Shown here: positions 1 to 64,000 of the stretch, piece by piece
Numbering within the stretch: position 1 is the first letter of the stretch
Layout: each line of letters starts with the position of its first letter
DNA from: Burkholderia stabilis
Lineage (GTDB): Bacteria > Pseudomonadota > Gammaproteobacteria > Burkholderiales > Burkholderiaceae
Reading direction: 5' to 3'
Length of the DNA: 64,000 bases
NCBI RefSeq assembly: GCF_001742165.1
Contig: NZ_CP016442.1
Location: 1,240,001-1,304,000, forward strand
The notes under the pieces: generated by a model
Told to the model about the DNA's origin: nothing
The model's database searches: none
What the model saw: the letters and a program-made list of their open reading frames with translations, nothing else
Made by a program: the position numbers and the translations under genes

Positions 1-692
1 TCGACGAACGCGGAGAACGCCATCGCCGCGTAGATGTAACCCTTCGGCACGTGCGACCCGAAACCTTCGGCGATCAGCGTCATGCCGATCACGACGAGGA
101 ACGACAGCGCGAGCATCACGATGGTCGGGTTGCGGTCGATGAAGCGCGCGAGCGGCTGCGCGGCGAACAGCATCACGGCCACCGCGACGATCACCGCGAC
201 GAACATGATCGGAACGTGCTCGGTCATGCCGATCGCGGTCACGATGCTGTCGATCGAGAACACGATGTCGAGCATCACGATCTGGCCGATCGCGGCCCAC
301 ACCGTCAGGCCGGCCGCGCCGCCCGAGCCGCCCGCGCCTTCGCCGTCGTGCGACACGTGGTGATGGATCTCGGTGGTCGCCTTCCACACGAGGAACAGGC
401 CGCCCGACAGCAGGATCACGTCGCGCCACGAGAACGCATGATCGAAGAGCGTGAACACCGGCTCGGTGAGACTCGCGATCCACGCGACGCTGCCGAGCAG
501 CGCGAGGCGCATCACGAGCGCGAGCGCGATGCCCAGGCGCTGCGTGCGGGCGCGCTGCGCTTCGGGCAGCTTGTTGCTGAGGATCGAGATGAAGATCAGG
601 TTGTCGATGCCGAGCACGACTTCCATCACGACGAGCGTCAGGAGCGCGGCCCAGACGGCGGGGTCGGCGGCAAGCGTCATCAGGTAGTCCAT
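1..692 (-). CDS. TerC-family integral membrane protein (3' end outside window)
   Basis: About 230 residues are readable from the ATG whose complement lies at 690-692; the C-terminus runs off the window start. The protein is strongly hydrophobic and carries the TerC-family pattern: an acidic motif [12 protein letters not shown] in the first helix and a second copy, [18 protein letters not shown], after a His-rich linker (HHHVSHDG). These two intramembrane Asp motifs are typical of the TerC/YkoY/Alx group, linked in other bacteria to Mn2+ export, metal loading of secreted proteins or tellurite resistance. The start follows MDYLM and leaves a 108-bp divergent gap to the NhaR-like regulator. The family assignment is solid; the ion handled cannot be read from the sequence. 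Confidence 0.85.
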
Positions 693-748
693 GAAATGGG
701 CCGATACGAAAGTGGAAAGCCAGATGATATTCCGCCCCGGACTTCGGA

Positions 749-771
749 AAAATCAGAGAGAATCTGATTTT
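749..771. promoter_or_regulatory. Inverted repeat between terC-like gene and nhaR-like gene
   Basis: Perfect 9-bp arms AAAATCAGA and TCTGATTTT are separated by GAGAA in the divergent intergenic space, 30 bp before the regulator start. The position suits a binding site for the neighbouring LysR-type regulator controlling one or both genes. It could instead be a simple hairpin in the terC leader. Confidence 0.4.
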
Positions 772-800
772 AAGTTCGGTTTTTACGAAGTAACGATCCG

Positions 801-1694
801 ATGCTGAATTTCCGCCATCTGTACTATTTCTGGGTCGTCGTGAAGGAAGGCGGCTTCGCACGCGCGGCCGAACGGCTCGACATGGCCGTGCAGACGATCA
901 GCGCGCAGGTGCGCGAGCTCGAGAAATCGCTCGGGCACCAGTTGCTGCGCCCGGCCGGGCGCGGCGTCACGATGACCGACGCAGGCCAGGCCGCGTTCGC
1001 GCGCGCGGAGGCCATCTTCGAGATGGGGCGGCTGATTCCCGACGAAGTGCGCGCGGCAGCCAGCCAGCCGACCGTGCGGCTCGCGGTCGGCCTCGCCGAC
1101 GGCATCTCGAAGCTCGCTGCGCACGCGATCCTCGCGCCGGTGCTCGACACGCCCACGCTGCGCCTGCTGTGCCACGAGGGCGAGCACGATGCGCTGCTCG
1201 CGGAACTCGCGCTGCATCATCTCGATCTCGTGCTGGCCGGCCAGGGCGCGCCATCGGGGTCGAACCTGCGCGTGACGAGCGAGCGGCTCGTCGCGTCGCC
1301 GGTCGACTGGTACGGGCCCGCCGCGCTCGTCACGCCGGCCGCGCGGCAACGCTTTCCGCAATGCCTGGCCGAGTTGCCGGTGCTGCTGCCGACCGCCCAC
1401 TCGGCGCTGCGCGCGCGCCTCGACCTGTGGCTGGAAGAAGAACGGATCGTGCCGCGCGTGGCCGGGGAATTCGAGGACAGCGCGCTGATGGCCGTGTTCG
1501 CGGCGCGCGGCCTCGGCGTGTTTCCGCTCAGCGAACTCGGCGCGAACGATGCGTCGCTGCTGCGCGGCCTCAGGCGGCTCGGGCGCGCGGAAGGCGTAAC
1601 CGAAGAGATCCACGCGATCCGCTCGCGGCGCGGCGAACATCATCCGCTGACCGCGCAATTGCTGGCTTCCGCGCGGCCGTCGCCGGCCGGCTAG
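801..1694 (+). CDS. LysR-family transcriptional regulator, NhaR-like
   Basis: 297 residues, beginning MLNFRHLYYFWVVVKEGG, the signature opening of the NhaR branch of LysR regulators. The winged helix-turn-helix covers about residues 1-60 (AAERLDMAVQTISAQVRELE); the rest is the periplasmic-binding-protein-like effector domain. NhaR proteins sense Na+ or stress in enterobacteria and activate nhaA; here no antiporter is adjacent and the divergent neighbour is a TerC-like membrane protein, so regulation of that gene is the simplest inference. Length is close to the roughly 300 residues normal for the family. The ATG at 801 gives the canonical N-terminus, so the start is secure. Confidence 0.85.
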   Translation: MLNFRHLYYFWVVVKEGGFARAAERLDMAVQTISAQVRELEKSLGHQLLRPAGRGVTMTDAGQAAFARAEAIFEMGRLIPDEVRAAASQPTVRLAVGLADGISKLAAHAILAPVLDTPTLRLLCHEGEHDALLAELALHHLDLVLAGQGAPSGSNLRVTSERLVASPVDWYGPAALVTPAARQRFPQCLAELPVLLPTAHSALRARLDLWLEEERIVPRVAGEFEDSALMAVFAARGLGVFPLSELGANDASLLRGLRRLGRAEGVTEEIHAIRSRRGEHHPLTAQLLASARPSPAG

Positions 1695-1943
1695 CGCCCG
1701 CTCACACCCGTTCGCGCCCCGTTCTCGCCGGCAGCGGTCGTGCGCCGGCCGGCAAAAGCCGTCACAGGTGGAAACAGCCGCCGAAGCGAGCGCGACATCA
1801 AACGAAACTATAATGACGCCCCGGCCATCCGAGATTGCCACGCACCCGCTACCGGCCCCGCCCTTTCGCGACGGCCGCCACCCGGTTGCCGCGCGACGCG
1901 CGCAACCCGGCGCGGCATCTCGCCGAGCCTTCTGAAAGACGCC

Positions 1944-3389
1944 ATGCACAACCGATTTCGCCTGTTTTCCGTTTCGTGCGCGCTCGCGGCCGCGACCGTG
2001 CTGGCGGCGTGCTCGTCGCCGCCCAAGCCGATCTACCAGCAGGAACAGTTCGACGCGACGAGCAGCCCGTATGCGCATACGTTCCATTCGAAATCCGACG
2101 CGACCTGCGAAGCCGCGCGGCGCGCGCTGCTGAGCCAGGGGTATGTGGTGTCGTCGTCGCGCAACGACGCGGTCGACGGCAGCAAGAATTTCCAGCCGAA
2201 CAACGACATGCACGTCGTGATCGAGTTTCACGTCGTGTGTGCGGACGCGAACGCGGACGGCTCGTCGAGCATCGCGTACGTGAACGCGGTGCAGGATCGC
2301 TACACGCTGAAGAAGTCGAATACGTCGGCGAGCGTCGGCCTCAGCGTGTTCGGCTCGCTGTCGCTGCCGATCGGGTCGAGCGACGACGCGCTCGTCAAGA
2401 CCGCGAGCGAGACGATTCCCGCCGGTGTGTTCTACGAGCGATTCTTCAATCTCGTCGACCATTTCCTGAAGATCGACCCGGCCCGCCGCGACCGCGCGAG
2501 CGTGAAGGCAGCCGAGAAGGAAGCCGTCACGCCGCTGCCCGAACCCGCGCCAACGCCGCAAGGCGAACCGATGAAGATGACGACGCCGGTCGTGCCGACG
2601 CCCCCCGCGGCACCGGTGCCGCTGTCGGTGCCGGGCGTCGCGCCCGGGTCGGGGGCGAACGCGGTGCCGGCTGCGATGCGTGCCGCTGCGCCGGGAGCGG
2701 CTTCGGGTTCGGCGGGTGGTTCGGTGTCGGCGCCTGCGCCGGCTTCAGCGCCTGCGGCAACTTCGGCTCCCTCGCCGGCGTCCACGCCTGCGACACCTTC
2801 GGCTCCGGCTCCGGCGCCTGCCTCCACACATGCGCCGACTTCGGCTCCCGCACCGACTGCCGCCCCCGCCCCTGCTTCGGCTCCAATGCCGGCTTCCGCA
2901 TCCGCACCAGCTTCGGCCCCGACGCCGGCCCCTGCATCCGCACCAGCTTCGGCCCCGATGCCGGTTTCTGCATCCGCACCAGCTTCGGCCCCGATGCTGG
3001 TCTCTGCATCCGCACCGGCTGCAACCCCGATGCCGGTCTCTGCGTCCGCACTGGCTGCAACCCCGGTGCCGGTTTCTGCATCCGCACCGGCTGCAACCCC
3101 GGTGCCGGTCTCTGCGTCCGCACCGGCTGCAACCCCGATGCTGGTCTCTGCATCCGCACCGGCTTCCAGCGTCGCGGCGTTGCCTGCCGCTGCAGCATCG
3201 ACGCCCGCCGTTTCAGTACCGGTCGCGGCCACACCGGCATCGCTGGCACCCGCAATGTCCGCACCGGCATCTGCATCCGTTCCGACGAACCCATCGCCAG
3301 CGCAGGCTGACACATCAGCCGCACCTGCCGCCCCCAACTCCATCGCATCGTCCGCGCCGTCCGGCGCGAGCGCACCGGCCGCAAACTGA
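1944..3389 (+). CDS. DUF2242 lipoprotein with Ala/Pro/Ser repeat tail
   Basis: 481 residues from ATG 1944. A lipoprotein signal peptide ends in the lipobox VLAAC (Cys near residue 22), so the product is probably an outer-membrane or periplasmic lipoprotein. Residues about 25-190 form the conserved globular part, which I recognise as DUF2242 (function unknown). From about residue 215 onward the chain is almost entirely Ala, Pro, Ser, Thr and Val, with a 12-residue near-repeat (for example PVSASAPAATPM) in the middle. The tail is likely extended and disordered, perhaps spanning periplasm or binding peptidoglycan; that is inference. The same stretch reads open in several other frames because of its composition. 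An upstream in-frame extension to 1740 is rejected because it would bury the signal peptide. Confidence 0.8.
   Translation: MHNRFRLFSVSCALAAATVLAACSSPPKPIYQQEQFDATSSPYAHTFHSKSDATCEAARRALLSQGYVVSSSRNDAVDGSKNFQPNNDMHVVIEFHVVCADANADGSSSIAYVNAVQDRYTLKKSNTSASVGLSVFGSLSLPIGSSDDALVKTASETIPAGVFYERFFNLVDHFLKIDPARRDRASVKAAEKEAVTPLPEPAPTPQGEPMKMTTPVVPTPPAAPVPLSVPGVAPGSGANAVPAAMRAAAPGAASGSAGGSVSAPAPASAPAATSAPSPASTPATPSAPAPAPASTHAPTSAPAPTAAPAPASAPMPASASAPASAPTPAPASAPASAPMPVSASAPASAPMLVSASAPAATPMPVSASALAATPVPVSASAPAATPVPVSASAPAATPMLVSASAPASSVAALPAAAASTPAVSVPVAATPASLAPAMSAPASASVPTNPSPAQADTSAAPAAPNSIASSAPSGASAPAAN
2885..3170 (+). repeat. 36-bp degenerate coding tandem repeat inside DUF2242 gene
   Basis: About eight copies of a 36-bp unit, each encoding a 12-residue motif such as PVSASAPAATPM. 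Later copies are nearly identical at DNA level (ATGCCGGTCTCTGCGTCCGC with few changes), earlier ones more diverged. Because the unit is a multiple of three, copy-number change would lengthen or shorten the tail without breaking the frame. Confidence 0.75.
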
Positions 3390-3475
3390 TCGGCCCGTCG
3401 CGTCGTCGCGCCTGCCCATATCCGGCGCGACGATACGCACCCTTCCCCGTCATTCTCTGCAAGCATTTCCTCGCG

Positions 3476-3537
3476 GCCTGTCGCCTGTCGCCTGTCGCTT
3501 GCCGCTTGCCGCTTGCCGCTTGCCGCTTGCCGCTTGC
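3476..3537. repeat. Heptanucleotide tandem repeat (three GCCTGTC, then GCTTGCC units)
   Basis: Three perfect GCCTGTC units (3476-3496) are followed by five perfect GCTTGCC units and a six-base partial unit (3497-3537). The array lies in the 280-bp space between two convergent genes and is not translated. Nearly nine head-to-tail heptamers with two related variants mark slippage-prone DNA, useful as a VNTR. Confidence 0.9.
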
Positions 3538-3606
3538 GTAACCATCATTGCGCTGACCGAAATGCGGCGTCGACGCATCGCGAAGAATTGCGCACAGCCA
3601 ATGCCC

Positions 3607-3630
3607 GCAGTCGCCTGAATCGGCGACTGC
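3607..3630. terminator. Hairpin between convergent genes (possible bidirectional terminator)
   Basis: Nine-base perfect stem GCAGTCGCC / GGCGACTGC with a six-base loop TGAATC, 40 bp beyond the stop of the minus-strand dehydratase and 218 bp beyond the lipoprotein stop. There is no clear T-run, so termination is only suggested by position and stem strength. Confidence 0.4.
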
Positions 3631-3669
3631 CCGGCCGCCACCCGACAAACCCGCGCGCCAACTCCCCGC

Positions 3670-4590
3670 TTACCGCAACCTGGAGCGCAGCGTATGCAGA
3701 TCCTCGACCGTCGCCGTCACGCCGCCGCAGACGATCACGGCGATATCCGTCGCCGACGCAAGCACGGGCACCGGCCGTTCGAGCGCGGCCAGTGCGGCGC
3801 CACACGCAGGCTCGACGACGATCCGGTGCTCATCGAGGAACCGCAGCGATGCCGCCACCGCATCGGCATCGGACACGACGACGGGATGGATCGCATGCCG
3901 CGTCGCCCATTCGACCGCCGCATCGCACGGCCGCTTCGCGCCGAGCGACGTCGCGATGCTCGTGATCGCCGGCAATTCGACCGGACGCCCCTGCGCAACC
4001 GAGCGCGCATAGCAGTCGGCGCCTTCCGTTTCGACGGCGACGACCGGCACGTCGTGCCAGCCGTTGCGCGCCAGTCCTTCGAGCACGCCGCACAGCAGGC
4101 CCCCGCCGCCGACCGCGAGCACGACCGCGCCGGGCTTCGGCCCGGCCGCCGCCATCTCGTCGATCATCGTCGCGTGGCCTTGCCACAGCCCGGGATCGTC
4201 GAACGGATGCACGAACGCATCGTGTTCGCCGAGCGCCGATTGCGCGAACGCGTTCGCCTCGGCCCAGCTCGCGCCGTGCACGACGAGCTCCGCACCCTCG
4301 ACGCGGATCAATTCGCGCGCGCGGGCCGATGCGCTTTCCGGCACGACGACGCGCACCGGCACGCCGAGTTCGCGGCCGCAATACGCGACCGCGATGCCCG
4401 CGTTGCCGCCCGACGACGACACGAACCGCCGCGCGCCGGCTGCGTGCCGCGCTTCGCAGACAGCACCGATGCCGCGCAGCTTGAACGAGCCCGACGGCTG
4501 AAGCGCATCGAGCTTCAGCCGGATGGTCCTGCCGAGCCGGCGGGACGCGATTTGCGAGCGGATATAGGGAGTCTGGATATGGAGCGGCAT
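3670..4590 (-). CDS. PLP-dependent L-serine/L-threonine dehydratase (SDS-like)
   Basis: 306 residues starting MPLHIQTPYIRS. The fold-type II PLP enzyme pattern is clear: PSGSFKLRG holds the Schiff-base Lys (about residue 40), SSGGNAGIAVAY is the substrate/cofactor loop, and VGGGGLLCG is the glycine-rich phosphate-binding loop. SSGGNAG is typical of the serine dehydratase-like (SDS) branch, which deaminates L-serine or L-threonine to 2-oxoacid and ammonia; no ACT regulatory domain is present, so a catabolic role is likely. A longer open frame reaches 4710, but family alignment places the start at MPLHIQ. A LysR gene is divergent across 166 bp and is the likely regulator. Substrate preference is not readable. 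Confidence 0.85.
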   Translation of the reverse strand: MPLHIQTPYIRSQIASRRLGRTIRLKLDALQPSGSFKLRGIGAVCEARHAAGARRFVSSSGGNAGIAVAYCGRELGVPVRVVVPESASARARELIRVEGAELVVHGASWAEANAFAQSALGEHDAFVHPFDDPGLWQGHATMIDEMAAAGPKPGAVVLAVGGGGLLCGVLEGLARNGWHDVPVVAVETEGADCYARSVAQGRPVELPAITSIATSLGAKRPCDAAVEWATRHAIHPVVVSDADAVAASLRFLDEHRIVVEPACGAALAALERPVPVLASATDIAVIVCGGVTATVEDLHTLRSRLR

Positions 4591-4756
4591 GGCACGGGAC
4601 GCGATGGGAACGGAAGGAACGCGCGCAACTCGAGAGCGAGCACGCAAGCGCGGCAATGACGGCCATCGTACGGGATGCCAGTCATGCTTTCCAATACCAT
4701 CGAATGGCATTTGCTATGCTCCACAGGTATATCAACGAAAACGGAGCGGATACCGC

Positions 4757-5662
4757 ATGCGCCAGATCGAACTGCGTCACCTGCGCTATTTCGTGGCCGT
4801 CGCGCAAGCCGGCAGCGTGATGGCCGGCGCCCGCGCGGCGGGCATCGTCCAGCCTGCGCTGTCGCGGCAGATCCGCGAACTCGAGGACGCGATCGGCACG
4901 CCGCTGCTGATCCGCCGCGCCACGGGCGTCACGCTCACCGCCGCCGGCGCGAGCTTCCTGCAGGATGCGACCGACCTGCTCGCGACACTGCAGGACAGCC
5001 GTGAACGCGCGTTGCGCAGCGCAGCCGGCCAGCTCGGCGAACTGCGGCTCGGCGCGCTGCCGAACTGCCTGCCGCTGGCGGTCGTCGCGAACGTGCTCAA
5101 GGCGTTTCGCGACGCGTGCCCGGACGTGAAGCTGTCGATCGCGCCGATGCTGTCGGCCGAACAGGCGAGCGCGATGGTGCGCGGCCAGCTCGACGGCGGG
5201 ATCATGGCGTGGCGTCGGGACGAGGCGCCGCACCTGTCGGGCGTGCGGCTGCTGAGCGACCGCTTCGTGCTCGCGATGCCGGCGCCACCGGGCGGCCGCT
5301 TCCACGCGCCGCGCACGCTGGCCGACGTCGCGAACGCGCCGTTCGTCTGGTTCGACGCGCAGCGCTCCGCCGCGCACCACCGGTTCCTGATGGCGCAGTG
5401 CCAGCAGGCCGGCTTCACGCCGCGCATCGCGCAGGTCGGCAGCGACATTCCGACGCTGATCGGCCTCGTCGCGGCCGGGATGGGCTGTGCGTTCGTGCCG
5501 GAAAGCGCGTCGCCGACCTGCCCGCGCACGGTGCGGCTCGTCGCGCTCGACGAGCTCGCCAGCCGCTTCGACATCGAATTCGTGTTCGACGGCGTGGCGC
5601 CGTCGCCCGTCGTCGCGCGATTTCTCGCGGCCGTGCGCGAAGCGGTCGGCGAGCCGGATTGA
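4757..5662 (+). CDS. LysR-family transcriptional regulator (dehydratase neighbour)
   Basis: 301 residues from ATG 4757, beginning MRQIELRHLRYFVAVAQ. The N-terminal winged helix (about 1-62, AGIVQPALSRQIRELE) is followed by a substrate-binding domain. It is divergent from the serine/threonine dehydratase gene, the classic arrangement for LysR control of an adjacent catabolic gene. The upstream in-frame extension from 4589 has no family similarity, overlaps the dehydratase start and is rejected. The effector is probably an amino acid or the enzyme's product, by analogy only. Confidence 0.85.
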   Translation: MRQIELRHLRYFVAVAQAGSVMAGARAAGIVQPALSRQIRELEDAIGTPLLIRRATGVTLTAAGASFLQDATDLLATLQDSRERALRSAAGQLGELRLGALPNCLPLAVVANVLKAFRDACPDVKLSIAPMLSAEQASAMVRGQLDGGIMAWRRDEAPHLSGVRLLSDRFVLAMPAPPGGRFHAPRTLADVANAPFVWFDAQRSAAHHRFLMAQCQQAGFTPRIAQVGSDIPTLIGLVAAGMGCAFVPESASPTCPRTVRLVALDELASRFDIEFVFDGVAPSPVVARFLAAVREAVGEPD

Positions 5663-6402
5663 CCGGACACCGGGGGAGCTGGCGCGCACGGTTCGCGCCC
5701 CCGGCCCACACGCGGATTCCAGCCTCCGTCACAACGTCGATCAAGCTGCTTTTACGCGCTAAACAACATCATCATCGCGACGAAAAATCTTTCAAATCAA
5801 TTACGGAAGAGGCTACAACTCCGGCATTTTTAAATTGGCACCCAAAACGGTCGTTTAACGTCATTTCGAATCGTCATGCGCCGAAATATACTTCGCGCGC
5901 ATCCAACCCTCGTGCCAAAGAGAGGATGCGTTTCCGCCCCGGTCACGGTCCCCCTGTGGCCGGGGCTTTTTTTGCCTATGTACCGCGCCGGCAAAGGATT
6001 CGCGGCCACGCCGCGATGCCCGCGCCGGGTTGCGGCCGGCAACCGGGCGGCCTCGTCGATCCGCCTGGCCGCACGTCCTGGCACCGTCGCCGGCCGGCTT
6101 GCCGCGTGCCGCGCCGGACGACCGGCCATCCGCCGCGAATCGCCACCGGACCACGTTCCGGCGGCCGGAATCGCCTCCTGCCTGATTACCGAAGCCTTTC
6201 ACTAAAAACACCGCCGTTTGCCCGCCCGGCCACGGCGCCGACAGCAGGCTTCGCGCATGGGTCGCACACGCCCGGCATTATTGACATCAAATCAAGATAA
6301 TTTCGTCTACATGCGGCTTTTTCCGCAAAAGTAAAGCAGGCACACTTCACACTGTCCTCAACGGCCCGGTGCCGTTGCTCCTCGAATACAGGAATCCATC
6401 GC
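5663..6402. other. 740-bp intergenic region with AT-rich segment and intrinsic terminator
   Basis: No convincing protein-coding frame. The segment about 5750-5900 is markedly AT-richer than the flanks and leads into an intrinsic terminator at 5937-5973, which suggests a short non-coding transcript or the 3' UTR of the LysR gene. Downstream (6281-6310) AT-rich DNA with TTGACA may hold the promoter of the MFS gene at 6403, though no good -10 box sits at the right distance. Confidence 0.5.
5937..5973 (+). terminator. Intrinsic terminator
   Basis: Stem CCCCGGTCAC (5937-5946) pairs with GTGGCCGGGG (5956-5965), with one G-T pair, then a run of seven T at 5967-5973. It is a strong plus-strand terminator 275 bp past the LysR stop; the immediately upstream AT-rich DNA may be the body of a small RNA. 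Confidence 0.8.
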
Positions 6403-7608
6403 GTGAACACCCCGACTTCTTCCCCTACCCGCCCGGGCAACAGCGCCGCGCTGCCGCTGCTGGCGCTCGCCGCCGGTGCGTTCGGCATCGGCACGACCGA
6501 GTTCTCGCCGATGGGCCTGCTGCCCGTGATCGCCGACGGCGTCCACGTGTCGATTCCGCAGGCCGGCATGCTGATCAGCGCGTATGCGATCGGCGTGATG
6601 GCCGGCGCCCCGCTGATGACGCTGCTGCTCGCGCGCTGGCCGCGCCGCTCGGCGCTGATCGCGCTGATGACGATTTTCACGATCGGCAACCTGCTGTCCG
6701 CCGTCGCGCCGAACTACACGACGCTGCTGCTCGCCCGCCTCGTGACGAGCCTCAACCACGGCGCGTTCTTCGGCCTCGGCTCGGTGGTCGCGGCGAGCCT
6801 CGTGCCGCGCGACAAGCAGGCCAGCGCGGTCGCGACGATGTTCATGGGTCTCACGATCGCGAACGTCGGCGGCGTGCCGGCCGCGACCTGGCTCGGCCAG
6901 ATCATCGGCTGGCGCATGTCGTTCGCGGCGACCGCGGGCCTAGGCCTGGTCGCGATCGCCGGCCTGTTCGCCGCGCTGCCGAAGGGCGAAGCCGGCCGGA
7001 TGCCCGACCTGCGCGCCGAACTCTCGGTGCTGACGCGCCCCGTCGTGCTCGGCGCGCTCGGGACCACGGTGCTCGGCGCCGGTGCGATGTTCACGCTCTA
7101 TACGTATGTCGCGCCGACGCTCGAACACCTGACCGGCGCGACGCCCGGTTTCGTGACCGCGATGCTCGTGCTGATCGGCGTCGGTTTCTCGATCGGCAAC
7201 ATCGCGGGCGGCCGCCTCGCCGACCGCTCGCTCGACGGCACGCTGATCGGCTTCCTGTTGCTGCTGATCGTGACGATGGCCGCTTTCCCGCTGCTCGCAC
7301 GCACGCATGCCGGCGCCGCCGTCACGCTGCTCGTCTGGGGCATTGCGACCTTTGCGGTCGTACCGCCGCTGCAGATGCGCGTGATGCGCGCGGCGCACGA
7401 GGCGCCGGGGCTCGCGTCGGCGGTCAACATCGGCGCGTTCAACCTGGGCAATGCAGTGGGCGCGGCAGCCGGCGGCGCGGCGATCTCGGCCGGCTTCGGC
7501 TACGCGGCCGTGCCGCTCGTCGGCGGGCTGATCGCCGCGTCGGGATTGGCGCTCGTCATGCTGCAGATCGCGCAGCGCCGCCGCGCGCCGGCCACGGCGA
7601 ACTCATAA
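6403..7608 (+). CDS. MFS transporter, DHA1 (AraJ-like) family
   Basis: 401 residues, about twelve hydrophobic segments. The opening GIGTTEFSPMGLLPVIADG is diagnostic of the AraJ/YdhP/NepI group of drug:H+ antiporter-1 exporters (normally TEF-x-x-MGLLP). The inter-helix loop carries an Arg-rich motif (LLARWPRRSALI) and the second half begins after a short cytoplasmic loop near residue 205. Members export sugars, nucleosides or drugs; the cargo here is unknown. The start is a GTG preceded by CAGGAATCCATC. The gene stands alone between two terminators, so it is probably monocistronic. Confidence 0.85.
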   Translation: MNTPTSSPTRPGNSAALPLLALAAGAFGIGTTEFSPMGLLPVIADGVHVSIPQAGMLISAYAIGVMAGAPLMTLLLARWPRRSALIALMTIFTIGNLLSAVAPNYTTLLLARLVTSLNHGAFFGLGSVVAASLVPRDKQASAVATMFMGLTIANVGGVPAATWLGQIIGWRMSFAATAGLGLVAIAGLFAALPKGEAGRMPDLRAELSVLTRPVVLGALGTTVLGAGAMFTLYTYVAPTLEHLTGATPGFVTAMLVLIGVGFSIGNIAGGRLADRSLDGTLIGFLLLLIVTMAAFPLLARTHAGAAVTLLVWGIATFAVVPPLQMRVMRAAHEAPGLASAVNIGAFNLGNAVGAAAGGAAISAGFGYAAVPLVGGLIAASGLALVMLQIAQRRRAPATANS

Positions 7609-7694
7609 TCGCGACACGCCCCGCGCCGGCCCCGGCGCGGGTTCATGCTTCGGCAACACACGCCGGAACTACGACACATACAGTCAGCATCTTC

Positions 7695-7718
7695 ACGGCC
7701 GCGCAATGCGGCCGTTTT
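7695..7718 (+). terminator. Intrinsic terminator of the MFS gene
   Basis: Stem ACGGCCGC (7695-7702), loop GCAAT, arm GCGGCCGT (7708-7715) followed by TTTT, 87 bp after the MFS stop codon. Confidence 0.8.
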
Positions 7719-8188
7719 CGTTTTCAGTTGCCGATCGGGATTCGCCAGCGATTCACGCCGAAAAAACCGGAATAAGGTCGCGGCGCCACCACTCAAATCG
7801 AATCGATTCACCGAATTACAGAAATCGATTCAATCCGCCCGAATGATTCCCTGCCCGACATTTTGATTTCGTCAGGCACATCGATTGCTCAATTCGCATC
7901 GATCGATTCGATACGTAATGTCAATCGGAAAATCGTGTCACATCCTTTTCCAAGCACGCAGCAATTGCCGCATCGCAGGAAAAACTTGCGTCCGGCATGC
8001 GAATGAATAAATCGAAAAGCGTAATGTTTTCCGGCTTTATTCCGTCAACGGTCAATTCAACCTCAATAAAATGTAACAGCGCAAACATTGAGATTGAAAG
8101 ACTCGTCGATTCGTATCAGCATTTAGCAAGCCGTGGCATGCGACGCGCGGCATAAATCCAATGAAAAACCGCTCGATGAGGGATCAGT
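7719..8188 (+). promoter_or_regulatory. AT-rich upstream region of the pilus operon
   Basis: 470 bp without a gene. From about 7780 to 8150 the DNA is far AT-richer than the surroundings, as is common for promoters of fimbrial operons silenced by nucleoid proteins. GAGGG at 8178-8182 serves as ribosome site for the GTG start at 8189. I could not settle a -35/-10 pair. Confidence 0.5.
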
Positions 8189-8713
8189 GTGAAAGTCGCC
8201 ATCACTTCCACGACATTGTCGCTCGCGCTGTTTGTCGGCCTTTCGACACCCGCCGCCGATGCAGCCACCTATTCGAACGGCACCGCGACCGCCACCTTCA
8301 ACGTGACGCTGACGCTGCAGCCGAACTGCACGATCGCCGCGAACCCGTTGGCGTTCGGCACCAACGGGGTGCTCGCCACCGCGATCAACCAGCAGACGAC
8401 CGTCAGCGTGACCTGTACCAACACGACACCGTACAACGTCGGCCTGGATGCGGGCACGGTCACGGGTTCGAGCGTCGCGAGCCGCCTGATGGCCGGCACG
8501 TCGACCGGCAACACGACGACGACCGTCGGCTTCCAGCTCTACCAGGACGCCGGGCGCACGACGATCTGGGGCAACACGCAAGGCACGAACACGGTGGCCG
8601 GCACCGGCACCGGCGCCGCGCAGTCGCTGACCGTCTACGGCCAGGTACCCGCGCAGGCCACGCCGAAGCCCGACACCTATCAGACGACCGTGACCGCAAC
8701 CGTCTACTTCTGA
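8189..8713 (+). CDS. Major pilin, spore coat U (SCPU) domain, CsuA/B-like
   Basis: 174 residues from GTG 8189 (GAGGG seven bases upstream). A signal peptide ends near AADA; the mature part is one SCPU beta-sandwich with the conserved Cys pair (NCTIAANPLAFG and VSVTCTNTTPY) and the terminal strand VTATVYF that donates or closes the Ig-like fold. This is the subunit type of Csu pili, the archaic chaperone-usher pili used for biofilm formation on abiotic surfaces in Acinetobacter. It is first in an operon with chaperone, usher and tip-protein genes. The C-terminal motif VYGQVPAQ recurs in the tip protein (VYGAVPAQ), showing the two are homologous modules. Confidence 0.88.
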   Translation: MKVAITSTTLSLALFVGLSTPAADAATYSNGTATATFNVTLTLQPNCTIAANPLAFGTNGVLATAINQQTTVSVTCTNTTPYNVGLDAGTVTGSSVASRLMAGTSTGNTTTTVGFQLYQDAGRTTIWGNTQGTNTVAGTGTGAAQSLTVYGQVPAQATPKPDTYQTTVTATVYF

Positions 8714-8728
8714 CCGGCGCCGCTTCGC

Positions 8729-9448
8729 ATGACCGCATTACGTCGAACGCTCGCCGCGCTGCTGTGCGCGGCCGGCGCCGCGCACGCCGCGTCGCTGCAG
8801 ATTTCCCCCGTCACGATCGAATTCGGCACCGAGGACACGGCCACCGGCATCACGCTGCGCAATCCGGGCGAGCGGCCCGTGTACGGGCAGGTGCGCGTCT
8901 TCCGCTGGGACCAGGCCGATGGCCAGGACACGCTGACGCCCACGCAGGATCTCGTCGCGAGCCCGCCGCTGATCGAGGTCGGCACGCAATCCGAGCAACT
9001 GATCCGCGTCGTGCGCGCATCGCGCACGCCATCCGGCATCGAGCAGAGCTACCGGCTGCTGATCGACGAGCTGCCGCAACCCGGCGAAGCGCCGACCAAC
9101 GGCGTGTCGATCCGGCTGCGCTATTCGATCCCGGTGTTCGTCGAACCGGCCGGCAAAGGCACGCCGCAACTCGACTGGGCGCTGCTGCGCAGCAACGGCG
9201 GCTGGGTGCTGCGCGTGCGCAACGGCGGCGCGCGCCGCGCGCAACTGGCGTCGGTCGAGCTCGTGACCGGCGATGGCCGCGCGTACCCGCTCACGCGCGG
9301 GCTGCTCGGCTATGCGCTCGCGGGCCGCACGGGCCAGTGGAGCGTGCCGCTGCCGGCCGGCGTCGCGCTCGGCGGCAAGGTCACGGTGCGGGCCGCCGTC
9401 AATTCGCAGCCGGCCAGCGCGGTCGTCGCGGTGGAGCCGCCGGGCTAG
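8729..9448 (+). CDS. Periplasmic pilus chaperone, CsuC-like
   Basis: 239 residues, signal peptide ending around AHAA. The N-terminal Ig domain shows chaperone family features (LQISPVTIEFG, TGITLRNPGERPVYGQVRVFRW, then SPPLIEV and RVVRAS), followed by the second domain with RLRYSIPVFVEP. It should bind SCPU pilins in the periplasm by donor-strand complementation and deliver them to the usher. It lies 15 bp after the pilin gene and 7 bp before the usher start. The length matches archaic-pathway chaperones. Confidence 0.88.
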   Translation: MTALRRTLAALLCAAGAAHAASLQISPVTIEFGTEDTATGITLRNPGERPVYGQVRVFRWDQADGQDTLTPTQDLVASPPLIEVGTQSEQLIRVVRASRTPSGIEQSYRLLIDELPQPGEAPTNGVSIRLRYSIPVFVEPAGKGTPQLDWALLRSNGGWVLRVRNGGARRAQLASVELVTGDGRAYPLTRGLLGYALAGRTGQWSVPLPAGVALGGKVTVRAAVNSQPASAVVAVEPPG

Positions 9449-9455
9449 ACCGCCG

Positions 9456-11834
9456 GTGCGCCGCCCGGCCCCTTCCCCAACGCCCCGCGCCGGAACGATC
9501 GCGGCCAACGCCCGCGCGCCGCGGTGGCCGCGCGCCGCGCTCGCGGCGATCGTGGCCGGCGGCCTGCTTGCGCCCGGCTGGACGCGCGCGGACGAACCTG
9601 CGGCACTCGTGATGAGCGACAGCGCGCACGACGTGATCCTCGAAGTCAGCGTCAACGGCGAAAACACGGCGCTGCTCGCGCATTTCCGCGAACGCGACGG
9701 CCACCTGTCGGCAAGCGGCGCCGACCTGCGCACGATCGGCTTCGCGACTGGCCGGCTCGGCATCGCCGATTCGGCGACGGTCGACCTCGACACGATTCCC
9801 GGCCTGCGCTACCGCTACGACGCGGCGCGCCAGAGCGTCGACCTGCAGATGCCCGATGCGCTGCGCCGCCCGTATGCGGTCGACAGCCGCGCGTTGCCGG
9901 CCACGCAGGCGGCCACCGCGTCGCGCGGCATCGCGATCAACTACGAGGCGTACGCGCAGACGATCGGCGACCGGCAGTTCTCGCTCTATACCGACGTGCG
10001 CTACTTCGATCCGAACGGCGTGTTCGACACGACGGGCACCGCGTACTTCTACAACGGCCACCGCCGCTATACGCGCTTCGACACGTCGTGGAGCCGCTCG
10101 GACCCGGCCCGGCCGAGCACGACGCAGATCGGCGACACGATCTCGGGATCGCTCCCGTGGACGCGCTCGGTGCGCCTCGGCGGCTTCCAGTGGCGCAGCA
10201 ACTTCGCGCTGCGGCCCGATCTCGTCACGTTCCCGATTCCGTCGCTCTCGGGCTCGGCGGCCGTGCCGACGGCGGTCGACCTGTACATCAACAACGTGCG
10301 CCAGTACACCGGCAACGTGCCGAGCGGCCCGTTCATCATCCACGACGTGCCGGGCATCACCGGCGCCGGCCAGGCGACCGTCATCACGCGCGACGCGCTC
10401 GGGCGCACCGTCGCGACCTCGGTGCCGCTTTACGTCGACACGCGCATGCTGTCCGCCGGGCTGTCGAGCTATTCGTTCGAAACCGGCTTCCTGCGCCGCA
10501 ACTACGGGCTGGAGTCGTTCGACTACGACGCGCGGCCGGCCGTCAGCGGCTCGATGCGGCGCGGGCTCAGCGATACGCTGACCGTCGAAGGACACGCGGA
10601 AGCGACCGGCGGCGTGCTCAATGCCGGCGTCGGCGCGCTGATGCGCCTCGGCTACGCGGGTGTCGTGAATGGTGCGGTCGCGGGCAGCGTCGGCCGCTTT
10701 TCCGGCACGCAGGTGAGCGTCGGCTACCAGCTGATCGAACCGCGCTTCTCGATCAACGCGCAGACGATCCGCGCGTTCGGCCGCTACGGCGATCTTGCGT
10801 CGCGCGACGGCTCGCCGGTGCCGTCGGCGACCGACCAGGCGACGCTCGCGCTGCCGTTCCTGCACCGCCAGACGCTGTCGCTCAGCTACATCGGCTTCCG
10901 GCTGCCGCAAGGCCCGAGCGCGCGAATCGGCACGGTGTCGTACACGCTGAGCTTCGGCGATCTCGCGTCGCTGAGCGTGAGCGCGTACCGCGATTTCGCG
11001 CAGCAAGGCGCGAACGGCGCGTTCGTGTCGCTGAACATCGGGCTCGGCCGCAACACGTCGATCAACGCGACCGTCGGCCGCCAGCGCGGCCAGTCGAACT
11101 ACTCCGTCGACGCGAGCCGCCCGCCCGACTACGACGGCGGCTGGGGCTGGGGCGTGCAGACCGGCGGCACGGGCGCGGTGCCGTACCGGCAGGCGCAGTT
11201 GCGCTATCTCGGCCGCGCGGGCGAAGTCATCGCCGCCGCGCAGGGCATCGACCGGCAGACCGGCGCGTCGCTCGACGTGAGCGGCGCGCTCGTGTTCATG
11301 GATCGCAGCCTGCAACTGTCGCGCCGCATCGACGACGGCTTCGCGCTCGTGTCGACCGACGGCGTCGCGGGCATCCCGGTGCTGCACGAGAACCGCGTGA
11401 TCGGCACGACCGATCGTGCCGGGCACCTGCTCGTGCCCGACCTGAACGCGTACCAGAACAATCAGGTCGCGATCGATTCGATGAAACTGCCCGCCGATGC
11501 GCGGATCGCCCGCACGTCGATGACGATCGTGCCGCAGGCGCAATCGGGCGTCGTCGCGCATTTCGGCGTGTCGCGCTATCGCGCGGCGTCGGTGATCCTG
11601 CGCGACGCCGCCGGCCAGCCGCTGCCGGCCGGCGCGCGCGTGCATCACGCCGAGAGCGGCGCGGACACGATCGTCGGCTACGACGGGCTCACGTTCGTCG
11701 ACGGCCTGAAGGAGGACAACCATCTCGTGATCGACTACGGCACGCAACGCTGCGTCGCGGAATTCGCGTTCACGGCGCCCGGCAACGGCACGCTGCCGAC
11801 CGTCGGCCCGCTCACCTGCCGGCCCGCGCCATGA
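9456..11834 (+). CDS. Outer-membrane usher, CsuD-like
   Basis: 792 residues when started at GTG 9456, which gives a signal peptide ending near GWTRADEP; the open frame extends further upstream only inside the chaperone gene. The N-terminal domain is followed by a 24-strand-type barrel with many aromatic-ended strands, a plug region (about residues 250-340, including VDLYINNVRQYTGNVPSGPF), and C-terminal domains (GAALVFMDRSLQ, GVAGIPVLHENRVIGTTD). The usher forms the secretion pore and assembles the pilus. Its TGA overlaps the ATG of the tip gene (ATGA at 11831-11834), indicating translational coupling. Confidence 0.88.
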   Translation: MRRPAPSPTPRAGTIAANARAPRWPRAALAAIVAGGLLAPGWTRADEPAALVMSDSAHDVILEVSVNGENTALLAHFRERDGHLSASGADLRTIGFATGRLGIADSATVDLDTIPGLRYRYDAARQSVDLQMPDALRRPYAVDSRALPATQAATASRGIAINYEAYAQTIGDRQFSLYTDVRYFDPNGVFDTTGTAYFYNGHRRYTRFDTSWSRSDPARPSTTQIGDTISGSLPWTRSVRLGGFQWRSNFALRPDLVTFPIPSLSGSAAVPTAVDLYINNVRQYTGNVPSGPFIIHDVPGITGAGQATVITRDALGRTVATSVPLYVDTRMLSAGLSSYSFETGFLRRNYGLESFDYDARPAVSGSMRRGLSDTLTVEGHAEATGGVLNAGVGALMRLGYAGVVNGAVAGSVGRFSGTQVSVGYQLIEPRFSINAQTIRAFGRYGDLASRDGSPVPSATDQATLALPFLHRQTLSLSYIGFRLPQGPSARIGTVSYTLSFGDLASLSVSAYRDFAQQGANGAFVSLNIGLGRNTSINATVGRQRGQSNYSVDASRPPDYDGGWGWGVQTGGTGAVPYRQAQLRYLGRAGEVIAAAQGIDRQTGASLDVSGALVFMDRSLQLSRRIDDGFALVSTDGVAGIPVLHENRVIGTTDRAGHLLVPDLNAYQNNQVAIDSMKLPADARIARTSMTIVPQAQSGVVAHFGVSRYRAASVILRDAAGQPLPAGARVHHAESGADTIVGYDGLTFVDGLKEDNHLVIDYGTQRCVAEFAFTAPGNGTLPTVGPLTCRPAP

Positions 11835-12796
11835 GGTTCATGCTGCTGCTCGTCGTCGCGCTCGCCGTGTGGTGCGGCGTGCCGCGCCACGCGCAGGCCG
11901 AGACCTGCACGGCCACCGCGTCGACGGTGAGCTTCGGCTCGGTCAGCCCGATCTCGCGCGCGGCCGTCACCGCGACGGGCTCCGTCAATATCACGTGCAC
12001 GTGGTCGGCCATCACGCTGACGCCGAACGTGCTCGTGTGCCTGAACCTCGGCGGCACGAGCCCGCGCAGCCTCGTCAACGGCAGCAATGCGATGCAGTAC
12101 GACCTGTATCTCGACGGCGGGCATTCGGTCGCATGGGGATCCGTGTATTCCGGCACGACGCCGGCATCCGTGACGCTCGTGAAGCCCGCGCTCGGCACCA
12201 GCGCGAGCGCGACGGTCACGATCTACGGGCAGATCACGTCGAACCAGCCGACCGTGCCGACCACCGGCAACAGCAACACGGTCTATTCGCAACAGTTCGG
12301 CGGCAACACGACGTCGCTCAACGCGGGGTTCTACCTGCTCGGCGCGCCGACCTGCGCGTCGCTGTTGACGTCGAACGGCACGTTTCCGTTCTCGGCGACC
12401 GCCACCGTCGTCAACAACTGCAACATCAGCGCGACGAACGTCAGCTTCGGCACCGCAAGCGTACTGTCGGGCACGCTCGCGGCGACCGGCTCGATCACCG
12501 CGCAGTGCACCAACGGCGATGCGTGGAAAATCGCGCTGAACGGCGGTAACGCCGGCAACGTGACGGCGCGCGAGATGCAGCGCAGCGGCGGCGGCGGCGG
12601 CACGATCGGCTATGGGCTCTATACGGATGCCGCGCGCTCGATCCCGTGGGGGGACGGCACCGGCGGCAGCACGACGGTCACGGGCGTCGGCACCGGCACG
12701 TCGCAAGTCGTGACCGTGTACGGCGCGGTGCCGGCGCAGACCACGCCCGCGCCCGGCAACTACAGCGACACGATCACCGCGACGATCAGCTTCTAG
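11831..12796 (+). CDS. Two-domain SCPU tip adhesin, CsuE-like
   Basis: 321 residues with signal peptide ending HAQAE. Two SCPU domains are visible: the first from CTATASTVSFGSVSP to about residue 180, the second from NNCNISATNVSFGTAS to the terminal strand DTITATISF. The two-domain layout is that of the Csu tip adhesin, in which the N-terminal domain contacts hydrophobic surfaces through finger loops and the C-terminal domain plugs into the fibre. It starts inside the usher stop codon. A run of five Gly after the second domain's first half (RSGGGGG) is unusual and may form a flexible loop. Confidence 0.85.
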   Translation: MRFMLLLVVALAVWCGVPRHAQAETCTATASTVSFGSVSPISRAAVTATGSVNITCTWSAITLTPNVLVCLNLGGTSPRSLVNGSNAMQYDLYLDGGHSVAWGSVYSGTTPASVTLVKPALGTSASATVTIYGQITSNQPTVPTTGNSNTVYSQQFGGNTTSLNAGFYLLGAPTCASLLTSNGTFPFSATATVVNNCNISATNVSFGTASVLSGTLAATGSITAQCTNGDAWKIALNGGNAGNVTAREMQRSGGGGGTIGYGLYTDAARSIPWGDGTGGSTTVTGVGTGTSQVVTVYGAVPAQTTPAPGNYSDTITATISF

Positions 12797-12812
12797 CGGG
12801 ACAACGGGCCGT

Positions 12813-13103
12813 TCAGAACGTGACGGTCCATGCAGGCGGCGCGCCCGTGCCGACGCTGCGCGGCGCCGCTCGCGCGTCGGGCAGCGGCGCGCGGCTCAGC
12901 ACGAACGGCGTGCCGTGCGCGCAGCTGACGCTCGGCATGTCGGCGTCGGCGGCCTGCCCGGCACCGGGGCCGATCGTGCAGGTTTCCGGAATGGTGAGAC
13001 TGATTCGCAGCGGGATCGACGGCTCGGTCCCGCAGGCGAGCGACCACGCGCCCAGCGCGGCGAGCGCGATCGCTCCGTGTTTGATTCGGCCGGTTGCGTT
13101 CAT
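12813..13103 (-). CDS. Short SCPU-like secreted protein (mini-pilin) facing the pilus operon
   Basis: 96 residues. Its ATG has a strong ribosome site (AAGGAGGG, nine bases upstream on the minus strand), which argues for a real gene. After a signal peptide (ending SLACG) the mature chain reads like the start of an SCPU domain: LRISLTIPETCTIGPG, then VSCAHGTPFVLSRA, which parallels VTCTNTTPYNVGLDA of the major pilin. It then jumps to a final WTVTF strand, so roughly 80 residues of the usual domain are missing. It ends 16 bp from the tip-adhesin stop, convergently. It may be a minor subunit, a terminator of assembly or a decayed pilin. Homology is by eye. Confidence 0.6.
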   Translation of the reverse strand: MNATGRIKHGAIALAALGAWSLACGTEPSIPLRISLTIPETCTIGPGAGQAADADMPSVSCAHGTPFVLSRAPLPDARAAPRSVGTGAPPAWTVTF

Positions 13104-13203
13104 CGTTCGGCCCTCCTTCGTGCATCCGTCCAGCGTATGCGCGAATTATCGGCGTGCGCGAGGAAAACTTGAACCCCCGCGCACGCGATCCGGCCCCGCC
13201 GCG

Positions 13204-14226
13204 TCAGCGCGCGCCGGCGAACCCGCCGAAGAACGCACGCGCGTTCGCATCGAGGCTGTCGAGGTGATAACCACCCTCCTGCACGATCACCGTCGGCAGT
13301 CGCAGCGCGCCGATCGCGCCGCCGAGCCGCCCGAAACCTTCGGTCGTGACCGCAACCTGCGATTGCGGATCATCCTTGTAGATGTCGAAGCCGAGCGCGA
13401 GCACGAGCGCGTCGGGCTGGAACCGCGCGAGCGCGCGCAGCGCGTCGTCGAGCCGCTCGAAGAACGCCGACTCGGGCGAGCCGTGCGGCATCGGCAGGTT
13501 GAGATTGAAGCCGTCGCCCGCCCCCGCGCCCGTCTCTTCCTCGTAGCCCGCGACGACCGGATAGAAGTTGGTCGGGTCGCCGTGGATCGAGACGTACAGC
13601 ACATCGTCGCGGCCGTAGAAGATCTCCTGCACGCCCTGCCCGTGATGCATGTCGGTGTCGAGAATCGCGACGCGCCGATGGCGGCCGAGCAGCGACTGCG
13701 CGGCGATCGCCGCATTGTTCAGGTAGCAGAAGCCGCCGGCCGCGTCGCGGCGCGCATGATGGCCGGGCGGGCGGCACAGCGCATAGGCTTCGCGCGCGCC
13801 GTCGTTGACGTCGGCCGCGGCCGCGAGCGCGTCCTGCGCAGACCAGTACGCGGCGCGCCACGTATTCGCACCGATCGGGCAACTGCCGTCGGCGAGGTAG
13901 CGCGCGGCTTTCGCGAGCACGCCGCGCAGCGGGTTCGGATCGCGCACGAACACGTTCGACATCACCTCGTCGCCCCAGTCGTCGGGCATCTGCTTCCAGT
14001 CGCGGTGCGCGTCCTCGAGAAAGCGCAGGTAGTTCATGTCGTGCACGGCCGCGATCGGTGCGGTGCCGCGGTCGGCCGGCTCGCGCACGTCGAAGTCGAG
14101 CGCCCGCACGGCCGCGACGAGCCGCGCCGCGCGATCCGGCACTTCCTGCGGTTCACGCATCTGGCCGCGCGACAGGTAGGTGCGCGGGTGGTGCAGCAAT
14201 TGTTCGGGATGGAAATAGGTTTTCAT
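13204..14226 (-). CDS. Acetylpolyamine amidohydrolase (histone deacetylase superfamily)
   Basis: 340 residues from MKTYFHPEQLLHHP. All zinc-deacetylase landmarks are present: RPPGHHA (catalytic His pair), DTDMHHGQG (zinc Asp and His), GFDIYKDDP (second zinc Asp) and EGGYHLD (transition-state Tyr). The motif SIHGDPTNFYP and the overall length fit bacterial acetylpolyamine amidohydrolases rather than histone-type or acetoin-type enzymes. It should release acetate from N-acetylated putrescine, cadaverine or spermidine. It is last in a three-gene minus-strand unit with an M20 amidohydrolase and an MHS transporter (gaps 25 and 31 bp), suggesting uptake and deacylation of an amine-derived compound. 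Confidence 0.88.
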   Translation of the reverse strand: MKTYFHPEQLLHHPRTYLSRGQMREPQEVPDRAARLVAAVRALDFDVREPADRGTAPIAAVHDMNYLRFLEDAHRDWKQMPDDWGDEVMSNVFVRDPNPLRGVLAKAARYLADGSCPIGANTWRAAYWSAQDALAAAADVNDGAREAYALCRPPGHHARRDAAGGFCYLNNAAIAAQSLLGRHRRVAILDTDMHHGQGVQEIFYGRDDVLYVSIHGDPTNFYPVVAGYEEETGAGAGDGFNLNLPMPHGSPESAFFERLDDALRALARFQPDALVLALGFDIYKDDPQSQVAVTTEGFGRLGGAIGALRLPTVIVQEGGYHLDSLDANARAFFGGFAGAR

Positions 14227-14251
14227 CGTTCGTCCTCGTCGGTTCGTCGCG

Positions 14252-15529
14252 TCATGCGCCGTGCGCGGCTGCGGCAGCCGCCGCATCGACGCTCGCCGCG
14301 ACGCCCGCGCGCGCGAGCACCGCATGGAGCAGCACGTTCGTGCCGCGCGTCACGTCGTCGGGCAGCGCGTCCTCGGCCTCGTTGTGCGACAGGCCGTCGA
14401 CGCACGGAATGAACACCATCGCGGTCGGGAAGCGACGCGCGAGCAGGATCGCGTCGTGGCCGGCGCCGCTGACGATCCGCTCGTTCGTGTAGCCAAACTC
14501 GGCCGCTGCCTGAGCTACGAGCTCGACGCAGTCGCGATCGAACGGTGTCGCCGGGCTGCGCCAGCAGGTGTCGATCGCAATCTGCACGCCGCGCGCGGCG
14601 GCAACGCGGGCGCACGCATCACGCAGGTCGCGCTCCATCGCATCGACTTCGGCATCGTCGTGATGACGCAGGTCGACCGTGAACGTCACGTCGCCGGCGA
14701 TGGTGTTGCGCGATGCGTTGCGGATGCCGACCTGCCCGATCGTCGCGAGCCCGCGCGGCGCATAACCGGCGACGATCCGCTCGAGTTCGAGCGCGATCTG
14801 CGCGCTCGCGAAATACGCGTCCTTGCGATACGGCATCGGCGTCGTCCCTGCATGCGCAGCCACGCCCGTCACCGTCACGTCGAGCCAGCGGATCGCCTGC
14901 CCGCCCGTGACGATGCCGATCGTCGTGCCGTTCGCTTCGAGCACGGGGCCCTGTTCGATATGCGCCTCGAAATACGCGTCGACCGCGCCGCCCGTCGCCC
15001 GCGTGCCGCGATAGCCGCATGCGTCCAGCGCGGCGCCGAGCGTCACGCCGTCGGCGTCCTGCTTCGCAAGCGCGTCGGCGAGCGGCAATGCGCCCGTGAA
15101 CACGGCCGAACCGAGCATCGCCGGCGCAAAACGCGCGCCCTCCTCGTTGGTCCACGACACGATCTCGATCGGCTTGCCCGTCACGATGCCGGCGTCGTTC
15201 AGCGTGCGCACGAGCTCGAGCGCGGCGAGCACGCCGTAGACGCCGTCGAAACGGCCGCCTTCGGGCTGCGTGTCGAGATGGCTGCCGATCAGCACCGGCG
15301 CGGCCTGTGCATCGGCGCCGTCGCGCCGCGCGAACAGGTTGCCGGCTACGTCGACGCTCACCGTCATGCCCGCGTCGCGGCACCACTGCGCGAACAGGTC
15401 ACGGCCGCGCCGGTCGTCGTCGGTGAGCGCGAGGCGCTGCACGCCGCCGCGCGGCGTCGCGCCGATGCGCGCCATGTCCGCCAGGCTCTGCCACAGTCGG
15501 GCGCCGTCGATGTCCAACAGGTCTTTCAT
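14252..15529 (-). CDS. M20-family Zn-dependent amidohydrolase (N-carbamoyl-amino-acid hydrolase / allantoate amidohydrolase type)
   Basis: 425 residues from MKDLLDIDGARLW; the ATG at 15529 has GGAG five bases upstream, better than the GTG two codons earlier. Family motifs: GSHLDTQPEGGRFDGVYG (first metal ligand), NEEGARFAPAMLGS (metal and catalytic Glu), HIEQGPVLE, AHAGTTPM and a C-terminal SGAGHDA. These define the HyuC/AllC/AtzF-like group that hydrolyses N-carbamoyl or related amides using two metal ions. Its partners are an acetylpolyamine amidohydrolase and an MHS transporter, so the substrate may be a carbamoylated or acylated amine or amino acid. Exact substrate not determinable. Confidence 0.85.
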   Translation of the reverse strand: MKDLLDIDGARLWQSLADMARIGATPRGGVQRLALTDDDRRGRDLFAQWCRDAGMTVSVDVAGNLFARRDGADAQAAPVLIGSHLDTQPEGGRFDGVYGVLAALELVRTLNDAGIVTGKPIEIVSWTNEEGARFAPAMLGSAVFTGALPLADALAKQDADGVTLGAALDACGYRGTRATGGAVDAYFEAHIEQGPVLEANGTTIGIVTGGQAIRWLDVTVTGVAAHAGTTPMPYRKDAYFASAQIALELERIVAGYAPRGLATIGQVGIRNASRNTIAGDVTFTVDLRHHDDAEVDAMERDLRDACARVAAARGVQIAIDTCWRSPATPFDRDCVELVAQAAAEFGYTNERIVSGAGHDAILLARRFPTAMVFIPCVDGLSHNEAEDALPDDVTRGTNVLLHAVLARAGVAASVDAAAAAAAHGA

Positions 15530-15560
15530 GTGCACTCCGGATGAATTCGTTCGTTGAGGT

Positions 15561-16871
15561 TCAATGCGAGCCGAGCGCTTCGGCAGCGGCCGGTTGCGCC
15601 GCGCGGCGCGCGTCGAGCGCGACGATGCTGAGCAGCGAAATGCCGGCGAGGCACGTGTAGAACACCGCGAGCGGCCACCACTGGCCCGCGAAGCGATGCG
15701 CGAGCCACGTGCCGACGAGCGGCGTCAGGCCGCCCGCGATCGCGCCGCAAATCTGATAAGCGAGCGAGATCGCCGAATAGCGCACGTGCGCGGGAAACAC
15801 TTCGCTCACGAAGCCCGCGATCACCGAATAGAAACCGGCCATGCACACGACCGCGAGCGCGATACCCGCGATCAGCGATGCAGACGTGCCGCCCTGCACG
15901 AGCATGAACATCGGATACGGCGACAGCATCGCGAGCAGCGCCGCGAGCTTCAGGAAGCGCGCGCCGCCGATGCGCTCGGCGATCCATGCGGCGACCGGCT
16001 GCGCGAAGAACTGGATGATCGCGACCGCGAACAGGCTGTCGAGGATCAGCGATCGCGATACGCCGACGTACTGCGTCGTGTACGCGATCATGAACGTGTT
16101 CGTGAAATAGACGCCTGCGATGCCGATCGTGTTCGCGCCGATGCAAAGCAGCACGAGCCCCGATGCGGAGCGGAACACTTCGGCGACCGGCAGCTTCACG
16201 GTGCGGTTCGCTTCCTTCACGCGCGCGAATTCCGGCGACTCGTTCACGCCGAGCCGGATCATGATGCCGACCACGAGCAGCACCGAGCTCGCGAGAAACG
16301 GCAGACGCCAGCCCCACGCGAGGAAGTCGGCCTTGTCCATCGACGTGACCGCGCGAAACGCGATCAGCGACAGGATCAGCCCGGCCGGGCTGCCGAGCTG
16401 CGCGAACGACGCGAAGAACGTGCGGCGCCCCTGCGGTGCGTGCTCGCCCGCCATCAGCACCGCGCCGCCCCACTCGCCGCCGACCGCGATCCCCTGCACG
16501 ACGCGCAGCGCGACGAGCAGTGCCGGCGCAAGCATGCCGACCTTCGAATAATCGGGCAGCAGCCCGACGCAGACGGTCGCGACGCCCATCATCATCAGCG
16601 TCGTCATCAGCGCCTTCTTGCGGCCGATGCGATCGCCGAGGTGGCCGAAGATCAGCCCGCCGAGCGGCCGCGCAAAGAAGCCGACCGCGAACGTCGCGAA
16701 CGACGCCATCGTGCTGACGAACGGGTCATGCGACGGGAAATAAAGTTCGCCGAACACGAGCGCGGCGGCGGTCGCGTAGATGTAGAAGTCGTACCACTCG
16801 ATCATCGTGCCGATGAACGCGGCCGTCGCGGCGCGTCCCGGCTGGCGGGCGGAAGGAAGGGACTGGGTCAT
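15561..16871 (-). CDS. MFS transporter, metabolite:H+ symporter (MHS) family
   Basis: 436 residues from MTQSLPSARQPGRAATAAF with AGGAG just upstream on the minus strand. The MHS signature is plain: GTMIEWYDFYIYATAAALVF in helix 1, RPLGGLIFGHLGDRIGRKKAL between helices 2 and 3, and GGEWGGAVLM in helix 5. Members (ShiA, ProP, KgtP, CitA) import organic acids, betaines or shikimate with protons. First gene of the unit with the M20 and acetylpolyamine hydrolases and divergent from a LysR, so it probably imports their substrate. The longer frame starting at 16910 lacks support. Confidence 0.87.
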   Translation of the reverse strand: MTQSLPSARQPGRAATAAFIGTMIEWYDFYIYATAAALVFGELYFPSHDPFVSTMASFATFAVGFFARPLGGLIFGHLGDRIGRKKALMTTLMMMGVATVCVGLLPDYSKVGMLAPALLVALRVVQGIAVGGEWGGAVLMAGEHAPQGRRTFFASFAQLGSPAGLILSLIAFRAVTSMDKADFLAWGWRLPFLASSVLLVVGIMIRLGVNESPEFARVKEANRTVKLPVAEVFRSASGLVLLCIGANTIGIAGVYFTNTFMIAYTTQYVGVSRSLILDSLFAVAIIQFFAQPVAAWIAERIGGARFLKLAALLAMLSPYPMFMLVQGGTSASLIAGIALAVVCMAGFYSVIAGFVSEVFPAHVRYSAISLAYQICGAIAGGLTPLVGTWLAHRFAGQWWPLAVFYTCLAGISLLSIVALDARRAAQPAAAEALGSH

Positions 16872-16985
16872 GCGGGCTCCTGACGCGCGCCGCTGCGGTG
16901 CGACGCGCAATATCGTGATGGCAGCCGTCTGTCGCGGCCTCGCGCCGCACGCTGCGGCACCCCTCCTTTATCGGCGACCGCAAAT

Positions 16986-17033
16986 CATTAGTCAAATTTC
17001 AAGTTATTATTCGCCGTATAAATTTAACTAATG
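16986..17033. promoter_or_regulatory. Long imperfect inverted repeat in divergent LysR/transporter promoter
   Basis: Arms CATTAGTCAAATTT (16986-16999) and AAATTTAACTAATG (17020-17033) match over 13 of 14 positions and are separated by 20 bp. The site lies 29 bp before the LysR start and 115 bp from the transporter start, in AT-rich DNA. The geometry and place fit a LysR-family operator controlling both directions. Confidence 0.6.
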
Positions 17034-17062
17034 TCCAGCCCGACGCTTCGCCCGGAGACACG

Positions 17063-18019
17063 ATGCGCCCCGACCTTGCCCCGTTCCTGAACGACCGCCT
17101 CGACTGGAACCTGCTGCGCACCTATCTGGTGATCATGCAGGAGCGCAGCGTGAGCCGCGCGGCCGCGCGCCTGCACGTCACGCAGCCGGCCGTGAGCCAG
17201 GCGCTGCGGCGGCTCGAGGACACGCTCGAGCGCCGGCTGATCGAACGACGCGGCGCGCACTTCGCGCCGACGCCGGCCGGCGAAGCCGTGTACCGGATCG
17301 CGAGCGACATCTACGGCGGCATCTCGCGCCTCGAAACCGAAATCGACGACAGCACGGCCGACCTGACCGGTTCGATCCGGCTGCTCACCGTGAGCCGCAT
17401 CGAATCGCCCGTCTACGACGAGTTCCTCGCCGAATTCCATCGCGCGTATCCGCGCATCGACCTGCAGATCGAGGTGATGCGCTCGTCGGACATTCTGTCG
17501 TCGCTGCTGCAGAAAACGGCCACGGCCGGGCTCGGCCTGTGCCGCACGCCGCACGACAAGCTGGAAATGCGCTGCTTCCTGCGCCAGCGCTATGCGATCT
17601 ACTGCGGCCGCCATCACCGGCTGTTCGGGCAGACGCAACTGCGGATGGACGATCTGCTCGCGGAGAATTTCGTGTCGTTCACGAGCGACCAGATCGGCGA
17701 CAGCCTGTCGCCGCTCACCGTCTTCCGCGACCAGAAGGGTTTCACGGGGCGCATCGTCGCGTCGTCGCCGAGCCTCGAGGAAGTGCGGCGGCTGATCTTC
17801 GCGGGGTACGGGATCGGCTGCCTGCCCGAGCACATCGTGCGCGACGACATCGCGCAGCAGCGGCTGTGGCGGCTGCCGCCCGACGACGGGCTCGTCGATG
17901 TCGACGTGTTCCTGCTGTGGCATCGCGACCGCAAGATGAACGCGGCCGAGCATGCGTTCCTCGACGCGATGGAGCGCTGCATGCAGCGCTATTCGCTCGC
18001 GGAGCGGCTGGGGAAGTAA
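17063..18019 (+). CDS. LysR-family transcriptional regulator (amine-hydrolase cluster)
   Basis: 318 residues from ATG 17063 with CGGAG upstream. Helix-turn-helix at about residues 32-51 (SRAAARLHVTQPAVSQALRR), then the effector domain. It reads away from the MHS transporter / M20 / acetylpolyamine amidohydrolase unit across a 191-bp gap that contains a long inverted repeat, so it is the likely regulator of that unit. The N-terminal lead (MRPDLAPFLNDRLDWN) is slightly longer than usual, but no better internal start is evident. Confidence 0.85.
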   Translation: MRPDLAPFLNDRLDWNLLRTYLVIMQERSVSRAAARLHVTQPAVSQALRRLEDTLERRLIERRGAHFAPTPAGEAVYRIASDIYGGISRLETEIDDSTADLTGSIRLLTVSRIESPVYDEFLAEFHRAYPRIDLQIEVMRSSDILSSLLQKTATAGLGLCRTPHDKLEMRCFLRQRYAIYCGRHHRLFGQTQLRMDDLLAENFVSFTSDQIGDSLSPLTVFRDQKGFTGRIVASSPSLEEVRRLIFAGYGIGCLPEHIVRDDIAQQRLWRLPPDDGLVDVDVFLLWHRDRKMNAAEHAFLDAMERCMQRYSLAERLGK

Positions 18020-18040
18020 CGGCGCGAACGCGCCGCACAA

Positions 18041-18069
18041 GAAAGCGCCGGGCGCACGCGGCCCGGCGC
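18041..18069 (-). terminator. Terminator of the porin gene
   Basis: Perfect nine-base stem GCGCCGGGC / GCCCGGCGC with a seven-base loop; on the minus strand it is followed by TTTCTT. It lies 10 bp past the porin stop and 25 bp past the convergent LysR stop, so it may serve both. Confidence 0.65.
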
Positions 18070-18079
18070 ATCGCGATCG

Positions 18080-19150
18080 TCAGAAGCGATGCACGATGCC
18101 GAGCTGCACGCCGCGCGCATTCGCGCCCGGATAGGCGAGCGGCAGACCGGGGTTGGCCGCGCCGGCGAGCGTGTAGCCGGCCTGGTTGCGGTTGCGCAGG
18201 TACGACAGCGCGCCGTAGAAGCTCGTGCGCTTCGACAGGTCGTACTCGTACATCAGCCCGAGCTGGTCCGCATTGTTGCCCTGCGACGACTGGTCGTGCA
18301 GATACGCGTAACCAAGCGCGACGGTGTTCGCCGGGTTGAACTGGTATTTGACCGACAGCCCGTACACGCGCGAATCGATCCCGAAGTCGGCCCACTTCAC
18401 CGCGGAGAAACCGCCGTACACGGTGGCCTTGCCGATCGCGTACGATGCGCCGGCCATGATCGTGCGATCGGTCGTGGTCGCCGTTGCATTCTTCAGCCAC
18501 TGGCCCGCAACGAACGCCGCGAACGGCCCGTGTTCGTAGGTCAGGTCGAACTGCTGGCTGGAGCCTGCCGAGCGCACGCCGCCCGCATCGCCGAACCCGA
18601 AATACAGCCCGCCCTGGAAGCCCGCGATCTCCGGGCTCTGGTACGACAGCGTGTTGCTCGTACGGAACGAGAACACGGTCAGGTTGTCCATGCCGGACGC
18701 CTGCGTGACGCCGCCGAACGCATCCTGCCCGCCCTGGTCGTTGAACAGCGGCGAGTTCTGGCGGCCCGCGCGCACCTTGCCCCATTGCCCCGCGATGCCG
18801 ACCCACGCCTGCCGGTTGAACATGCTGCCCGAGCTCGCCAGCGAGCCGTCGTTCGGGTTGAAGCCGTTCTCCAGCGCGAACTCGATCTTCTGCCCGCCGC
18901 CGATATCCTCGCCGCCCTTCATCCCGAACCGGCTGCCCCACTGGCCGCCCGAGCCGATCGCCGCCGTATAGCCGTTGCCCGTATTCACGTACTGCGCGAA
19001 TTCGTCGATCACGCCGTACAGCGTGACGCCATCCTGCGCGAGCACGGCGCCCGAGCCGCACAGGCACGCAACCGCGACCGTCGTGCGGAGCAAGGCATGC
19101 GGCAGCCGTACCGGGGACGCGCTCCCGCGGCATTTCATTTGTTTAGTCAT
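18080..19150 (-). CDS. Gram-negative general porin (OmpC/Omp32-like)
   Basis: 356 residues; MTKQMKC start at 19150 gives a signal peptide cleaved near VLAQDG. The mature protein begins VTLYGVIDEFAQYVN, the standard first strand of beta-proteobacterial 16-strand porins, and ends in the terminal-Phe strand VQLGIVHRF needed for BAM recognition. KVRAGRQNSPLF is part of the conserved constriction region. A trimeric outer-membrane channel for small solutes is expected. No clear ribosome site precedes 19150; a second Met four residues on is possible. The neighbouring NCS1 permease on the same strand, 166 bp upstream, could be co-transcribed. Confidence 0.88.
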   Translation of the reverse strand: MTKQMKCRGSASPVRLPHALLRTTVAVACLCGSGAVLAQDGVTLYGVIDEFAQYVNTGNGYTAAIGSGGQWGSRFGMKGGEDIGGGQKIEFALENGFNPNDGSLASSGSMFNRQAWVGIAGQWGKVRAGRQNSPLFNDQGGQDAFGGVTQASGMDNLTVFSFRTSNTLSYQSPEIAGFQGGLYFGFGDAGGVRSAGSSQQFDLTYEHGPFAAFVAGQWLKNATATTTDRTIMAGASYAIGKATVYGGFSAVKWADFGIDSRVYGLSVKYQFNPANTVALGYAYLHDQSSQGNNADQLGLMYEYDLSKRTSFYGALSYLRNRNQAGYTLAGAANPGLPLAYPGANARGVQLGIVHRF

Positions 19151-19316
19151 ACTATTTGATGAAAGGAAAAGGAAACGATCCCGGACGCGACGATCGTGCC
19201 GCGCCGGCATCGCAATACAAGAAACGGGGTGGACCGCCCGGCGCAGGCAACGCCAGGCCCGACGCGATGTGCTGCCCGGGCCGGCTACCGGCCGGCCCGA
19301 TGCACGATGCGTGACG

Positions 19317-20747
19317 TCAGTGGTGAACTTCGCCGCGTTCGAGCGGCAGGATCAGGCGTTCGGGGATGCTGCGCCGTGACACGCGCGCGCAGATGTAATA
19401 CAGCACGGCCGGCACGACGAGGCCGAGGATCCACGAGATGTCGGTACCGCCGAGCGCGTCGACGAGCGGCCCCGTGTAGATGTGCGTCGACATGAACGGG
19501 AACTGCACGAGGATGCCGACCACGTAGATCGTGATCGCCATCACGTTCCAGCGGCCGTAGCGGCCGTCCGGATCGGACAGCGCCGGCACGTCGTAGCGCG
19601 AGCGCGTGAAGCAGTAGTAATCGACCAGGTTGATCGCGCTCCACGGCGTGAAGAACGCGAGCAGGAACAGGATGAACGCGGTGAATTCCTTCAGGAACGA
19701 ATGGCGGCCCGCAAGCGCGATCAGCGTCGACACGCAGATCATCCCGAAGATGTAGACGAGGCGGCTCTTCGACGACACTGCGCCCTTGCCGCGAAAACCG
19801 CTGACGATCGTCGCCATCGACATGAAGCTGCCGTACGCGTTGAGCGCCGTCACCGTCACCTTGCCGAACGCGATGCTGAAGTACAGCAGCGCGGCCACGG
19901 CGCCCGTCGAACCGAGGCCGACGATATACGACACCTCATGGTGCGCGAACTGGCCGCCGGCCAGCGCGGCCGCGAACACGCCGAACACCATCGCCGCCTG
20001 CGCGCCGATCACCGAGCCCAGGCCAACCGCGAGAAACGTCGCGACCGACGACGTCGAGCGCGGCAGGTAGCGCGAATAGTCGGCGACGTACGGGCCGAAT
20101 GCGATCTGCCACGACGCGGACAGCGACATCGACAGCAGGAAGCTCGCGAGCGAGAAATGCTTGTTCGCGAGCAGCGCGCCGACGTCGTGGTTCGCGAACA
20201 ACTGCGTGAACATGTAGACGAACGCAATGATGCCGACCACGCTCGCGATCCGGCCGACGAAGTGGATCGCGCGATAACCGAACACGGTCAGCACGACGAT
20301 CACGGCCGCGAACAGCAGGATGCCGGCCGCGTCGTCGACATGCAGCAACTGCGCGACGGCCTGCCCGGCCAGCACCGAGCCGCTTGCGGAAAAACCGATG
20401 TACATCAGGCACACGAGCACGATCGGGATCATCGCGCCGTACACGCCGAACTGCACGCGGCTCGAGATCATCTGCGGCAGCCCGAGCTGCGGCCCTTGCG
20501 CGCCATGCAGCGCCATCACCGCGCCGCCGACCAGCTGGCCGAGCAGCAGCGCGACCAGCGACCAGAACACGTCACCGCCGAGCACGACGGCGAGCGCGCC
20601 CGTGACGATCGCCGTGATCTGCATGTTGGCCGACAGCCACAGCGTGAACTGGCTCAGCAGCCCGCCGTGGCGCTCGGCATCGGGAATGAAGTCGATCGAG
20701 CGAACCTCGATCAGGCCGCCGGCTTTTCCACTGGAATTCGTTGACAC
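19317..20747 (-). CDS. NCS1-family permease (cytosine/purine/urocanate type)
   Basis: 476 residues from GTG 20747, chosen because GGAG lies eight bases upstream and the family N-terminus begins there (VSTNSSGK). About twelve membrane segments; motifs such as QFTLWLSANMQITAIVTGAL, GPQLGLPQMISSRVQFGVYG and FGPYVADYSRYLP are typical of NCS1 nucleobase:cation symporters. The solute is not evident: cytosine, allantoin, hydantoin or urocanate transporters share these. The 348-bp upstream region contains a 12-bp palindrome of the kind GntR/HutC regulators bind. The porin gene follows on the same strand. Confidence 0.85.
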   Translation of the reverse strand: MSTNSSGKAGGLIEVRSIDFIPDAERHGGLLSQFTLWLSANMQITAIVTGALAVVLGGDVFWSLVALLLGQLVGGAVMALHGAQGPQLGLPQMISSRVQFGVYGAMIPIVLVCLMYIGFSASGSVLAGQAVAQLLHVDDAAGILLFAAVIVVLTVFGYRAIHFVGRIASVVGIIAFVYMFTQLFANHDVGALLANKHFSLASFLLSMSLSASWQIAFGPYVADYSRYLPRSTSSVATFLAVGLGSVIGAQAAMVFGVFAAALAGGQFAHHEVSYIVGLGSTGAVAALLYFSIAFGKVTVTALNAYGSFMSMATIVSGFRGKGAVSSKSRLVYIFGMICVSTLIALAGRHSFLKEFTAFILFLLAFFTPWSAINLVDYYCFTRSRYDVPALSDPDGRYGRWNVMAITIYVVGILVQFPFMSTHIYTGPLVDALGGTDISWILGLVVPAVLYYICARVSRRSIPERLILPLERGEVHH

Positions 20748-20929
20748 GGGTCGATCTCCACAATACTCTGGATCACAAATGGTTTGAAAGAGGCAGGGAA
20801 CCTGCCAAGCCGCCCTTTCGGCTCTTCGGGTGCGGGGCGCCGTGGATCGCCGGCATGCGCCACGCACGCACGGTTTGCACGCTGGCGCGCAAGCGGCACG
20901 ACGTGTGCCGACATTGCCAGCGGATGATC

Positions 20930-20941
20930 TTGTATATACAA
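20930..20941. promoter_or_regulatory. Palindrome TTGTATATACAA upstream of the permease
   Basis: Perfect 12-bp palindrome 183 bp before the permease start. TGTATATACA cores are typical operators of GntR-family regulators, HutC among them. No GntR gene is in the window, so the regulator would be encoded elsewhere. Confidence 0.45.
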
Positions 20942-21040
20942 CTTGCGAGAAATCGGTGATTACCCGGTATCCGTCGATTTTCGAAATTGTTCGAACGATC
21001 GGGATTCGCCGGCGGAGTTTTTCGTCAGTTTTTCGTTTGA

Positions 21041-21074
21041 AAAATGAAAGGCCTCGCGCTTGCGGGCGAGGCCT
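21041..21074 (-). terminator. Terminator of the agmatinase/acetyltransferase unit
   Basis: Nine-base stem AGGCCTCGC / GCGAGGCCT (21049-21057 with 21066-21074); on the minus strand it is followed by TTCATTTTT. It lies 22 bp beyond the acetyltransferase stop. Confidence 0.75.
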
Positions 21075-21095
21075 GTTTCGTATGACGAAGCCGCG

Positions 21096-21566
21096 TTACG
21101 AACGCGCGATGCGTCCTGTCTCGAACGTCAGGATTTCGTCACCGGCGTCGTCGAGCTCCCCGGTCGGCGTCCAGCCGAGGTGCCGGTAGAACCCGTGCGA
21201 GCGCGATGCGGGATCGGTCGAGCAGCCGAGGAACAGCGTCGTGAACCCGTTCGCCGCGAAATCGTCGATCACCTGCCGCAGCAGCCGCTTGCCGATCCCT
21301 GCTCCCTCGTATTCGGGCAGCATCGCGAGCACGACGATCTCGCCCGATTCGGTGTCGCCGAAGCAGTAGCCGACCATGCGTGCGTTCGCGCAGCAGACGT
21401 GGCCCGAGAACAGGCCGTCCCGGATACCGTCGCCCCAGCTTTCGACGGTGATGCCGAGGTCGCGCAACTGCGCTTCGGTGAACGCGTTTTCGCGTGTGTT
21501 GCCGCGCAGTGCAATGCACGCGGCTGCGTCGGCGGGCACGGCCCTGCGCCAGGTAAGGGCTTCCAT
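21096..21566 (-). CDS. GNAT-family N-acetyltransferase
   Basis: 156 residues from MEALTWRRAVPADAAACIAL. The GNAT acetyl-CoA loop is present as PEYEGAGIGKRLLRQVID (R/Q-x-x-G-x-G/A pattern), with the preceding strand EIVVLAMLP and C-terminal FYRHLGW. It is 29 bp downstream of the agmatinase gene on the same strand, so polyamine or amino-acid derivative acetylation is a reasonable guess; the substrate cannot be read. Not a ribosomal-protein type (RimI/RimJ) by its N-terminus. Confidence 0.8.
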   Translation of the reverse strand: MEALTWRRAVPADAAACIALRGNTRENAFTEAQLRDLGITVESWGDGIRDGLFSGHVCCANARMVGYCFGDTESGEIVVLAMLPEYEGAGIGKRLLRQVIDDFAANGFTTLFLGCSTDPASRSHGFYRHLGWTPTGELDDAGDEILTFETGRIARS

Positions 21567-21595
21567 CGTTCGAATCGTCCTCTTGCGTGCTGCCG

Positions 21596-22546
21596 TCACC
21601 GCGCGCCGCGACGGCGCGACGCGTACAGGCAGATCAGTTCCAGCGCGATCGTCGCGCCGGCCAGCGACGTGATTTCCGCATGATCGTACGGCGGCGACAC
21701 TTCGACCACATCCATGCCGACCAGGTTGATGCCATCCAGGTGCCGCAGGATCTCGAACGCCTGATGGCTCGACAGCCCGCCCGAGACCGGCGTGCCGGTG
21801 CCCGGCGCGAACGCCGGATCGAGACAGTCGATGTCGAACGTCAGGTACACGGGATGATCGCCGACGCGCTCGCGAATCCGCGCGGCGACCGCGGCAGGCG
21901 TCGACGCATGCACGCGACGCGCATCCTGGATGTCGAATCCCATCGGCTCGTCGTTGGTCGTCCGGATGCCGACCTGGGCCGACCGCTCCGGCACGACCCA
22001 TCCTTCGCGCGCCGCGTGATAGAACATCGTGCCGTGATCGATGCGCTTCACGTCGCGATCGGGCCACGTGTCGGTATGCGCATCGAAATGCACGAGCGAC
22101 AGCGGCCCGTGCACCTTCGCATGCGCCTTCAGCAGCGGATACGTGATGAAGTGATCGCCGCCGAGCGTCAGCATCGCGCAACCGCGCGCGAGGATCGCGT
22201 CGGCGTGCCGCTCGATCGCGCCCGGCACCGATTCGGGTTGCCCGAGATCGAATGCGCAATCGCCGTAGTCGACCGCGGCCAGCACGTCGAACGGATCGAA
22301 CTCCCACGGCCACGGACGCTCCCACGCGATGCCCGTCGACGCGATCCGCAACCCGCGCGGACCGAAACGCGTGCCGGGCCGGTGCGACGCGGCCGAATCG
22401 AACGGCACGCCGGTGATCGCGAGATCGACGCCGTCGAGATCGCGGCTGAAACGCCGGCGCATGAAGCTCGTCGCGCCCGCGAACGTCGGTTCGGCCTGCG
22501 TGCCGTAGAGGCTGTCGCGCGTGAACGCGAGATCGTTGTGGCTCAT
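21596..22546 (-). CDS. speB: Agmatinase / ureohydrolase family enzyme
   Basis: 316 residues from MSHNDLAFTRDSLYGTQ. The binuclear Mn site of ureohydrolases is complete: GGDHFITYP, HFDAHTDTW, and DIDCLDPAFAPGTGTPVSGG. The N-terminal SFMRRRFSRDLDGVDLAITG and length match agmatinases, which cleave agmatine to putrescine and urea; guanidinobutyrase is a close alternative. A GNAT gene follows and a LysR is divergent, as often seen for arginine/agmatine catabolic genes. With the acetylpolyamine amidohydrolase at 13-14 kb this gives the window two polyamine-linked enzymes. The symbol is by family resemblance. Confidence 0.85.
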   Translation of the reverse strand: MSHNDLAFTRDSLYGTQAEPTFAGATSFMRRRFSRDLDGVDLAITGVPFDSAASHRPGTRFGPRGLRIASTGIAWERPWPWEFDPFDVLAAVDYGDCAFDLGQPESVPGAIERHADAILARGCAMLTLGGDHFITYPLLKAHAKVHGPLSLVHFDAHTDTWPDRDVKRIDHGTMFYHAAREGWVVPERSAQVGIRTTNDEPMGFDIQDARRVHASTPAAVAARIRERVGDHPVYLTFDIDCLDPAFAPGTGTPVSGGLSSHQAFEILRHLDGINLVGMDVVEVSPPYDHAEITSLAGATIALELICLYASRRRGAR

Positions 22547-22675
22547 CGTCGGATTCCTGTCTGAAGGGGGACACGGTCGCGCGACCGGCGACCTCGTGCC
22601 CGATTCTGCCGGCGCGGCATTCGACGAAAAATATGAACTAACATAAGCCGACTTCACAAAACGCGATGTATCGCC

Positions 22676-23593
22676 ATGCTGACCCGACTCAGAGACATGG
22701 ATTTGCAGTTGCTGCGGCTCTTTCTGACGATCGTCGAAAGCGGCGGCTTCAGCGCCGCGCAGGGCACGCTCGGCATGGCGCCTTCGACGATCAGCACGCA
22801 GATGGCCAAGCTCGAGACGCGTCTCGGGTTCCGGCTGTGCGAACGCGGCAAGAGCGGATTCCGGCTGACGCCCAAGGGCGAGCGTGTGCTGCAGTCGACG
22901 CGGCGGCTCCTGCAGGCAATGGACGTCTTCACGCGCGATACGCAGCACGTGTCGGGCGCGTTGCTCGGCGAGTTGCGCATCGGCCTGTCCGAGCGGCTCG
23001 CGCCGGACATCGTGGAATCGATCGCGGCGGCCGTCGGCCGCTTCCGCGAGCGGGCGCCGGACGTGCTGATCGAGATGGTCGCCATACCGCCCGACGAACT
23101 GGAGCGCAGGCTGCTGAAAGGCGAACTGCAGCTCGCGATCGGCTACTTTTCCGGCCACCAGGCCGGCCTGCACTACGCGCCGCTGTTCGTCGAACACCAG
23201 TCGCTGCATTGCGGCGCCCGGCATCCGTTGTTTGCGAAGAAAACCGTGTCGGCCGACGACATCGCGCGCGCGAGCAACGTCGCGCGGCTCTACAAGACGA
23301 ACACGTCGGGTTCGGCGCCGCGCAACGCGCAGCCGACCGCGTTCTCCGAAAACGTCGATGCCGACGTGATCTTCATCCTGTCCGGCGCGCATGTCGGCTT
23401 CCTGCCCGACCACGTCGCGGCGCCGTGGATCGCCGCGGGGAAGATGCGCAGGCTGCTCGCGAGCAAGTTGAGTCACACGGTCGAATTCCAGCTCGCGACG
23501 CCGAGGAACTGCGACGGCGGCGAAGCGCTGGAAGCCTTCACGGAAGCGCTCGCCGAACGGTTCGGCGGGCTCGAGGGTTGCGCGGCCCGGTAG
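22676..23593 (+). CDS. LysR-family transcriptional regulator (agmatinase neighbour)
   Basis: 305 residues from ATG 22676; an ATG at 22697 (MDLQLLRLFLTIVES) gives the more usual LysR N-terminus and may be the true start. Winged helix about residues 8-67 (TLGMAPSTISTQMAKLETRL), followed by the effector domain with SGELRIG-like linker GALLGELRIGLSER. It is divergent from the agmatinase gene with 129 bp between starts, the natural candidate for its activator. Confidence 0.83.
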   Translation: MLTRLRDMDLQLLRLFLTIVESGGFSAAQGTLGMAPSTISTQMAKLETRLGFRLCERGKSGFRLTPKGERVLQSTRRLLQAMDVFTRDTQHVSGALLGELRIGLSERLAPDIVESIAAAVGRFRERAPDVLIEMVAIPPDELERRLLKGELQLAIGYFSGHQAGLHYAPLFVEHQSLHCGARHPLFAKKTVSADDIARASNVARLYKTNTSGSAPRNAQPTAFSENVDADVIFILSGAHVGFLPDHVAAPWIAAGKMRRLLASKLSHTVEFQLATPRNCDGGEALEAFTEALAERFGGLEGCAAR

Positions 23594-23632
23594 CCGGCCC
23601 GCCGCGCGGCAGCAGCGGCGGCCCGCTCCGGG

Positions 23633-24262
23633 TCAGACGAGCCGGTCAGACGCGACGACCTGCACGCCCGGCCGCGCATCGATCGCGGCGTCGAGCAACG
23701 CGCGTGCAATCCGCGGCGCAGGATTCACGCGCCACTTCGCCGGCAACACGGGGTTGGCGACGCTCAACGCGAACACGAGCATCCGCTCGCCGGCCCTGAA
23801 TTCGTCGCGGCTGCCGCCGATCAGGCCCGGCCGCACATAAGTGAGCGACGCGAAGCCGATACCGGCGAGCGCCTGCTCGACCTCGCCCTTCACGCGGTTG
23901 TAGAAGATGCGCGATGCAGGATCCGCGCCGAGTGCGGAATTCAGGACGTAGGCCGGTGTGCCGAACCGGTGCGCGAGCCGCGCGACCGCGAGCGGATAGT
24001 CGTGATCGACGCGCCGGAATGCCTCTTTCGATCCCGCGACCCGCATCGTGGTGCCGAGCGTGCAGATCACCGCATCGGCCTGCCACCAGTCGGCTTCGTC
24101 GGGCAGGTGATCGAAGTCGACCTCCAGTGCGCGCATCTTCGGATGCGGCGACAACGGCCGGCGCGCGAGGACGACCACGCGATCGACCCGCGAATCGGCG
24201 AGCGCGACTTCGAGGACGTGACGCCCGACGAGTCCCGTCGCGCCGACGAGCAGCAATTTCAT
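23633..24262 (-). CDS. NAD(P)H-binding atypical short-chain dehydrogenase
   Basis: 209 residues beginning MKLLLVGATGLVGRHVLEVAL, a Rossmann dinucleotide motif (GATGLVG). ADAVICTLGTTMRVAGSKEA, DHDYPLAVARLA and YNRVKGEVEQAL place it in the NAD(P)-binding group that includes the TIP30/HTATIP2-like and YwnB-like proteins. The YNRVKGE motif preserves the Tyr-x-x-x-Lys pair. Function unknown; often described as an oxidoreductase or NmrA-like sensor. Stands alone, convergent with the LysR gene (39-bp gap). Confidence 0.8.
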   Translation of the reverse strand: MKLLLVGATGLVGRHVLEVALADSRVDRVVVLARRPLSPHPKMRALEVDFDHLPDEADWWQADAVICTLGTTMRVAGSKEAFRRVDHDYPLAVARLAHRFGTPAYVLNSALGADPASRIFYNRVKGEVEQALAGIGFASLTYVRPGLIGGSRDEFRAGERMLVFALSVANPVLPAKWRVNPAPRIARALLDAAIDARPGVQVVASDRLV

Positions 24263-24718
24263 GTCCGGTTCTTCCGTGTGGAGCCTGAGTTGGCGGGCCG
24301 GGAGCGGCCCGGTTTCCGGCTTCCCACATGATCGTCGGCCAACGTGGCGCCGACAACCTCACCGCATCTCGAAATATTACGGAACGCACTCAACAGATAT
24401 CTCAAATTTTATGCGTCGTACTCGAGCGCCTCAGCCTCCCCGCAACAATTCGTCGCACATTTACACGCATTTTCGTTATTTTCATCGCACCCTATCTCAC
24501 AAAACACCCGTTTTCTCGATGTTTGTACGACAAATAATGTTAAACAACGTAAGAAAGTGCATTCATTTTTCGTTGTTTTACATTACAACCACATTTCAAT
24601 CTGTAAGATTCAACTCATTCGTTATCTCTTAATTCACCCAGGAACGCCCATCCAGCTGTCTTAATTCCTCAAGTCATCGTATCGCGGTGCGGCGTCCTCT
24701 TTTTTTCCGAGACAGACT
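24263..24718 (+). promoter_or_regulatory. AT-rich leader of the trimeric autotransporter gene
   Basis: 456 bp without a gene. From about 24345 to 24665 the DNA is strikingly AT-rich against the chromosome average, with several poly-A/T tracts. This is the likely promoter and nucleoid-protein silencing region of the adhesin gene. Short open frames here show no coding bias. Confidence 0.55.
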
Positions 24719-27700
24719 ATGAACCGCACTTTCCGTACGATCTGGAACGACGCACTGGGCGCCTGGGTCGCCACCTCCGAAACCACCCGCGCCAACGGCA
24801 AGAAGACCTCGAGCAAGGTGTCGGCCAGCGCGCGCGCTGCCGCCACGCTCTCCGTTGCCGCCGCAGCCCTGATCCCCCTCGACAGCCTCGCCTACGTATC
24901 GGTCGGCGGCAACACCGGCTCCCAGTGCTCCGGCAGCTGGGCGGCGTGTGCCGACTACTGGTCCGTCGCGATCGGCGACGAGGCGACGGCGACGCAAACC
25001 GGCAACCGCGCCGGCGCGACGACCTCCAGTTTCCTGACGTCGGTCGGTGCGCGCTCCAAGGCGTCCGGCGGCACCTACGCCGCGGCCTTCGCGGCCGAAG
25101 CCAACGCCACCGGCGAAGGCTCGCTCGCGATGGGCGGCAAGGCCACGGCGTCCGGCGCGAGCGGCGTCGCCGTCGGCTACCAGTCGAGCGCGGCCGCGGC
25201 CAATGCCGTCGCACTCGGCCAGGGTTCGATCGCCGACCGTACCGGGTCGGGCGCGGAGCGCTTCTCCAACGCGGCAGTCGCGTCGAACGGTGTCGTGTCC
25301 GTCGGCAGCACCGGCGCGGAACGGCAAATCACCCACGTGGCCGGCGGCACGCAGGACACGGACGCCGTCAACGTTCGGCAGTTGTCCGCCGTCGACGCAG
25401 CGGCGTCGGCCGGCCTCGCGTCGCTGTCGACCGGGCTGAGCACGACCGGCACGCGCATGTCGTCGCTGTCGACCGGCATCGACGCCACCAACACGTCGGT
25501 CAACACGCTGTCGACATCGGTCGCGACCGGCCTCAGCTCGCTGTCGACGTCCACGTCGGCCGCGATCGACGCCGCGACCACGCGCTACTACGGCGTCAAC
25601 GACGGCGGCACCGCCGGCGCGAACTACAACAACGACGGCGCCACCGGCCTGAACGCGCTCGCGGCCGGCATCAACGCATCGGCCGCGGGCCAGGGGGACG
25701 TCGCGATCGGCGCGGGCGCGGCGAGCAGCAGCGGCTCGACGGGCGCCGGCAACGTCGCGATCGGCCAGGATGCCAGCGCGATCACGTCGGGCGGCGGCTA
25801 TGGCGTGATCGCGCTCGGCGCGGGCGCGAAGGCCGGCACGGGCGGCTACACGGGCGCCACCGCGATCGGCTACAACAGCTCCGCCACCGAAAACAGCATG
25901 GCGATCGGCCCGAACGCATCGTCGAGCCAGACCGGCACGGCGCTCGGCCGCTCCGCGGAAGCGACCGCTCGCGGCGCGCTGGGCGCCGGATCGTCCGCCG
26001 CCGCCACCGCGACGAGCGCGATCGCGCTGGGCGATCGGGCGACGAGCTCGGCCGCCAGCGGCGTGTCGATCGGCACGCAGGCCAACGCCAGCGCACAGGC
26101 CGCCAGCGCAATCGGGCCGCGCGCCATCGCGTCGGGCGCAGGCGCTGTCGCGATCGGTGCGAGCGCAACGGCTTCCGACGCCAGCGCGGTCGCACTGGGC
26201 GCCAATTCCGTGACCAGCGCGGCCGTCGGTACGAGCAGCGCGACGATCAACGGCACCACGTACAACTTCTCCGGCAACGCGCCCGCATCGACCGTCAGCG
26301 TCGGCGCGGCAGGCCGCGAACGCACCATCACCAACGTCGCCGCCGGCCGGCTGGCCGAGCGGAGCACCGACGCCGTCAACGGCTCGCAACTGAACGCGAC
26401 CAACGTCGAGCTCACCGCGGTCGGCGCCGGCCTCACGAGCCTGTCGACGTCGACCGAGTCGTCGATCACGTCGCTGTCGTCGTCCACTTCGACGGGCCTG
26501 TCGACCACGAACGACACGCTGGTCTCGCTGTCGACGTCGACCGCCGACAGCCTGCGCATCGTCGACAACAACGTCGCTTCGCTGTCGACCGGCCTGAGCA
26601 CGACCGACAACACCGTCGCATCGCTGTCGACCGCGACGTCCACCGGCCTGTCGACGACCAACAATGCGCTGGTTTCGCTGTCCACGTCCGCGTCGACCGG
26701 CATCGACACGCTCGGCAAGAACCTGACGTCGCTGTCGACCGCCACGTCGACGACCGTCGGTTCCTTGTCCACCACGATCAGTACCACGAATGATAACCTG
26801 GTCTCGTTGTCGACCTCGACGTCGACCGGAATCGTGTCGCTGTCGACCGGCCTGAGCACGACCAACGACACCGTCACGTCGCTGTCGACGTCCACGTCGA
26901 CCGGCCTGTCGACGACGAACAGCACGCTCGCGTCGTTGTCGACCTCCGCATCGACGGGCATCAACTCGCTGTCGACCGGCCTCAGCGCGACGGACAGCAC
27001 GATGACGTCGCTGTCCACGTCGACGTCGTCGGGCCTCAGCTCGCTGTCGACCAGCATCAGCTCGGTGACCGTCAACACGACGAACCTCGGCAACAGCACG
27101 GCCGACGCGCTCGGCGGCGGTGCGACGTACGATCCGGCAACCGGGAAGATCACCGCGCCGGCGTACGTGACGTACAACAACGACGGCACGACCACCACCA
27201 ATGCGAGCGTGGGCGACGCGATCGACAACCTCAACGCGAAGGGTGCGAAGTATTTCCACGCGAACTCGACCGAGGCCGACAGCCAGGCCACCGGCGCGAA
27301 CAGCGTCGCGATCGGCCCGAACGCGATCGCCAACATCGACAACTCGGTGGCGATCGGCAATCGCTCGATCACGGGTGCCGCCGTCGGCGTGTCGTCGTCG
27401 AACATCGGCGACCTGCATTTCGGCGGGTATGCGGGCGCCAACCCGTTCGGCGTGTTCAGCGTCGGCGCGCCCGGCCAGGAACGCCAGATCCAGAACGTCG
27501 CGGCCGGCCGCGTAAGCGCCGACAGCACCGATGCGATCAATGGCAGCCAGCTGCATGCGACCAACCGCAACGTCGCATCGCTGTCGACCGGCCTCAGCTC
27601 GACGAACAGCAACCTCGCGTCGCTGTCCACGTCGACCTCGACCAGCATCGGCTCGCTGTCGACTGGCCTGTCGTCGACCAACGAGGCGCTGGGCTCGCTG

Positions 27701-28351
27701 TCGACGTCCACGTCGACGAGCGTGACGTCGCTGTCCACCGGCCTGTCGACGACCAACGACCGCGTGTCGTCGCTGTCGACCAGCGTGACGAACATCAACA
27801 CGCAGATCAACAACCTGTCGACGTCGGCATCGCGCAACACGGGCATCACGGCGGACATGAACGGCACGGGCACCGATGCGCCGACCGTCACGGCCGGCTC
27901 CAACTCGGTTGCGATCGGCGCGAATTCGAACGACGGCGGCCGCTCGAACGTGGTCTCGGTCGGCAACGCAGAACAGCAGCGCCAGATCGTCAACGTCGCG
28001 CCGGGCACGCAGGGCACCGACGCGGTGAACCTGAACCAGCTCACGACGGCGACCGAATCGGCGAACCGCTACACCGATCAGCGCATCGGTGCGATCCAGC
28101 AAGGCGTGAACGATCTCGCACGCAACGCGTATTCGGGCATCGCGATCGCCGGTGCGCTCGCGGGCATGCCGCAGGTCGATCCGGGCAAGGTCATCTCGGT
28201 CGGCGCCGGCTTCGGCAACTACGGCGGCTATACGGCGGTCGCGGTCGGCGGCAGCGCGCGGATCACGCAGAACACGGTGATCAAGCTGGGCGTCGGCACG
28301 GTGAACGGCTCGCGCGTGATGGTCAACGGCGGCATCGGGCATTCGTGGTAA
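24719..28351 (+). CDS. Trimeric autotransporter adhesin (YadA/BpaC-like, type Vc)
   Basis: 1210 residues. The N-terminus MNRTFRTIWNDALGAWVA is an extended signal peptide region (ESPR), followed by the hydrophobic core and cleavage near SLAYVS. Residues about 75-440 and 855-900 are YadA-head-type repeats (AIG and SVAIGxNA strands). Neck motifs occur near 545-560, 930-945 and 1080-1105 (for example TDAVNGSQLNATN and GTDAVNLNQL). Two long stalks (about 565-790 and 945-1045) consist of SLSTSTSTGLSTTND-type heptad repeats that should form a trimeric coiled coil. The last 75 residues are the YadA anchor, ending VNGGIGHSW. The protein is exported to the surface and mediates adhesion, autoaggregation or serum resistance in related species. 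Monocistronic, with a terminator after it. Confidence 0.92.
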   Translation: MNRTFRTIWNDALGAWVATSETTRANGKKTSSKVSASARAAATLSVAAAALIPLDSLAYVSVGGNTGSQCSGSWAACADYWSVAIGDEATATQTGNRAGATTSSFLTSVGARSKASGGTYAAAFAAEANATGEGSLAMGGKATASGASGVAVGYQSSAAAANAVALGQGSIADRTGSGAERFSNAAVASNGVVSVGSTGAERQITHVAGGTQDTDAVNVRQLSAVDAAASAGLASLSTGLSTTGTRMSSLSTGIDATNTSVNTLSTSVATGLSSLSTSTSAAIDAATTRYYGVNDGGTAGANYNNDGATGLNALAAGINASAAGQGDVAIGAGAASSSGSTGAGNVAIGQDASAITSGGGYGVIALGAGAKAGTGGYTGATAIGYNSSATENSMAIGPNASSSQTGTALGRSAEATARGALGAGSSAAATATSAIALGDRATSSAASGVSIGTQANASAQAASAIGPRAIASGAGAVAIGASATASDASAVALGANSVTSAAVGTSSATINGTTYNFSGNAPASTVSVGAAGRERTITNVAAGRLAERSTDAVNGSQLNATNVELTAVGAGLTSLSTSTESSITSLSSSTSTGLSTTNDTLVSLSTSTADSLRIVDNNVASLSTGLSTTDNTVASLSTATSTGLSTTNNALVSLSTSASTGIDTLGKNLTSLSTATSTTVGSLSTTISTTNDNLVSLSTSTSTGIVSLSTGLSTTNDTVTSLSTSTSTGLSTTNSTLASLSTSASTGINSLSTGLSATDSTMTSLSTSTSSGLSSLSTSISSVTVNTTNLGNSTADALGGGATYDPATGKITAPAYVTYNNDGTTTTNASVGDAIDNLNAKGAKYFHANSTEADSQATGANSVAIGPNAIANIDNSVAIGNRSITGAAVGVSSSNIGDLHFGGYAGANPFGVFSVGAPGQERQIQNVAAGRVSADSTDAINGSQLHATNRNVASLSTGLSSTNSNLASLSTSTSTSIGSLSTGLSSTNEALGSLSTSTSTSVTSLSTGLSTTNDRVSSLSTSVTNINTQINNLSTSASRNTGITADMNGTGTDAPTVTAGSNSVAIGANSNDGGRSNVVSVGNAEQQRQIVNVAPGTQGTDAVNLNQLTTATESANRYTDQRIGAIQQGVNDLARNAYSGIAIAGALAGMPQVDPGKVISVGAGFGNYGGYTAVAVGGSARITQNTVIKLGVGTVNGSRVMVNGGIGHSW

Positions 28352-28404
28352 GCCGTGCGGGGCGGCGCGCTATGTGCCGCCCTGCACTACCGCAGAAGCG
28401 GAAA

Positions 28405-28438
28405 AGCCCGCGAGCGCAGGTCGCTCGCGGGCTTTTTT
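28405..28438. terminator. Strong intrinsic terminator after the adhesin gene
   Basis: Twelve-base perfect stem AGCCCGCGAGCG / CGCTCGCGGGCT with loop CAGGT and a T-run to 28438. On the minus strand the stem is followed by TTTTCC, so it may also stop the convergent bkd operon, whose last gene ends at 28506. Confidence 0.9.
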
Positions 28439-28505
28439 GCGTCGTCGGCACCGTTGAGGATCGTGCGCTACGACCCGGCCGTTTCCTGTCGCAACAACAC
28501 GTTCG

Positions 28506-29897
28506 TCAAATGTGCAACGCGTGCCCCAGCGCACGCAATGCCGCCTCCTGCAGTGCTTCGCCCAGCGTCGGGTGCGCATGGATCGTGCCGCCGATGTCTT
28601 CCAGCCGCGCGCCCATCTCCAGCGACTGCGAGAACGCCGCGGCCAGCTCCGACACGCCGCGCCCGACCGCCTGCCAGCCGACGATCAGGTGATTGTCGCG
28701 CCGTGCGACGACCCGCACGAAACCGTCGTTTGCCTGCAGCGTCATCGCGCGCCCGTTCGCCGCGAACGGGAACGACGCGCTCAAGCAATCGACGCCGGCC
28801 GCGCGCGCGTCGTCCGGCGACCAGCCGGCCGTCACGATCTCAGGATCGGTGAAGCACACGGCCGGGATCGCTGCCGGCATGAACTTGCGGCGGCGGCCGG
28901 CGACCAGCTCGGCCACCATCTCGCCCTGCGCCATCGCGCGATGCGCGAGCATCGGCTCGCCGGCGACGTCGCCGATCGCCCACACGTTGCGCATCGACGT
29001 CCGGCATTCGTCGTCGATCCGCAGCGCGCGACCATTGCGATCGAGCAGCAGTGCTTCGAGCCCGAAGCCGTCGACGCGCGGCCGGCGGCCCACCGCGACC
29101 AGCACGCGATCGGCCGGCAGCGTCTTTTCGGCGCCGTCGGCCGCCTGCACGCGCACCGCGCCCTGCTCCGCGAGCCCGAGCACCTTGTGGCCGAGGCACA
29201 GCCCGACACCGAGCCGCGCGAGCGAATCGGCGACCGGCCGCACGAGTTCGGCATCGTACGCAGGCAACACGCGCTCCGCCGCTTCGACGACGGTGACGTC
29301 GACGCCGAGCTTGCGATAGACGATCCCGAGTTCGAGCCCGATATACCCGGCCCCGACGACGACCAGCCGCTTCGGCAACGTCGCGGGCGACAGCGCCTCG
29401 GTGGACGACACGACATGGCCGCCGAACGGCATCGACGGCAATTCGACCGGCTCGGAACCGGTCGCGAGCAGCAGGTGTTCGCAACCGATCCGCACCGTGT
29501 GGCCGCCGGCGACGACTTCGACGGTCTTGCCATCGATCACGTGCGCTTCGCCGTGCACCACGCGCACGCCGTTCTTCTTGAGCAGCGCGCCGACGCCGCG
29601 CGTCAGCCGCTCGACGATGCCGTCCTTCCATGCGACGCTTTTCGCAATGTCGATCTCGGGCGTGCGCACGCGAATCCCGAGCGCCGCTTCGCCGGCGTGA
29701 CCGCACGCCTGTTCGAATGCGTCGGCCACGTGGATCAGCGCCTTCGACGGAATGCAGCCGATGTTCAGGCACGTGCCGCCGAGCCGGTCGCGCTCGACAA
29801 GCACGGTCGGAATGCCGAGCTGGCCGGCGCGGATCGCGGCGACGTAGCCGCCCGGGCCGCCGCCGATTACCAGCAGCGTGGTGTGTTCGTTCTTCAT
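28506..29897 (-). CDS. lpdV: Dihydrolipoyl dehydrogenase (E3) of branched-chain 2-oxoacid dehydrogenase
   Basis: 463 residues from [23 protein letters not shown]-binding GGGPGGY, the redox disulfide in [13 protein letters not shown], a second dinucleotide fold ([13 protein letters not shown]), the FAD second motif (VWAIGDVAG) and the C-terminal catalytic HAHPTLGEA pair are all present. It reoxidises dihydrolipoyl groups of E2 with NAD+. Fourth gene of the operon E1 alpha, E1 beta, E2, E3; it starts 5 bp after the E2 stop. The longer upstream frame is inside the E2 gene and rejected. The symbol follows context: an E3 dedicated to this complex. Confidence 0.9.
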
Positions 29898-29902
29898 TGC
29901 GC

Positions 29903-31216
29903 TCACTCCACGAACAGCAGTGCCGGGCGTTCGAGCACCGCGCGCACGGCCTGGATGAATTCGGCCGCGTCCGCGCCGTCGACGACACGATGATCGAACG
30001 ACGACGACAGGTTCATCATCTTGCGCGCGACCACCGCGCCGTCGCGGATCATCGGTCGCTCGACGATCCGGTTCACGCCGACGATGCCGACCTCCGGATG
30101 ATTGATCACCGGTGTCGACACGATGCCGCCGAGCGCGCCGAGGCTCGAAATCGTGATCGTCGAACCGCTCAGCTCGTCGCGCTGTGCGCGGTTCGCGCGC
30201 ACCGCATCGGCAAGCCGCGCGATCTCGGCCGAGATCGACCACACGTCCTTCGCTTCCGCATGACGCAGTACGGGCACCGTGAGACCGCCGTCCGTCTGCG
30301 TCGCGACGCCCATGTGCACCGCGCCGTAGCGCGTGACGACGCCGGCTTCGTCGTCAAAGCGCGCGTTGATCTGCGGGAAGTCGCGCAGCGCGATCACCAT
30401 CGCGCGGATCAGCAGCGGCAGCGGCGTGAGCTTGCCGCGCGTGTCGCCGTAGCGGCGATTCAATTCCGTACGCAACGATTCGAGCTCGGTGACGTCGATC
30501 TCCTCGACGTAGCTGAAGTGCGGAATGCGGCGTTTCGCTTCCTGCATCTTGCGCGCGATCGCGCGCCGCAGGCCGATCACCGGCACGTCGGTTTCGTCGT
30601 TGCGTTCGTCGTAACCGTGCGCTTGCGATGGGCGTGCCGCGCTGCCGCTCGTACGCGCATACGCATCGAGATCTTCATGCAGGATCCGCCCTGCTTCGCC
30701 GCTGCCGCGCACGTAGCGCAGCTCGATGCCCATGTCCCACGCCCGCTGACGCACGGCCGGCGACGCGAGCGGACGTTCGCCCGGCGCGAGCGCCGCGCGC
30801 GGCTGCGCCGCAGGTTCCGCTCGATGCGGTGCCGCAGGCGCACGTTTCGCGTCACGCGGCGCCGCCGGCTTTTCTGCGGGCACGTCGGCAGCCGGCTTCG
30901 ACGGCGTCGCCGCGACCGGTGCGGTTTCTACCTTTGTTTCGCGCACCGGTGCACCGGCCTTCAGGTTGCCGTCGCCTTCGACTTCGAGGCGAATCAGCTC
31001 GCTGCCGACCGCCATCATCTCGCCGATCCGGCCGCCGAGTTCGATCACCTTGCCCGTCACCGGCGACGGAATCTCGACCGCCGCCTTGTCGGTCATCACG
31101 TCGGCGAGCGGCTGGTCTTCCTTGATCGTCTGTCCGACTTCCACATGCCAGGCCACCAGCTCGACCTCGGCGATCCCTTCGCCGATATCCGGCATCTTGA
31201 TGACATGAATCCCCAT
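29903..31216 (-). CDS. bkdB: Dihydrolipoyllysine-residue acyltransferase (E2), BkdB-like
   Basis: 437 residues. One lipoyl domain (residues 1-80; MTDKAAVEI holds the lipoylated Lys near 43), an Ala/Pro/Lys-rich linker, a peripheral subunit-binding domain (about 135-170, [18 protein letters not shown]) and a CoA-dependent acyltransferase domain (about 205-437) with the catalytic [12 protein letters not shown] motif. E2 is the core of the mitochondrial-type branched-chain 2-oxoacid dehydrogenase, moving isobutyryl, isovaleryl or 2-methylbutyryl groups to CoA in Val, Leu and Ile catabolism. It lies one base after E1 beta and five before E3. Confidence 0.9.
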
Positions 31217-31217
31217 C

Positions 31218-32258
31218 TCACGCCTCCATCACGCGTCGCAACGCTTCGCCGACCCGGGCCGGCCCCGGAAAATACGCCCATTCCTGCGCATGCGGATACG
31301 GCGTGTCCCATCCCGTCGTGCGCTCGACCGGCGCCTCGAGGTGATAGAAGCAATGCTCCTGCACGAGCGACACGAGTTCCGCGCCATAACCGCAGGTGCG
31401 CGTGGCTTCGTGCACGACGACGCAGCGCCCGGTCTTGCGCACCGACGCGACGATCGTGTCGAGATCGAGCGGCCACAGCGTGCGCAGGTCGATCACTTCC
31501 GCATCGATGCCCGTTTCCTCGGCTGCGGCAAGCGACACGTGCACCGTCGTGCCGTACGTCAGCACCGTCACGTCGTTGCCGGGCCGCACCACGGCAGCCG
31601 TATCGAGCGGCACCGTGTAGTAGCCCTCGGGCACGGCGCTCGCCGGATGCTTGAGCCACGACGTGACCGGCCGCTCGTGATGGCCGTCGAACGGCCCGTT
31701 GTACAGCCGCTTCGGCTCGAGGAAGATCACCGGGTCGTCGTTCTCGATCGATGCGATCAGCAGTCCTTTCGCATCGTACGGATTCGACGGCATCACCGTG
31801 CGCAGCCCGCACACCTGCGTGAACATCGCCTCCGGGCTCTGGCTGTGCGTCTGGCCGCCGTAGATGCCGCCGCCGCACGGCATCCGGATCGTCATCGGCG
31901 CGATGAACTGGCCGGCCGAGCGATAGCGCAGCCGCGCGCCTTCGGACACGATCTGGTCGGATGCCGGATAGAAATAGTCGGCGAACTGGATCTCGCACAC
32001 GGGGCGCAGCCCGTACGCACCCATCCCTACTGCCACGCCGACGATCCCGCCTTCGGAGATCGGCGCATCGAACACGCGCGACTTGCCGTACTTGTTCTGC
32101 AATCCTTCGGTACAGCGGAACACGCCGCCGAAATACCCGACGTCCTGCCCGAACACGACCACGTCGCTGTCGCGCCCGAGCATCACGTCCATCGCGGAGC
32201 GCAGCGCCTGGATCATTGTCATCGGCTGCGCCGCCGAATCTGTCTCGTGTTGCGCCAT
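31218..32258 (-). CDS. bkdA2: 2-oxoisovalerate dehydrogenase E1 beta subunit
   Basis: 346 residues from ATG 32258 (MAQHETDSAAQPMTM); GGAG precedes it, and the GTG two codons upstream is less likely. Transketolase pyrimidine-binding domain with the family motifs GQDVGYFGGVFRCT, DAPISEGGIVGVAVGMG and EIQFADYF, then the C-terminal domain (VIDLRTLWPLDLDTI). It pairs with E1 alpha to form the thiamine-diphosphate-dependent decarboxylase. Its start overlaps the E1 alpha stop region by a few bases, consistent with coupled translation. Confidence 0.9.
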   Translation of the reverse strand: MAQHETDSAAQPMTMIQALRSAMDVMLGRDSDVVVFGQDVGYFGGVFRCTEGLQNKYGKSRVFDAPISEGGIVGVAVGMGAYGLRPVCEIQFADYFYPASDQIVSEGARLRYRSAGQFIAPMTIRMPCGGGIYGGQTHSQSPEAMFTQVCGLRTVMPSNPYDAKGLLIASIENDDPVIFLEPKRLYNGPFDGHHERPVTSWLKHPASAVPEGYYTVPLDTAAVVRPGNDVTVLTYGTTVHVSLAAAEETGIDAEVIDLRTLWPLDLDTIVASVRKTGRCVVVHEATRTCGYGAELVSLVQEHCFYHLEAPVERTTGWDTPYPHAQEWAYFPGPARVGEALRRVMEA

Positions 32259-32260
32259 GA

Positions 32261-33703
<1,443 letters not shown>

Positions 33704-33950
33704 CTACCGTGGCGCGCGAACGGGGCCTGACGGGAATTTGCCCATGTCATCGCGATCGATGCCGAAGCCGGGATCGGGTGCATCGCGGACGACCGCCGTC
33801 GATCCGTCCGGAAACGGGCGAATAGCCAAGGTCGGAGGAATGTCGATCGCGGACGGGCGCGGTCGATCGAGCCAGCATCGCCTCGATCGTCGCGCGCGTG
33901 CCGGTCGCGGCGAACAGATCTCGCAGTTGCCGGGTGAATACGCGCTGCAT
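33704..33950 (-). pseudogene. Possible decayed gene with frameshift between adh and bkd
   Basis: On the minus strand a frame opening MQRVFTRQLRDLFAATGT (from 33950) looks coding for about 40 residues, then coding character continues in another frame (IPPTLAIRPFPDGSTAVV to GKFPSGPVRAPR, stop at 33704), with GC-rich third positions in both parts. The simplest reading is a short gene broken by a frameshift near 33860. I do not recognise the product. Intact alternatives are less convincing. Confidence 0.25.
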
Positions 33951-33969
33951 CCACCCGGCCGTCGCAATG

Positions 33970-35001
33970 TCAGTTGCCTTGTGCGGGCGTGAATACGCCG
34001 CGAAAGCGCATCTTCCCCGACTCGAGCCGGTTGTATGCGTCGGTGGCTTCGTCCAGCGAAAACGTCTCGACGATCGGCTTGACCTTGCCTTTGGCGGCGA
34101 GGTCCAGCACTTCGCTCAGGTAACGCAGGCCGCCGTGCGTGGAGCCGATGACCTGCTGACGCATCATGTGAAACGGCTTGCGCTGCGACGCGATCGAGAA
34201 CGGCTTGCTGAAGTCGAGCCCGCAGAGGATCACCCGGCCGTCGACCCGCAAACCCGCCATCGCTTCCTCCGCCGTGCCGAACTCGTTCGTCGTGACCAAC
34301 AGGACATCCGCGCCGCCCAGATCGCGAAGCGCTTCGCCGTTTGCAACGACGTGATCCGCACCCAGTCGGGTCGCCAGGTCGCGCTTGTCGGCGGAATGCG
34401 TGATCGCAATGGTCTCGAAGCCGCAGGCGCGGGACAGTTGCAACGCCACGTGCCCCAATCCGCCGATGCCCAGCACGGCGACCTTCTCGTGCGGTTGCGG
34501 CGCCGCATCACGCAGGCCGCTCCACGTCGTGTAGCCCGCGCACATCATCGGCGCGGCGTCGACGTACGCCAGCCCGTCGGGCAACAGCACGGTCCCTTCG
34601 GCAGCCACGGCGATGTACTCCGCATGCCCGCCCTGCGAAGCGAATCCGGTCGTGCGCGGCGCGTCGCAGTTCACGGCCGTCTGGCCGGAGAGCGGGCGAT
34701 GCTCGCGACAGTACGCACAACGGCCGCACGCGGACTGCACCCACGTCGTGCCGATCCGGTCGCCTACCCTTCGCGCGTGCACACCCGCGCCCACTTCGAC
34801 GATTTCCCCGACCACTTCGTGGCCAGGCGTCTGCGGATAAATGTCGCCGCCGTAGCCCTGCGTCGCCCATACATCCGTGTAGCACATCCCTGACGCATGG
34901 ACCTTCACCAGCACCTGCCCCGGACCGGCTTCCGGAACCGGCACTTCCCGGACTTCCCAGGGCCGATTGGCGCCGGTCATCACGACCGCCTTCATCTTCA
35001 T
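33970..35001 (-). CDS. Zinc-dependent alcohol dehydrogenase (AdhP-like)
   Basis: 343 residues from MKMKAVVMTGANRPWEV; AAGGAG seven bases upstream fixes the start at 35001. Medium-chain dehydrogenase landmarks: catalytic zinc Cys in HASGMCYTDVWATQG and GHEVVGEIVEVGAG; structural zinc lobe with four Cys (SACGRCAYCREHRPLSGQ and following NC); NAD(P) fold GIGGLGHVALQLSRA. AdhP-like enzymes oxidise primary alcohols or reduce aldehydes. A LysR gene is divergent across 158 bp and probably controls it. Confidence 0.88.
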   Translation of the reverse strand: MKMKAVVMTGANRPWEVREVPVPEAGPGQVLVKVHASGMCYTDVWATQGYGGDIYPQTPGHEVVGEIVEVGAGVHARRVGDRIGTTWVQSACGRCAYCREHRPLSGQTAVNCDAPRTTGFASQGGHAEYIAVAAEGTVLLPDGLAYVDAAPMMCAGYTTWSGLRDAAPQPHEKVAVLGIGGLGHVALQLSRACGFETIAITHSADKRDLATRLGADHVVANGEALRDLGGADVLLVTTNEFGTAEEAMAGLRVDGRVILCGLDFSKPFSIASQRKPFHMMRQQVIGSTHGGLRYLSEVLDLAAKGKVKPIVETFSLDEATDAYNRLESGKMRFRGVFTPAQGN

Positions 35002-35159
35002 TGCTTGCTCCTTGTTCAACCGAACGTAGGGTTCACAGCCCAGTCCGTCTGCCCCTGCCGCCGCCATGACGTTTTCGCCGCGACCGGCGCTGCGATGACG
35101 AACACCCCAGTCTAGAAAAGGCGCATTATCATGACAATCTCGCCAATCTTTACGTCACG

Positions 35160-36086
35160 ATGAAAACAGCTCATCAATTGAAAAGCGGCGATCTCTTCTC
35201 GCTGAATGTGTTCCTCGTGGCGGCGACGCACCTCAGTTTTCGCGCGGCGTCGATCGAACTCGACGTCACGCCGTCGGCGATCAGTCATTCGATCAAGAGC
35301 CTCGAACAGCGTCTGGGGGTTCGCCTGTTCAACCGCACGACACGCAGCGTGTCGCTGACGGATGCCGGCGAACGGCTCGTCGACAAGCTGCGCCCCGCGA
35401 TTTCGTCGGTGGCGGAGGCGATGCTGTCGGTCGACGGGCTGCGCGACGCGCCCAGCGGCACCGTGCGCATCAATGCAAGCGAAGGCGCGATTCGCATCGT
35501 GCTGAAGCCGGTGCTCGCGCGCTTCCTGCGCGACTACCCGCAGGTTCATCTCGACATCGTGACGGACGGGAAGCTCGGCGACATCGTCGCCGGCGGCTTC
35601 GATGCGGGGATCCGGCTGACCGAAGCCGTGCCGCAAGACATGATCGCGGTTCGCGTGTCCGACCCGGTGCGCTTCGCGGCGGTCGCTTCACCGGCCTATT
35701 TCGCCGCGCGCGGCCGCCCCGACGTGCCGCCGGATCTGCATCGGCACGACTGCATTCGCTTTCGCTTCGACAGCGGTGCGATCTACCGCTGGGAGTTCGA
35801 GCGTCGTGGTGTCGTCGAAACGGTGAATGTCAGCGGCCCGCTCACGCTGACCGATCAGCCGTTGATGGTGGATGCCGCGATCGACGGCATCGGGATCGCG
35901 TTCGTGCCGGATCATCTCGTCCGCGAGGCACTGGACGGCGGGCGTCTCGAACGCGTGCTGACCGACTGGTGTCCGGTCATGCCGGGCCTGTGCCTGTATT
36001 ACCCCGGCCATCGTCACGTGTCGGGCGGGCTGCGTGCGTTGATCGACATGTTGCGCATGCCGTCTAACGGTGCCGATCGAGCGTGA
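35160..36086 (+). CDS. LysR-family transcriptional regulator (alcohol dehydrogenase neighbour)
   Basis: 308 residues from ATG 35160. Winged helix about residues 10-68 (ASIELDVTPSAISHSIKSLE, VRLFNRTTRSVSLTDAG), which fits the large CrgA/AaeR-like subgroup; effector domain follows (GGFDAGIRLTEAVPQDM). Divergent from the zinc alcohol dehydrogenase. Its stop at 36086 is the last chromosomal-type gene before the tRNA-associated island. Confidence 0.85.
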   Translation: MKTAHQLKSGDLFSLNVFLVAATHLSFRAASIELDVTPSAISHSIKSLEQRLGVRLFNRTTRSVSLTDAGERLVDKLRPAISSVAEAMLSVDGLRDAPSGTVRINASEGAIRIVLKPVLARFLRDYPQVHLDIVTDGKLGDIVAGGFDAGIRLTEAVPQDMIAVRVSDPVRFAAVASPAYFAARGRPDVPPDLHRHDCIRFRFDSGAIYRWEFERRGVVETVNVSGPLTLTDQPLMVDAAIDGIGIAFVPDHLVREALDGGRLERVLTDWCPVMPGLCLYYPGHRHVSGGLRALIDMLRMPSNGADRA

Positions 36087-36179
36087 TCGGCTGTATCGGC
36101 GAGCGCACGGATGCAAGATGGAACGTGACGCCACGCATCGAGAAAGGACATCACATCCGATGAAACGCCGCACCCGCAG

Positions 36180-36268
36180 AAAACCCGCGAGTACTTGGCT
36201 TCTTTCGGGTTTTCGGAACTGCGTGGCATCGCATGAAAGCGATCCATGGCGCCGATGACCGGACTCGA
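36180..36268. repeat. Left 89-bp direct repeat: decayed copy of tRNA-Leu 3' end and terminator (att remnant)
   Basis: Aligns without gaps to 39053-39141, 72 of 89 positions identical by my count. The inner 41 bp (36228-36268) match 37 of 41 and correspond to the tRNA acceptor 3' strand, CCA and T-stem half plus downstream flank; the outer part corresponds to the tRNA terminator, here with a broken stem. Similarity stops in the T-loop. This is the signature of site-specific integration into a tRNA 3' end, with the displaced original end drifting. Confidence 0.75.
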
Positions 36269-36269
36269 T

Positions 36270-36292
36270 AAAACAATGCCATGCATTGTTTT
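36270..36292. promoter_or_regulatory. Perfect palindrome upstream of the NERD gene
   Basis: Arms AAAACAATGC and GCATTGTTTT, ten bases each and perfect, flank CAT. It sits directly inside the left island boundary, 127 bp before the NERD start, followed by AT-rich DNA suited to a promoter. A repressor site is likely; a hairpin at the transcript start is possible. Confidence 0.5.
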
Positions 36293-36418
36293 AAATTCGA
36301 TTTATTTTAAATACATGCAGCACAACCCTGAAAAATAACAAATCAGCAGTTTGTGTTTGAATACGGAATTGGGCTTCCGTTCAACGGTCGTGTACGCCAC
36401 CGATCGATCAAACCAACG

Positions 36419-37681
36419 ATGCAAAATATCGAACTCTACTTCGGCAGTACGGAAAAGCAGGATGTTTCCGAACAAAGTGCATTACGCCGCATCCTGCACT
36501 GGCTTGTCGAGCATCAGCAGCCGGCAATCGTCATCTGCGATGTATGGCTGCACCATCGTCAGATCGACATCCTCGTCGGCACCCATACGACAACGCTGCA
36601 AATCGAAATCAAGGGATACCGGGCGCCAGTGGCAGGCCAGCAGAACGGCGAGTGGACACTAACGTACGCCGATGGCTCGATCGCGCAGGTGAAGAACGGC
36701 TACCTGCAGGCGCTACGCAATAACCAGACGCTGCGAGACGAAATGTCGAAACACCTCGACAGCGGGGAAACCGTCTCCTATCCGAAAGGCGCTGTGATGT
36801 TTGAACCCAACATCCCGCACGGATCGACGCTCCTTATCCCCGCCGACCCGCGTGTCACAGTCTGCGGAGCCGACGAACTCGACCACCTGCTGTCGGCACC
36901 CGGCCGAAACCCTTGGCCGCTGGCGTGGTTGCGCGACTTCGCGCTTGCCCGCAATCTGATTGCCCTGTCCATACCGGACGCCATGACCTCACAGACAGTC
37001 GCCCATGCATATGAGGTCGCCGAGCGTACCGCTCCTGTGCCTACCGCGGCTGCCCCATTGCCGTCCAGGCACGCGGTCGTGAATCGCGTGCCCGAAGCGG
37101 TCGTCAAATCGCAACCGTTCACTGTCGCACCACGACCGGTTGTCGAGCGGGCACGCGTCGCGAACGATACGGGGCAGCACAAGCCAATCCCGATGGAACA
37201 GTCCCGCGGACATGTTCCACTCGGGCTGAGCAGCACAATCGAGACGCGTCCGACACGGCGCCGCGCGATACTTCGCTCTGCATCGGTCGTGCTCGCTGTC
37301 GCAGGAATTGCCTATGCAAGCGTCCACTGGCATCGAACGACCCCATCTGCGCCCAAGCAGGCACACGCATCAGAAGCCGGCAAGCAGGAATCGCGGCCAA
37401 CGTCGAACGTTTCGCGCGGTGTTCGCCATACACCCACCAGGCAGGTAGCGCGAGAGCCGCGCATGTCGACCGCCGACAGCAAGGCACCGAAACATGAGCG
37501 CCCGGAAAGCGCGCCTGCGCCAATCGCGGTCGTGTCCAGTACAGACACGTCGACGATCACATGTCCTGCCGGCGTCGATCGACTGGGATGCAACGGCAAA
37601 ACCGGCGTCCTCACGACACCCGAGTGCCCGCCCGCATTTCATGTACTCGGGAATACCTGCGTCCGCGATCAAGGCAACTGA
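36419..37681 (+). CDS. Membrane-anchored NERD-domain nuclease-like protein
   Basis: 420 residues from ATG 36419; a GTG at 36353 would add 22 residues, and no clear ribosome site marks either. Residues about 15-130 fit the NERD (nuclease-related) domain, a PD-(D/E)xK fold: Glu in SEQSALRRILHWL, Asp50 in RQIDILVG, and Glu63-x-Lys65 in LQIEIKGY. Residues 150-280 are a linker rich in Ala, Pro and Arg. One membrane helix (about 284-301, RSASVVLAVAGIAYASVHW) follows basic residues, predicting a cytoplasmic nuclease domain. A basic, disordered stretch leads to a C-terminal segment with four Cys (382, 391, 403, 414), probably periplasmic. It precedes an HNH gene by 118 bp. Catalytic residues look intact; function unproven. 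Confidence 0.7.
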   Translation: MQNIELYFGSTEKQDVSEQSALRRILHWLVEHQQPAIVICDVWLHHRQIDILVGTHTTTLQIEIKGYRAPVAGQQNGEWTLTYADGSIAQVKNGYLQALRNNQTLRDEMSKHLDSGETVSYPKGAVMFEPNIPHGSTLLIPADPRVTVCGADELDHLLSAPGRNPWPLAWLRDFALARNLIALSIPDAMTSQTVAHAYEVAERTAPVPTAAAPLPSRHAVVNRVPEAVVKSQPFTVAPRPVVERARVANDTGQHKPIPMEQSRGHVPLGLSSTIETRPTRRRAILRSASVVLAVAGIAYASVHWHRTTPSAPKQAHASEAGKQESRPTSNVSRGVRHTPTRQVAREPRMSTADSKAPKHERPESAPAPIAVVSSTDTSTITCPAGVDRLGCNGKTGVLTTPECPPAFHVLGNTCVRDQGN

Positions 37682-37799
37682 CTGTACGATCTCCCGCTCA
37701 CATCCACGTCGTTGTCGACGACAAAATTCCGACGCAGCACTGATAACAGAACAACGACGCGTACCACGGGCGACAAAATCGGTAATACGGGGAAACGAG

Positions 37800-39026
37800 A
37801 TGACCAGCAAAGGAAGAATCAAAAAGCATAAGGAAAGCATCAACGTATTCATGCAGGAAACGCTGAAGCTTCATATCCAGAACAAGTTATGGTCGTACGA
37901 TGCGACTGCCGATGACGGCATCGTAGTCATGAAGCTATGGCAAAAAGACCGTCAGGCTTTGCCCGATGGAAGAGAGCGAATCGGCATCTGGCGCCCCGTC
38001 CCGAAGAGTGAGGTGAAACTGGGACGCAGGGAACGTCAGAACAACATCGAACGAATGAGCGCGGGTGCGAAAACGTACGCTATCGTCCGCGGCCACCCCG
38101 ATTCTCACGACAGGGATTCATACGTTTACGAAAACGACCGCGTCTACGAACTCGGCCGTATCGAGATCGAGCCGGACGGCGCGAAATACGCCGTCGTTGA
38201 GCGCGTCATGACGATCGCCGAATTCTTGAGCCGGAACGAAGGCCCGAACAGCGACGACATCACCGCGGTTGACCTGACGGCCCTGCTCGCTTCCCTCGGC
38301 ACGCGAACGGTAGTCACCAAAAACAACCGGCCGGATGCCGAACAAAACTATCGCCCAAACCCTGATCACCGTGACGAAATGCTCGATGGCTATTGGGTAG
38401 GCCAACCTGCAAACGTAAGTCCTGCCAACGCATTCGCGCTGCATCTCGTCGAACGGTACAAGGAGGTCTGGCTCGGCGAGTATCTGGGCACGATCGACGA
38501 AGGAGACGGCCGGTTTTCGTTGATCGTCGGAAGCGTACAGCGGTTCCATGTGCCGGACCTGGACTTCTCGAACCCGACGCAGGAACCGCTGCGAAAAGCG
38601 CTGAAAAAGCCAGGCGCAGTCACCTATTCGTACTTTGATCCCGACGATTGGGAGCGCGCCGTCACCGATAACGCCCGGACACCCGACGGTCCCGTGTTCA
38701 AGATGTCGACTATCAAACAGCGCCGGCACCAGCAAGCATTTCGCGCTGCAGTGTTTGCCCGCCACGGAAAGGCGTGCATGGTCACCCAATGCAACGTTGA
38801 GGACCTTCTGGAAGCAGCGCACCTGACCGGCAGCAATTGGCAGGACGGTGACAACACCGCCGATCACGGCATTCCGCTGCGCGTCGACATTCATCGAGCA
38901 TACGACCGCGGTCTATTGACCCTTGATCGCAACCATCAGATCGATCATCTCGACGCTACGCTGGAGGAACAGTACGGTCAGTACCGATACCGGCCACTCG
39001 ACCGGCACGTCACAAAAACCAGCTAG
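37800..39026 (+). CDS. HNH endonuclease with uncharacterised N-terminal region
   Basis: 408 residues from ATG 37800 (GGGGAAACGAG upstream). The C-terminal HNH module (about 307-385) reads FRAAVFARHGKACMVTQC, then LEAAHLTG with the metal-binding His341, then HGIPLRVDIHRAYDRGLLTLD with His365 and Asp369; the usual Asn of the NGL motif is His356. This fits the HNH_2 type found in restriction-like proteins. Residues 1-300 match nothing I can name; two stretches (about 85-140 and 220-280, such as EVWLGEYLGTIDEGDGRF) have the beta-rich look of PUA/EVE-like base-reading folds. Inside the tRNA island with a NERD gene, so DNA restriction or phage defence is the leading idea. The domain call is firm, the function inferred. 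Confidence 0.72.
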   Translation: MTSKGRIKKHKESINVFMQETLKLHIQNKLWSYDATADDGIVVMKLWQKDRQALPDGRERIGIWRPVPKSEVKLGRRERQNNIERMSAGAKTYAIVRGHPDSHDRDSYVYENDRVYELGRIEIEPDGAKYAVVERVMTIAEFLSRNEGPNSDDITAVDLTALLASLGTRTVVTKNNRPDAEQNYRPNPDHRDEMLDGYWVGQPANVSPANAFALHLVERYKEVWLGEYLGTIDEGDGRFSLIVGSVQRFHVPDLDFSNPTQEPLRKALKKPGAVTYSYFDPDDWERAVTDNARTPDGPVFKMSTIKQRRHQQAFRAAVFARHGKACMVTQCNVEDLLEAAHLTGSNWQDGDNTADHGIPLRVDIHRAYDRGLLTLDRNHQIDHLDATLEEQYGQYRYRPLDRHVTKTS

Positions 39027-39044
39027 TGCTGGATACAACGCCAC

Positions 39045-39086
39045 AAAAACAAAAAACCCGCGAGTGCATGATCTCTCGCGGGTTTT
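39045..39086 (-). terminator. Terminator of tRNA-Leu, shared with the HNH gene
   Basis: Twelve-base perfect stem (39053-39064 with 39075-39086, core ACCCGCGAG / CTCGCGGGT). On the minus strand it is followed by TTTTTTGTTTTTG. It ends tRNA-Leu transcription and lies just after the convergent HNH stop. A degenerate copy is at 36180-36213. Confidence 0.85.
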
Positions 39087-39141
39087 CGGGCCTTCATCGA
39101 ATCGCATGAAAGCGATCCGTGGTGCCGGGGACCGGACTCGA
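39053..39141. repeat. Right 89-bp direct repeat: intact tRNA-Leu 3' end and terminator (att)
   Basis: Counterpart of 36180-36268. This copy is functional: it completes the acceptor and T-stem of tRNA-Leu and carries the intact terminator stem. It would be the island-borne end that reconstituted the tRNA on insertion. Confidence 0.75.
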
Positions 39142-39454
39142 ACCGGCAAGCCAGTTAAGGCGGCGGATTTTCGTCACACTGCTTCTTTCGAAGCCGGCAT
39201 CGTCTGGGCAATACCGTTCGTGCGCTGGACTATGCCTTCACCGTCGCGCGCGGGCGTGATCGCCACCCGTGCGCCTTAGGCGCCCCCCGTCTAGTCTCTA
39301 CACCTTCCTCGCGGGTATCGCGAGGCTTGGCTCGGCGTTGCCTCGATGCGCGCATCAGGGGTTTCACCGAATTTGAAGGGTTCTGCACCGACCGTTTCCG
39401 GCCGGGCACTCAATCGTTTAAGTCCGCTATGTTTACCAATTTCATCACCCCGGC
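39120..39454 (-). tRNA. tRNA-Leu(UAA), split by a group I intron
   Basis: Exon 1 is 39420-39454 (35 nt, starting GCCGGGGTGATGAAATTGG), exon 2 is 39120-39171 (52 nt including encoded CCA). Joined, they give a complete class II tRNA: acceptor GCCGGGG with CCCCGGC, discriminator A, D-arm with TTGGTAAA, anticodon stem GCGGA/TCCGC around loop CTTAAAA (anticodon UAA), a short-stemmed variable arm (GCC/GGC) and T-arm with TTCGAGT. Standard tRNA searches tend to miss it because 248 nt lie between U34 and A35. It reads UUA and UUG Leu codons. A TAGAAT -10 box sits at 39470-39475 on the complement. Confidence 0.92.
39172..39419 (-). ncRNA. Self-splicing group I intron (Azoarcus-like, IC3 type) in tRNA-Leu
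   Basis: 248 nt inserted between U34 and A35. All four conserved elements are present in order: P (AAATTCGGTGAAACC, about 39373-39359), Q (AACGCCGAGCCAAGCC, about 39340-39325), R (GTGTAGAGACTAGACGG, 39303-39287) and S (GAAGGCATAGTCCAG, 39239-39225). R and S supply the P7 guanosine site. The 5' splice site follows a U that pairs with the G of an internal guide GAGU (the required U-G wobble), and the last base is G. The core closely resembles the Azoarcus tRNA-Ile ribozyme, with longer peripheral helices. No homing endonuclease frame is inside. Confidence 0.92.
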
Positions 39455-39757
39455 AAGAGGGCGGACGCGATTCTACCATTGCTTGCGCATGCGTTCCCTT
39501 ATTCTGCCGCGCCGCATCACGACATCGGCCGCCGCCACGCGGATTCATCCTTCGTAATCGACGCCGATACGATTGCGCCGCCGATTTCGTCCCGTGCCGC
39601 AACATCCCCGATACAATCGAACCCGCCTCGTCCGACGGGCCCAACCGTCTGACGTTTGTGTCGTGCTTTTTGCGAAACAAGCGTCGCGTGCGTCATCGCG
39701 AAGTCACAAACGTTTTCGATAATTTCCTCGCCGAAAACGTTTACATCGCGCTACTTC
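39455..39757. promoter_or_regulatory. Divergent promoter region of tRNA-Leu and the LacI gene
   Basis: 303 bp. Minus-strand side: -10 box TAGAAT (complement of 39470-39475), about 16-21 bp before the tRNA 5' end; the -35 is weak. Plus-strand side: two LacI-type operator half-palindromes at 39708-39742. No gene. Confidence 0.6.
39708..39742. promoter_or_regulatory. Paired LacI-family operators before the regulator gene
   Basis: AAACGTTTTCG (39708-39718) and CGAAAACGTTT (39732-39742) form an inverted pair; each contains the AAACGTTT palindrome with central CG typical of LacI/GalR-family sites. They end 15 bp before the regulator's ATG, so autoregulation is likely. Confidence 0.7.
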
Positions 39758-40783
39758 ATGACCTCGACCATCAAGGACGTTGCTGCCCTCGCGGGTTTCT
39801 CGATCGCCACCGTCTCACGCGCGATCAACGCCCCGCATACCGTCAGCCCCGCCACGCTGCAGACGATCCGCACCGCGATCGACACGCTGCAATTCCGCCC
39901 GAGCCCGCTCGGCCGGCAATTGCGCGGCGAGCGCACACGGCTCGTCGGCGTCGTCGTGCCGACCCTGTCGAACCCCGTGTTCGCCGACTGCCTGCAAGGG
40001 ATCGACGAGCTCGCGACCGCAGCCGGCTTCAAGCTGATCCTGATGACGACCGAATACGACGCGGCGCGCGAGCGCCACGCGATCGAGACGCTGCGCGAAC
40101 AGCGCGTCGAAGGGCTGATCCTCACCGTCGCGGACGCGGACACGCACCCGCTGCTCGACATGCTCGACCACGACGGCCCGCATTACGTGCTGATGCACAA
40201 CGACACGCAGCGCCGCCCGTCGGTGTCGGTCGACAACCGCCGCGCCGCCTATGACGGCGTGCGGATGCTGACCGCGCGCGGCCACCGTCGCGTGCTGATG
40301 CTCGCCGGTTCGCTCGCCGCGTCGGATCGTGCGCGCCAGCGTCATCTCGGTTACGCGCAGGCGCTCGAGGAAAGCGGCGTCGCGACGCTGCCGCCCGTCG
40401 AAGTCGACTTCAACGCGCCCGAGCTGCCCGACGCGGTGCTCGCGCATCTCACCGCGCACGCGACGCGCCCGACCGCCCTCTTCTGCAGCAACGACCTGCT
40501 CGCGATGGTCGTGATGCGCGGCCTGCGCCGCGCGGGCTTCTCGATCCCGGACGATCTGTCGGTGCTCGGCTTCGACGGGATCTCGATCGGCGAGCTGCTC
40601 GCGCCGCCGCTCGCGAGCGTCGCGACGCCGAACCGCGACATCGGCCGTCACGCATGGCGGCGTCTCGTCGAATGCATCGGCGGCGCGACGATCGAACGCG
40701 CGTCGCTGATCCTGCCGCACACGGTGCGCGACGGCGCGACGGTCGCGCCGCCGGCCACCGACCTGCAATTGCGCAAGGCCTGA
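39758..40783 (+). CDS. LacI-family transcriptional regulator
   Basis: 341 residues from ATG 39758 (MTSTIKDVAALAGFSIATVS). Helix-turn-helix at residues 5-25 and hinge helix near 50-60 (SPLGRQLRGERT), then a periplasmic-binding-like sensor domain with GVVVPTLSNPVFADC, DNRRAAYDGVRML and FCSNDLLAMVVMRGLRRAG. It heads a same-strand cluster with an ABC importer and a phosphodiesterase and has two matching operators in front of it, so it most likely represses the cluster until the imported ligand or its product binds. The open frame upstream of 39758 overlaps the operators and is rejected. Confidence 0.88.
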   Translation: MTSTIKDVAALAGFSIATVSRAINAPHTVSPATLQTIRTAIDTLQFRPSPLGRQLRGERTRLVGVVVPTLSNPVFADCLQGIDELATAAGFKLILMTTEYDAARERHAIETLREQRVEGLILTVADADTHPLLDMLDHDGPHYVLMHNDTQRRPSVSVDNRRAAYDGVRMLTARGHRRVLMLAGSLAASDRARQRHLGYAQALEESGVATLPPVEVDFNAPELPDAVLAHLTAHATRPTALFCSNDLLAMVVMRGLRRAGFSIPDDLSVLGFDGISIGELLAPPLASVATPNRDIGRHAWRRLVECIGGATIERASLILPHTVRDGATVAPPATDLQLRKA

Positions 40784-40844
40784 ACGCGCGGGCCGCGCCA
40801 ACGCACGCGGCCACGCGCCCCACACCCTCGTCCGGAGACCCACC

Positions 40845-41873
40845 GTGCCCTTCCGTCTGACCTCGCTGCTGCGCGCGCTTGCCGCCCCCATCGCCTGCGC
40901 GGCGCTCATCGCCGGCGCACCCGCCGCCCACGCCGACGAAACGGCGATCTGCTACAACTGCCCGCCCGAATGGGCCGACTGGGCCGCGCAGATCGCGGCG
41001 ATCAAGCAGAAGACCGGCATCCGCGTGCCGTTCGACAACAAGAACTCGGGCCAGTCGATCGCGCAGTTGATCGCCGAGCAGAAAAGCCCGGTCGCCGATG
41101 TCGTCTACCTCGGCGTGTCGTCGGCGTTCCAGGCGAAGGACAAGGGCGTGATCGCGCCGTACAAGCCCGCGCACTGGAACGACATTCCCGCGAACCTGAA
41201 GGACCCGCAAGGCTACTGGTTCGCGATCCACTCGGGCACGCTCGGCTTCTTCGTGAACAAGGACGCGCTCGACGGCAAGCCGGTGCCGCGCTCGTGGGCC
41301 GATCTGCTGAAGCCCGAATACAAGGGCATGGTCGGGTATCTCGATCCGTCGAGCGCCTTCGTCGGCTATGCGGGCGCGGTTGCCGTCAACCAGGCGCTCG
41401 GCGGCAGCCTCGACAACTTCAAGCCGGCGCTCGACTGGTTCCGCAAGCTGAAGGCGAACGCGCCGATCGTGCCGAAGCAGACCGCGTATGCGCGCGTGCT
41501 GTCCGGCGAGATTCCGATCCTGCTCGACTACGACTTCGACGCGTATCGCGCGAAATACAAGGACAGCGCGAACGTCGAGTTCGTGATCCCGAAGGAAGGC
41601 ACGATCGCGGTGCCGTACGTGATGAGCCTCGTGAAGGGCGCCCCGCACGATGCGAACGGCAAGAAGGTGCTCGACTTCGTGTTGTCCGACGAAGGTCAGA
41701 AGCTGTGGGCCAACGCCTATCTGCGCCCGGTACGCGCGCAGACGCTCGGCGCCGACATCGCGTCGAAGTTCCTGCCGGCGAGCGAATACGCGCGCGCGAA
41801 ATCGGTCGACTTCGGCAAGATGGCGGCCGGCCAGCAGGCGTTCGGCCAGCAATATCTGCAGGTGATGCAGTAA
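40845..41873 (+). CDS. ABC transporter substrate-binding protein
   Basis: 342 residues from GTG 40845 (CCGGAG eight bases upstream). Signal peptide ends near AAHADET. Mature fold is a class I/Fe-type extracellular solute-binding protein: ADVVYLGVSSAFQAKDKGV, SGTLGFFVNKDAL, PRSWADLLKPEYKGMVGYLD and SGEIPILLDYDFDAY. It is encoded with two permeases, an ATPase and a GpdQ-like phosphodiesterase, so the ligand may be a glycerophosphodiester or related organophosphate. That is inference from context; the family also binds iron, thiamine and polyamines. Confidence 0.85.
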   Translation: MPFRLTSLLRALAAPIACAALIAGAPAAHADETAICYNCPPEWADWAAQIAAIKQKTGIRVPFDNKNSGQSIAQLIAEQKSPVADVVYLGVSSAFQAKDKGVIAPYKPAHWNDIPANLKDPQGYWFAIHSGTLGFFVNKDALDGKPVPRSWADLLKPEYKGMVGYLDPSSAFVGYAGAVAVNQALGGSLDNFKPALDWFRKLKANAPIVPKQTAYARVLSGEIPILLDYDFDAYRAKYKDSANVEFVIPKEGTIAVPYVMSLVKGAPHDANGKKVLDFVLSDEGQKLWANAYLRPVRAQTLGADIASKFLPASEYARAKSVDFGKMAAGQQAFGQQYLQVMQ

Positions 41874-41890
41874 GCCGCGGAACGCCATCG

Positions 41891-42715
41891 ATGCTCGATC
41901 TGACTTTTCCGCTGCGCTGGCGCGTCGCACTCGTCGCGCCGGCGCTCGCGGTATTCGCCGCGTTCTGGCTGCTGCCGATGGCCGCACTCGTGCAGGTATC
42001 CGCCGACGGCGCGTTCTTCTCGCAGTACGCGTCGCTGCTCGGCAATGCGCGCTACATGAAGAGTCTCGGCGAGACGGTGGCGCTGTCCGCGGGCGTCACG
42101 CTCGCGACGCTCGTGCTGTCGACGATCTCCGGGCTGCTGCTCGCGCGCCGCGAATTCGCGGGCAAGCGCGTGCTGCTCGCGCTGCTCACGTTTCCGCTCG
42201 CGTTTCCGGGCGTCGTCGTCGGCTTCATGGTCATCATGCTCGCCGGGCGCCAGGGGCTGATCGGCATGCTGTCCGCGAAGCTCACCGGCGACAAGTGGGT
42301 GTTCGCGTATTCGGTCGCGGGCCTGTTTGTCGGCTACCTGTACTTCTCGATTCCGCGCGTGATCGTCACGGTGATCGCGGCCGCGTCGAAGCTCGACGCG
42401 TCGCTCGAGGAAGCCGCGCGATCGCTCGGCGCATCGCCGTGGCGCATCTTTCTCGACATCGTGCTGCCTGCGCTCGCGCCGGGCCTGATCGCGGCCGGCG
42501 CGATCTGCTTCGCGACCGCGATGGGCGCGTTCGGCACGGCGTTCACGCTGGCCACCGACCTGAACGTGCTGCCGATGACGATCTATACCGAGTTCACGCT
42601 GAACGCGAACATCGCGACGGCGGCCGGCCTGTCGATCGTGCTCGGCATCGTCACCTGGGCCGTGCTCGCGCTCGCGCGCCGGTTCACGGGCCACACCGCC
42701 GCCGCCGCGGCCTGA
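41891..42715 (+). CDS. ABC transporter permease 1
   Basis: 274 residues, six membrane segments. The EAA loop that contacts the ATPase is visible as EEAARSLGASPWRIFLDIVLP near residue 175. Closest in style to the permeases of Fe3+, spermidine or phosphonate-type importers (BPD_transp_1). Starts 17 bp after the binding-protein gene; pairs with the second permease as a heterodimeric pore. Confidence 0.87.
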   Translation: MLDLTFPLRWRVALVAPALAVFAAFWLLPMAALVQVSADGAFFSQYASLLGNARYMKSLGETVALSAGVTLATLVLSTISGLLLARREFAGKRVLLALLTFPLAFPGVVVGFMVIMLAGRQGLIGMLSAKLTGDKWVFAYSVAGLFVGYLYFSIPRVIVTVIAAASKLDASLEEAARSLGASPWRIFLDIVLPALAPGLIAAGAICFATAMGAFGTAFTLATDLNVLPMTIYTEFTLNANIATAAGLSIVLGIVTWAVLALARRFTGHTAAAAA

Positions 42716-42725
42716 GGATTCCTCG

Positions 42726-43622
42726 ATGCAATCGCTCTCCGGCTCTTCCGCGCCGTCGCCGGCACCGGCGCCCGCGCACGTGAACGGCGTCGCCCGGCGC
42801 GCACCGCGCGCGACCGGCGCACGCATGATCGCCGCGCTGCAATGGGGCGTCACGCTGCTGCTGTGCGCGTTCCTGATCGTGCCCGTCGTGATGTCGGTGC
42901 TCGCGGGCCTGACCGTCAACTATTTCCGCGGCCTGTCGAGCGGCCTCACGCTGCGCTGGCTCGAACAGGTGTGGCAGCAGTATCACGGCTCGGTCGCGCT
43001 GTCGCTCTACGTCGCGTTCGCGACGCTCGCGATCGTGCTCGTCGTCGGCGTGCCGGCCGGTTATGCGCTCGCGCGCAGCAAGAGCCGCATCGCGCGCGCG
43101 ATCGAGGAAGCGCTCGTGCTGCCGGTCGCGCTGCCGGGCCTCGCGTCGGCGCTCGCGCTGCTGGTCGTCTATGGCGGCTTCACCGCGTTCCGGATGAGCC
43201 TGTGGTTCATCGTCGTCGGCCACGTCGTGTTCACGCTGCCGTTCATGGTGCGCGCGGTCGCTGCCGTCGCGGCCGGCGCCGACCTGCGCACGCTCGAGGA
43301 AGGCGCGGCGAGCCTCGGCGCATCGTTCGTCACGCGCTTCGTCACGATCGTGCTGCCGAACCTGCGCCCCGGCATCGTCGCGGGCGCGCTCGCGGTGCTC
43401 ACGCTGTCGATCGGCGAGTTCAACCTCACGTGGATGCTGCACACGCCCGACACCAAGACGCTGCCCGTCGGGCTGGCCGATACCTATGCGTCGCTGCGCC
43501 TCGAAGTCGGCAGCGCGTACACGATCCTGTTCCTGCTGATGACGCTGCCGCTGCTCGTCGCGATGCAGTGGCTCGGCGTCGATCCGTCCGGCACGCGTGC
43601 GCTCAAGCGCCGCCCGCGCTGA
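42726..43622 (+). CDS. ABC transporter permease 2
   Basis: 298 residues with a 35-residue Pro/Ala-rich N-terminal lead before six membrane segments. EAA loop EEGAASLGASFVTRFVTIVL near residue 198. Starts 10 bp after permease 1 and forms the second half of the membrane channel. Confidence 0.87.
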   Translation: MQSLSGSSAPSPAPAPAHVNGVARRAPRATGARMIAALQWGVTLLLCAFLIVPVVMSVLAGLTVNYFRGLSSGLTLRWLEQVWQQYHGSVALSLYVAFATLAIVLVVGVPAGYALARSKSRIARAIEEALVLPVALPGLASALALLVVYGGFTAFRMSLWFIVVGHVVFTLPFMVRAVAAVAAGADLRTLEEGAASLGASFVTRFVTIVLPNLRPGIVAGALAVLTLSIGEFNLTWMLHTPDTKTLPVGLADTYASLRLEVGSAYTILFLLMTLPLLVAMQWLGVDPSGTRALKRRPR

Positions 43623-43649
43623 CCTGCCCGCGCTGATTTCTTCGCTCAC

Positions 43650-44681
43650 ATGAAACTCGATTCCACTCCCATTACGCTGGCCAACTGCGCGAAGACGTTC
43701 CGCGGCACGCGCGTGCTCGAACCGCTCGACCTGTCGATCGGCGCGGGTGAAACGCTCGTGCTGCTCGGGCCGTCGGGCTGCGGCAAGACGACGACGCTGC
43801 GCCTGATCGCGGGCCTCGATACGCCGGACGCCGGCGGCACGATCGCGTTCGGCCACGACGACGTGACGCAGCTTCCGATCGAGCGCCGGCAGGTCGGCAT
43901 GGTGTTCCAGAACTACGCGCTGTTCCCGAACCTGACGGTGCGCGGCAACGTCGGCTACGGGCTGAAGATCCGCAAGACCGAGCCGCGCGCGCTGCGCGAA
44001 CGCGTCGACGAACTGCTCGCGATGATGCGGCTCGACGCGCATGCGGACAAGCCGATCGATCAGCTGTCGGGCGGCCAGCGTCAGCGCGTGGCGCTGGCGC
44101 GCGCGCTCGCGGTGCGCCCGCGCGTGCTGCTGCTCGACGAACCGCTGACCGCGCTCGATGCGAAGCTGCGCGACGCGCTGCGCCGCGAGATGAACGCGCT
44201 GCTGCGCGAGCTCGGCGTGACGACCGTGTACGTGACGCACGACCAGGCCGAAGCGATGGAGCTCGGCGACCGGATCGTCGTGATGGGCGCGGGCCGCATC
44301 GAACAGATCGGCACGCCGCGCGACATCTACTACCGGCCGGCGAACCGCACGGTCGCGCAGTTCATCGGCACGCTGAACCGGCTTGCCGGGCAATGGCGCG
44401 ATGGCGCGCTCGTGACGGCCGGCGGCGCGATCGTCACGCCGCACGCGGCCGACGAATGGTTCTTCCGCCCCGAGGATGCGGAACTCGTCGATCCCGCGCA
44501 TGCGCCGCTGCGCGGCGCGATCGGCGCGTGCGCGTTCCTCGGCGAGCGCACGCGGCTCACGATCGAGCACGCGGCGCCCGACGCGCTCGTGATCGACGTG
44601 CCGGGCCGCATCGAGCTCGCACGCGGCACGGCCGTCGGCATTAAGATCGCACCGGAAGGCCTGATCGCGCTCGGCGCCTGA
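43650..44681 (+). CDS. ABC transporter ATP-binding protein
   Basis: 343 residues. Walker A GPSGCGKTT (about 39-47), Q-loop MVFQNYALFPNLTV, signature LSGGQRQRVALARAL, Walker B VLLLDEPLTALDAKLR and H-loop VYVTHDQAEAMEL. The C-terminal third (about 250-343) is a TOBE-type domain as in PotA, UgpC and FbpC, giving the CUT1/spermidine/iron-like class. It powers the adjacent permeases. 27 bp separate it from permease 2. Confidence 0.9.
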   Translation: MKLDSTPITLANCAKTFRGTRVLEPLDLSIGAGETLVLLGPSGCGKTTTLRLIAGLDTPDAGGTIAFGHDDVTQLPIERRQVGMVFQNYALFPNLTVRGNVGYGLKIRKTEPRALRERVDELLAMMRLDAHADKPIDQLSGGQRQRVALARALAVRPRVLLLDEPLTALDAKLRDALRREMNALLRELGVTTVYVTHDQAEAMELGDRIVVMGAGRIEQIGTPRDIYYRPANRTVAQFIGTLNRLAGQWRDGALVTAGGAIVTPHAADEWFFRPEDAELVDPAHAPLRGAIGACAFLGERTRLTIEHAAPDALVIDVPGRIELARGTAVGIKIAPEGLIALGA

Positions 44682-44755
44682 GCGCGACGCACGCACCACC
44701 CCACCGCGGCGCGCGACGCCGCACGACAACAACCAGACGATTCCGAGGAACGACG

Positions 44756-45580
44756 ATGCTGCTTGCTCAAATCAGCGATCTCCACATCAAGCGTCCGGGC
44801 CAGCTCGCGTACCGGCGCGTCGACACGGCGGCCGCGCTCGCGCGCTGCATCGCGAAGCTGAACGCGCTCGTGCCGCGCCCCGACGCCGTGCTCGTCACCG
44901 GCGACCTGACCGATTTCGGCCACGACGACGAATACGGCCACCTGCGCGAGCTGCTCGCGCCGCTCGAGATTCCGTACTACCTGATGATCGGCAATCACGA
45001 CGACCGCGCCGGGCTGCGCCGCGCGTTCCCCGATCGCGCCGAGCTGCACGATGGGGAATTCGTGCAGTACGCGCTCGACGTCGGCGCGGTCCGCGTGCTC
45101 GCGCTCGACTCGCAGGTGCCGGGCGCGAGCTACGGCGACCTGTGCGACGCACGGCTCGCGTGGCTCGCCGCGCAACTCGACGCCGCGCGCGATCGCCCGG
45201 TGATCGTCGCGCTGCATCATCCGCCGTTCGCGTCGGGCATCGGCCACATGGATGCGCTGCGTCTCGCGCCGGCCGCCGCCGCGAAACTCGATGCGCTGCT
45301 GCGCGGTTATCCGAACGTCGAGCGCGTGCTCTGCGGCCACGTGCACCGCTCGATGTTCACGCGGTTCGGCGGCACGCTCGCGTCGGCCGTGCCGGCGCCC
45401 GCGCACCAGGTCGCATTCGACCTGCGCGACGATGCGCCGTCCGCGTTCCGGCTCGAACCGCCGGCATTCGCGGTGCATCGTTATGCGCCGGATACGGGGA
45501 TGACGTCGCATCACGTGTACGTGGACGAAGGCGCGGGGCCGTATCCGTTCTATGAACCGACGGGCGAGCTGGTCGACTGA
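44756..45580 (+). CDS. GpdQ-like class III phosphodiesterase
   Basis: 274 residues beginning MLLAQISDLHIKRPG. The binuclear metallophosphoesterase ligands are complete: D8 and H10 (ISDLH), D50 (TGDLTD), N80 and H81 (GNHDD), a His in ALHHPPF, and GHVH. Sequence and length resemble glycerophosphodiesterase GpdQ of Enterobacter more than cAMP phosphodiesterase CpdA. It lacks a signal peptide, so it would act on an imported phosphodiester in the cytoplasm. Position directly after a LacI-controlled ABC importer fits a transport-then-hydrolyse pathway yielding phosphate and an alcohol such as glycerol phosphate. Confidence 0.85.
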   Translation: MLLAQISDLHIKRPGQLAYRRVDTAAALARCIAKLNALVPRPDAVLVTGDLTDFGHDDEYGHLRELLAPLEIPYYLMIGNHDDRAGLRRAFPDRAELHDGEFVQYALDVGAVRVLALDSQVPGASYGDLCDARLAWLAAQLDAARDRPVIVALHHPPFASGIGHMDALRLAPAAAAKLDALLRGYPNVERVLCGHVHRSMFTRFGGTLASAVPAPAHQVAFDLRDDAPSAFRLEPPAFAVHRYAPDTGMTSHHVYVDEGAGPYPFYEPTGELVD

Positions 45581-45743
45581 CCGCGCGCGGAACGTGCAGT
45601 AACGGGCGCGGGCTCGGTTCGCCCCACGCCCGGCAGGATTGACGGTGCTCCGGTATGATCGGCGGCCTCGACCGGCACCCGGCCCGCCGGCGCACCCGAT
45701 GCGTGCGCCACGCGCCGCGCCGCCCAACTTCGCCCGTGCAGCC

Positions 45744-46943
45744 ATGTCCACTACGTCCACCGACCGTCCGACCGACGCCGCCTCGCCTCACTACTCGCGC
45801 AGCCTGCTGTTGCTGCTCGCGACGATCGCGGGCGTGTCGGTCGCGAACATCTACTACAACCAGCCGCTGCTCGACAGCTTCCGCTCGGCCTTTCCCGACG
45901 GCGCGTCGTGGATCGGCGCGGTGCCGACCGCCACGCAGCTCGGCTACGCGGCCGGCATGTTCCTGCTCGCGCCGCTCGGCGACCGCTTCGACCGCCGCGG
46001 GCTGATCCTGCTGCAGATCGCCGGCCTGTCGATCGCGCTGATCGTCGCGGCCGCCGCGCCGTCGCTGGCCGTGCTCGCCGTCGCGAGCCTCGCGATCGGC
46101 GTGCTCGCGACCATCGCGCAACAGGCGGTGCCGTTCGCCGCCGAAATCGCGCCGCCCGCCGAGCGCGGGCACGCGGTCGGCACCGTGATGAGCGGCCTGC
46201 TGCTCGGCATCCTGCTCGCACGCACGGCCGCCGGCTTCGTCGCCGAGTATTTCGGCTGGCGCGCGGTGTTCGGCGCGTCGGTCGCGGCGCTCGCCGCGCT
46301 CGCCGCCGTGATCGTGTTGCGGCTGCCGCGCAGCACGCCGACGTCGACGCTGCCGTACGGCAAGCTGCTCGGCTCGATGTGGCACCTGGCGGTCGAATTG
46401 CGCGGGCTGCGCGAGGCGTCGCTGACGGGCGCCGCGCTGTTCGCGGCGTTCAGCGCGTTCTGGCCGGTGCTCACGCTGCTGCTTGCCGGCGCGCCGTTCC
46501 ATCTCGGCCCGCAGGCGGCCGGCCTGTTCGGCATCGTCGGCGCGGCGGGCGCGCTCGCGGCGCCGTACGCAGGCCGCTTCGCGGACAAGCGCGGCCCGCG
46601 CGCGATCATCTCGCTCGCCATCGCGCTGCTTGCGCTGTCATTCGTGATTTTTGCGCTGTCGGGCTCGAGCCTCGTCGGGCTCGTGATCGGCGTGATCGTG
46701 CTGGACGTCGGCGTGCAGGCCGCGCAGATCTCCAACCAGTCGCGCATCTATGCGCTGAAGCCCGAGGCGCGCAGCCGCGTGAACACGGTGTACATGGTGT
46801 GCTATTTCATCGGCGGCGCACTGGGCTCGTCGGCCGGCGTCGCCGCATGGCATGCGTTCGGCTGGACCGGCATGTGCGCGACCGGGCTGCTATTCAGCGC
46901 GCTCGCGGGCTGGTCCCATCATCGCGGCGGCCGACGCGGCTGA
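45744..46943 (+). CDS. MFS transporter, YnfM-like
   Basis: 399 residues from ATG 45744, twelve membrane segments. GVSVANIYYNQPLLDSFR in helix 1 and TATQLGYAAGMFLLAPLGDR are characteristic of the YnfM/inner-membrane transport group in the DHA family. Substrate unknown. Convergent with the EamA gene (21-bp gap). An in-frame extension to 45639 has no membrane or family support. Confidence 0.85.
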   Translation: MSTTSTDRPTDAASPHYSRSLLLLLATIAGVSVANIYYNQPLLDSFRSAFPDGASWIGAVPTATQLGYAAGMFLLAPLGDRFDRRGLILLQIAGLSIALIVAAAAPSLAVLAVASLAIGVLATIAQQAVPFAAEIAPPAERGHAVGTVMSGLLLGILLARTAAGFVAEYFGWRAVFGASVAALAALAAVIVLRLPRSTPTSTLPYGKLLGSMWHLAVELRGLREASLTGAALFAAFSAFWPVLTLLLAGAPFHLGPQAAGLFGIVGAAGALAAPYAGRFADKRGPRAIISLAIALLALSFVIFALSGSSLVGLVIGVIVLDVGVQAAQISNQSRIYALKPEARSRVNTVYMVCYFIGGALGSSAGVAAWHAFGWTGMCATGLLFSALAGWSHHRGGRRG

Positions 46944-46964
46944 ACCCGGCCGGCCACGCCGGCG

Positions 46965-48143
46965 TCATGCGTCGGCGCGGGGCGCGGCCGGTTCGTCGGC
47001 AGGCGGCGGCGCGAACGCCGGAGCCGGATCGATGACCGCCGCCGGGTCCATCACGGCGGCCGGTACCGGTACCGCAAGCGGCACGGCGGAAGGCGCCAGG
47101 ATGGGCGCCGCGTCCGGCACCGCGATCTGATCGGGGGCGGATGCAACATCCGTCGCCGCCGCGGCTGCGGCCGTGGTGGCCGCCGCACTGGCCGCCGCCG
47201 CGCGTGCCGCGGGCCGGCGCGCCGGATCGAACACGAACGACAGCCCGACGCTGCCGAGGATCGCGACGGTCGCAACCACGGTCGCCATCGTCACCGGTTC
47301 GCCCAGCAGCAGCGCACCGAGCGCGACCGCGACGATCGGGTTCACGTACATGCAGCTGCTCGCGATGATCGGGCTCGTGTGGCGGATCAGGTAGCCGTAC
47401 GCGACATACGCGGCCATCGTGCAGAACACCATCAGATACAGAAACGCGAACACCGGCCCCACCATCACGTGTTCGATGCGTTCGCCGATCAGCCATGCGA
47501 CGAGCGTCGAAATCAGGCCGCCGAGGCCGATCTGCAGCGACGTCGACAGAAACAGGTCGGACGGCAGCTTGAGCCGCGTCGCGAGGTGCGCGCCGCCCGC
47601 CCAGAACAACGCGCCGGCCAGCACGCAGATCGTGCCGAGCGCCGAATTCCGGGCCGCTGCGCCGCCCGAATTCAGGATGACGATGCCGACCATCCCAAGC
47701 GCAACCGCCGTCCATTCGCCCTTGGTCACCGGCCGGCCGGCCACGGCCGCGATCACGGTCGCGAACAGCGGCACCGTGGCCACCATCACCGCGGCCGAAC
47801 CGCTGCTGACCGAGCTGATCCCCAGCGCGATCGTGCCCGACGACAGCGCGACGAGCATCGTGCCGACGATCCCCGCATTGCGGATCTCCAGCAGCGTCGG
47901 CCATTCGGGCTTGCGCCGCAGCGCGAAGATGAACAGGCCGATCCCGCCGAGCAGGTTGCGCAGCCCCGACAGCAGCAGCGGCGGGAACGACTGCAGCGCG
48001 AAATGCAGGCCGCTGTAGGTCGAGCCCCACACGAAATAGATGAACACGAGCGCCAGCGCGACGCGGCCGCTGCGGCTTTGCGGCAGGCGGATCCGGAACG
48101 ACAGGCGGGAGAAGAAATCGAGGAGACGGTCGAGCGGGGTCAT
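46965..48143 (-). CDS. EamA-family (DMT) transporter with Ala/Pro-rich C-terminal tail
   Basis: 392 residues from MTPLDRLLDFFSRL (ATG 48143). Ten membrane segments in two EamA repeats (YFVWGSTYSGLHFALQSFPP; LSSGTIALGISSVSSGSAAV; CMYVNPIVAVALGALLLGEP). DMT exporters release amino acids or metabolites. After about residue 315 an unusual tail of some 75 residues, almost only Ala, Pro, Val and Asp, follows the last helix; most relatives end there. A minus-strand terminator lies about 160 bp upstream of the start, so the gene may have a leader or be separated from an upstream transcript. Confidence 0.83.
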   Translation of the reverse strand: MTPLDRLLDFFSRLSFRIRLPQSRSGRVALALVFIYFVWGSTYSGLHFALQSFPPLLLSGLRNLLGGIGLFIFALRRKPEWPTLLEIRNAGIVGTMLVALSSGTIALGISSVSSGSAAVMVATVPLFATVIAAVAGRPVTKGEWTAVALGMVGIVILNSGGAAARNSALGTICVLAGALFWAGGAHLATRLKLPSDLFLSTSLQIGLGGLISTLVAWLIGERIEHVMVGPVFAFLYLMVFCTMAAYVAYGYLIRHTSPIIASSCMYVNPIVAVALGALLLGEPVTMATVVATVAILGSVGLSFVFDPARRPAARAAAASAAATTAAAAAATDVASAPDQIAVPDAAPILAPSAVPLAVPVPAAVMDPAAVIDPAPAFAPPPADEPAAPRADA

Positions 48144-48303
48144 CGTGCGACCCGCCCGCACGTCGCGCCGCGTGCCCCGCTGAAAGACGCCGGCGATGCC
48201 GGCAAACGGTCCTGGCGGGACCGGGAAGGCAGAGCGAACGTGCGGAACGACATGGCAGTGCGAACGGCGACGAAAGAGAACCGGCAAGCGGCGGCAGAGG
48301 GAC
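48144..48303 (-). other. Leader region between terminator and EamA start
   Basis: 160 bp of GC-rich DNA between the minus-strand terminator and the EamA start codon. The reading frame stays open through it but has no signal-peptide or family support. Nothing else recognised. Confidence 0.4.
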
Positions 48304-48337
48304 AAAAAAACGTGCGCAACCGCTTTGGCTGCGCACG
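48304..48337 (-). terminator. Intrinsic terminator upstream of the EamA gene
   Basis: Eight-base stem CGTGCGCA / TGCGCACG (48311-48318 with 48330-48337) with a loop that can pair further; on the minus strand seven T follow. It sits before, not after, the EamA gene, implying an attenuated leader or a small RNA transcribed from about 48350-48500. Confidence 0.7.
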
Positions 48338-48614
48338 CTTGGCATTATGGCATCAAGGATTCGAAAGCATCGTCAGACCTGTCTGAAAGGATAAGGAATG
48401 ACGTTTCGGCGCGACATTTTCGGCCTGTGGGCGCGTGAAATCCGGGGCCGGATACCCGGTGCGCACGGGTTGCCTGCGGCACCGCGATCCGCCGCGATCG
48501 CGCCATCGGCCTGACGGCCAGTCATGCGCGCCACCCCGCGCTTCCCGCTTATCGTGACGATCGACATGCCCTCCCCGTGCGATCCATTGCACGCATTCGA
48601 CACTCACACCGCCC
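48338..48614. other. Intergenic DNA, possible small RNA on the minus strand
   Basis: 277 bp without a convincing protein gene. A minus-strand transcript ending at the terminator at 48304-48337 would begin here. I find no known RNA family signature. The right end leads into the toxin-antitoxin promoter. Confidence 0.3.
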
Positions 48615-48630
48615 ATACAATATTTTGTAT
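48615..48630. promoter_or_regulatory. Toxin-antitoxin operator/promoter palindrome
   Basis: ATACAATATTTTGTAT: perfect six-base arms around TATT, overlapping TACAAT and TATAAT (48628-48633) boxes that could be -10 elements. The position just before the toxin gene fits autorepression by the XRE antitoxin. Confidence 0.55.
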
Positions 48631-48978
48631 AATTCCAGCATTCTTCCGCCGAAGCCGGTCGTTTTCGTCGGCAGCGCGCTCGACGATCTTCGTGACTTTC
48701 CACTGCCTGCGCGACGCGAAGCCGGCCATCAGATCGATCAGGTGCAGCGCGGCCTGGCGCCTGACGACTGGAAGCCGATGCGCACGGTCGGCGTCGGCGT
48801 GCGGGAAATTCGCCTGCGCGATGCAAGCGGCGCGTTCCGGGTCGTCTACGTCGCGACCTTCGCCGCCGCCGTCTACGTGCTTCACTGCTTCAGGAAGCAA
48901 TCTGCGCGCACGAACAAGACCGATATCGACCTGGCCGCCCGGCGTTATCGCTCGCTGATGATGGAGTTGAAACGATGA
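48625..48978 (+). CDS. higB: HigB/RelE-family toxin (Gp49-like)
   Basis: Up to 117 residues; TTG 48625 is the nearest usable start in frame, but the conserved part begins at PKPVVFVGSALDDLRDFP and the true initiation codon is unclear because the likely promoter overlaps the TTG. Family motifs: ARREAGHQIDQVQRGL, DDWKPMRTVGVGVREIRLRD, FRVVYVATFAAAVYVLHCF. These toxins are ribosome-dependent mRNA interferases. The stop overlaps the antitoxin ATG by four bases, with toxin first as in higBA. It could belong to the related phage-derived RelE group. Confidence 0.75.
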   Translation: MYNSSILPPKPVVFVGSALDDLRDFPLPARREAGHQIDQVQRGLAPDDWKPMRTVGVGVREIRLRDASGAFRVVYVATFAAAVYVLHCFRKQSARTNKTDIDLAARRYRSLMMELKR

Positions 48979-49256
48979 CCAATCAACGTTACACGAACGT
49001 CTGGGACGCAATCGAGGGACAACCGGCCGAGGCCGAGAACATGAAGCTGCGCTCCGAGCTGATGATCGCGCTCAAGCAGCGCATCGCGCAGCTCGAACTC
49101 AGTCAGGCACAGGCGGCGCAACGGCTGGGCGTCACGCAACCGCGCGTCTCCGACCTGATGCGCGGCAAGATCAACCTGTTCGGGCTCGACGCGCTCGTGA
49201 ACATGGCGGCGGCCGTCGGCCTGCGCGTCGATCTGCAGGTGCGCGAATCCGCGTGA
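48975..49256 (+). CDS. higA: XRE-family antitoxin
   Basis: 93 residues from ATG 48975 (overlaps the toxin stop). A helix-turn-helix covers about residues 43-78 (LSQAQAAQRLGVTQPRVSDL), of the XRE/Cro type common to HigA antitoxins; the N-terminal 35 residues are acidic and probably bind the toxin. It should neutralise the toxin and repress the operon at the palindrome before it. Confidence 0.8.
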   Translation: MTNQRYTNVWDAIEGQPAEAENMKLRSELMIALKQRIAQLELSQAQAAQRLGVTQPRVSDLMRGKINLFGLDALVNMAAAVGLRVDLQVRESA

Positions 49257-49317
49257 CACGCGGCGCCTGACGTGCGGTGCGGCACGGCACGCGCTGCGAC
49301 GCCGCGCCATGCACCGC

Positions 49318-50106
49318 TCACGAACCGCCGAACCAGTTGTAGCCCTGGTCGACCCAGTAACCGCCCGGATACGTATCGGTCACGAAGATTTCCATGATGT
49401 GCTTCGGGTTCTTGTAGCCGAGCTTGGTCGGCATCCGCAGCTTCATCGGGAAACCGAATTCCGGCGGCAGGCGGTGGCCGTCGTACTCGAACGCGAGCAG
49501 CGTCTGCGGATGCAGCGCGGTCGGCATGTCGATGCTCTCGTAGTAGTCGTCCGCGCACTTGAAGCCAACGTACTTCGCCCGCGTATCGGCACCCGCGCGC
49601 GCGAGGAACGCGCCGAACGGCGTGCCGCCCCAGCGGCCGATCGCGCTCCACCCTTCCACGCAGATATGCCGCGTGATCTGCTCCGCATGCGGCAGCGCAT
49701 ACAGCTCGTCCAGCGTCCATACGCGCTTGCCCGTCACGCGGCCGGACAGCACGAGCCGGTACGTCGACGCATCGACGTGCGGCACGTCGTCGATCCCGTA
49801 GAACGCGTTGAACGGGAACGGCCGCGTGATGTCGGCCTCGGTATAGGTCGGCGCAAGCCGTTCGCCGCTGAACAGCCAGGCCTGCACGCGATCGTTCATG
49901 CGCGACACTTTCTCGAGGAACGTGTTGACCGATGCGTCGTCCTGCAGCGTGCAGCCGGTGAGCATCGTCAGGCCGCCGAGCGTCAGCACGCGCCGGTTGA
50001 AGAGCCGCCGCGACGGCATCTCGAGCTCGCGGCGCACGTCGAGTTCGAGCGACTTCCGGTCGAGCGACCAGCGCGGGCGGTCGCGCTTGGGTTCGGATTC
50101 CGACAT
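49318..50106 (-). CDS. Molybdopterin-dependent oxidoreductase, MsrP/YedY-like
   Basis: 262 residues from MSESEPKRDRPRWSLD. The N-terminal export region carries Arg pairs before a hydrophobic stretch (SRRLFNRRVLTLGGLTMLTGC), resembling a Tat signal with a lipobox Cys. The sulfite-oxidase-fold molybdopterin domain has the cofactor Cys in HICVEGWSAIGRWGG. Paired with a cytochrome b gene 29 bp upstream, as in MsrPQ-type systems that repair periplasmic methionine sulfoxide, but the partner is a b561-type rather than a classic MsrQ, so the substrate is open. Ends CWVDQ-like GGYWVDQGYNWFGGS. Confidence 0.82.
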   Translation of the reverse strand: MSESEPKRDRPRWSLDRKSLELDVRRELEMPSRRLFNRRVLTLGGLTMLTGCTLQDDASVNTFLEKVSRMNDRVQAWLFSGERLAPTYTEADITRPFPFNAFYGIDDVPHVDASTYRLVLSGRVTGKRVWTLDELYALPHAEQITRHICVEGWSAIGRWGGTPFGAFLARAGADTRAKYVGFKCADDYYESIDMPTALHPQTLLAFEYDGHRLPPEFGFPMKLRMPTKLGYKNPKHIMEIFVTDTYPGGYWVDQGYNWFGGS

Positions 50107-50135
50107 GATGATTTCCTTCGGCACCTTCGTGCCGT

Positions 50136-50768
50136 TCAACGGCCGCGAAACATCGCGAGCAGCGAGCGCGGCACCAGCAGCGCCATCGCGACATGCACGA
50201 CGAAGAATGCGACGAGCAGCGACATCGCCCAGAAATGCACGACGCGCGCGTTGTCATAACCGCCGAACAGTTCGCGCAGCAGCGGGAACTGCACCGATTT
50301 CCAGATCGCGAGCCCCGACAGCACGAGCACGGCGAGATCGACGATCGCGGCCAGGTACGCGGCGCGCTGCACCGCGTTGTAGACGCTCAGGTCGGCATGC
50401 GACAGCCGCCCGCCGAGCGCCGCGCGCACGTCGCGCCACACGGAGGCCGGCGTGACCGGCAGCATCTTGCGCACAAGGCGCCCGGTCGCAAGCGACATCG
50501 TCAGATAGAACAGCCCGTTGCCGACGAGCAGCCACATCGCCGCGAAATGCCATTGCAGCGCGCCGCCGAGCCAGCCGCCGATCGTGATGCCGTGAGGAAA
50601 CGTGAACGGCGGATAGATCGGCGACGCGTCGTAGATGCGCCAGCCGGACAGCGCCATCAGCACGGCCGCGAGCGCGTTGAGCCAGTGGCTCGCGCGCACC
50701 CAAAGCGGATGGATCGGGCGCGCGGGCGGCGTGGCGGCCGCGCGCCCGGTGACGGGAACGGTTTGCAT
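50136..50768 (-). CDS. Cytochrome b/b6-type membrane subunit
   Basis: 210 residues from MQTVPVTGRAAATPP. Four membrane segments with His residues suited to two b haems: HPLWVRASHWLNALAAVLMA, LQWHFAAMWLLVGNGLFYL, and RVVHFWAMSLLVAFFVVHVA. It would pass quinol electrons to the molybdopterin subunit encoded 29 bp downstream. Belongs to the Ni/Fe-hydrogenase-type b561 group. An upstream frame to 50834 is not supported; AGGAGGTG-like sequence lies some distance before the start (complement near 50785). Confidence 0.82.
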   Translation of the reverse strand: MQTVPVTGRAAATPPARPIHPLWVRASHWLNALAAVLMALSGWRIYDASPIYPPFTFPHGITIGGWLGGALQWHFAAMWLLVGNGLFYLTMSLATGRLVRKMLPVTPASVWRDVRAALGGRLSHADLSVYNAVQRAAYLAAIVDLAVLVLSGLAIWKSVQFPLLRELFGGYDNARVVHFWAMSLLVAFFVVHVAMALLVPRSLLAMFRGR

Positions 50769-50955
50769 GATGAAGACTCCCGAAAGGAGGTGACGGAGTG
50801 CGACACGGGGCCGTGGACCGGCCGGGCAACGCATGCGCCGGCGCGCGGCGTGGCGCGTAATGTGCGTGGTGCGCGCCCCGCGCGTCAGCCTGTGCCGCGT
50901 GCCGTTCCGGCATGCAGCGGCGGCACGCGCGTCGGCCGCACTCCGTCCGTTTCCG

Positions 50956-51222
50956 TCAGTTCGACGGGGCCATCTTGTCGCCCGACATCGGCTTGCCCAT
51001 CGAGTCGTGCGACATCGCGTCCTTTTTCATCGCGTCTTTCTTCATCGCGTGCTTCTTCATGCCGTCTTTCTTCATCGCGCCGTCCTTGGCCATCGCGTCG
51101 TGGCCCATTGCGTCCTTCGACATCGACGAGCCGCCATTCGACATTGCGTCGTTCTGCGCATACGCGCCCGTTGCGGCCAGGGCGAAACCGGCGACACAGG
51201 CTGCGATCAGTACTTTTTTCAT
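50956..51222 (-). CDS. Pentapeptide MXKDX-repeat protein
   Basis: 88 residues: signal peptide MKKVLIAACVAGFALAATGAYA, then a mature part built of repeats such as MSKDAMGHDAMAKDGAMKKD, rich in Met, Lys, Asp and His. This matches the pentapeptide MXKDX family common in Burkholderia. Met/His/Asp spacing suggests periplasmic metal binding, but no function is established. 187 bp upstream of the cytochrome/molybdoprotein pair on the same strand, so perhaps co-regulated. Confidence 0.85.
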   Translation of the reverse strand: MKKVLIAACVAGFALAATGAYAQNDAMSNGGSSMSKDAMGHDAMAKDGAMKKDGMKKHAMKKDAMKKDAMSHDSMGKPMSGDKMAPSN

Positions 51223-51496
51223 GACATCTCTCCGAAACATGGGTTTGAGGAGCCGAATAGACGGAGGACGTCGCGGGAAATGACAGCCGTTTCGAAAATA
51301 TTTTTGGAAGCTGCCGAAGATGCCGCAATGCTGCACCGCGCCGTCGTTGTCAGCCGGGCTGCAGGGCCGTGCGGCGGTGTCGTGGATCGCGGCCTGCGCG
51401 GCGGGTACGCCGTCGGCAATGCTGCAACTGCACCGCGGCAACCGATCTGCCACCGGTTGAAACCGCCGCCAAGCCAGTGTATCGTGTGCGCTGCTA
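51223..51496. other. Divergent intergenic region before the TPP riboswitch
   Basis: 274 bp holding the thiC promoter (plus strand) and the MXKDX gene promoter (minus strand, AGAGAT ribosome region at 51224-51229). No gene. No -35/-10 pair stands out. Confidence 0.45.
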
Positions 51497-53663
<2,167 letters not shown>

Positions 53664-53705
53664 GCGACGCGGCGATCCGCACCGGAAACGCCTTACGCTG
53701 CACGA

Positions 53706-53731
53706 AGCCCGCTTTCGAGCGGGCTTTTTTT
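53706..53731 (+). terminator. Terminator of thiC
   Basis: Stem AGCCCGCT / AGCGGGCT with a TTCG tetraloop and a seven-T run (53725-53731), 42 bp after the thiC stop. Confidence 0.9.
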
Positions 53732-53896
53732 ATGCATGTCGCGTGCCTGCCGGCGCACGGGAAACAAATGATTACGAAACCGCGTGAAGCTTAACAAGTG
53801 CTTACAGCAGCGTGGCGGGACGGCGCGTAGATTGGGTTTATGCGCGGCCGCCAGCCGGTCGTGCGCCCTCCGTTCACTACCACAAGGACAACGATC

Positions 53897-54109
53897 ATGA
53901 ATTCGATTCGGCGTATTGGGGTATGCGCGCTCCTCGTCGCGACGATGGCCAGCCTGTCGGCCTGCGATTCGATGTCGAGACGCCAGCGCGACACGGCGAT
54001 CGGCGCGGGTGTCGGCGGTGTCGCCGGCGCCGCGATCGGCGGCAGCGCGCTGTCGACGCTCGGCGGTGCCGCAGCCGGCGGCATCATCGGCAACCAGGTC
54101 GGCAAGTAA
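53897..54109 (+). CDS. Small glycine-zipper lipoprotein, OsmB-like
   Basis: 70 residues from ATG 53897. Signal peptide with lipobox LSAC (Cys near residue 22), then RRQRDTAIGAGVGGVAGAAI and GAAAGGIIGNQVGK, a glycine-zipper pattern as in OsmB and related envelope lipoproteins. Probably anchored in the outer membrane, stress-related by analogy. Followed by its own terminator. The in-frame start at 53840 would mask the signal peptide. Confidence 0.8.
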   Translation: MNSIRRIGVCALLVATMASLSACDSMSRRQRDTAIGAGVGGVAGAAIGGSALSTLGGAAAGGIIGNQVGK

Positions 54110-54161
54110 GCGCAGGCCGGCCGGGCGAGCGCACCCGGCACTGCAACTTTCCTCTGACCAG

Positions 54162-54193
54162 ACGGCGTTTCCGCGGTGCGGAAGCGCCGTTTT
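54162..54193 (+). terminator. Terminator of the OsmB-like gene
   Basis: Thirteen-base stem ACGGCGTTTCCGC / GCGGAAGCGCCGT with one T-G pair, loop GGT, then TTTT. 53 bp past the stop codon. Confidence 0.85.
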
Positions 54194-54320
54194 CGCATGC
54201 GCCGCCGCGAGATGCGCGCCTCGGCCCGGAAATGACCCGTTACCGTTTCGCACACCGTGTCATCGGCATGCGGCCTAAGCTTAAGCATCTGCCGATTGCC
54301 GGCTCCGCCGGAGAGACATC

Positions 54321-54569
54321 ATGAACAGGATCCTCGTCGCCACGGCGCTCGCCTGCACGACGCTCGCCGGCTGCTACTACCCTTACGGCTACTATCCCGG
54401 CGGTTATTACACGGCGGCGCCGGTACAGCCGGCGCCCGTGTACGTCGATCCGGGCCCCGCCTACTACTATCCGGCGCCCGCCTATGCGCCTGCGTGGGGC
54501 GGTTATTGGGGGCCGGCGCTGTCGCTCAATTTCGGCTTCGGCGGACGCGGCGGCTGGCGCCATCACTGA
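54321..54569 (+). CDS. Tyr/Pro/Gly-rich small lipoprotein
   Basis: 82 residues. Lipobox LAGC at about residues 15-18 (MNRILVATALACTTLAGC), then a low-complexity mature part dominated by Tyr, Pro and Gly (YYPYGYYPGGYYTAAP), ending GGRGGWRHH. GGAGAG lies upstream of the ATG. Similar short lipoproteins are common in beta-proteobacteria; function unknown. Stacked Tyr residues may interact with envelope polymers. Confidence 0.72.
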   Translation: MNRILVATALACTTLAGCYYPYGYYPGGYYTAAPVQPAPVYVDPGPAYYYPAPAYAPAWGGYWGPALSLNFGFGGRGGWRHH

Positions 54570-54629
54570 CCGGGCAACGCCGCCGGCCGGCACGCTTCAC
54601 GCGCGCCGGCGGCGAATCTACCGTTTCTT

Positions 54630-54655
54630 GTCGTTTCATCGAATCGTGAAACGAC
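54630..54655. promoter_or_regulatory. Inverted repeat before the DMT transporter gene
   Basis: Arms GTCGTTTCA and TGAAACGAC, perfect, flank TCGAATCG. They lie 55 bp before the GTG start; a TAAGAT box at 54672-54677 would place the repeat over the -35 region, as for a repressor site. Confidence 0.45.
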
Positions 54656-54709
54656 GGCGCGGTAACGCGGTGTAAGATCTTCCGCATCCCGTCCCTCGCC
54701 CTCACGATC

Positions 54710-55636
54710 GTGTCCCCCAAGAACGCCATACTGCTGACCGTGCTCGCTGCCCTGTGGGGCGCCTCGTTCCTGTTCATCCGGATCGGCGTCGTCGATTTCG
54801 GCGTCGCGCCGCTGATGGCGCTGCGCGTGGGCATCGGCGCGATCTTTCTCACCGGCTTCGCGCTGACGCGCTTCGCACCCGCCGATCTCGGCGCCCGGCT
54901 GCGCCGGCACGCGTGGCCGTTGTTCGTGGTCGGCGCGCTGAACTCGGGCATCCCGTTCTGCCTGTTCGCCTTTGCCGAACTGACGCTGTCGGCCGGCCTG
55001 ACGTCGGTGATCAACGCGACGACGCCGCTCTGGGGCGCGCTCGTGGCTTACCTGTGGCTGAAGGACAAGCTGTCGCTGCCGCGCGCGCTCGGCCTCGTGA
55101 TCGGGTTTGCCGGCGTGATCACGCTCGTATGGAACCAGATCGCGAACGCGCACGGTGACACGGGCGCCAGCGCGACCGCGCTCGCCGCCGCCGCGGCGCT
55201 CGGCGCGACGCTGCTGTACGGCATCGCGGCCAATTACACGAAGCGCAAGCTCAGCGGCGTCGATCCGCTCGTCAACGCGGCCGGCAGCATGATCGGCTCG
55301 ACCGTGCTGCTGCTGCCGTTCGCGATCGCCACGTGGCCGGCCGCGCCGGTCAGCACGCACGCATGGGGCGCCGTGCTCGGCCTCGGCATCGCATGCACGG
55401 GCATCGCGTACTTCATCTTCTTCTACCTGATCGCGCATATCGGCCCCGCCCGCGCAATTACCGTGACGTTCGTGATTCCGGTGTTCGGCCTGCTGTGGGG
55501 TGCGCTGTTCCTCGGCGAACACGTGTCGGCCGTAATGATCGAGGGCTGCGCGATCGTACTCGTCGGCACCGCGCTCGCGACCGGCGTCATCAAGCGGATT
55601 CCCGGTCTCCGGCCGCGCAGCGGCGAAGCGACCTGA
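54710..55636 (+). CDS. EamA-family DMT exporter
   Basis: 308 residues from GTG 54710. Ten membrane segments in two repeats: LTVLAALWGASFLFIRIGVV at the start, and YFIFFYLIAHIGPARAITVT in the second half. Belongs to the RhaT/YdcZ-type 10-TMS drug/metabolite exporters; cargo unknown. An inverted repeat sits at its promoter. No upstream ATG fits; the GTG gives the usual short N-terminus before helix 1. Confidence 0.83.
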   Translation: MSPKNAILLTVLAALWGASFLFIRIGVVDFGVAPLMALRVGIGAIFLTGFALTRFAPADLGARLRRHAWPLFVVGALNSGIPFCLFAFAELTLSAGLTSVINATTPLWGALVAYLWLKDKLSLPRALGLVIGFAGVITLVWNQIANAHGDTGASATALAAAAALGATLLYGIAANYTKRKLSGVDPLVNAAGSMIGSTVLLLPFAIATWPAAPVSTHAWGAVLGLGIACTGIAYFIFFYLIAHIGPARAITVTFVIPVFGLLWGALFLGEHVSAVMIEGCAIVLVGTALATGVIKRIPGLRPRSGEAT

Positions 55637-56114
55637 GGCATCACGCGCAGGTTCGGCCGCACGCGCCGCCTTGCGCCGTGCGGTGACGGCCGACGGGCCG
55701 GCGACGCCTGTTCGCGATCCGCACGTCGGCATTCGTCTGACGGCGACGCCCGCCCGCGGCGGGCTTTCCCGCACCATCACGCATGTCGTCCGGCCGCGAC
55801 GCCCGGCAATGTCATCGTCATGCCGCCCGGTCGTGATGTGCCGCCGCGACACCCTTCGCCGCGTGGCGGTCATGCGCGGCGCGCACTCGGGCCGCACCGG
55901 TCGCCGCTACGGCCAGCCAGGGCCGCAAACCGCGTACCGCGTGCGTCTGGAGTTTCCCTGATACGCGCGCAGCCGCATTCCCGTTACACTTCGAACACTT
56001 ATCCGCACAAGGCGGTCACGATGCCCTACGTTCTTTCGCGCCCGCCTGCGCGTGCGACTGCTTCAGCGTGGTGGCGCGCCGCCGCCCCGCCGCTCGCCCC
56101 CGGGCACCGTTGAC
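55637..56114. other. Intergenic region with weak terminator
   Basis: 478 bp of GC-rich DNA. Open frames here lack similarity and ribosome sites. GCCCGC/GCGGGC (55748-55764) followed by TTT may end the DMT gene. The last 100 bp should hold the EAL gene promoter; nothing clear seen. Confidence 0.45.
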
Positions 56115-57395
56115 ATGAAGCCCGCCCGCGACCCGTCGCTCGACTCCCTGCTCGAACGCCTCACGCCAACGCCCGGCGGCTGGATCGCCACCTATCGCAC
56201 CACGACGCTGCGCAGCGTGTTCCAGCCCGTGCTGTCGATCACGCACAAGCGCGTCGTCGGTTACGAGGCGCTGCTGCGCGTCGTCGACGCGAACGGCGCG
56301 CTGGTCTCGCCCGCTGCCCTGTTCGACAAGACGCGCGCCGACGCCGATGCACTCCTGCTCGACCGGCTCGCGCGCTGCCTGCACACGGCCAACTTCGTCG
56401 CGCAAGGAATCGGCGACGGCTGGCTGTTCCTGAACGTGACGCCGCGCGTGCTCGATTCGGGCCTCGTGCAGCGCGAGTTCGTCGAGGCCCTGTGCCGGCA
56501 TTTCTCGCTGCCGCCGAACCGCATCGTGCTGGAAGTCGTCGAACAGCCCGCGCGCGACGAAGCCGCGCTCGCCCGCACGATCGACATGATCCAGCATCGC
56601 GACTTCCTGATCGCGATCGACGATTTCGGCACGGGGTTCTCGAACTTCGACCGCGTGTGGCGCGCGCGGCCCGACATCGTCAAGCTCGATCGCTCGCTCG
56701 TCGAGCGTTCGACCGGGTCGGCCGACGATCGCCGCATCATGCATCACCTCGCGTCGATGCTGCATCAGGCCGGCGCGATGGTGCTGGGCGAAGGCGTCGA
56801 AAGCGACGACGCGCTGCAGGCGCTGATGGAAGCCGACATCGATTTCGTGCAGGGTTTCCAGTTCGGCCAGCCCGACGCGTCGATCGCGCACGCCAGCGCG
56901 GCAGCGCCTGCGATGCTCGACGCCGCATGGCAACGCTTCATCGCCCGCCGGCACGCGCCGGCCGTGGCCGAGCAGCCGGGCTTCGACGCGATCGAGCGAC
57001 TCGTGCTCGCCGGCGCGGCGGCGTTTTCCGCGAGCGGCAACCTGCAGGATGCCGCACAACGCGTGTTCACGGTGCCGGCTGCGCGACGCGTATTCGTCAC
57101 GGACGAGGTCGGCGAGCAGTTCCTGCCGTCGATCGGCGCGCATCCCGAAGACGGCCAGGCAAGCGCGACCCGCCTCGCACCGCTGTTCCCGGAAACCCAC
57201 AGCAACTGGTCGCGGCGCCCGTACTTCCAGCGCGCGATCGCCGCGCCCGGGCGCGTCGCGCTGATGGGCCCGCACTTCTCGCTGACGGAAGGCCGCGATT
57301 GCTATACGGCCGCCGTCGCGATCCGCGCGCAAAGCCGGCTCGTCGTGTTCTGCGTCGACTTCGTGCTCGACAGCGCGGGAACCGTGATGCGTTAG
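56115..57395 (+). CDS. EAL-domain cyclic-di-GMP phosphodiesterase with YkuI-like C-terminal domain
   Basis: 426 residues from MKPARDPSLDSLLERL. EAL domain about residues 30-260 with the catalytic set intact: E51 in EALLRV, N107, E140 (VLEVVE), D169-D170 (DDFGTGFSNFD), K190 (IVKLDR), E226/E229 (GEGVES) and Q246 (VQGFQFG). The C-terminal 150 residues (SRRPYFQRAI, FCVDFVL) resemble the sensory domain attached to EAL in YkuI. It should hydrolyse c-di-GMP to pGpG in the cytoplasm and respond to an unknown ligand. No GGDEF domain and no membrane segment. Confidence 0.85.
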   Translation: MKPARDPSLDSLLERLTPTPGGWIATYRTTTLRSVFQPVLSITHKRVVGYEALLRVVDANGALVSPAALFDKTRADADALLLDRLARCLHTANFVAQGIGDGWLFLNVTPRVLDSGLVQREFVEALCRHFSLPPNRIVLEVVEQPARDEAALARTIDMIQHRDFLIAIDDFGTGFSNFDRVWRARPDIVKLDRSLVERSTGSADDRRIMHHLASMLHQAGAMVLGEGVESDDALQALMEADIDFVQGFQFGQPDASIAHASAAAPAMLDAAWQRFIARRHAPAVAEQPGFDAIERLVLAGAAAFSASGNLQDAAQRVFTVPAARRVFVTDEVGEQFLPSIGAHPEDGQASATRLAPLFPETHSNWSRRPYFQRAIAAPGRVALMGPHFSLTEGRDCYTAAVAIRAQSRLVVFCVDFVLDSAGTVMR

Positions 57396-57461
57396 CCGGC
57401 GTAGCGGCAGGCGCTCACCCGTCGTGCCCGCCGTGCATTCGGCCCTCGGAGCCGCCGTTCG

Positions 57462-57866
57462 TCAGTCGCTCACCTTCCCTCTGCCCGACTTCACCACGCT
57501 GCGGCGCGACTTGTGCTCGAGCCGCCGCTCCTTCGACGCGCGCGTCGGCCGTGTCGCGACCCGCGCGCGCGGCGTGAACGCGACGCCCGCAATCAGCGTA
57601 TCGAGCCGCGCCAGCGCAGCCTCGCGGTTCTTCTCCTGGGTGCGGTATTCCTGCGACTTGATCACGACGATGCCGTCGCGCGTAATGCGCTGGTCGGACA
57701 GTGCGAGGAGCCGTTCCTTGATGACCGGCGGCAGCGACGATGCCCGAATGTCGAAACGCAGGTGAATCGCGCTCGACACCTTGTTCACGTTCTGCCCGCC
57801 CGCGCCCTGTGCGCGTACGGCCGTCCATTCCACTTCGGCCGGATCGAGCGTATAGCGGATCATCAT
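57462..57866 (-). CDS. arfB: Peptidyl-tRNA hydrolase ArfB (YaeJ)
   Basis: 134 residues. The catalytic release-factor motif GGQ occurs in [16 protein letters not shown] (near residue 25), and a basic C-terminal tail ([18 protein letters not shown]) would insert in the mRNA channel, as in ArfB. It rescues ribosomes stalled without a stop codon, independent of tmRNA. Its ATG (57866) overlaps the recD stop by four bases; a second Met follows immediately. Co-transcription with recBCD is odd but clear. Confidence 0.9.
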
Positions 57867-60151
57867 CGCGCAGCCTCCATGCGACGCCGTGCAAGCGCCT
57901 CGTCGACGCGCGCCGCGAGACCCGAATCACGCTGCGTACGCGTCGCGACCGCCTGCGCAAGCACGCGCCGCGGCCCGATCACCTGCACGCGCGTGCGGGC
58001 ACGCGTCACCGCCGTGTAGACGAGCTCGCGCGTGAGCACGCGGCCGAACGATGCCGGCAGCACGAGCGCGGCTTCGTCGAATTCCGAGCCCTGCGACTTG
58101 TGGACCGTCAGCGCGAATGCCGTTTCGTGCGGCGGCAATGCGGCCGGCGATACGGCGCGCGCGGTCCCGTCCGCGCGCCTGAACCAGACGCGCAATACCC
58201 CGTGCGCGTCGGGCAGCGCGATGCCGATGTCGCCGTTGAACAGCCCGAGCGCATAGTCGTTGCGCGTCACCATGATCGGCCGTCCGGTGAACCAGTGCGC
58301 GCCGACCGCGAGCGGCACGCGCGCCGCGTGCCGCACGTGCGAGGCCACGAGCGCATTGACGTGCTCCGCACCGCGCGAGCCGCTGCGGGTCGCGCACAGG
58401 ATCCGGAACCGGTTGAGCGCGTCGAACAGCGGCAGCGGATCGGGCACCGGCGCGGCCAGCACGTCGCGCAATGCGTCGAGATAAGCGCCGAACCGCCGCG
58501 CGAGCCGCTCGACCGTCGATGGCGCAAGCGTATCGCCCGCATCATCGAGGAACGACGCGGCGGCCGCGTCGTCCACAGGCAGTGCGTCGAGCGCAGCCTG
58601 CACGTCGCCGCTGCGGATCGCGAGCGACAACCGCCCGATCGGCGAATCGAGGCCGAAGCGGTAATTGCGTTCGAGCCATACGACGCAATCCGCGAGCGGT
58701 GCCGGTGCAGGTGTTGCGGACGCGGCGGCGGGTTCGCCCGGCAGCGCCGCCGTCATCGACTTCACCGACGCGAGCGCCGCATCGCTTGCGTCGAACGGCG
58801 GCAACTCGACGGCGTCGAGCCAGGCGAGTTCGTCGGCCTCGATCCATGCCGGGCCGTCGCTCGCGTCGCGGGTATTGGCCGGCGCCGGACCTGCGGGCAG
58901 CGAAGGCGCGACTTCGGCTGCGGGAACCTCGTCATCCTGAGGTTCGTCGTCGAAAAGCGATGCCTGTCGCGTATCGACTCGCTGCCGCGACGCCGGCTTG
59001 CGCGACGTGGCGGCCGATGCGGACGGAGATGCGTTGGCCGGCGTCACGGCGGAAGCCGCAACCGCTGCCGTTGCGGCTTCGTCCGGCACCGGCAGCGCCG
59101 CGACGAACGCCGCTTCGTCGATGCCGAGCGCCTGTGCGATGCGCGCGCGCGCCCCGGCGGTAAACGCCGGCCGCGCACTCAGCTCCGCGAACACGGCGCC
59201 CGCCTCGACCGCGGCCAGCTGATCCTTGTCGCCGAGCAACACGAGCCGCGCGCCCGGCGCAAGCGCGTCGAGCAGATGCGCGGCGAGCGCGACGTCGATC
59301 ATCGACGCTTCGTCGACGACGATCAGGTCGTACGGCAGCGGATTGTCGCGATGATGCCGGAAGCCGGCTGCCCCGCCGCCGCCGAGCAGCCGATGCAGCG
59401 TATACGACGTATCGGGCAGGCGCGCGGCGAGTTCGGGCGGCAGGTCGCCGGCCCGCGCATGCAGCGCTTCCTGCATCCGCTGCGCGGCCTTGCCGGTCGG
59501 CGCGGCCAGCGCGACGCGCAGCCCCGGGTGCGCGTCGAGCAAGCAGGCCAGCACGCCGACGACCGTCGTCGTCTTGCCCGTGCCGGGGCCGCCGCTGACG
59601 ATCGTCACGCGGCCCGTCAACGCGACGATCGCCGCGACTCGCTGCCAGTCGACTTCGCCGTTCGCGGGCCCGAAGTAGCGCGCGAGGCTGTCGCGCAACC
59701 GGTCGGGCGACAAGGATTCGTCCGGCACCGCGACGCCGGCCTGCGCTACCAGCGCATCGGCCAGCCGCCGTTCGTAATCGAAATAGCGCGACAGGTACAG
59801 ATGGTCGTGCCGGTCGACGATCAGCGGCCGCTCGTCGCCACGCGCAAGCGTGCCGAACGCGACCACGCCGCTCGCGGCGAGCGCCGCGCGGACGTCGTCG
59901 AGCGGCGCTTCGTAGCGCTGCGCGAGCGCGCCGAGGGCGACGCACACGTGGCCGCCCGCGGTCGCGCGGCTCGTCGCGAACGCGGCGCGCGCCGCCCACC
60001 GCGCGGACGCGGCAGACGCACCGGCGCGACGCGACAGATCGCCGATACGGCGCGCGAAACCCTCCGCGAGCGCGATGCCGAAGTCGGCAGGTTCGGGCAG
60101 CCGTGCGACGAGGCCGCCGGTGAATTCGAGCGTGTCGTCGGACGCGTTCAT
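57863..60151 (-). CDS. recD: Exodeoxyribonuclease V alpha chain RecD
   Basis: 762 residues from [22 protein letters not shown]1B helicase motifs: Walker [13 protein letters not shown] (about 190-200), [10 protein letters not shown] (motif II), [12 protein letters not shown] (motif III), and C-terminal [15 protein letters not shown] and YTAVTRAR (motifs V-VI). It is the fast 5'-3' motor of RecBCD. About 150 residues of acidic, Ala/Pro-rich sequence (roughly 335-500) lie between motif III and the next helicase block, longer than in E. coli RecD (about 608 residues). ATGA overlap with recB (60148-60151). Confidence 0.92.
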
Positions 60152-63100
60152 GCGCGGCCCCCTTCCATCATCCGGTCGAGCGCGTCGACGAGCGCGCGCG
60201 CGGGCCGCCGCGCATGCACGCCGGCCGGCTCGCCGCCGCTGCGCCAGTCGGGCCGCACGCCGCGCACGAACAGGTACAGATAGCCCGCGATGTGCGTGTC
60301 GTAGTCGTAATCGGGCAACCGCCCCCGCAGGTAGCGATGCAGCGCGACCGTATAGAGCAGCGCCTGCAGGTGATAGGCGTGATCGGCCATCGCGACGTCG
60401 AGCGCGCGCGGGCCGTAGGCGTCCGGCGTCGTGCCGAGATGGTTCGACTTCCAGTCGACGATCCAGAAACGGCCGTCGTGTTCGACGATCATGTCGATGA
60501 AACCCTTGATGAAACCGGCGAGCATGCCAGCCTCGAGTGCAACGTCCGGATAACCGTGCGCGACGAGCAGCCGGCGCAGCGCCGTCAGGTCGAGCGACGG
60601 CGCCGGAAACAGGAAACCCATTTCGTCGAGCCGCTTCGCGGGATCGAGACCGGCGAGCCGCATGCCCGGCACGAGCTCCGTTTGCACGACATCGCCGACG
60701 AGCCGCGCCATCATCGCCGGCAGGCGCGTCGCCAGCTCGGGCTCGGCCTCGACCGGCCGGTCGTGCAACGCGCCAAGCGCGGCCTGGTGCCACGACTCGG
60801 GCTCCGTGAACCGGCTGAGTTCGAACAGGCGGTGCAGGCATTCGCCCGCCGCCGCGCCGCGCGGGAACACGAGGATGTCGTCGTCCGGCGGCTCGGGCGC
60901 AACCGTATCGGCCAGGACGAACTCGCCATCGGGCGTCACCTCGGCAAGCGCATCGTGATCGGGCCGCAGCTCGTCGTCGGGCACCGCCGCGACGCCCGCC
61001 TGCTCGCGCGCCATCGACGCGGTCAGCGAGCTGAAGCTCGCCATCCGCCATGCATCGCGCAGCACGCGCGTCGCATGGCGCGCCGTGAGCGTCTGCGATG
61101 CGTCGTGCCCGGCCGCGAGGCGTTCGCGTCGCGCGGGCGCCGGCAGCGGTGCGACGCTCACGGGGCCGCCCGCAAGCGCATGCCATGCGGTATCGAGCGC
61201 GGCTTCGTCGGGCGGCTCGTCGAGCCACGCATCGAACGACTGGCCGGCGCCGGCGACGAGCCAGTTGAGCACGCTGCGCCGCGCTTCGCGCGTCGAGCGC
61301 GACGACAGGTACGGCCCGGCGACGACATAACAGCGATAGACCGCGCGCGTGAGCGCCACGTAGACGAGCCGCGCGCGTTCCGCGGCCTGCTCGCGCAACG
61401 CCTGCCGCGCCGCATGCGCGGCCGCTTCGTCGTCGCACCCGTAATGCAGCACCGCATCGCCTGCTTCGTCGTGATACTCGCGCGCATCGGGCAACGCGGA
61501 CGCGGGCGGCTCGCGCAACCCGCCGTCGTTCAGGAACGGGCAGAACACGACCGCATACTCGAGGCCTTTCGACTTGTGCACGGTCACGATCTGCACGAGG
61601 TTGCGATCGGATTCGAGACGCAGTTGCGCTTCTTCGCCGCCGCCGTCGAGCCGTTGCGCGGCAAGCCAGCGCAGCGTCGGCGCGATACCCGGCTGCGCGG
61701 ATGCGCGCGCCTGCGTCAGTTCGGCCAGGTGGTTGATGTCGGTCACGCGGCGCTCGCCGTCCGCGCCGGCCATCAGCCGCTCGGCGATCCGCAACTCGCG
61801 CGTGAAGGTACGCCACATCACCGCGAATCCACGTTCGCGCCACAGCAGCCGATACCGCGAGAAACGCTCGACCCAGCTCATCGCGTCGGCGCTGTCGGCC
61901 GCGGACGCTTCGTGTTGCGCATCGCCGTCGCCCTGCTCCATGCGCCACAGCGCGCCGGCGTCGAGACCGAACCAGTCGGCCGCGAGCGCCGCACGCAAGC
62001 GCCGCAAGTCGCCCGGCGCATCGATCGCCGCCAGCACGCGCTCGAGCTGCTCGGCGTCGCCGGTCGAGAACACCGATGCCTGCGCCAGTTCGACGCTGCC
62101 GATGCCCCACGTCGCGAGCACGCGCTTCACGAGACTGCCCTGCCGGTGCGTCTGCACGAGCACCGCGATGTCGCCCGGCGACAGCGGCGTGTCGCCCAGT
62201 CGCACATGCCCTTCGCGCGCGCCGCGCATCAGCCGCGCGATCTCGGCCGCGCAGGCCTGCGCGGCCTGCGCTTGCGCGTCGCGCTTGAGCAGCGTGCCCT
62301 CGCCGCCCGGCAGCGCCCAGACCCGGAAGTCGCCGGCCGGGCCCGGATCGGTTTCGTCGACGAACGGCGCACGCACGCGCGTGCCGGCGCGCACCGCGTA
62401 ATAGTCGAGCCCGTCGAGCACGAATGCGTGCGGATTCGACATGAAGAAGCGGTTGCACGCATCGACGATCGCAGGCGTCGAGCGCTGGTTGACCGCGAGC
62501 GTATAGCACGCGCTCGCCCGCGCGCGCGCCGCCAGGTAGGTATGCAGATCGGCCGCGCGGAAGCTGTAGATCGCCTGCTTCGGATCGCCGACGAGAAAGA
62601 GCGGGCCGCCCGGCGCGAAGATCCGGTCGAAGATCGCGAACTGCAGCGGGTCGGTATCCTGGAACTCGTCGATCAGCGCGGCCGGATAGCGCGCGCGCAG
62701 CGTCTCGGCAAGCCACGGATGCGCATGCAGCGCGTGGTACAGGTTCGCGAGCAGATCGTCGAACGACACGACGCGCCGCGTGCGCTTGCGCTCGGCCAGC
62801 TCGCCCGGCGCCATGTCGAGCCATTCGGCGATCAGCGCGAGCCAGCGCGCGCGCTGCGTGGCCTCGGCCGCCGCCACGGCCGCTTCGAGCGCGTCCGCGA
62901 CGTCGAAAAACGCATGTTCGGGCGTCGCGCCGCCTTTTTTCGTGGCCTTCGTCAGCGCGGTGCGCGTGAGCTTCAGTGCGGCCTTCGGCAGCGCGGCCGT
63001 CGCATCGCCCTGCGCGAAATGTGCGGCCCACGCATCGAGCGCGTCGGCCACCGCGTCGGGCTTGTGCGAGCGCTGGTTCAGCGCAGGCTGCGCGACGCGC

Positions 63101-63855
63101 AGCAGCGCATCGATCGCGTCGCGCTCGGCCGCCCACATCCGCGCCGCCTCGGCGAAGCATTCGGCCGCTGCGGCCTCGGCCGATTCGTCAGGCTCGGTCA
63201 CGCCGTCCCAACGCAGCGCGGCCAGCGGCTTCTTCAGCCGGCGCGCGAGCTGCGCATCGAGCGCAGCCGGGCCGGCGCCAGATTCGACGAGCCAGATCGC
63301 GAAGCCCGGCCAGCGCGCGGCGGCCGGTTCGACGCGCGTGCGCCAGAAATCCGCCGCGAGTTCGAAGCGCAGCGACGCGTCGTCGGCTTCCATGTCGAAC
63401 GCGAACGGCATCGCGGCCGCGAACGGCGCTTCCTGCAGCGCGCGCTGACAGAACGCGTGGATCGTGTGGATCGCGGCCTGGTCGAACGCGCGCAGCGCGC
63501 GCCGGATCCGCTTCAAGGCCGTCTCGGGATCGAGCGCCCCGCCTTCGCCGAGCGTCGTGTCGAGCAGGCGCGCGATGAACAGATCGCCGCCGTCGTCGCC
63601 CGTGTCGAGTGCGTGCGCGAGCTGCGCGAGCCGACCGCGAATCCGCTCGTGCAGCTCGGCCGTCGCCGCTTTCGTGAAGGTCACGACGAGGATTTCATCT
63701 GCGCCGAGATCCTTTTCGAGCAGCAGGCGCACATACAGCGCGCAGATGTTCCAGGTCTTGCCGGTGCCGGCGGACGCCTCGATCTGGTTGACGCCGTCGA
63801 GCGGGCACGCGAACACGTCGAGTTCGAGCGCCGGTTGATGCGACACGGCGCTCAT
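60148..63855 (-). CDS. recB: Exodeoxyribonuclease V beta chain RecB
   Basis: 1235 residues from MSAVSHQPALELDVFACPLD (ATG 63855; AAGGAGG seven bases upstream). UvrD-type motifs: EASAGTGKTWNICALYVRLL, VTFTKAATAELHERIRGRL, LIDEFQDTDPLQF, GDPKQAIYSFR, VHKSKGLEYAVVF and VALTRAVYR. The C-terminal nuclease domain keeps DWKSNHLG (metal Asp and Lys). RecB is the 3'-5' motor and the nuclease and RecA-loading subunit of RecBCD. Start overlaps the recC stop (63852-63855). Confidence 0.95.
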   Translation of the reverse strand: MSAVSHQPALELDVFACPLDGVNQIEASAGTGKTWNICALYVRLLLEKDLGADEILVVTFTKAATAELHERIRGRLAQLAHALDTGDDGGDLFIARLLDTTLGEGGALDPETALKRIRRALRAFDQAAIHTIHAFCQRALQEAPFAAAMPFAFDMEADDASLRFELAADFWRTRVEPAAARWPGFAIWLVESGAGPAALDAQLARRLKKPLAALRWDGVTEPDESAEAAAAECFAEAARMWAAERDAIDALLRVAQPALNQRSHKPDAVADALDAWAAHFAQGDATAALPKAALKLTRTALTKATKKGGATPEHAFFDVADALEAAVAAAEATQRARWLALIAEWLDMAPGELAERKRTRRVVSFDDLLANLYHALHAHPWLAETLRARYPAALIDEFQDTDPLQFAIFDRIFAPGGPLFLVGDPKQAIYSFRAADLHTYLAARARASACYTLAVNQRSTPAIVDACNRFFMSNPHAFVLDGLDYYAVRAGTRVRAPFVDETDPGPAGDFRVWALPGGEGTLLKRDAQAQAAQACAAEIARLMRGAREGHVRLGDTPLSPGDIAVLVQTHRQGSLVKRVLATWGIGSVELAQASVFSTGDAEQLERVLAAIDAPGDLRRLRAALAADWFGLDAGALWRMEQGDGDAQHEASAADSADAMSWVERFSRYRLLWRERGFAVMWRTFTRELRIAERLMAGADGERRVTDINHLAELTQARASAQPGIAPTLRWLAAQRLDGGGEEAQLRLESDRNLVQIVTVHKSKGLEYAVVFCPFLNDGGLREPPASALPDAREYHDEAGDAVLHYGCDDEAAAHAARQALREQAAERARLVYVALTRAVYRCYVVAGPYLSSRSTREARRSVLNWLVAGAGQSFDAWLDEPPDEAALDTAWHALAGGPVSVAPLPAPARRERLAAGHDASQTLTARHATRVLRDAWRMASFSSLTASMAREQAGVAAVPDDELRPDHDALAEVTPDGEFVLADTVAPEPPDDDILVFPRGAAAGECLHRLFELSRFTEPESWHQAALGALHDRPVEAEPELATRLPAMMARLVGDVVQTELVPGMRLAGLDPAKRLDEMGFLFPAPSLDLTALRRLLVAHGYPDVALEAGMLAGFIKGFIDMIVEHDGRFWIVDWKSNHLGTTPDAYGPRALDVAMADHAYHLQALLYTVALHRYLRGRLPDYDYDTHIAGYLYLFVRGVRPDWRSGGEPAGVHARRPARALVDALDRMMEGGRA

Positions 63856-64000
63856 GCAACCTCCTTCAGATGTTCGACGAGCGGCTCGAACACGAGCTTC
63901 GCGAGCGTGCCGAACGGCTCGTCGAGCGACGCATGCGCGCCGCGCCACGCGATCGCGATGGCCGGATCGTCGGCTTCGCTCACGACGCGCTCGTTGATCC
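63852..64000 (-). CDS. recC: Exodeoxyribonuclease V gamma chain RecC (C-terminal 48 residues)
   Basis: Only the C-terminus is in the window: RVVSEADDPAIAIAWRGAHA, continuing to FEPLVEHLKEVA and a TGA overlapping the recB ATG. The order recC, recB, recD with four-base overlaps is typical for beta-proteobacteria, and the fragment matches the RecC tail in character. The start lies beyond 64000. RecC recognises Chi and holds the complex together. Confidence 0.85.
   Translation of the reverse strand, partial: INERVVSEADDPAIAIAWRGAHASLDEPFGTLAKLVFEPLVEHLKEVA

Follow-up and report, generated by a model that had tools for sequence, protein, structure and literature searches.

The question raised by this locus is whether a tRNA-Leu(UAA) gene, interrupted in its anticodon loop by a group I intron, lies on the minus strand of the window (the whole 64-kb stretch of DNA that was analysed), and how such an intron came to reside there. 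A sequence-only reading had proposed the gene, together with its exon and intron boundaries, and had predicted that routine scans would overlook it. At default settings ARAGORN indeed reports 0 tRNAs in the 64-kb window. With introns allowed it finds a tRNA-Leu(taa) of 335 nt with a 248-nt intron from tRNA position 36, and the proposed boundaries are exact. The group I intron model of Rfam (RF00028) matches at 39429-39204 on the minus strand over the whole model (1-253; 40.4 bits, E = 9.3e-9), and RF00028 has no other match in the 8.53-Mb genome. Since this score lies below the gathering score of 50 bits, a gathering-level Rfam scan of the window gives a TPP riboswitch alone (51491-51607, plus strand, 64.1 bits). 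Default tRNA and Rfam scans leave the gene unannotated, and the genome therefore seems to be without a tRNA for UUA. The split tRNA-Leu(UAA) gene with its group I intron is real, under-annotated and readily overlooked. It spans 39120-39454 on the minus strand; two halves of 35 and 52 nt, 248 nt apart, join into a tRNA of 87 nt, CCA included, and the insertion lies between U34 and A35 (the 34/35 site). The features are as follows.

39420..39454, minus strand: 5' half of tRNA-Leu(UAA), 35 nt, 3'-terminal CUU with U34 (sequence and ARAGORN)
39172..39419, minus strand: group I intron, 248 nt, terminal G (ARAGORN and Rfam; core matched by model R1)
39120..39171, minus strand: 3' half of tRNA-Leu(UAA), 52 nt, CCA encoded (sequence and ARAGORN)
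39050..39082, minus strand: likely intrinsic terminator (CCCGCGAG, 10-nt loop, CTCGCGGG, TTTTTTG), 38 nt downstream of the tRNA (by eye)

A terminator scan restricted to loops of at most 8 nt did not report the hairpin at 39050-39082, and a search of 38950-39700 for sigma-70 promoter-like sites gave none.

Does the insert have the structure of a catalytic RNA? The plain nested fold of the precursor does not stand out from shuffled sequences (z = -1.61, 5 of 100 shuffles fold equally well; not significant), as expected for a pseudoknotted RNA, and the structural support is therefore comparative. The helices are supported by covariation, including P7 and hence the P3/P7 pseudoknot, whose absence the sequence-only reading had named as a point against it. 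The helices most directly concerned are located as follows.

39408..39423, minus strand: P1, formed by ACUUAA (last bases of the 5' exon and the start of the intron) and the internal guide UUGAGU, with G facing U34 (all 222 cells paired among 37 genus introns)
39375..39380, minus strand: 5' strand of P3, CCCUUC (P3 paired in 99.8% of cells, 101 cores)
39283..39288, minus strand: 3' strand of P3, GGGGGG (covariation in 101 cores)
39292..39296, minus strand: 5' strand of P7, GACUA (P7 paired in 99.2% of cells, three of its five pairs with double changes)
39228..39232, minus strand: 3' strand of P7, UAGUC (covariation in 101 cores)

In the window the 5' exon ends in ACUU and the intron in G, P2 carries a GAAA loop, and the 3' domain consists of P9 (CGCAC/GUGUG) and two hairpins, one with a GAAA loop. 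In a set of 37 distinct genus introns P1 (222/222), P3 (222/222), P7 (185/185), P8 (148/148) and P9 (185/185) show standard pairs without exception, and P5a is likewise paired throughout (148/148). The remaining helices are paired in 258 of 259 cells (P4), 329 of 333 (P2), 182 of 185 (P9.2), 265 of 290 (P9.1) and 237 of 259 (P6), and the outer P8 in 142 of 148 and 143 of 146. Two features noticed from the sequence at the outset, the U-G pair at the 5' splice site and the intron-terminal G, are present in the window and in all 37 introns. In ten diverse cores 98.2% of cells are paired, with double changes in three of the five P7 pairs. For 101 related cores, aligned to a model that was built partly from the same sequences and hence leans towards this structure, the proportion is 95.7% as compared to 28.8-46.7% in slid controls, and 616 cells show a change on both sides, where shuffling gives 176 on average; P7 is no part of the alignment model. 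The covariation over 101 cores rules out a chance match to the group I model. The window intron possesses the P3-P8 helices with the P3/P7 pseudoknot that define a group I core. Subclass IC3 comprises small introns without a P5abc extension and with GNRA loops at P2 and P9; the window intron (248 nt, short P5, no P5abc extension, a GAAA loop both in P2 and in the distal hairpin of P9) presumably belongs to this subclass. Some relatives in the genus have TGAAA in the closing of the P9 hairpin.

Within the genus the intron is universal as far as sampled: the core model matches 65 of the 65 genomes searched, and the host gene is tRNA-Leu(UAA) in all 37 genomes examined. The Rfam gathering score is reached in none of the 61 genomes of the first genus sample, 39 of which had a match. 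Five of the 65 genomes contain a second core match; one of these lies in tRNA-Thr(UGU), one in tRNA-Arg(CCU), and three were read as tRNA-Ile(CAU) with a different insertion site. One genome of the genus (G014) harbors an additional match to the intronless tRNA-Leu(UAA) junction (L301), where ARAGORN calls no tRNA. In 23 of the 29 genus loci tested, the LacI-type regulator gene that flanks the tRNA in the window adjoins the intron gene; at the other 6 it was not found. Next to the 3' end of the tRNA lie a gene for a protein with a NERD domain and another for an HNH_2 endonuclease (36353-39023, plus strand). The HNH gene was considered as a mobility factor of the intron and rejected, as within flanks of about 1.5 kb it was found at one of the 29 loci (the window's own) versus the intron in every one; the 3' side of the tRNA hence looks strain-specific. 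A duplication of the tRNA end as an attachment site was also discarded: a 27-nt pattern of the 3' end, with up to 3 mismatches allowed, matches the window once, namely at itself. The intron is probably old in the genus and vertically inherited.

Beyond the genus, core matches are found in 96 of 200 genomes of the family (18 of 25 genera), in 47 of 300 genomes of the order and in 48 of 274 genomes of the class, the latter matches being in many cases weak or partial and not sorted by host. The intronless tRNA-Leu(UAA) junction occurs in 82 of the 200 family genomes; some of these also contain an intron, since other tRNAs can act as hosts. One other genus (g44) includes nine genomes with the tRNA-Leu(UAA) intron and nine others with the intronless junction. 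A pattern scan of named genomes resulted in at least 119 stretches. Among the matches listed, ARAGORN called tRNA-Leu(UAA) introns in Phenylobacterium, Caulobacter, Brevundimonas, Rhizobium, Bradyrhizobium, Hoeflea, Devosia, Reyranella, Carnimonas and Paraburkholderia; also among them are two Acidobacteria assemblies, one Bacteroidia assembly and cyanobacteria with tRNA-Leu(UAA) introns. Any of the records that are metagenome-assembled may be misbinned. ARAGORN called no intron-bearing tRNA in 16 of the 144 fragments examined and assigned a number of evident tRNA-Leu(UAA) loci to Ser, Phe or other tRNAs. Our own classifier of host tRNAs was plainly wrong for tRNAs other than leucine and was for this reason applied to leucine alone. 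All 158 distinct tRNA-Leu(UAA) intron contexts, drawn from several phyla and including the cyanobacterial ones, were placed at the 34/35 site. Introns at this site of tRNA-Leu(UAA) are found in many Proteobacteria, some Acidobacteria, and cyanobacteria.

These counts bear on what had seemed the most striking aspect of the locus, a core almost the same as that of the Azoarcus tRNA-Ile ribozyme at the insertion site of cyanobacteria. The site is shared, as stated, by all ten cyanobacterial rows of our tree. The likeness to Azoarcus is not borne out: seven tRNA-Ile(CAU) introns of that kind, a set from which Azoarcus itself is absent, are at best 72% identical to the window core (median 67%), less than the tRNA-Leu introns of other genera (92% and 80%, see below). 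Nor is the combination an oddity, given that the 34/35 contexts extend across several phyla. The supposed puzzle of an Azoarcus core at a cyanobacterial site thus falls away. With such introns common across phyla, the window intron alone does not discriminate between routes of spread.

Relationships were examined in a tree of 101 cores and 138 columns, with hosts labelled by hand from the exon ends and one row of unknown host. The window intron falls into a clade of 40 betaproteobacterial tRNA-Leu introns (32 UAA, 8 CAA; support 100/93). A separate clade (100/94) holds the seven tRNA-Ile introns of the Azoarcus kind. The ten cyanobacterial rows also group together (100/99) and are placed next to introns of tRNA-Ile and tRNA-Arg (98/85). 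Support for the central split of the tree is low (51/78), and 41 of the 98 internal branches stay open. The best core identity to the window is 95% within the genus, 92% for other betaproteobacterial tRNA-Leu(UAA) introns, 80% for alphaproteobacterial tRNA-Leu(UAA), 77% for Acidobacteria, 75% for alphaproteobacterial tRNA-Arg, 72% for both tRNA-Leu(CAA) and tRNA-Ile, and 63% for cyanobacteria. An AU test does not reject a tree in which the tRNA-Leu/Thr side and the cyanobacteria are united (p = 0.29).

Two accounts of origin have to be weighed. The proteobacterial and the cyanobacterial or plastid tRNA-Leu(UAA) introns might derive from one ancestral intron, whose site was either kept since before the phyla split or passed between them once. 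Host tRNA and site are the same, and a tree constrained to join the betaproteobacterial and cyanobacterial tRNA-Leu introns lies 1.84 log units above the free tree and is not rejected (AU test, p = 0.54); the free tree, however, puts the ten cyanobacterial rows beside tRNA-Ile and tRNA-Arg introns, their cores are at most 63% identical to that of the window, and the comparison rests on 138 columns with long branches. We consider common ancestry possible, with the balance tilting somewhat against it. It is very improbable, by comparison, that an Azoarcus-type tRNA-Ile intron moved recently into tRNA-Leu(UAA): the core is of the same class, and the AU test does not reject a joint clade of betaproteobacterial tRNA-Leu introns and the seven tRNA-Ile introns (p = 0.43), but the intron is present in every genus genome searched, the two groups form separate clades in the free tree, and the identity to tRNA-Ile introns does not exceed 72%, against 92% for tRNA-Leu introns outside the genus. 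The locus is almost certainly best described as a group I intron in tRNA-Leu(UAA), most likely self-splicing, an old resident of the genus and one member of a large family of proteobacterial tRNA-Leu introns.

Whether the cell depends on splicing is a matter of the remaining tRNA genes. The Rfam tRNA search gives 68 matches in the genome, none of which has the anticodon UAA when read with ARAGORN; the other tRNA-Leu genes have the anticodons CAG (3), GAG (2), CAA and UAG. A pattern for the intronless tRNA-Leu(UAA) junction likewise has 0 matches in the genome. A second intact tRNA-Leu(UAA) gene, which the sequence-only reading had named, together with RNA in the unspliced form only, as counting against it, is thereby rejected. 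No source of a UUA-reading tRNA other than the split gene was detected, so that splicing of its precursor is probably essential to the cell, and the intron may be taken as functional and most likely self-excising. A further tRNA-like gene of the genome (L052, G000:C2:2994776-2994847) has an unreadable anticodon and is reported by ARAGORN as tRNA-???.

By analogy with established group I chemistry, from which we infer both splicing steps, activity in the cell and the cell's need for them, the internal guide UUGAGU would pair with the 5' exon end ACUU in the folded precursor, a guanosine bound at P7 would attack after U34, and the freed U34 would then attack after the intron-terminal G, joining the exons into an 87-nt tRNA that reads UUA. 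A passage of PMC7717549 describes a related, alphaproteobacterial intron, in the tRNA-Arg(CCU) of Bartonella, that splices both in the cell and in the test tube. That the window insert is instead a decayed, non-splicing remnant, with UUA read some other way, is scarcely credible: UUA is very rare (29 long ORFs of the window contain it twice among 12555 codons), but the catalytic helices and splice-site features are intact in 37 genus introns, which a dead insert would not keep, and no further tRNA-Leu(UAA) turned up in the genome.

The survey also brought up introns in other tRNAs. Group I introns in tRNA-Leu(CAA) were found in 13 genomes (L083, L085, L087, L089, L090, L100, L114, L125, L126, L132, L149, L281 and L289), a set that consists of 14 classifier calls minus L238, a 430-nt misfit; for L125 the intron length of 250 nt given by ARAGORN was preferred over the 476 nt of the classifier. 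In all 13 the 5' exon ends in C34 opposite G, insertion at the 34/35 site of this tRNA resulting in a C-G instead of a U-G splice-site pair, and the eight that are included in the tree fall inside the betaproteobacterial tRNA-Leu clade. Introns in tRNA-Thr(UGU) (L031; L210, Massilia alkalitolerans; L215, a Thiobacillus MAG) share the CUU end of the 5' exon and the guide GAG with the window intron; the boundary after U34 is our own placement, and ARAGORN sets it one base later. A different type of tRNA-Ile(CAU) intron (L078, L081, L096, L106, L117, L119, L120, L121, L127 and L145-L147), apparently inserted between U33 and C34, has a larger 5' domain; the seven of these in the tree form a clade of their own. 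A divergent intron with a partial match of 43-46 bits and a CAU-like anticodon region was seen in two 0.5-Mb genomes (L143 in G094, L144 in G073), where ARAGORN gives the host as tRNA-Gln. In one 2-Mb genome (G165) two tRNA-Ile(CAU) genes, both with an intron, lie about 5 kb from each other (L134 and L135).

As a tentative view, which we think could well be wrong, the proteobacterial tRNA introns might belong to a single large family, unannotated for the most part, whose members shift from one anticodon loop to another and last chiefly in tRNAs that read rare codons, where a slowly maturing tRNA would be cheap. In this lineage the family would have entered an identical position in tRNA-Leu(UAA), tRNA-Leu(CAA) and tRNA-Thr(UGU); its arrival in the CAA tRNA would have forced the splice-site pair to change from U-G to C-G. 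The cognate codons of the five host tRNAs observed for the family have rarity ranks 1, 3, 5, 9 and 15 of 42 (rank-sum p = 0.0009), for a host list drawn up after the data had been seen and codon counts from one 64-kb window. Against a rare-codon bias stand two alphaproteobacterial loci (L159 and L211) called as tRNA-Thr(GGU), a tRNA for a common codon here (rank 23).

Introns of this kind are already known in bacteria, and the window intron is another member. A passage of PMC1995217 states that bacteria have four different intron-bearing tRNA genes. PMC8450103 describes group I introns in the tRNA-Ile(CAU) of Acidovorax and Burkholderia species, which had to be identified manually, as the program had not been built to detect them. 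Related cores in 96 of 200 family genomes and 47 of 300 order genomes compare with the "few or some" alpha- and betaproteobacteria that, besides cyanobacteria, are mentioned as carrying tRNA introns in passages of PMC4033280 and PMC11408192. In the open-licence literature no paper was found that describes tRNA-Leu(UAA) introns for this genus or for betaproteobacteria, which is weak evidence of absence. Host switches within one family, and intron-bearing next to intronless relatives in one genus, provide material for testing intron gain, loss and tolerance.

Among known systems the closest are the betaproteobacterial tRNA-Leu(UAA) introns of other genera (e.g. L112; L253 and L263 of Paraburkholderia), which share tRNA, 34/35 site, P1 and core with the window intron and in many cases its 3' end, GUGUGA[CT]G. 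They differ in loop and stem lengths and are at most 92% identical in the core; their loci are unannotated and belong to no published family. A tRNA-Leu(UAA) intron of 231 nt was reportedly described in 2002 from a Pseudomonas isolate, a gammaproteobacterial host; if this is right, a proteobacterial tRNA-Leu(UAA) intron has been in print for two decades. The tRNA-Arg(CCU) introns of alphaproteobacteria and others (Agrobacterium, Bartonella) are likewise small group I introns in an anticodon loop that are missed by annotation, but reside in another tRNA, after U36, and the alphaproteobacterial ones have at most 75% core identity. The Azoarcus-kind introns have the same general core and also occupy a tRNA anticodon loop; their host is tRNA-Ile(CAU), their site lies directly after the anticodon CAU and their 3' domain is shorter, whereas the window intron resides in tRNA-Leu(UAA) at 34/35. 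The cyanobacterial and plastid introns, finally, share both the tRNA-Leu(UAA) host and the U34/A35 site with the window intron and differ in the core (at most 63% identity over ten rows) and in the 3' end (e.g. GGAGAATG).
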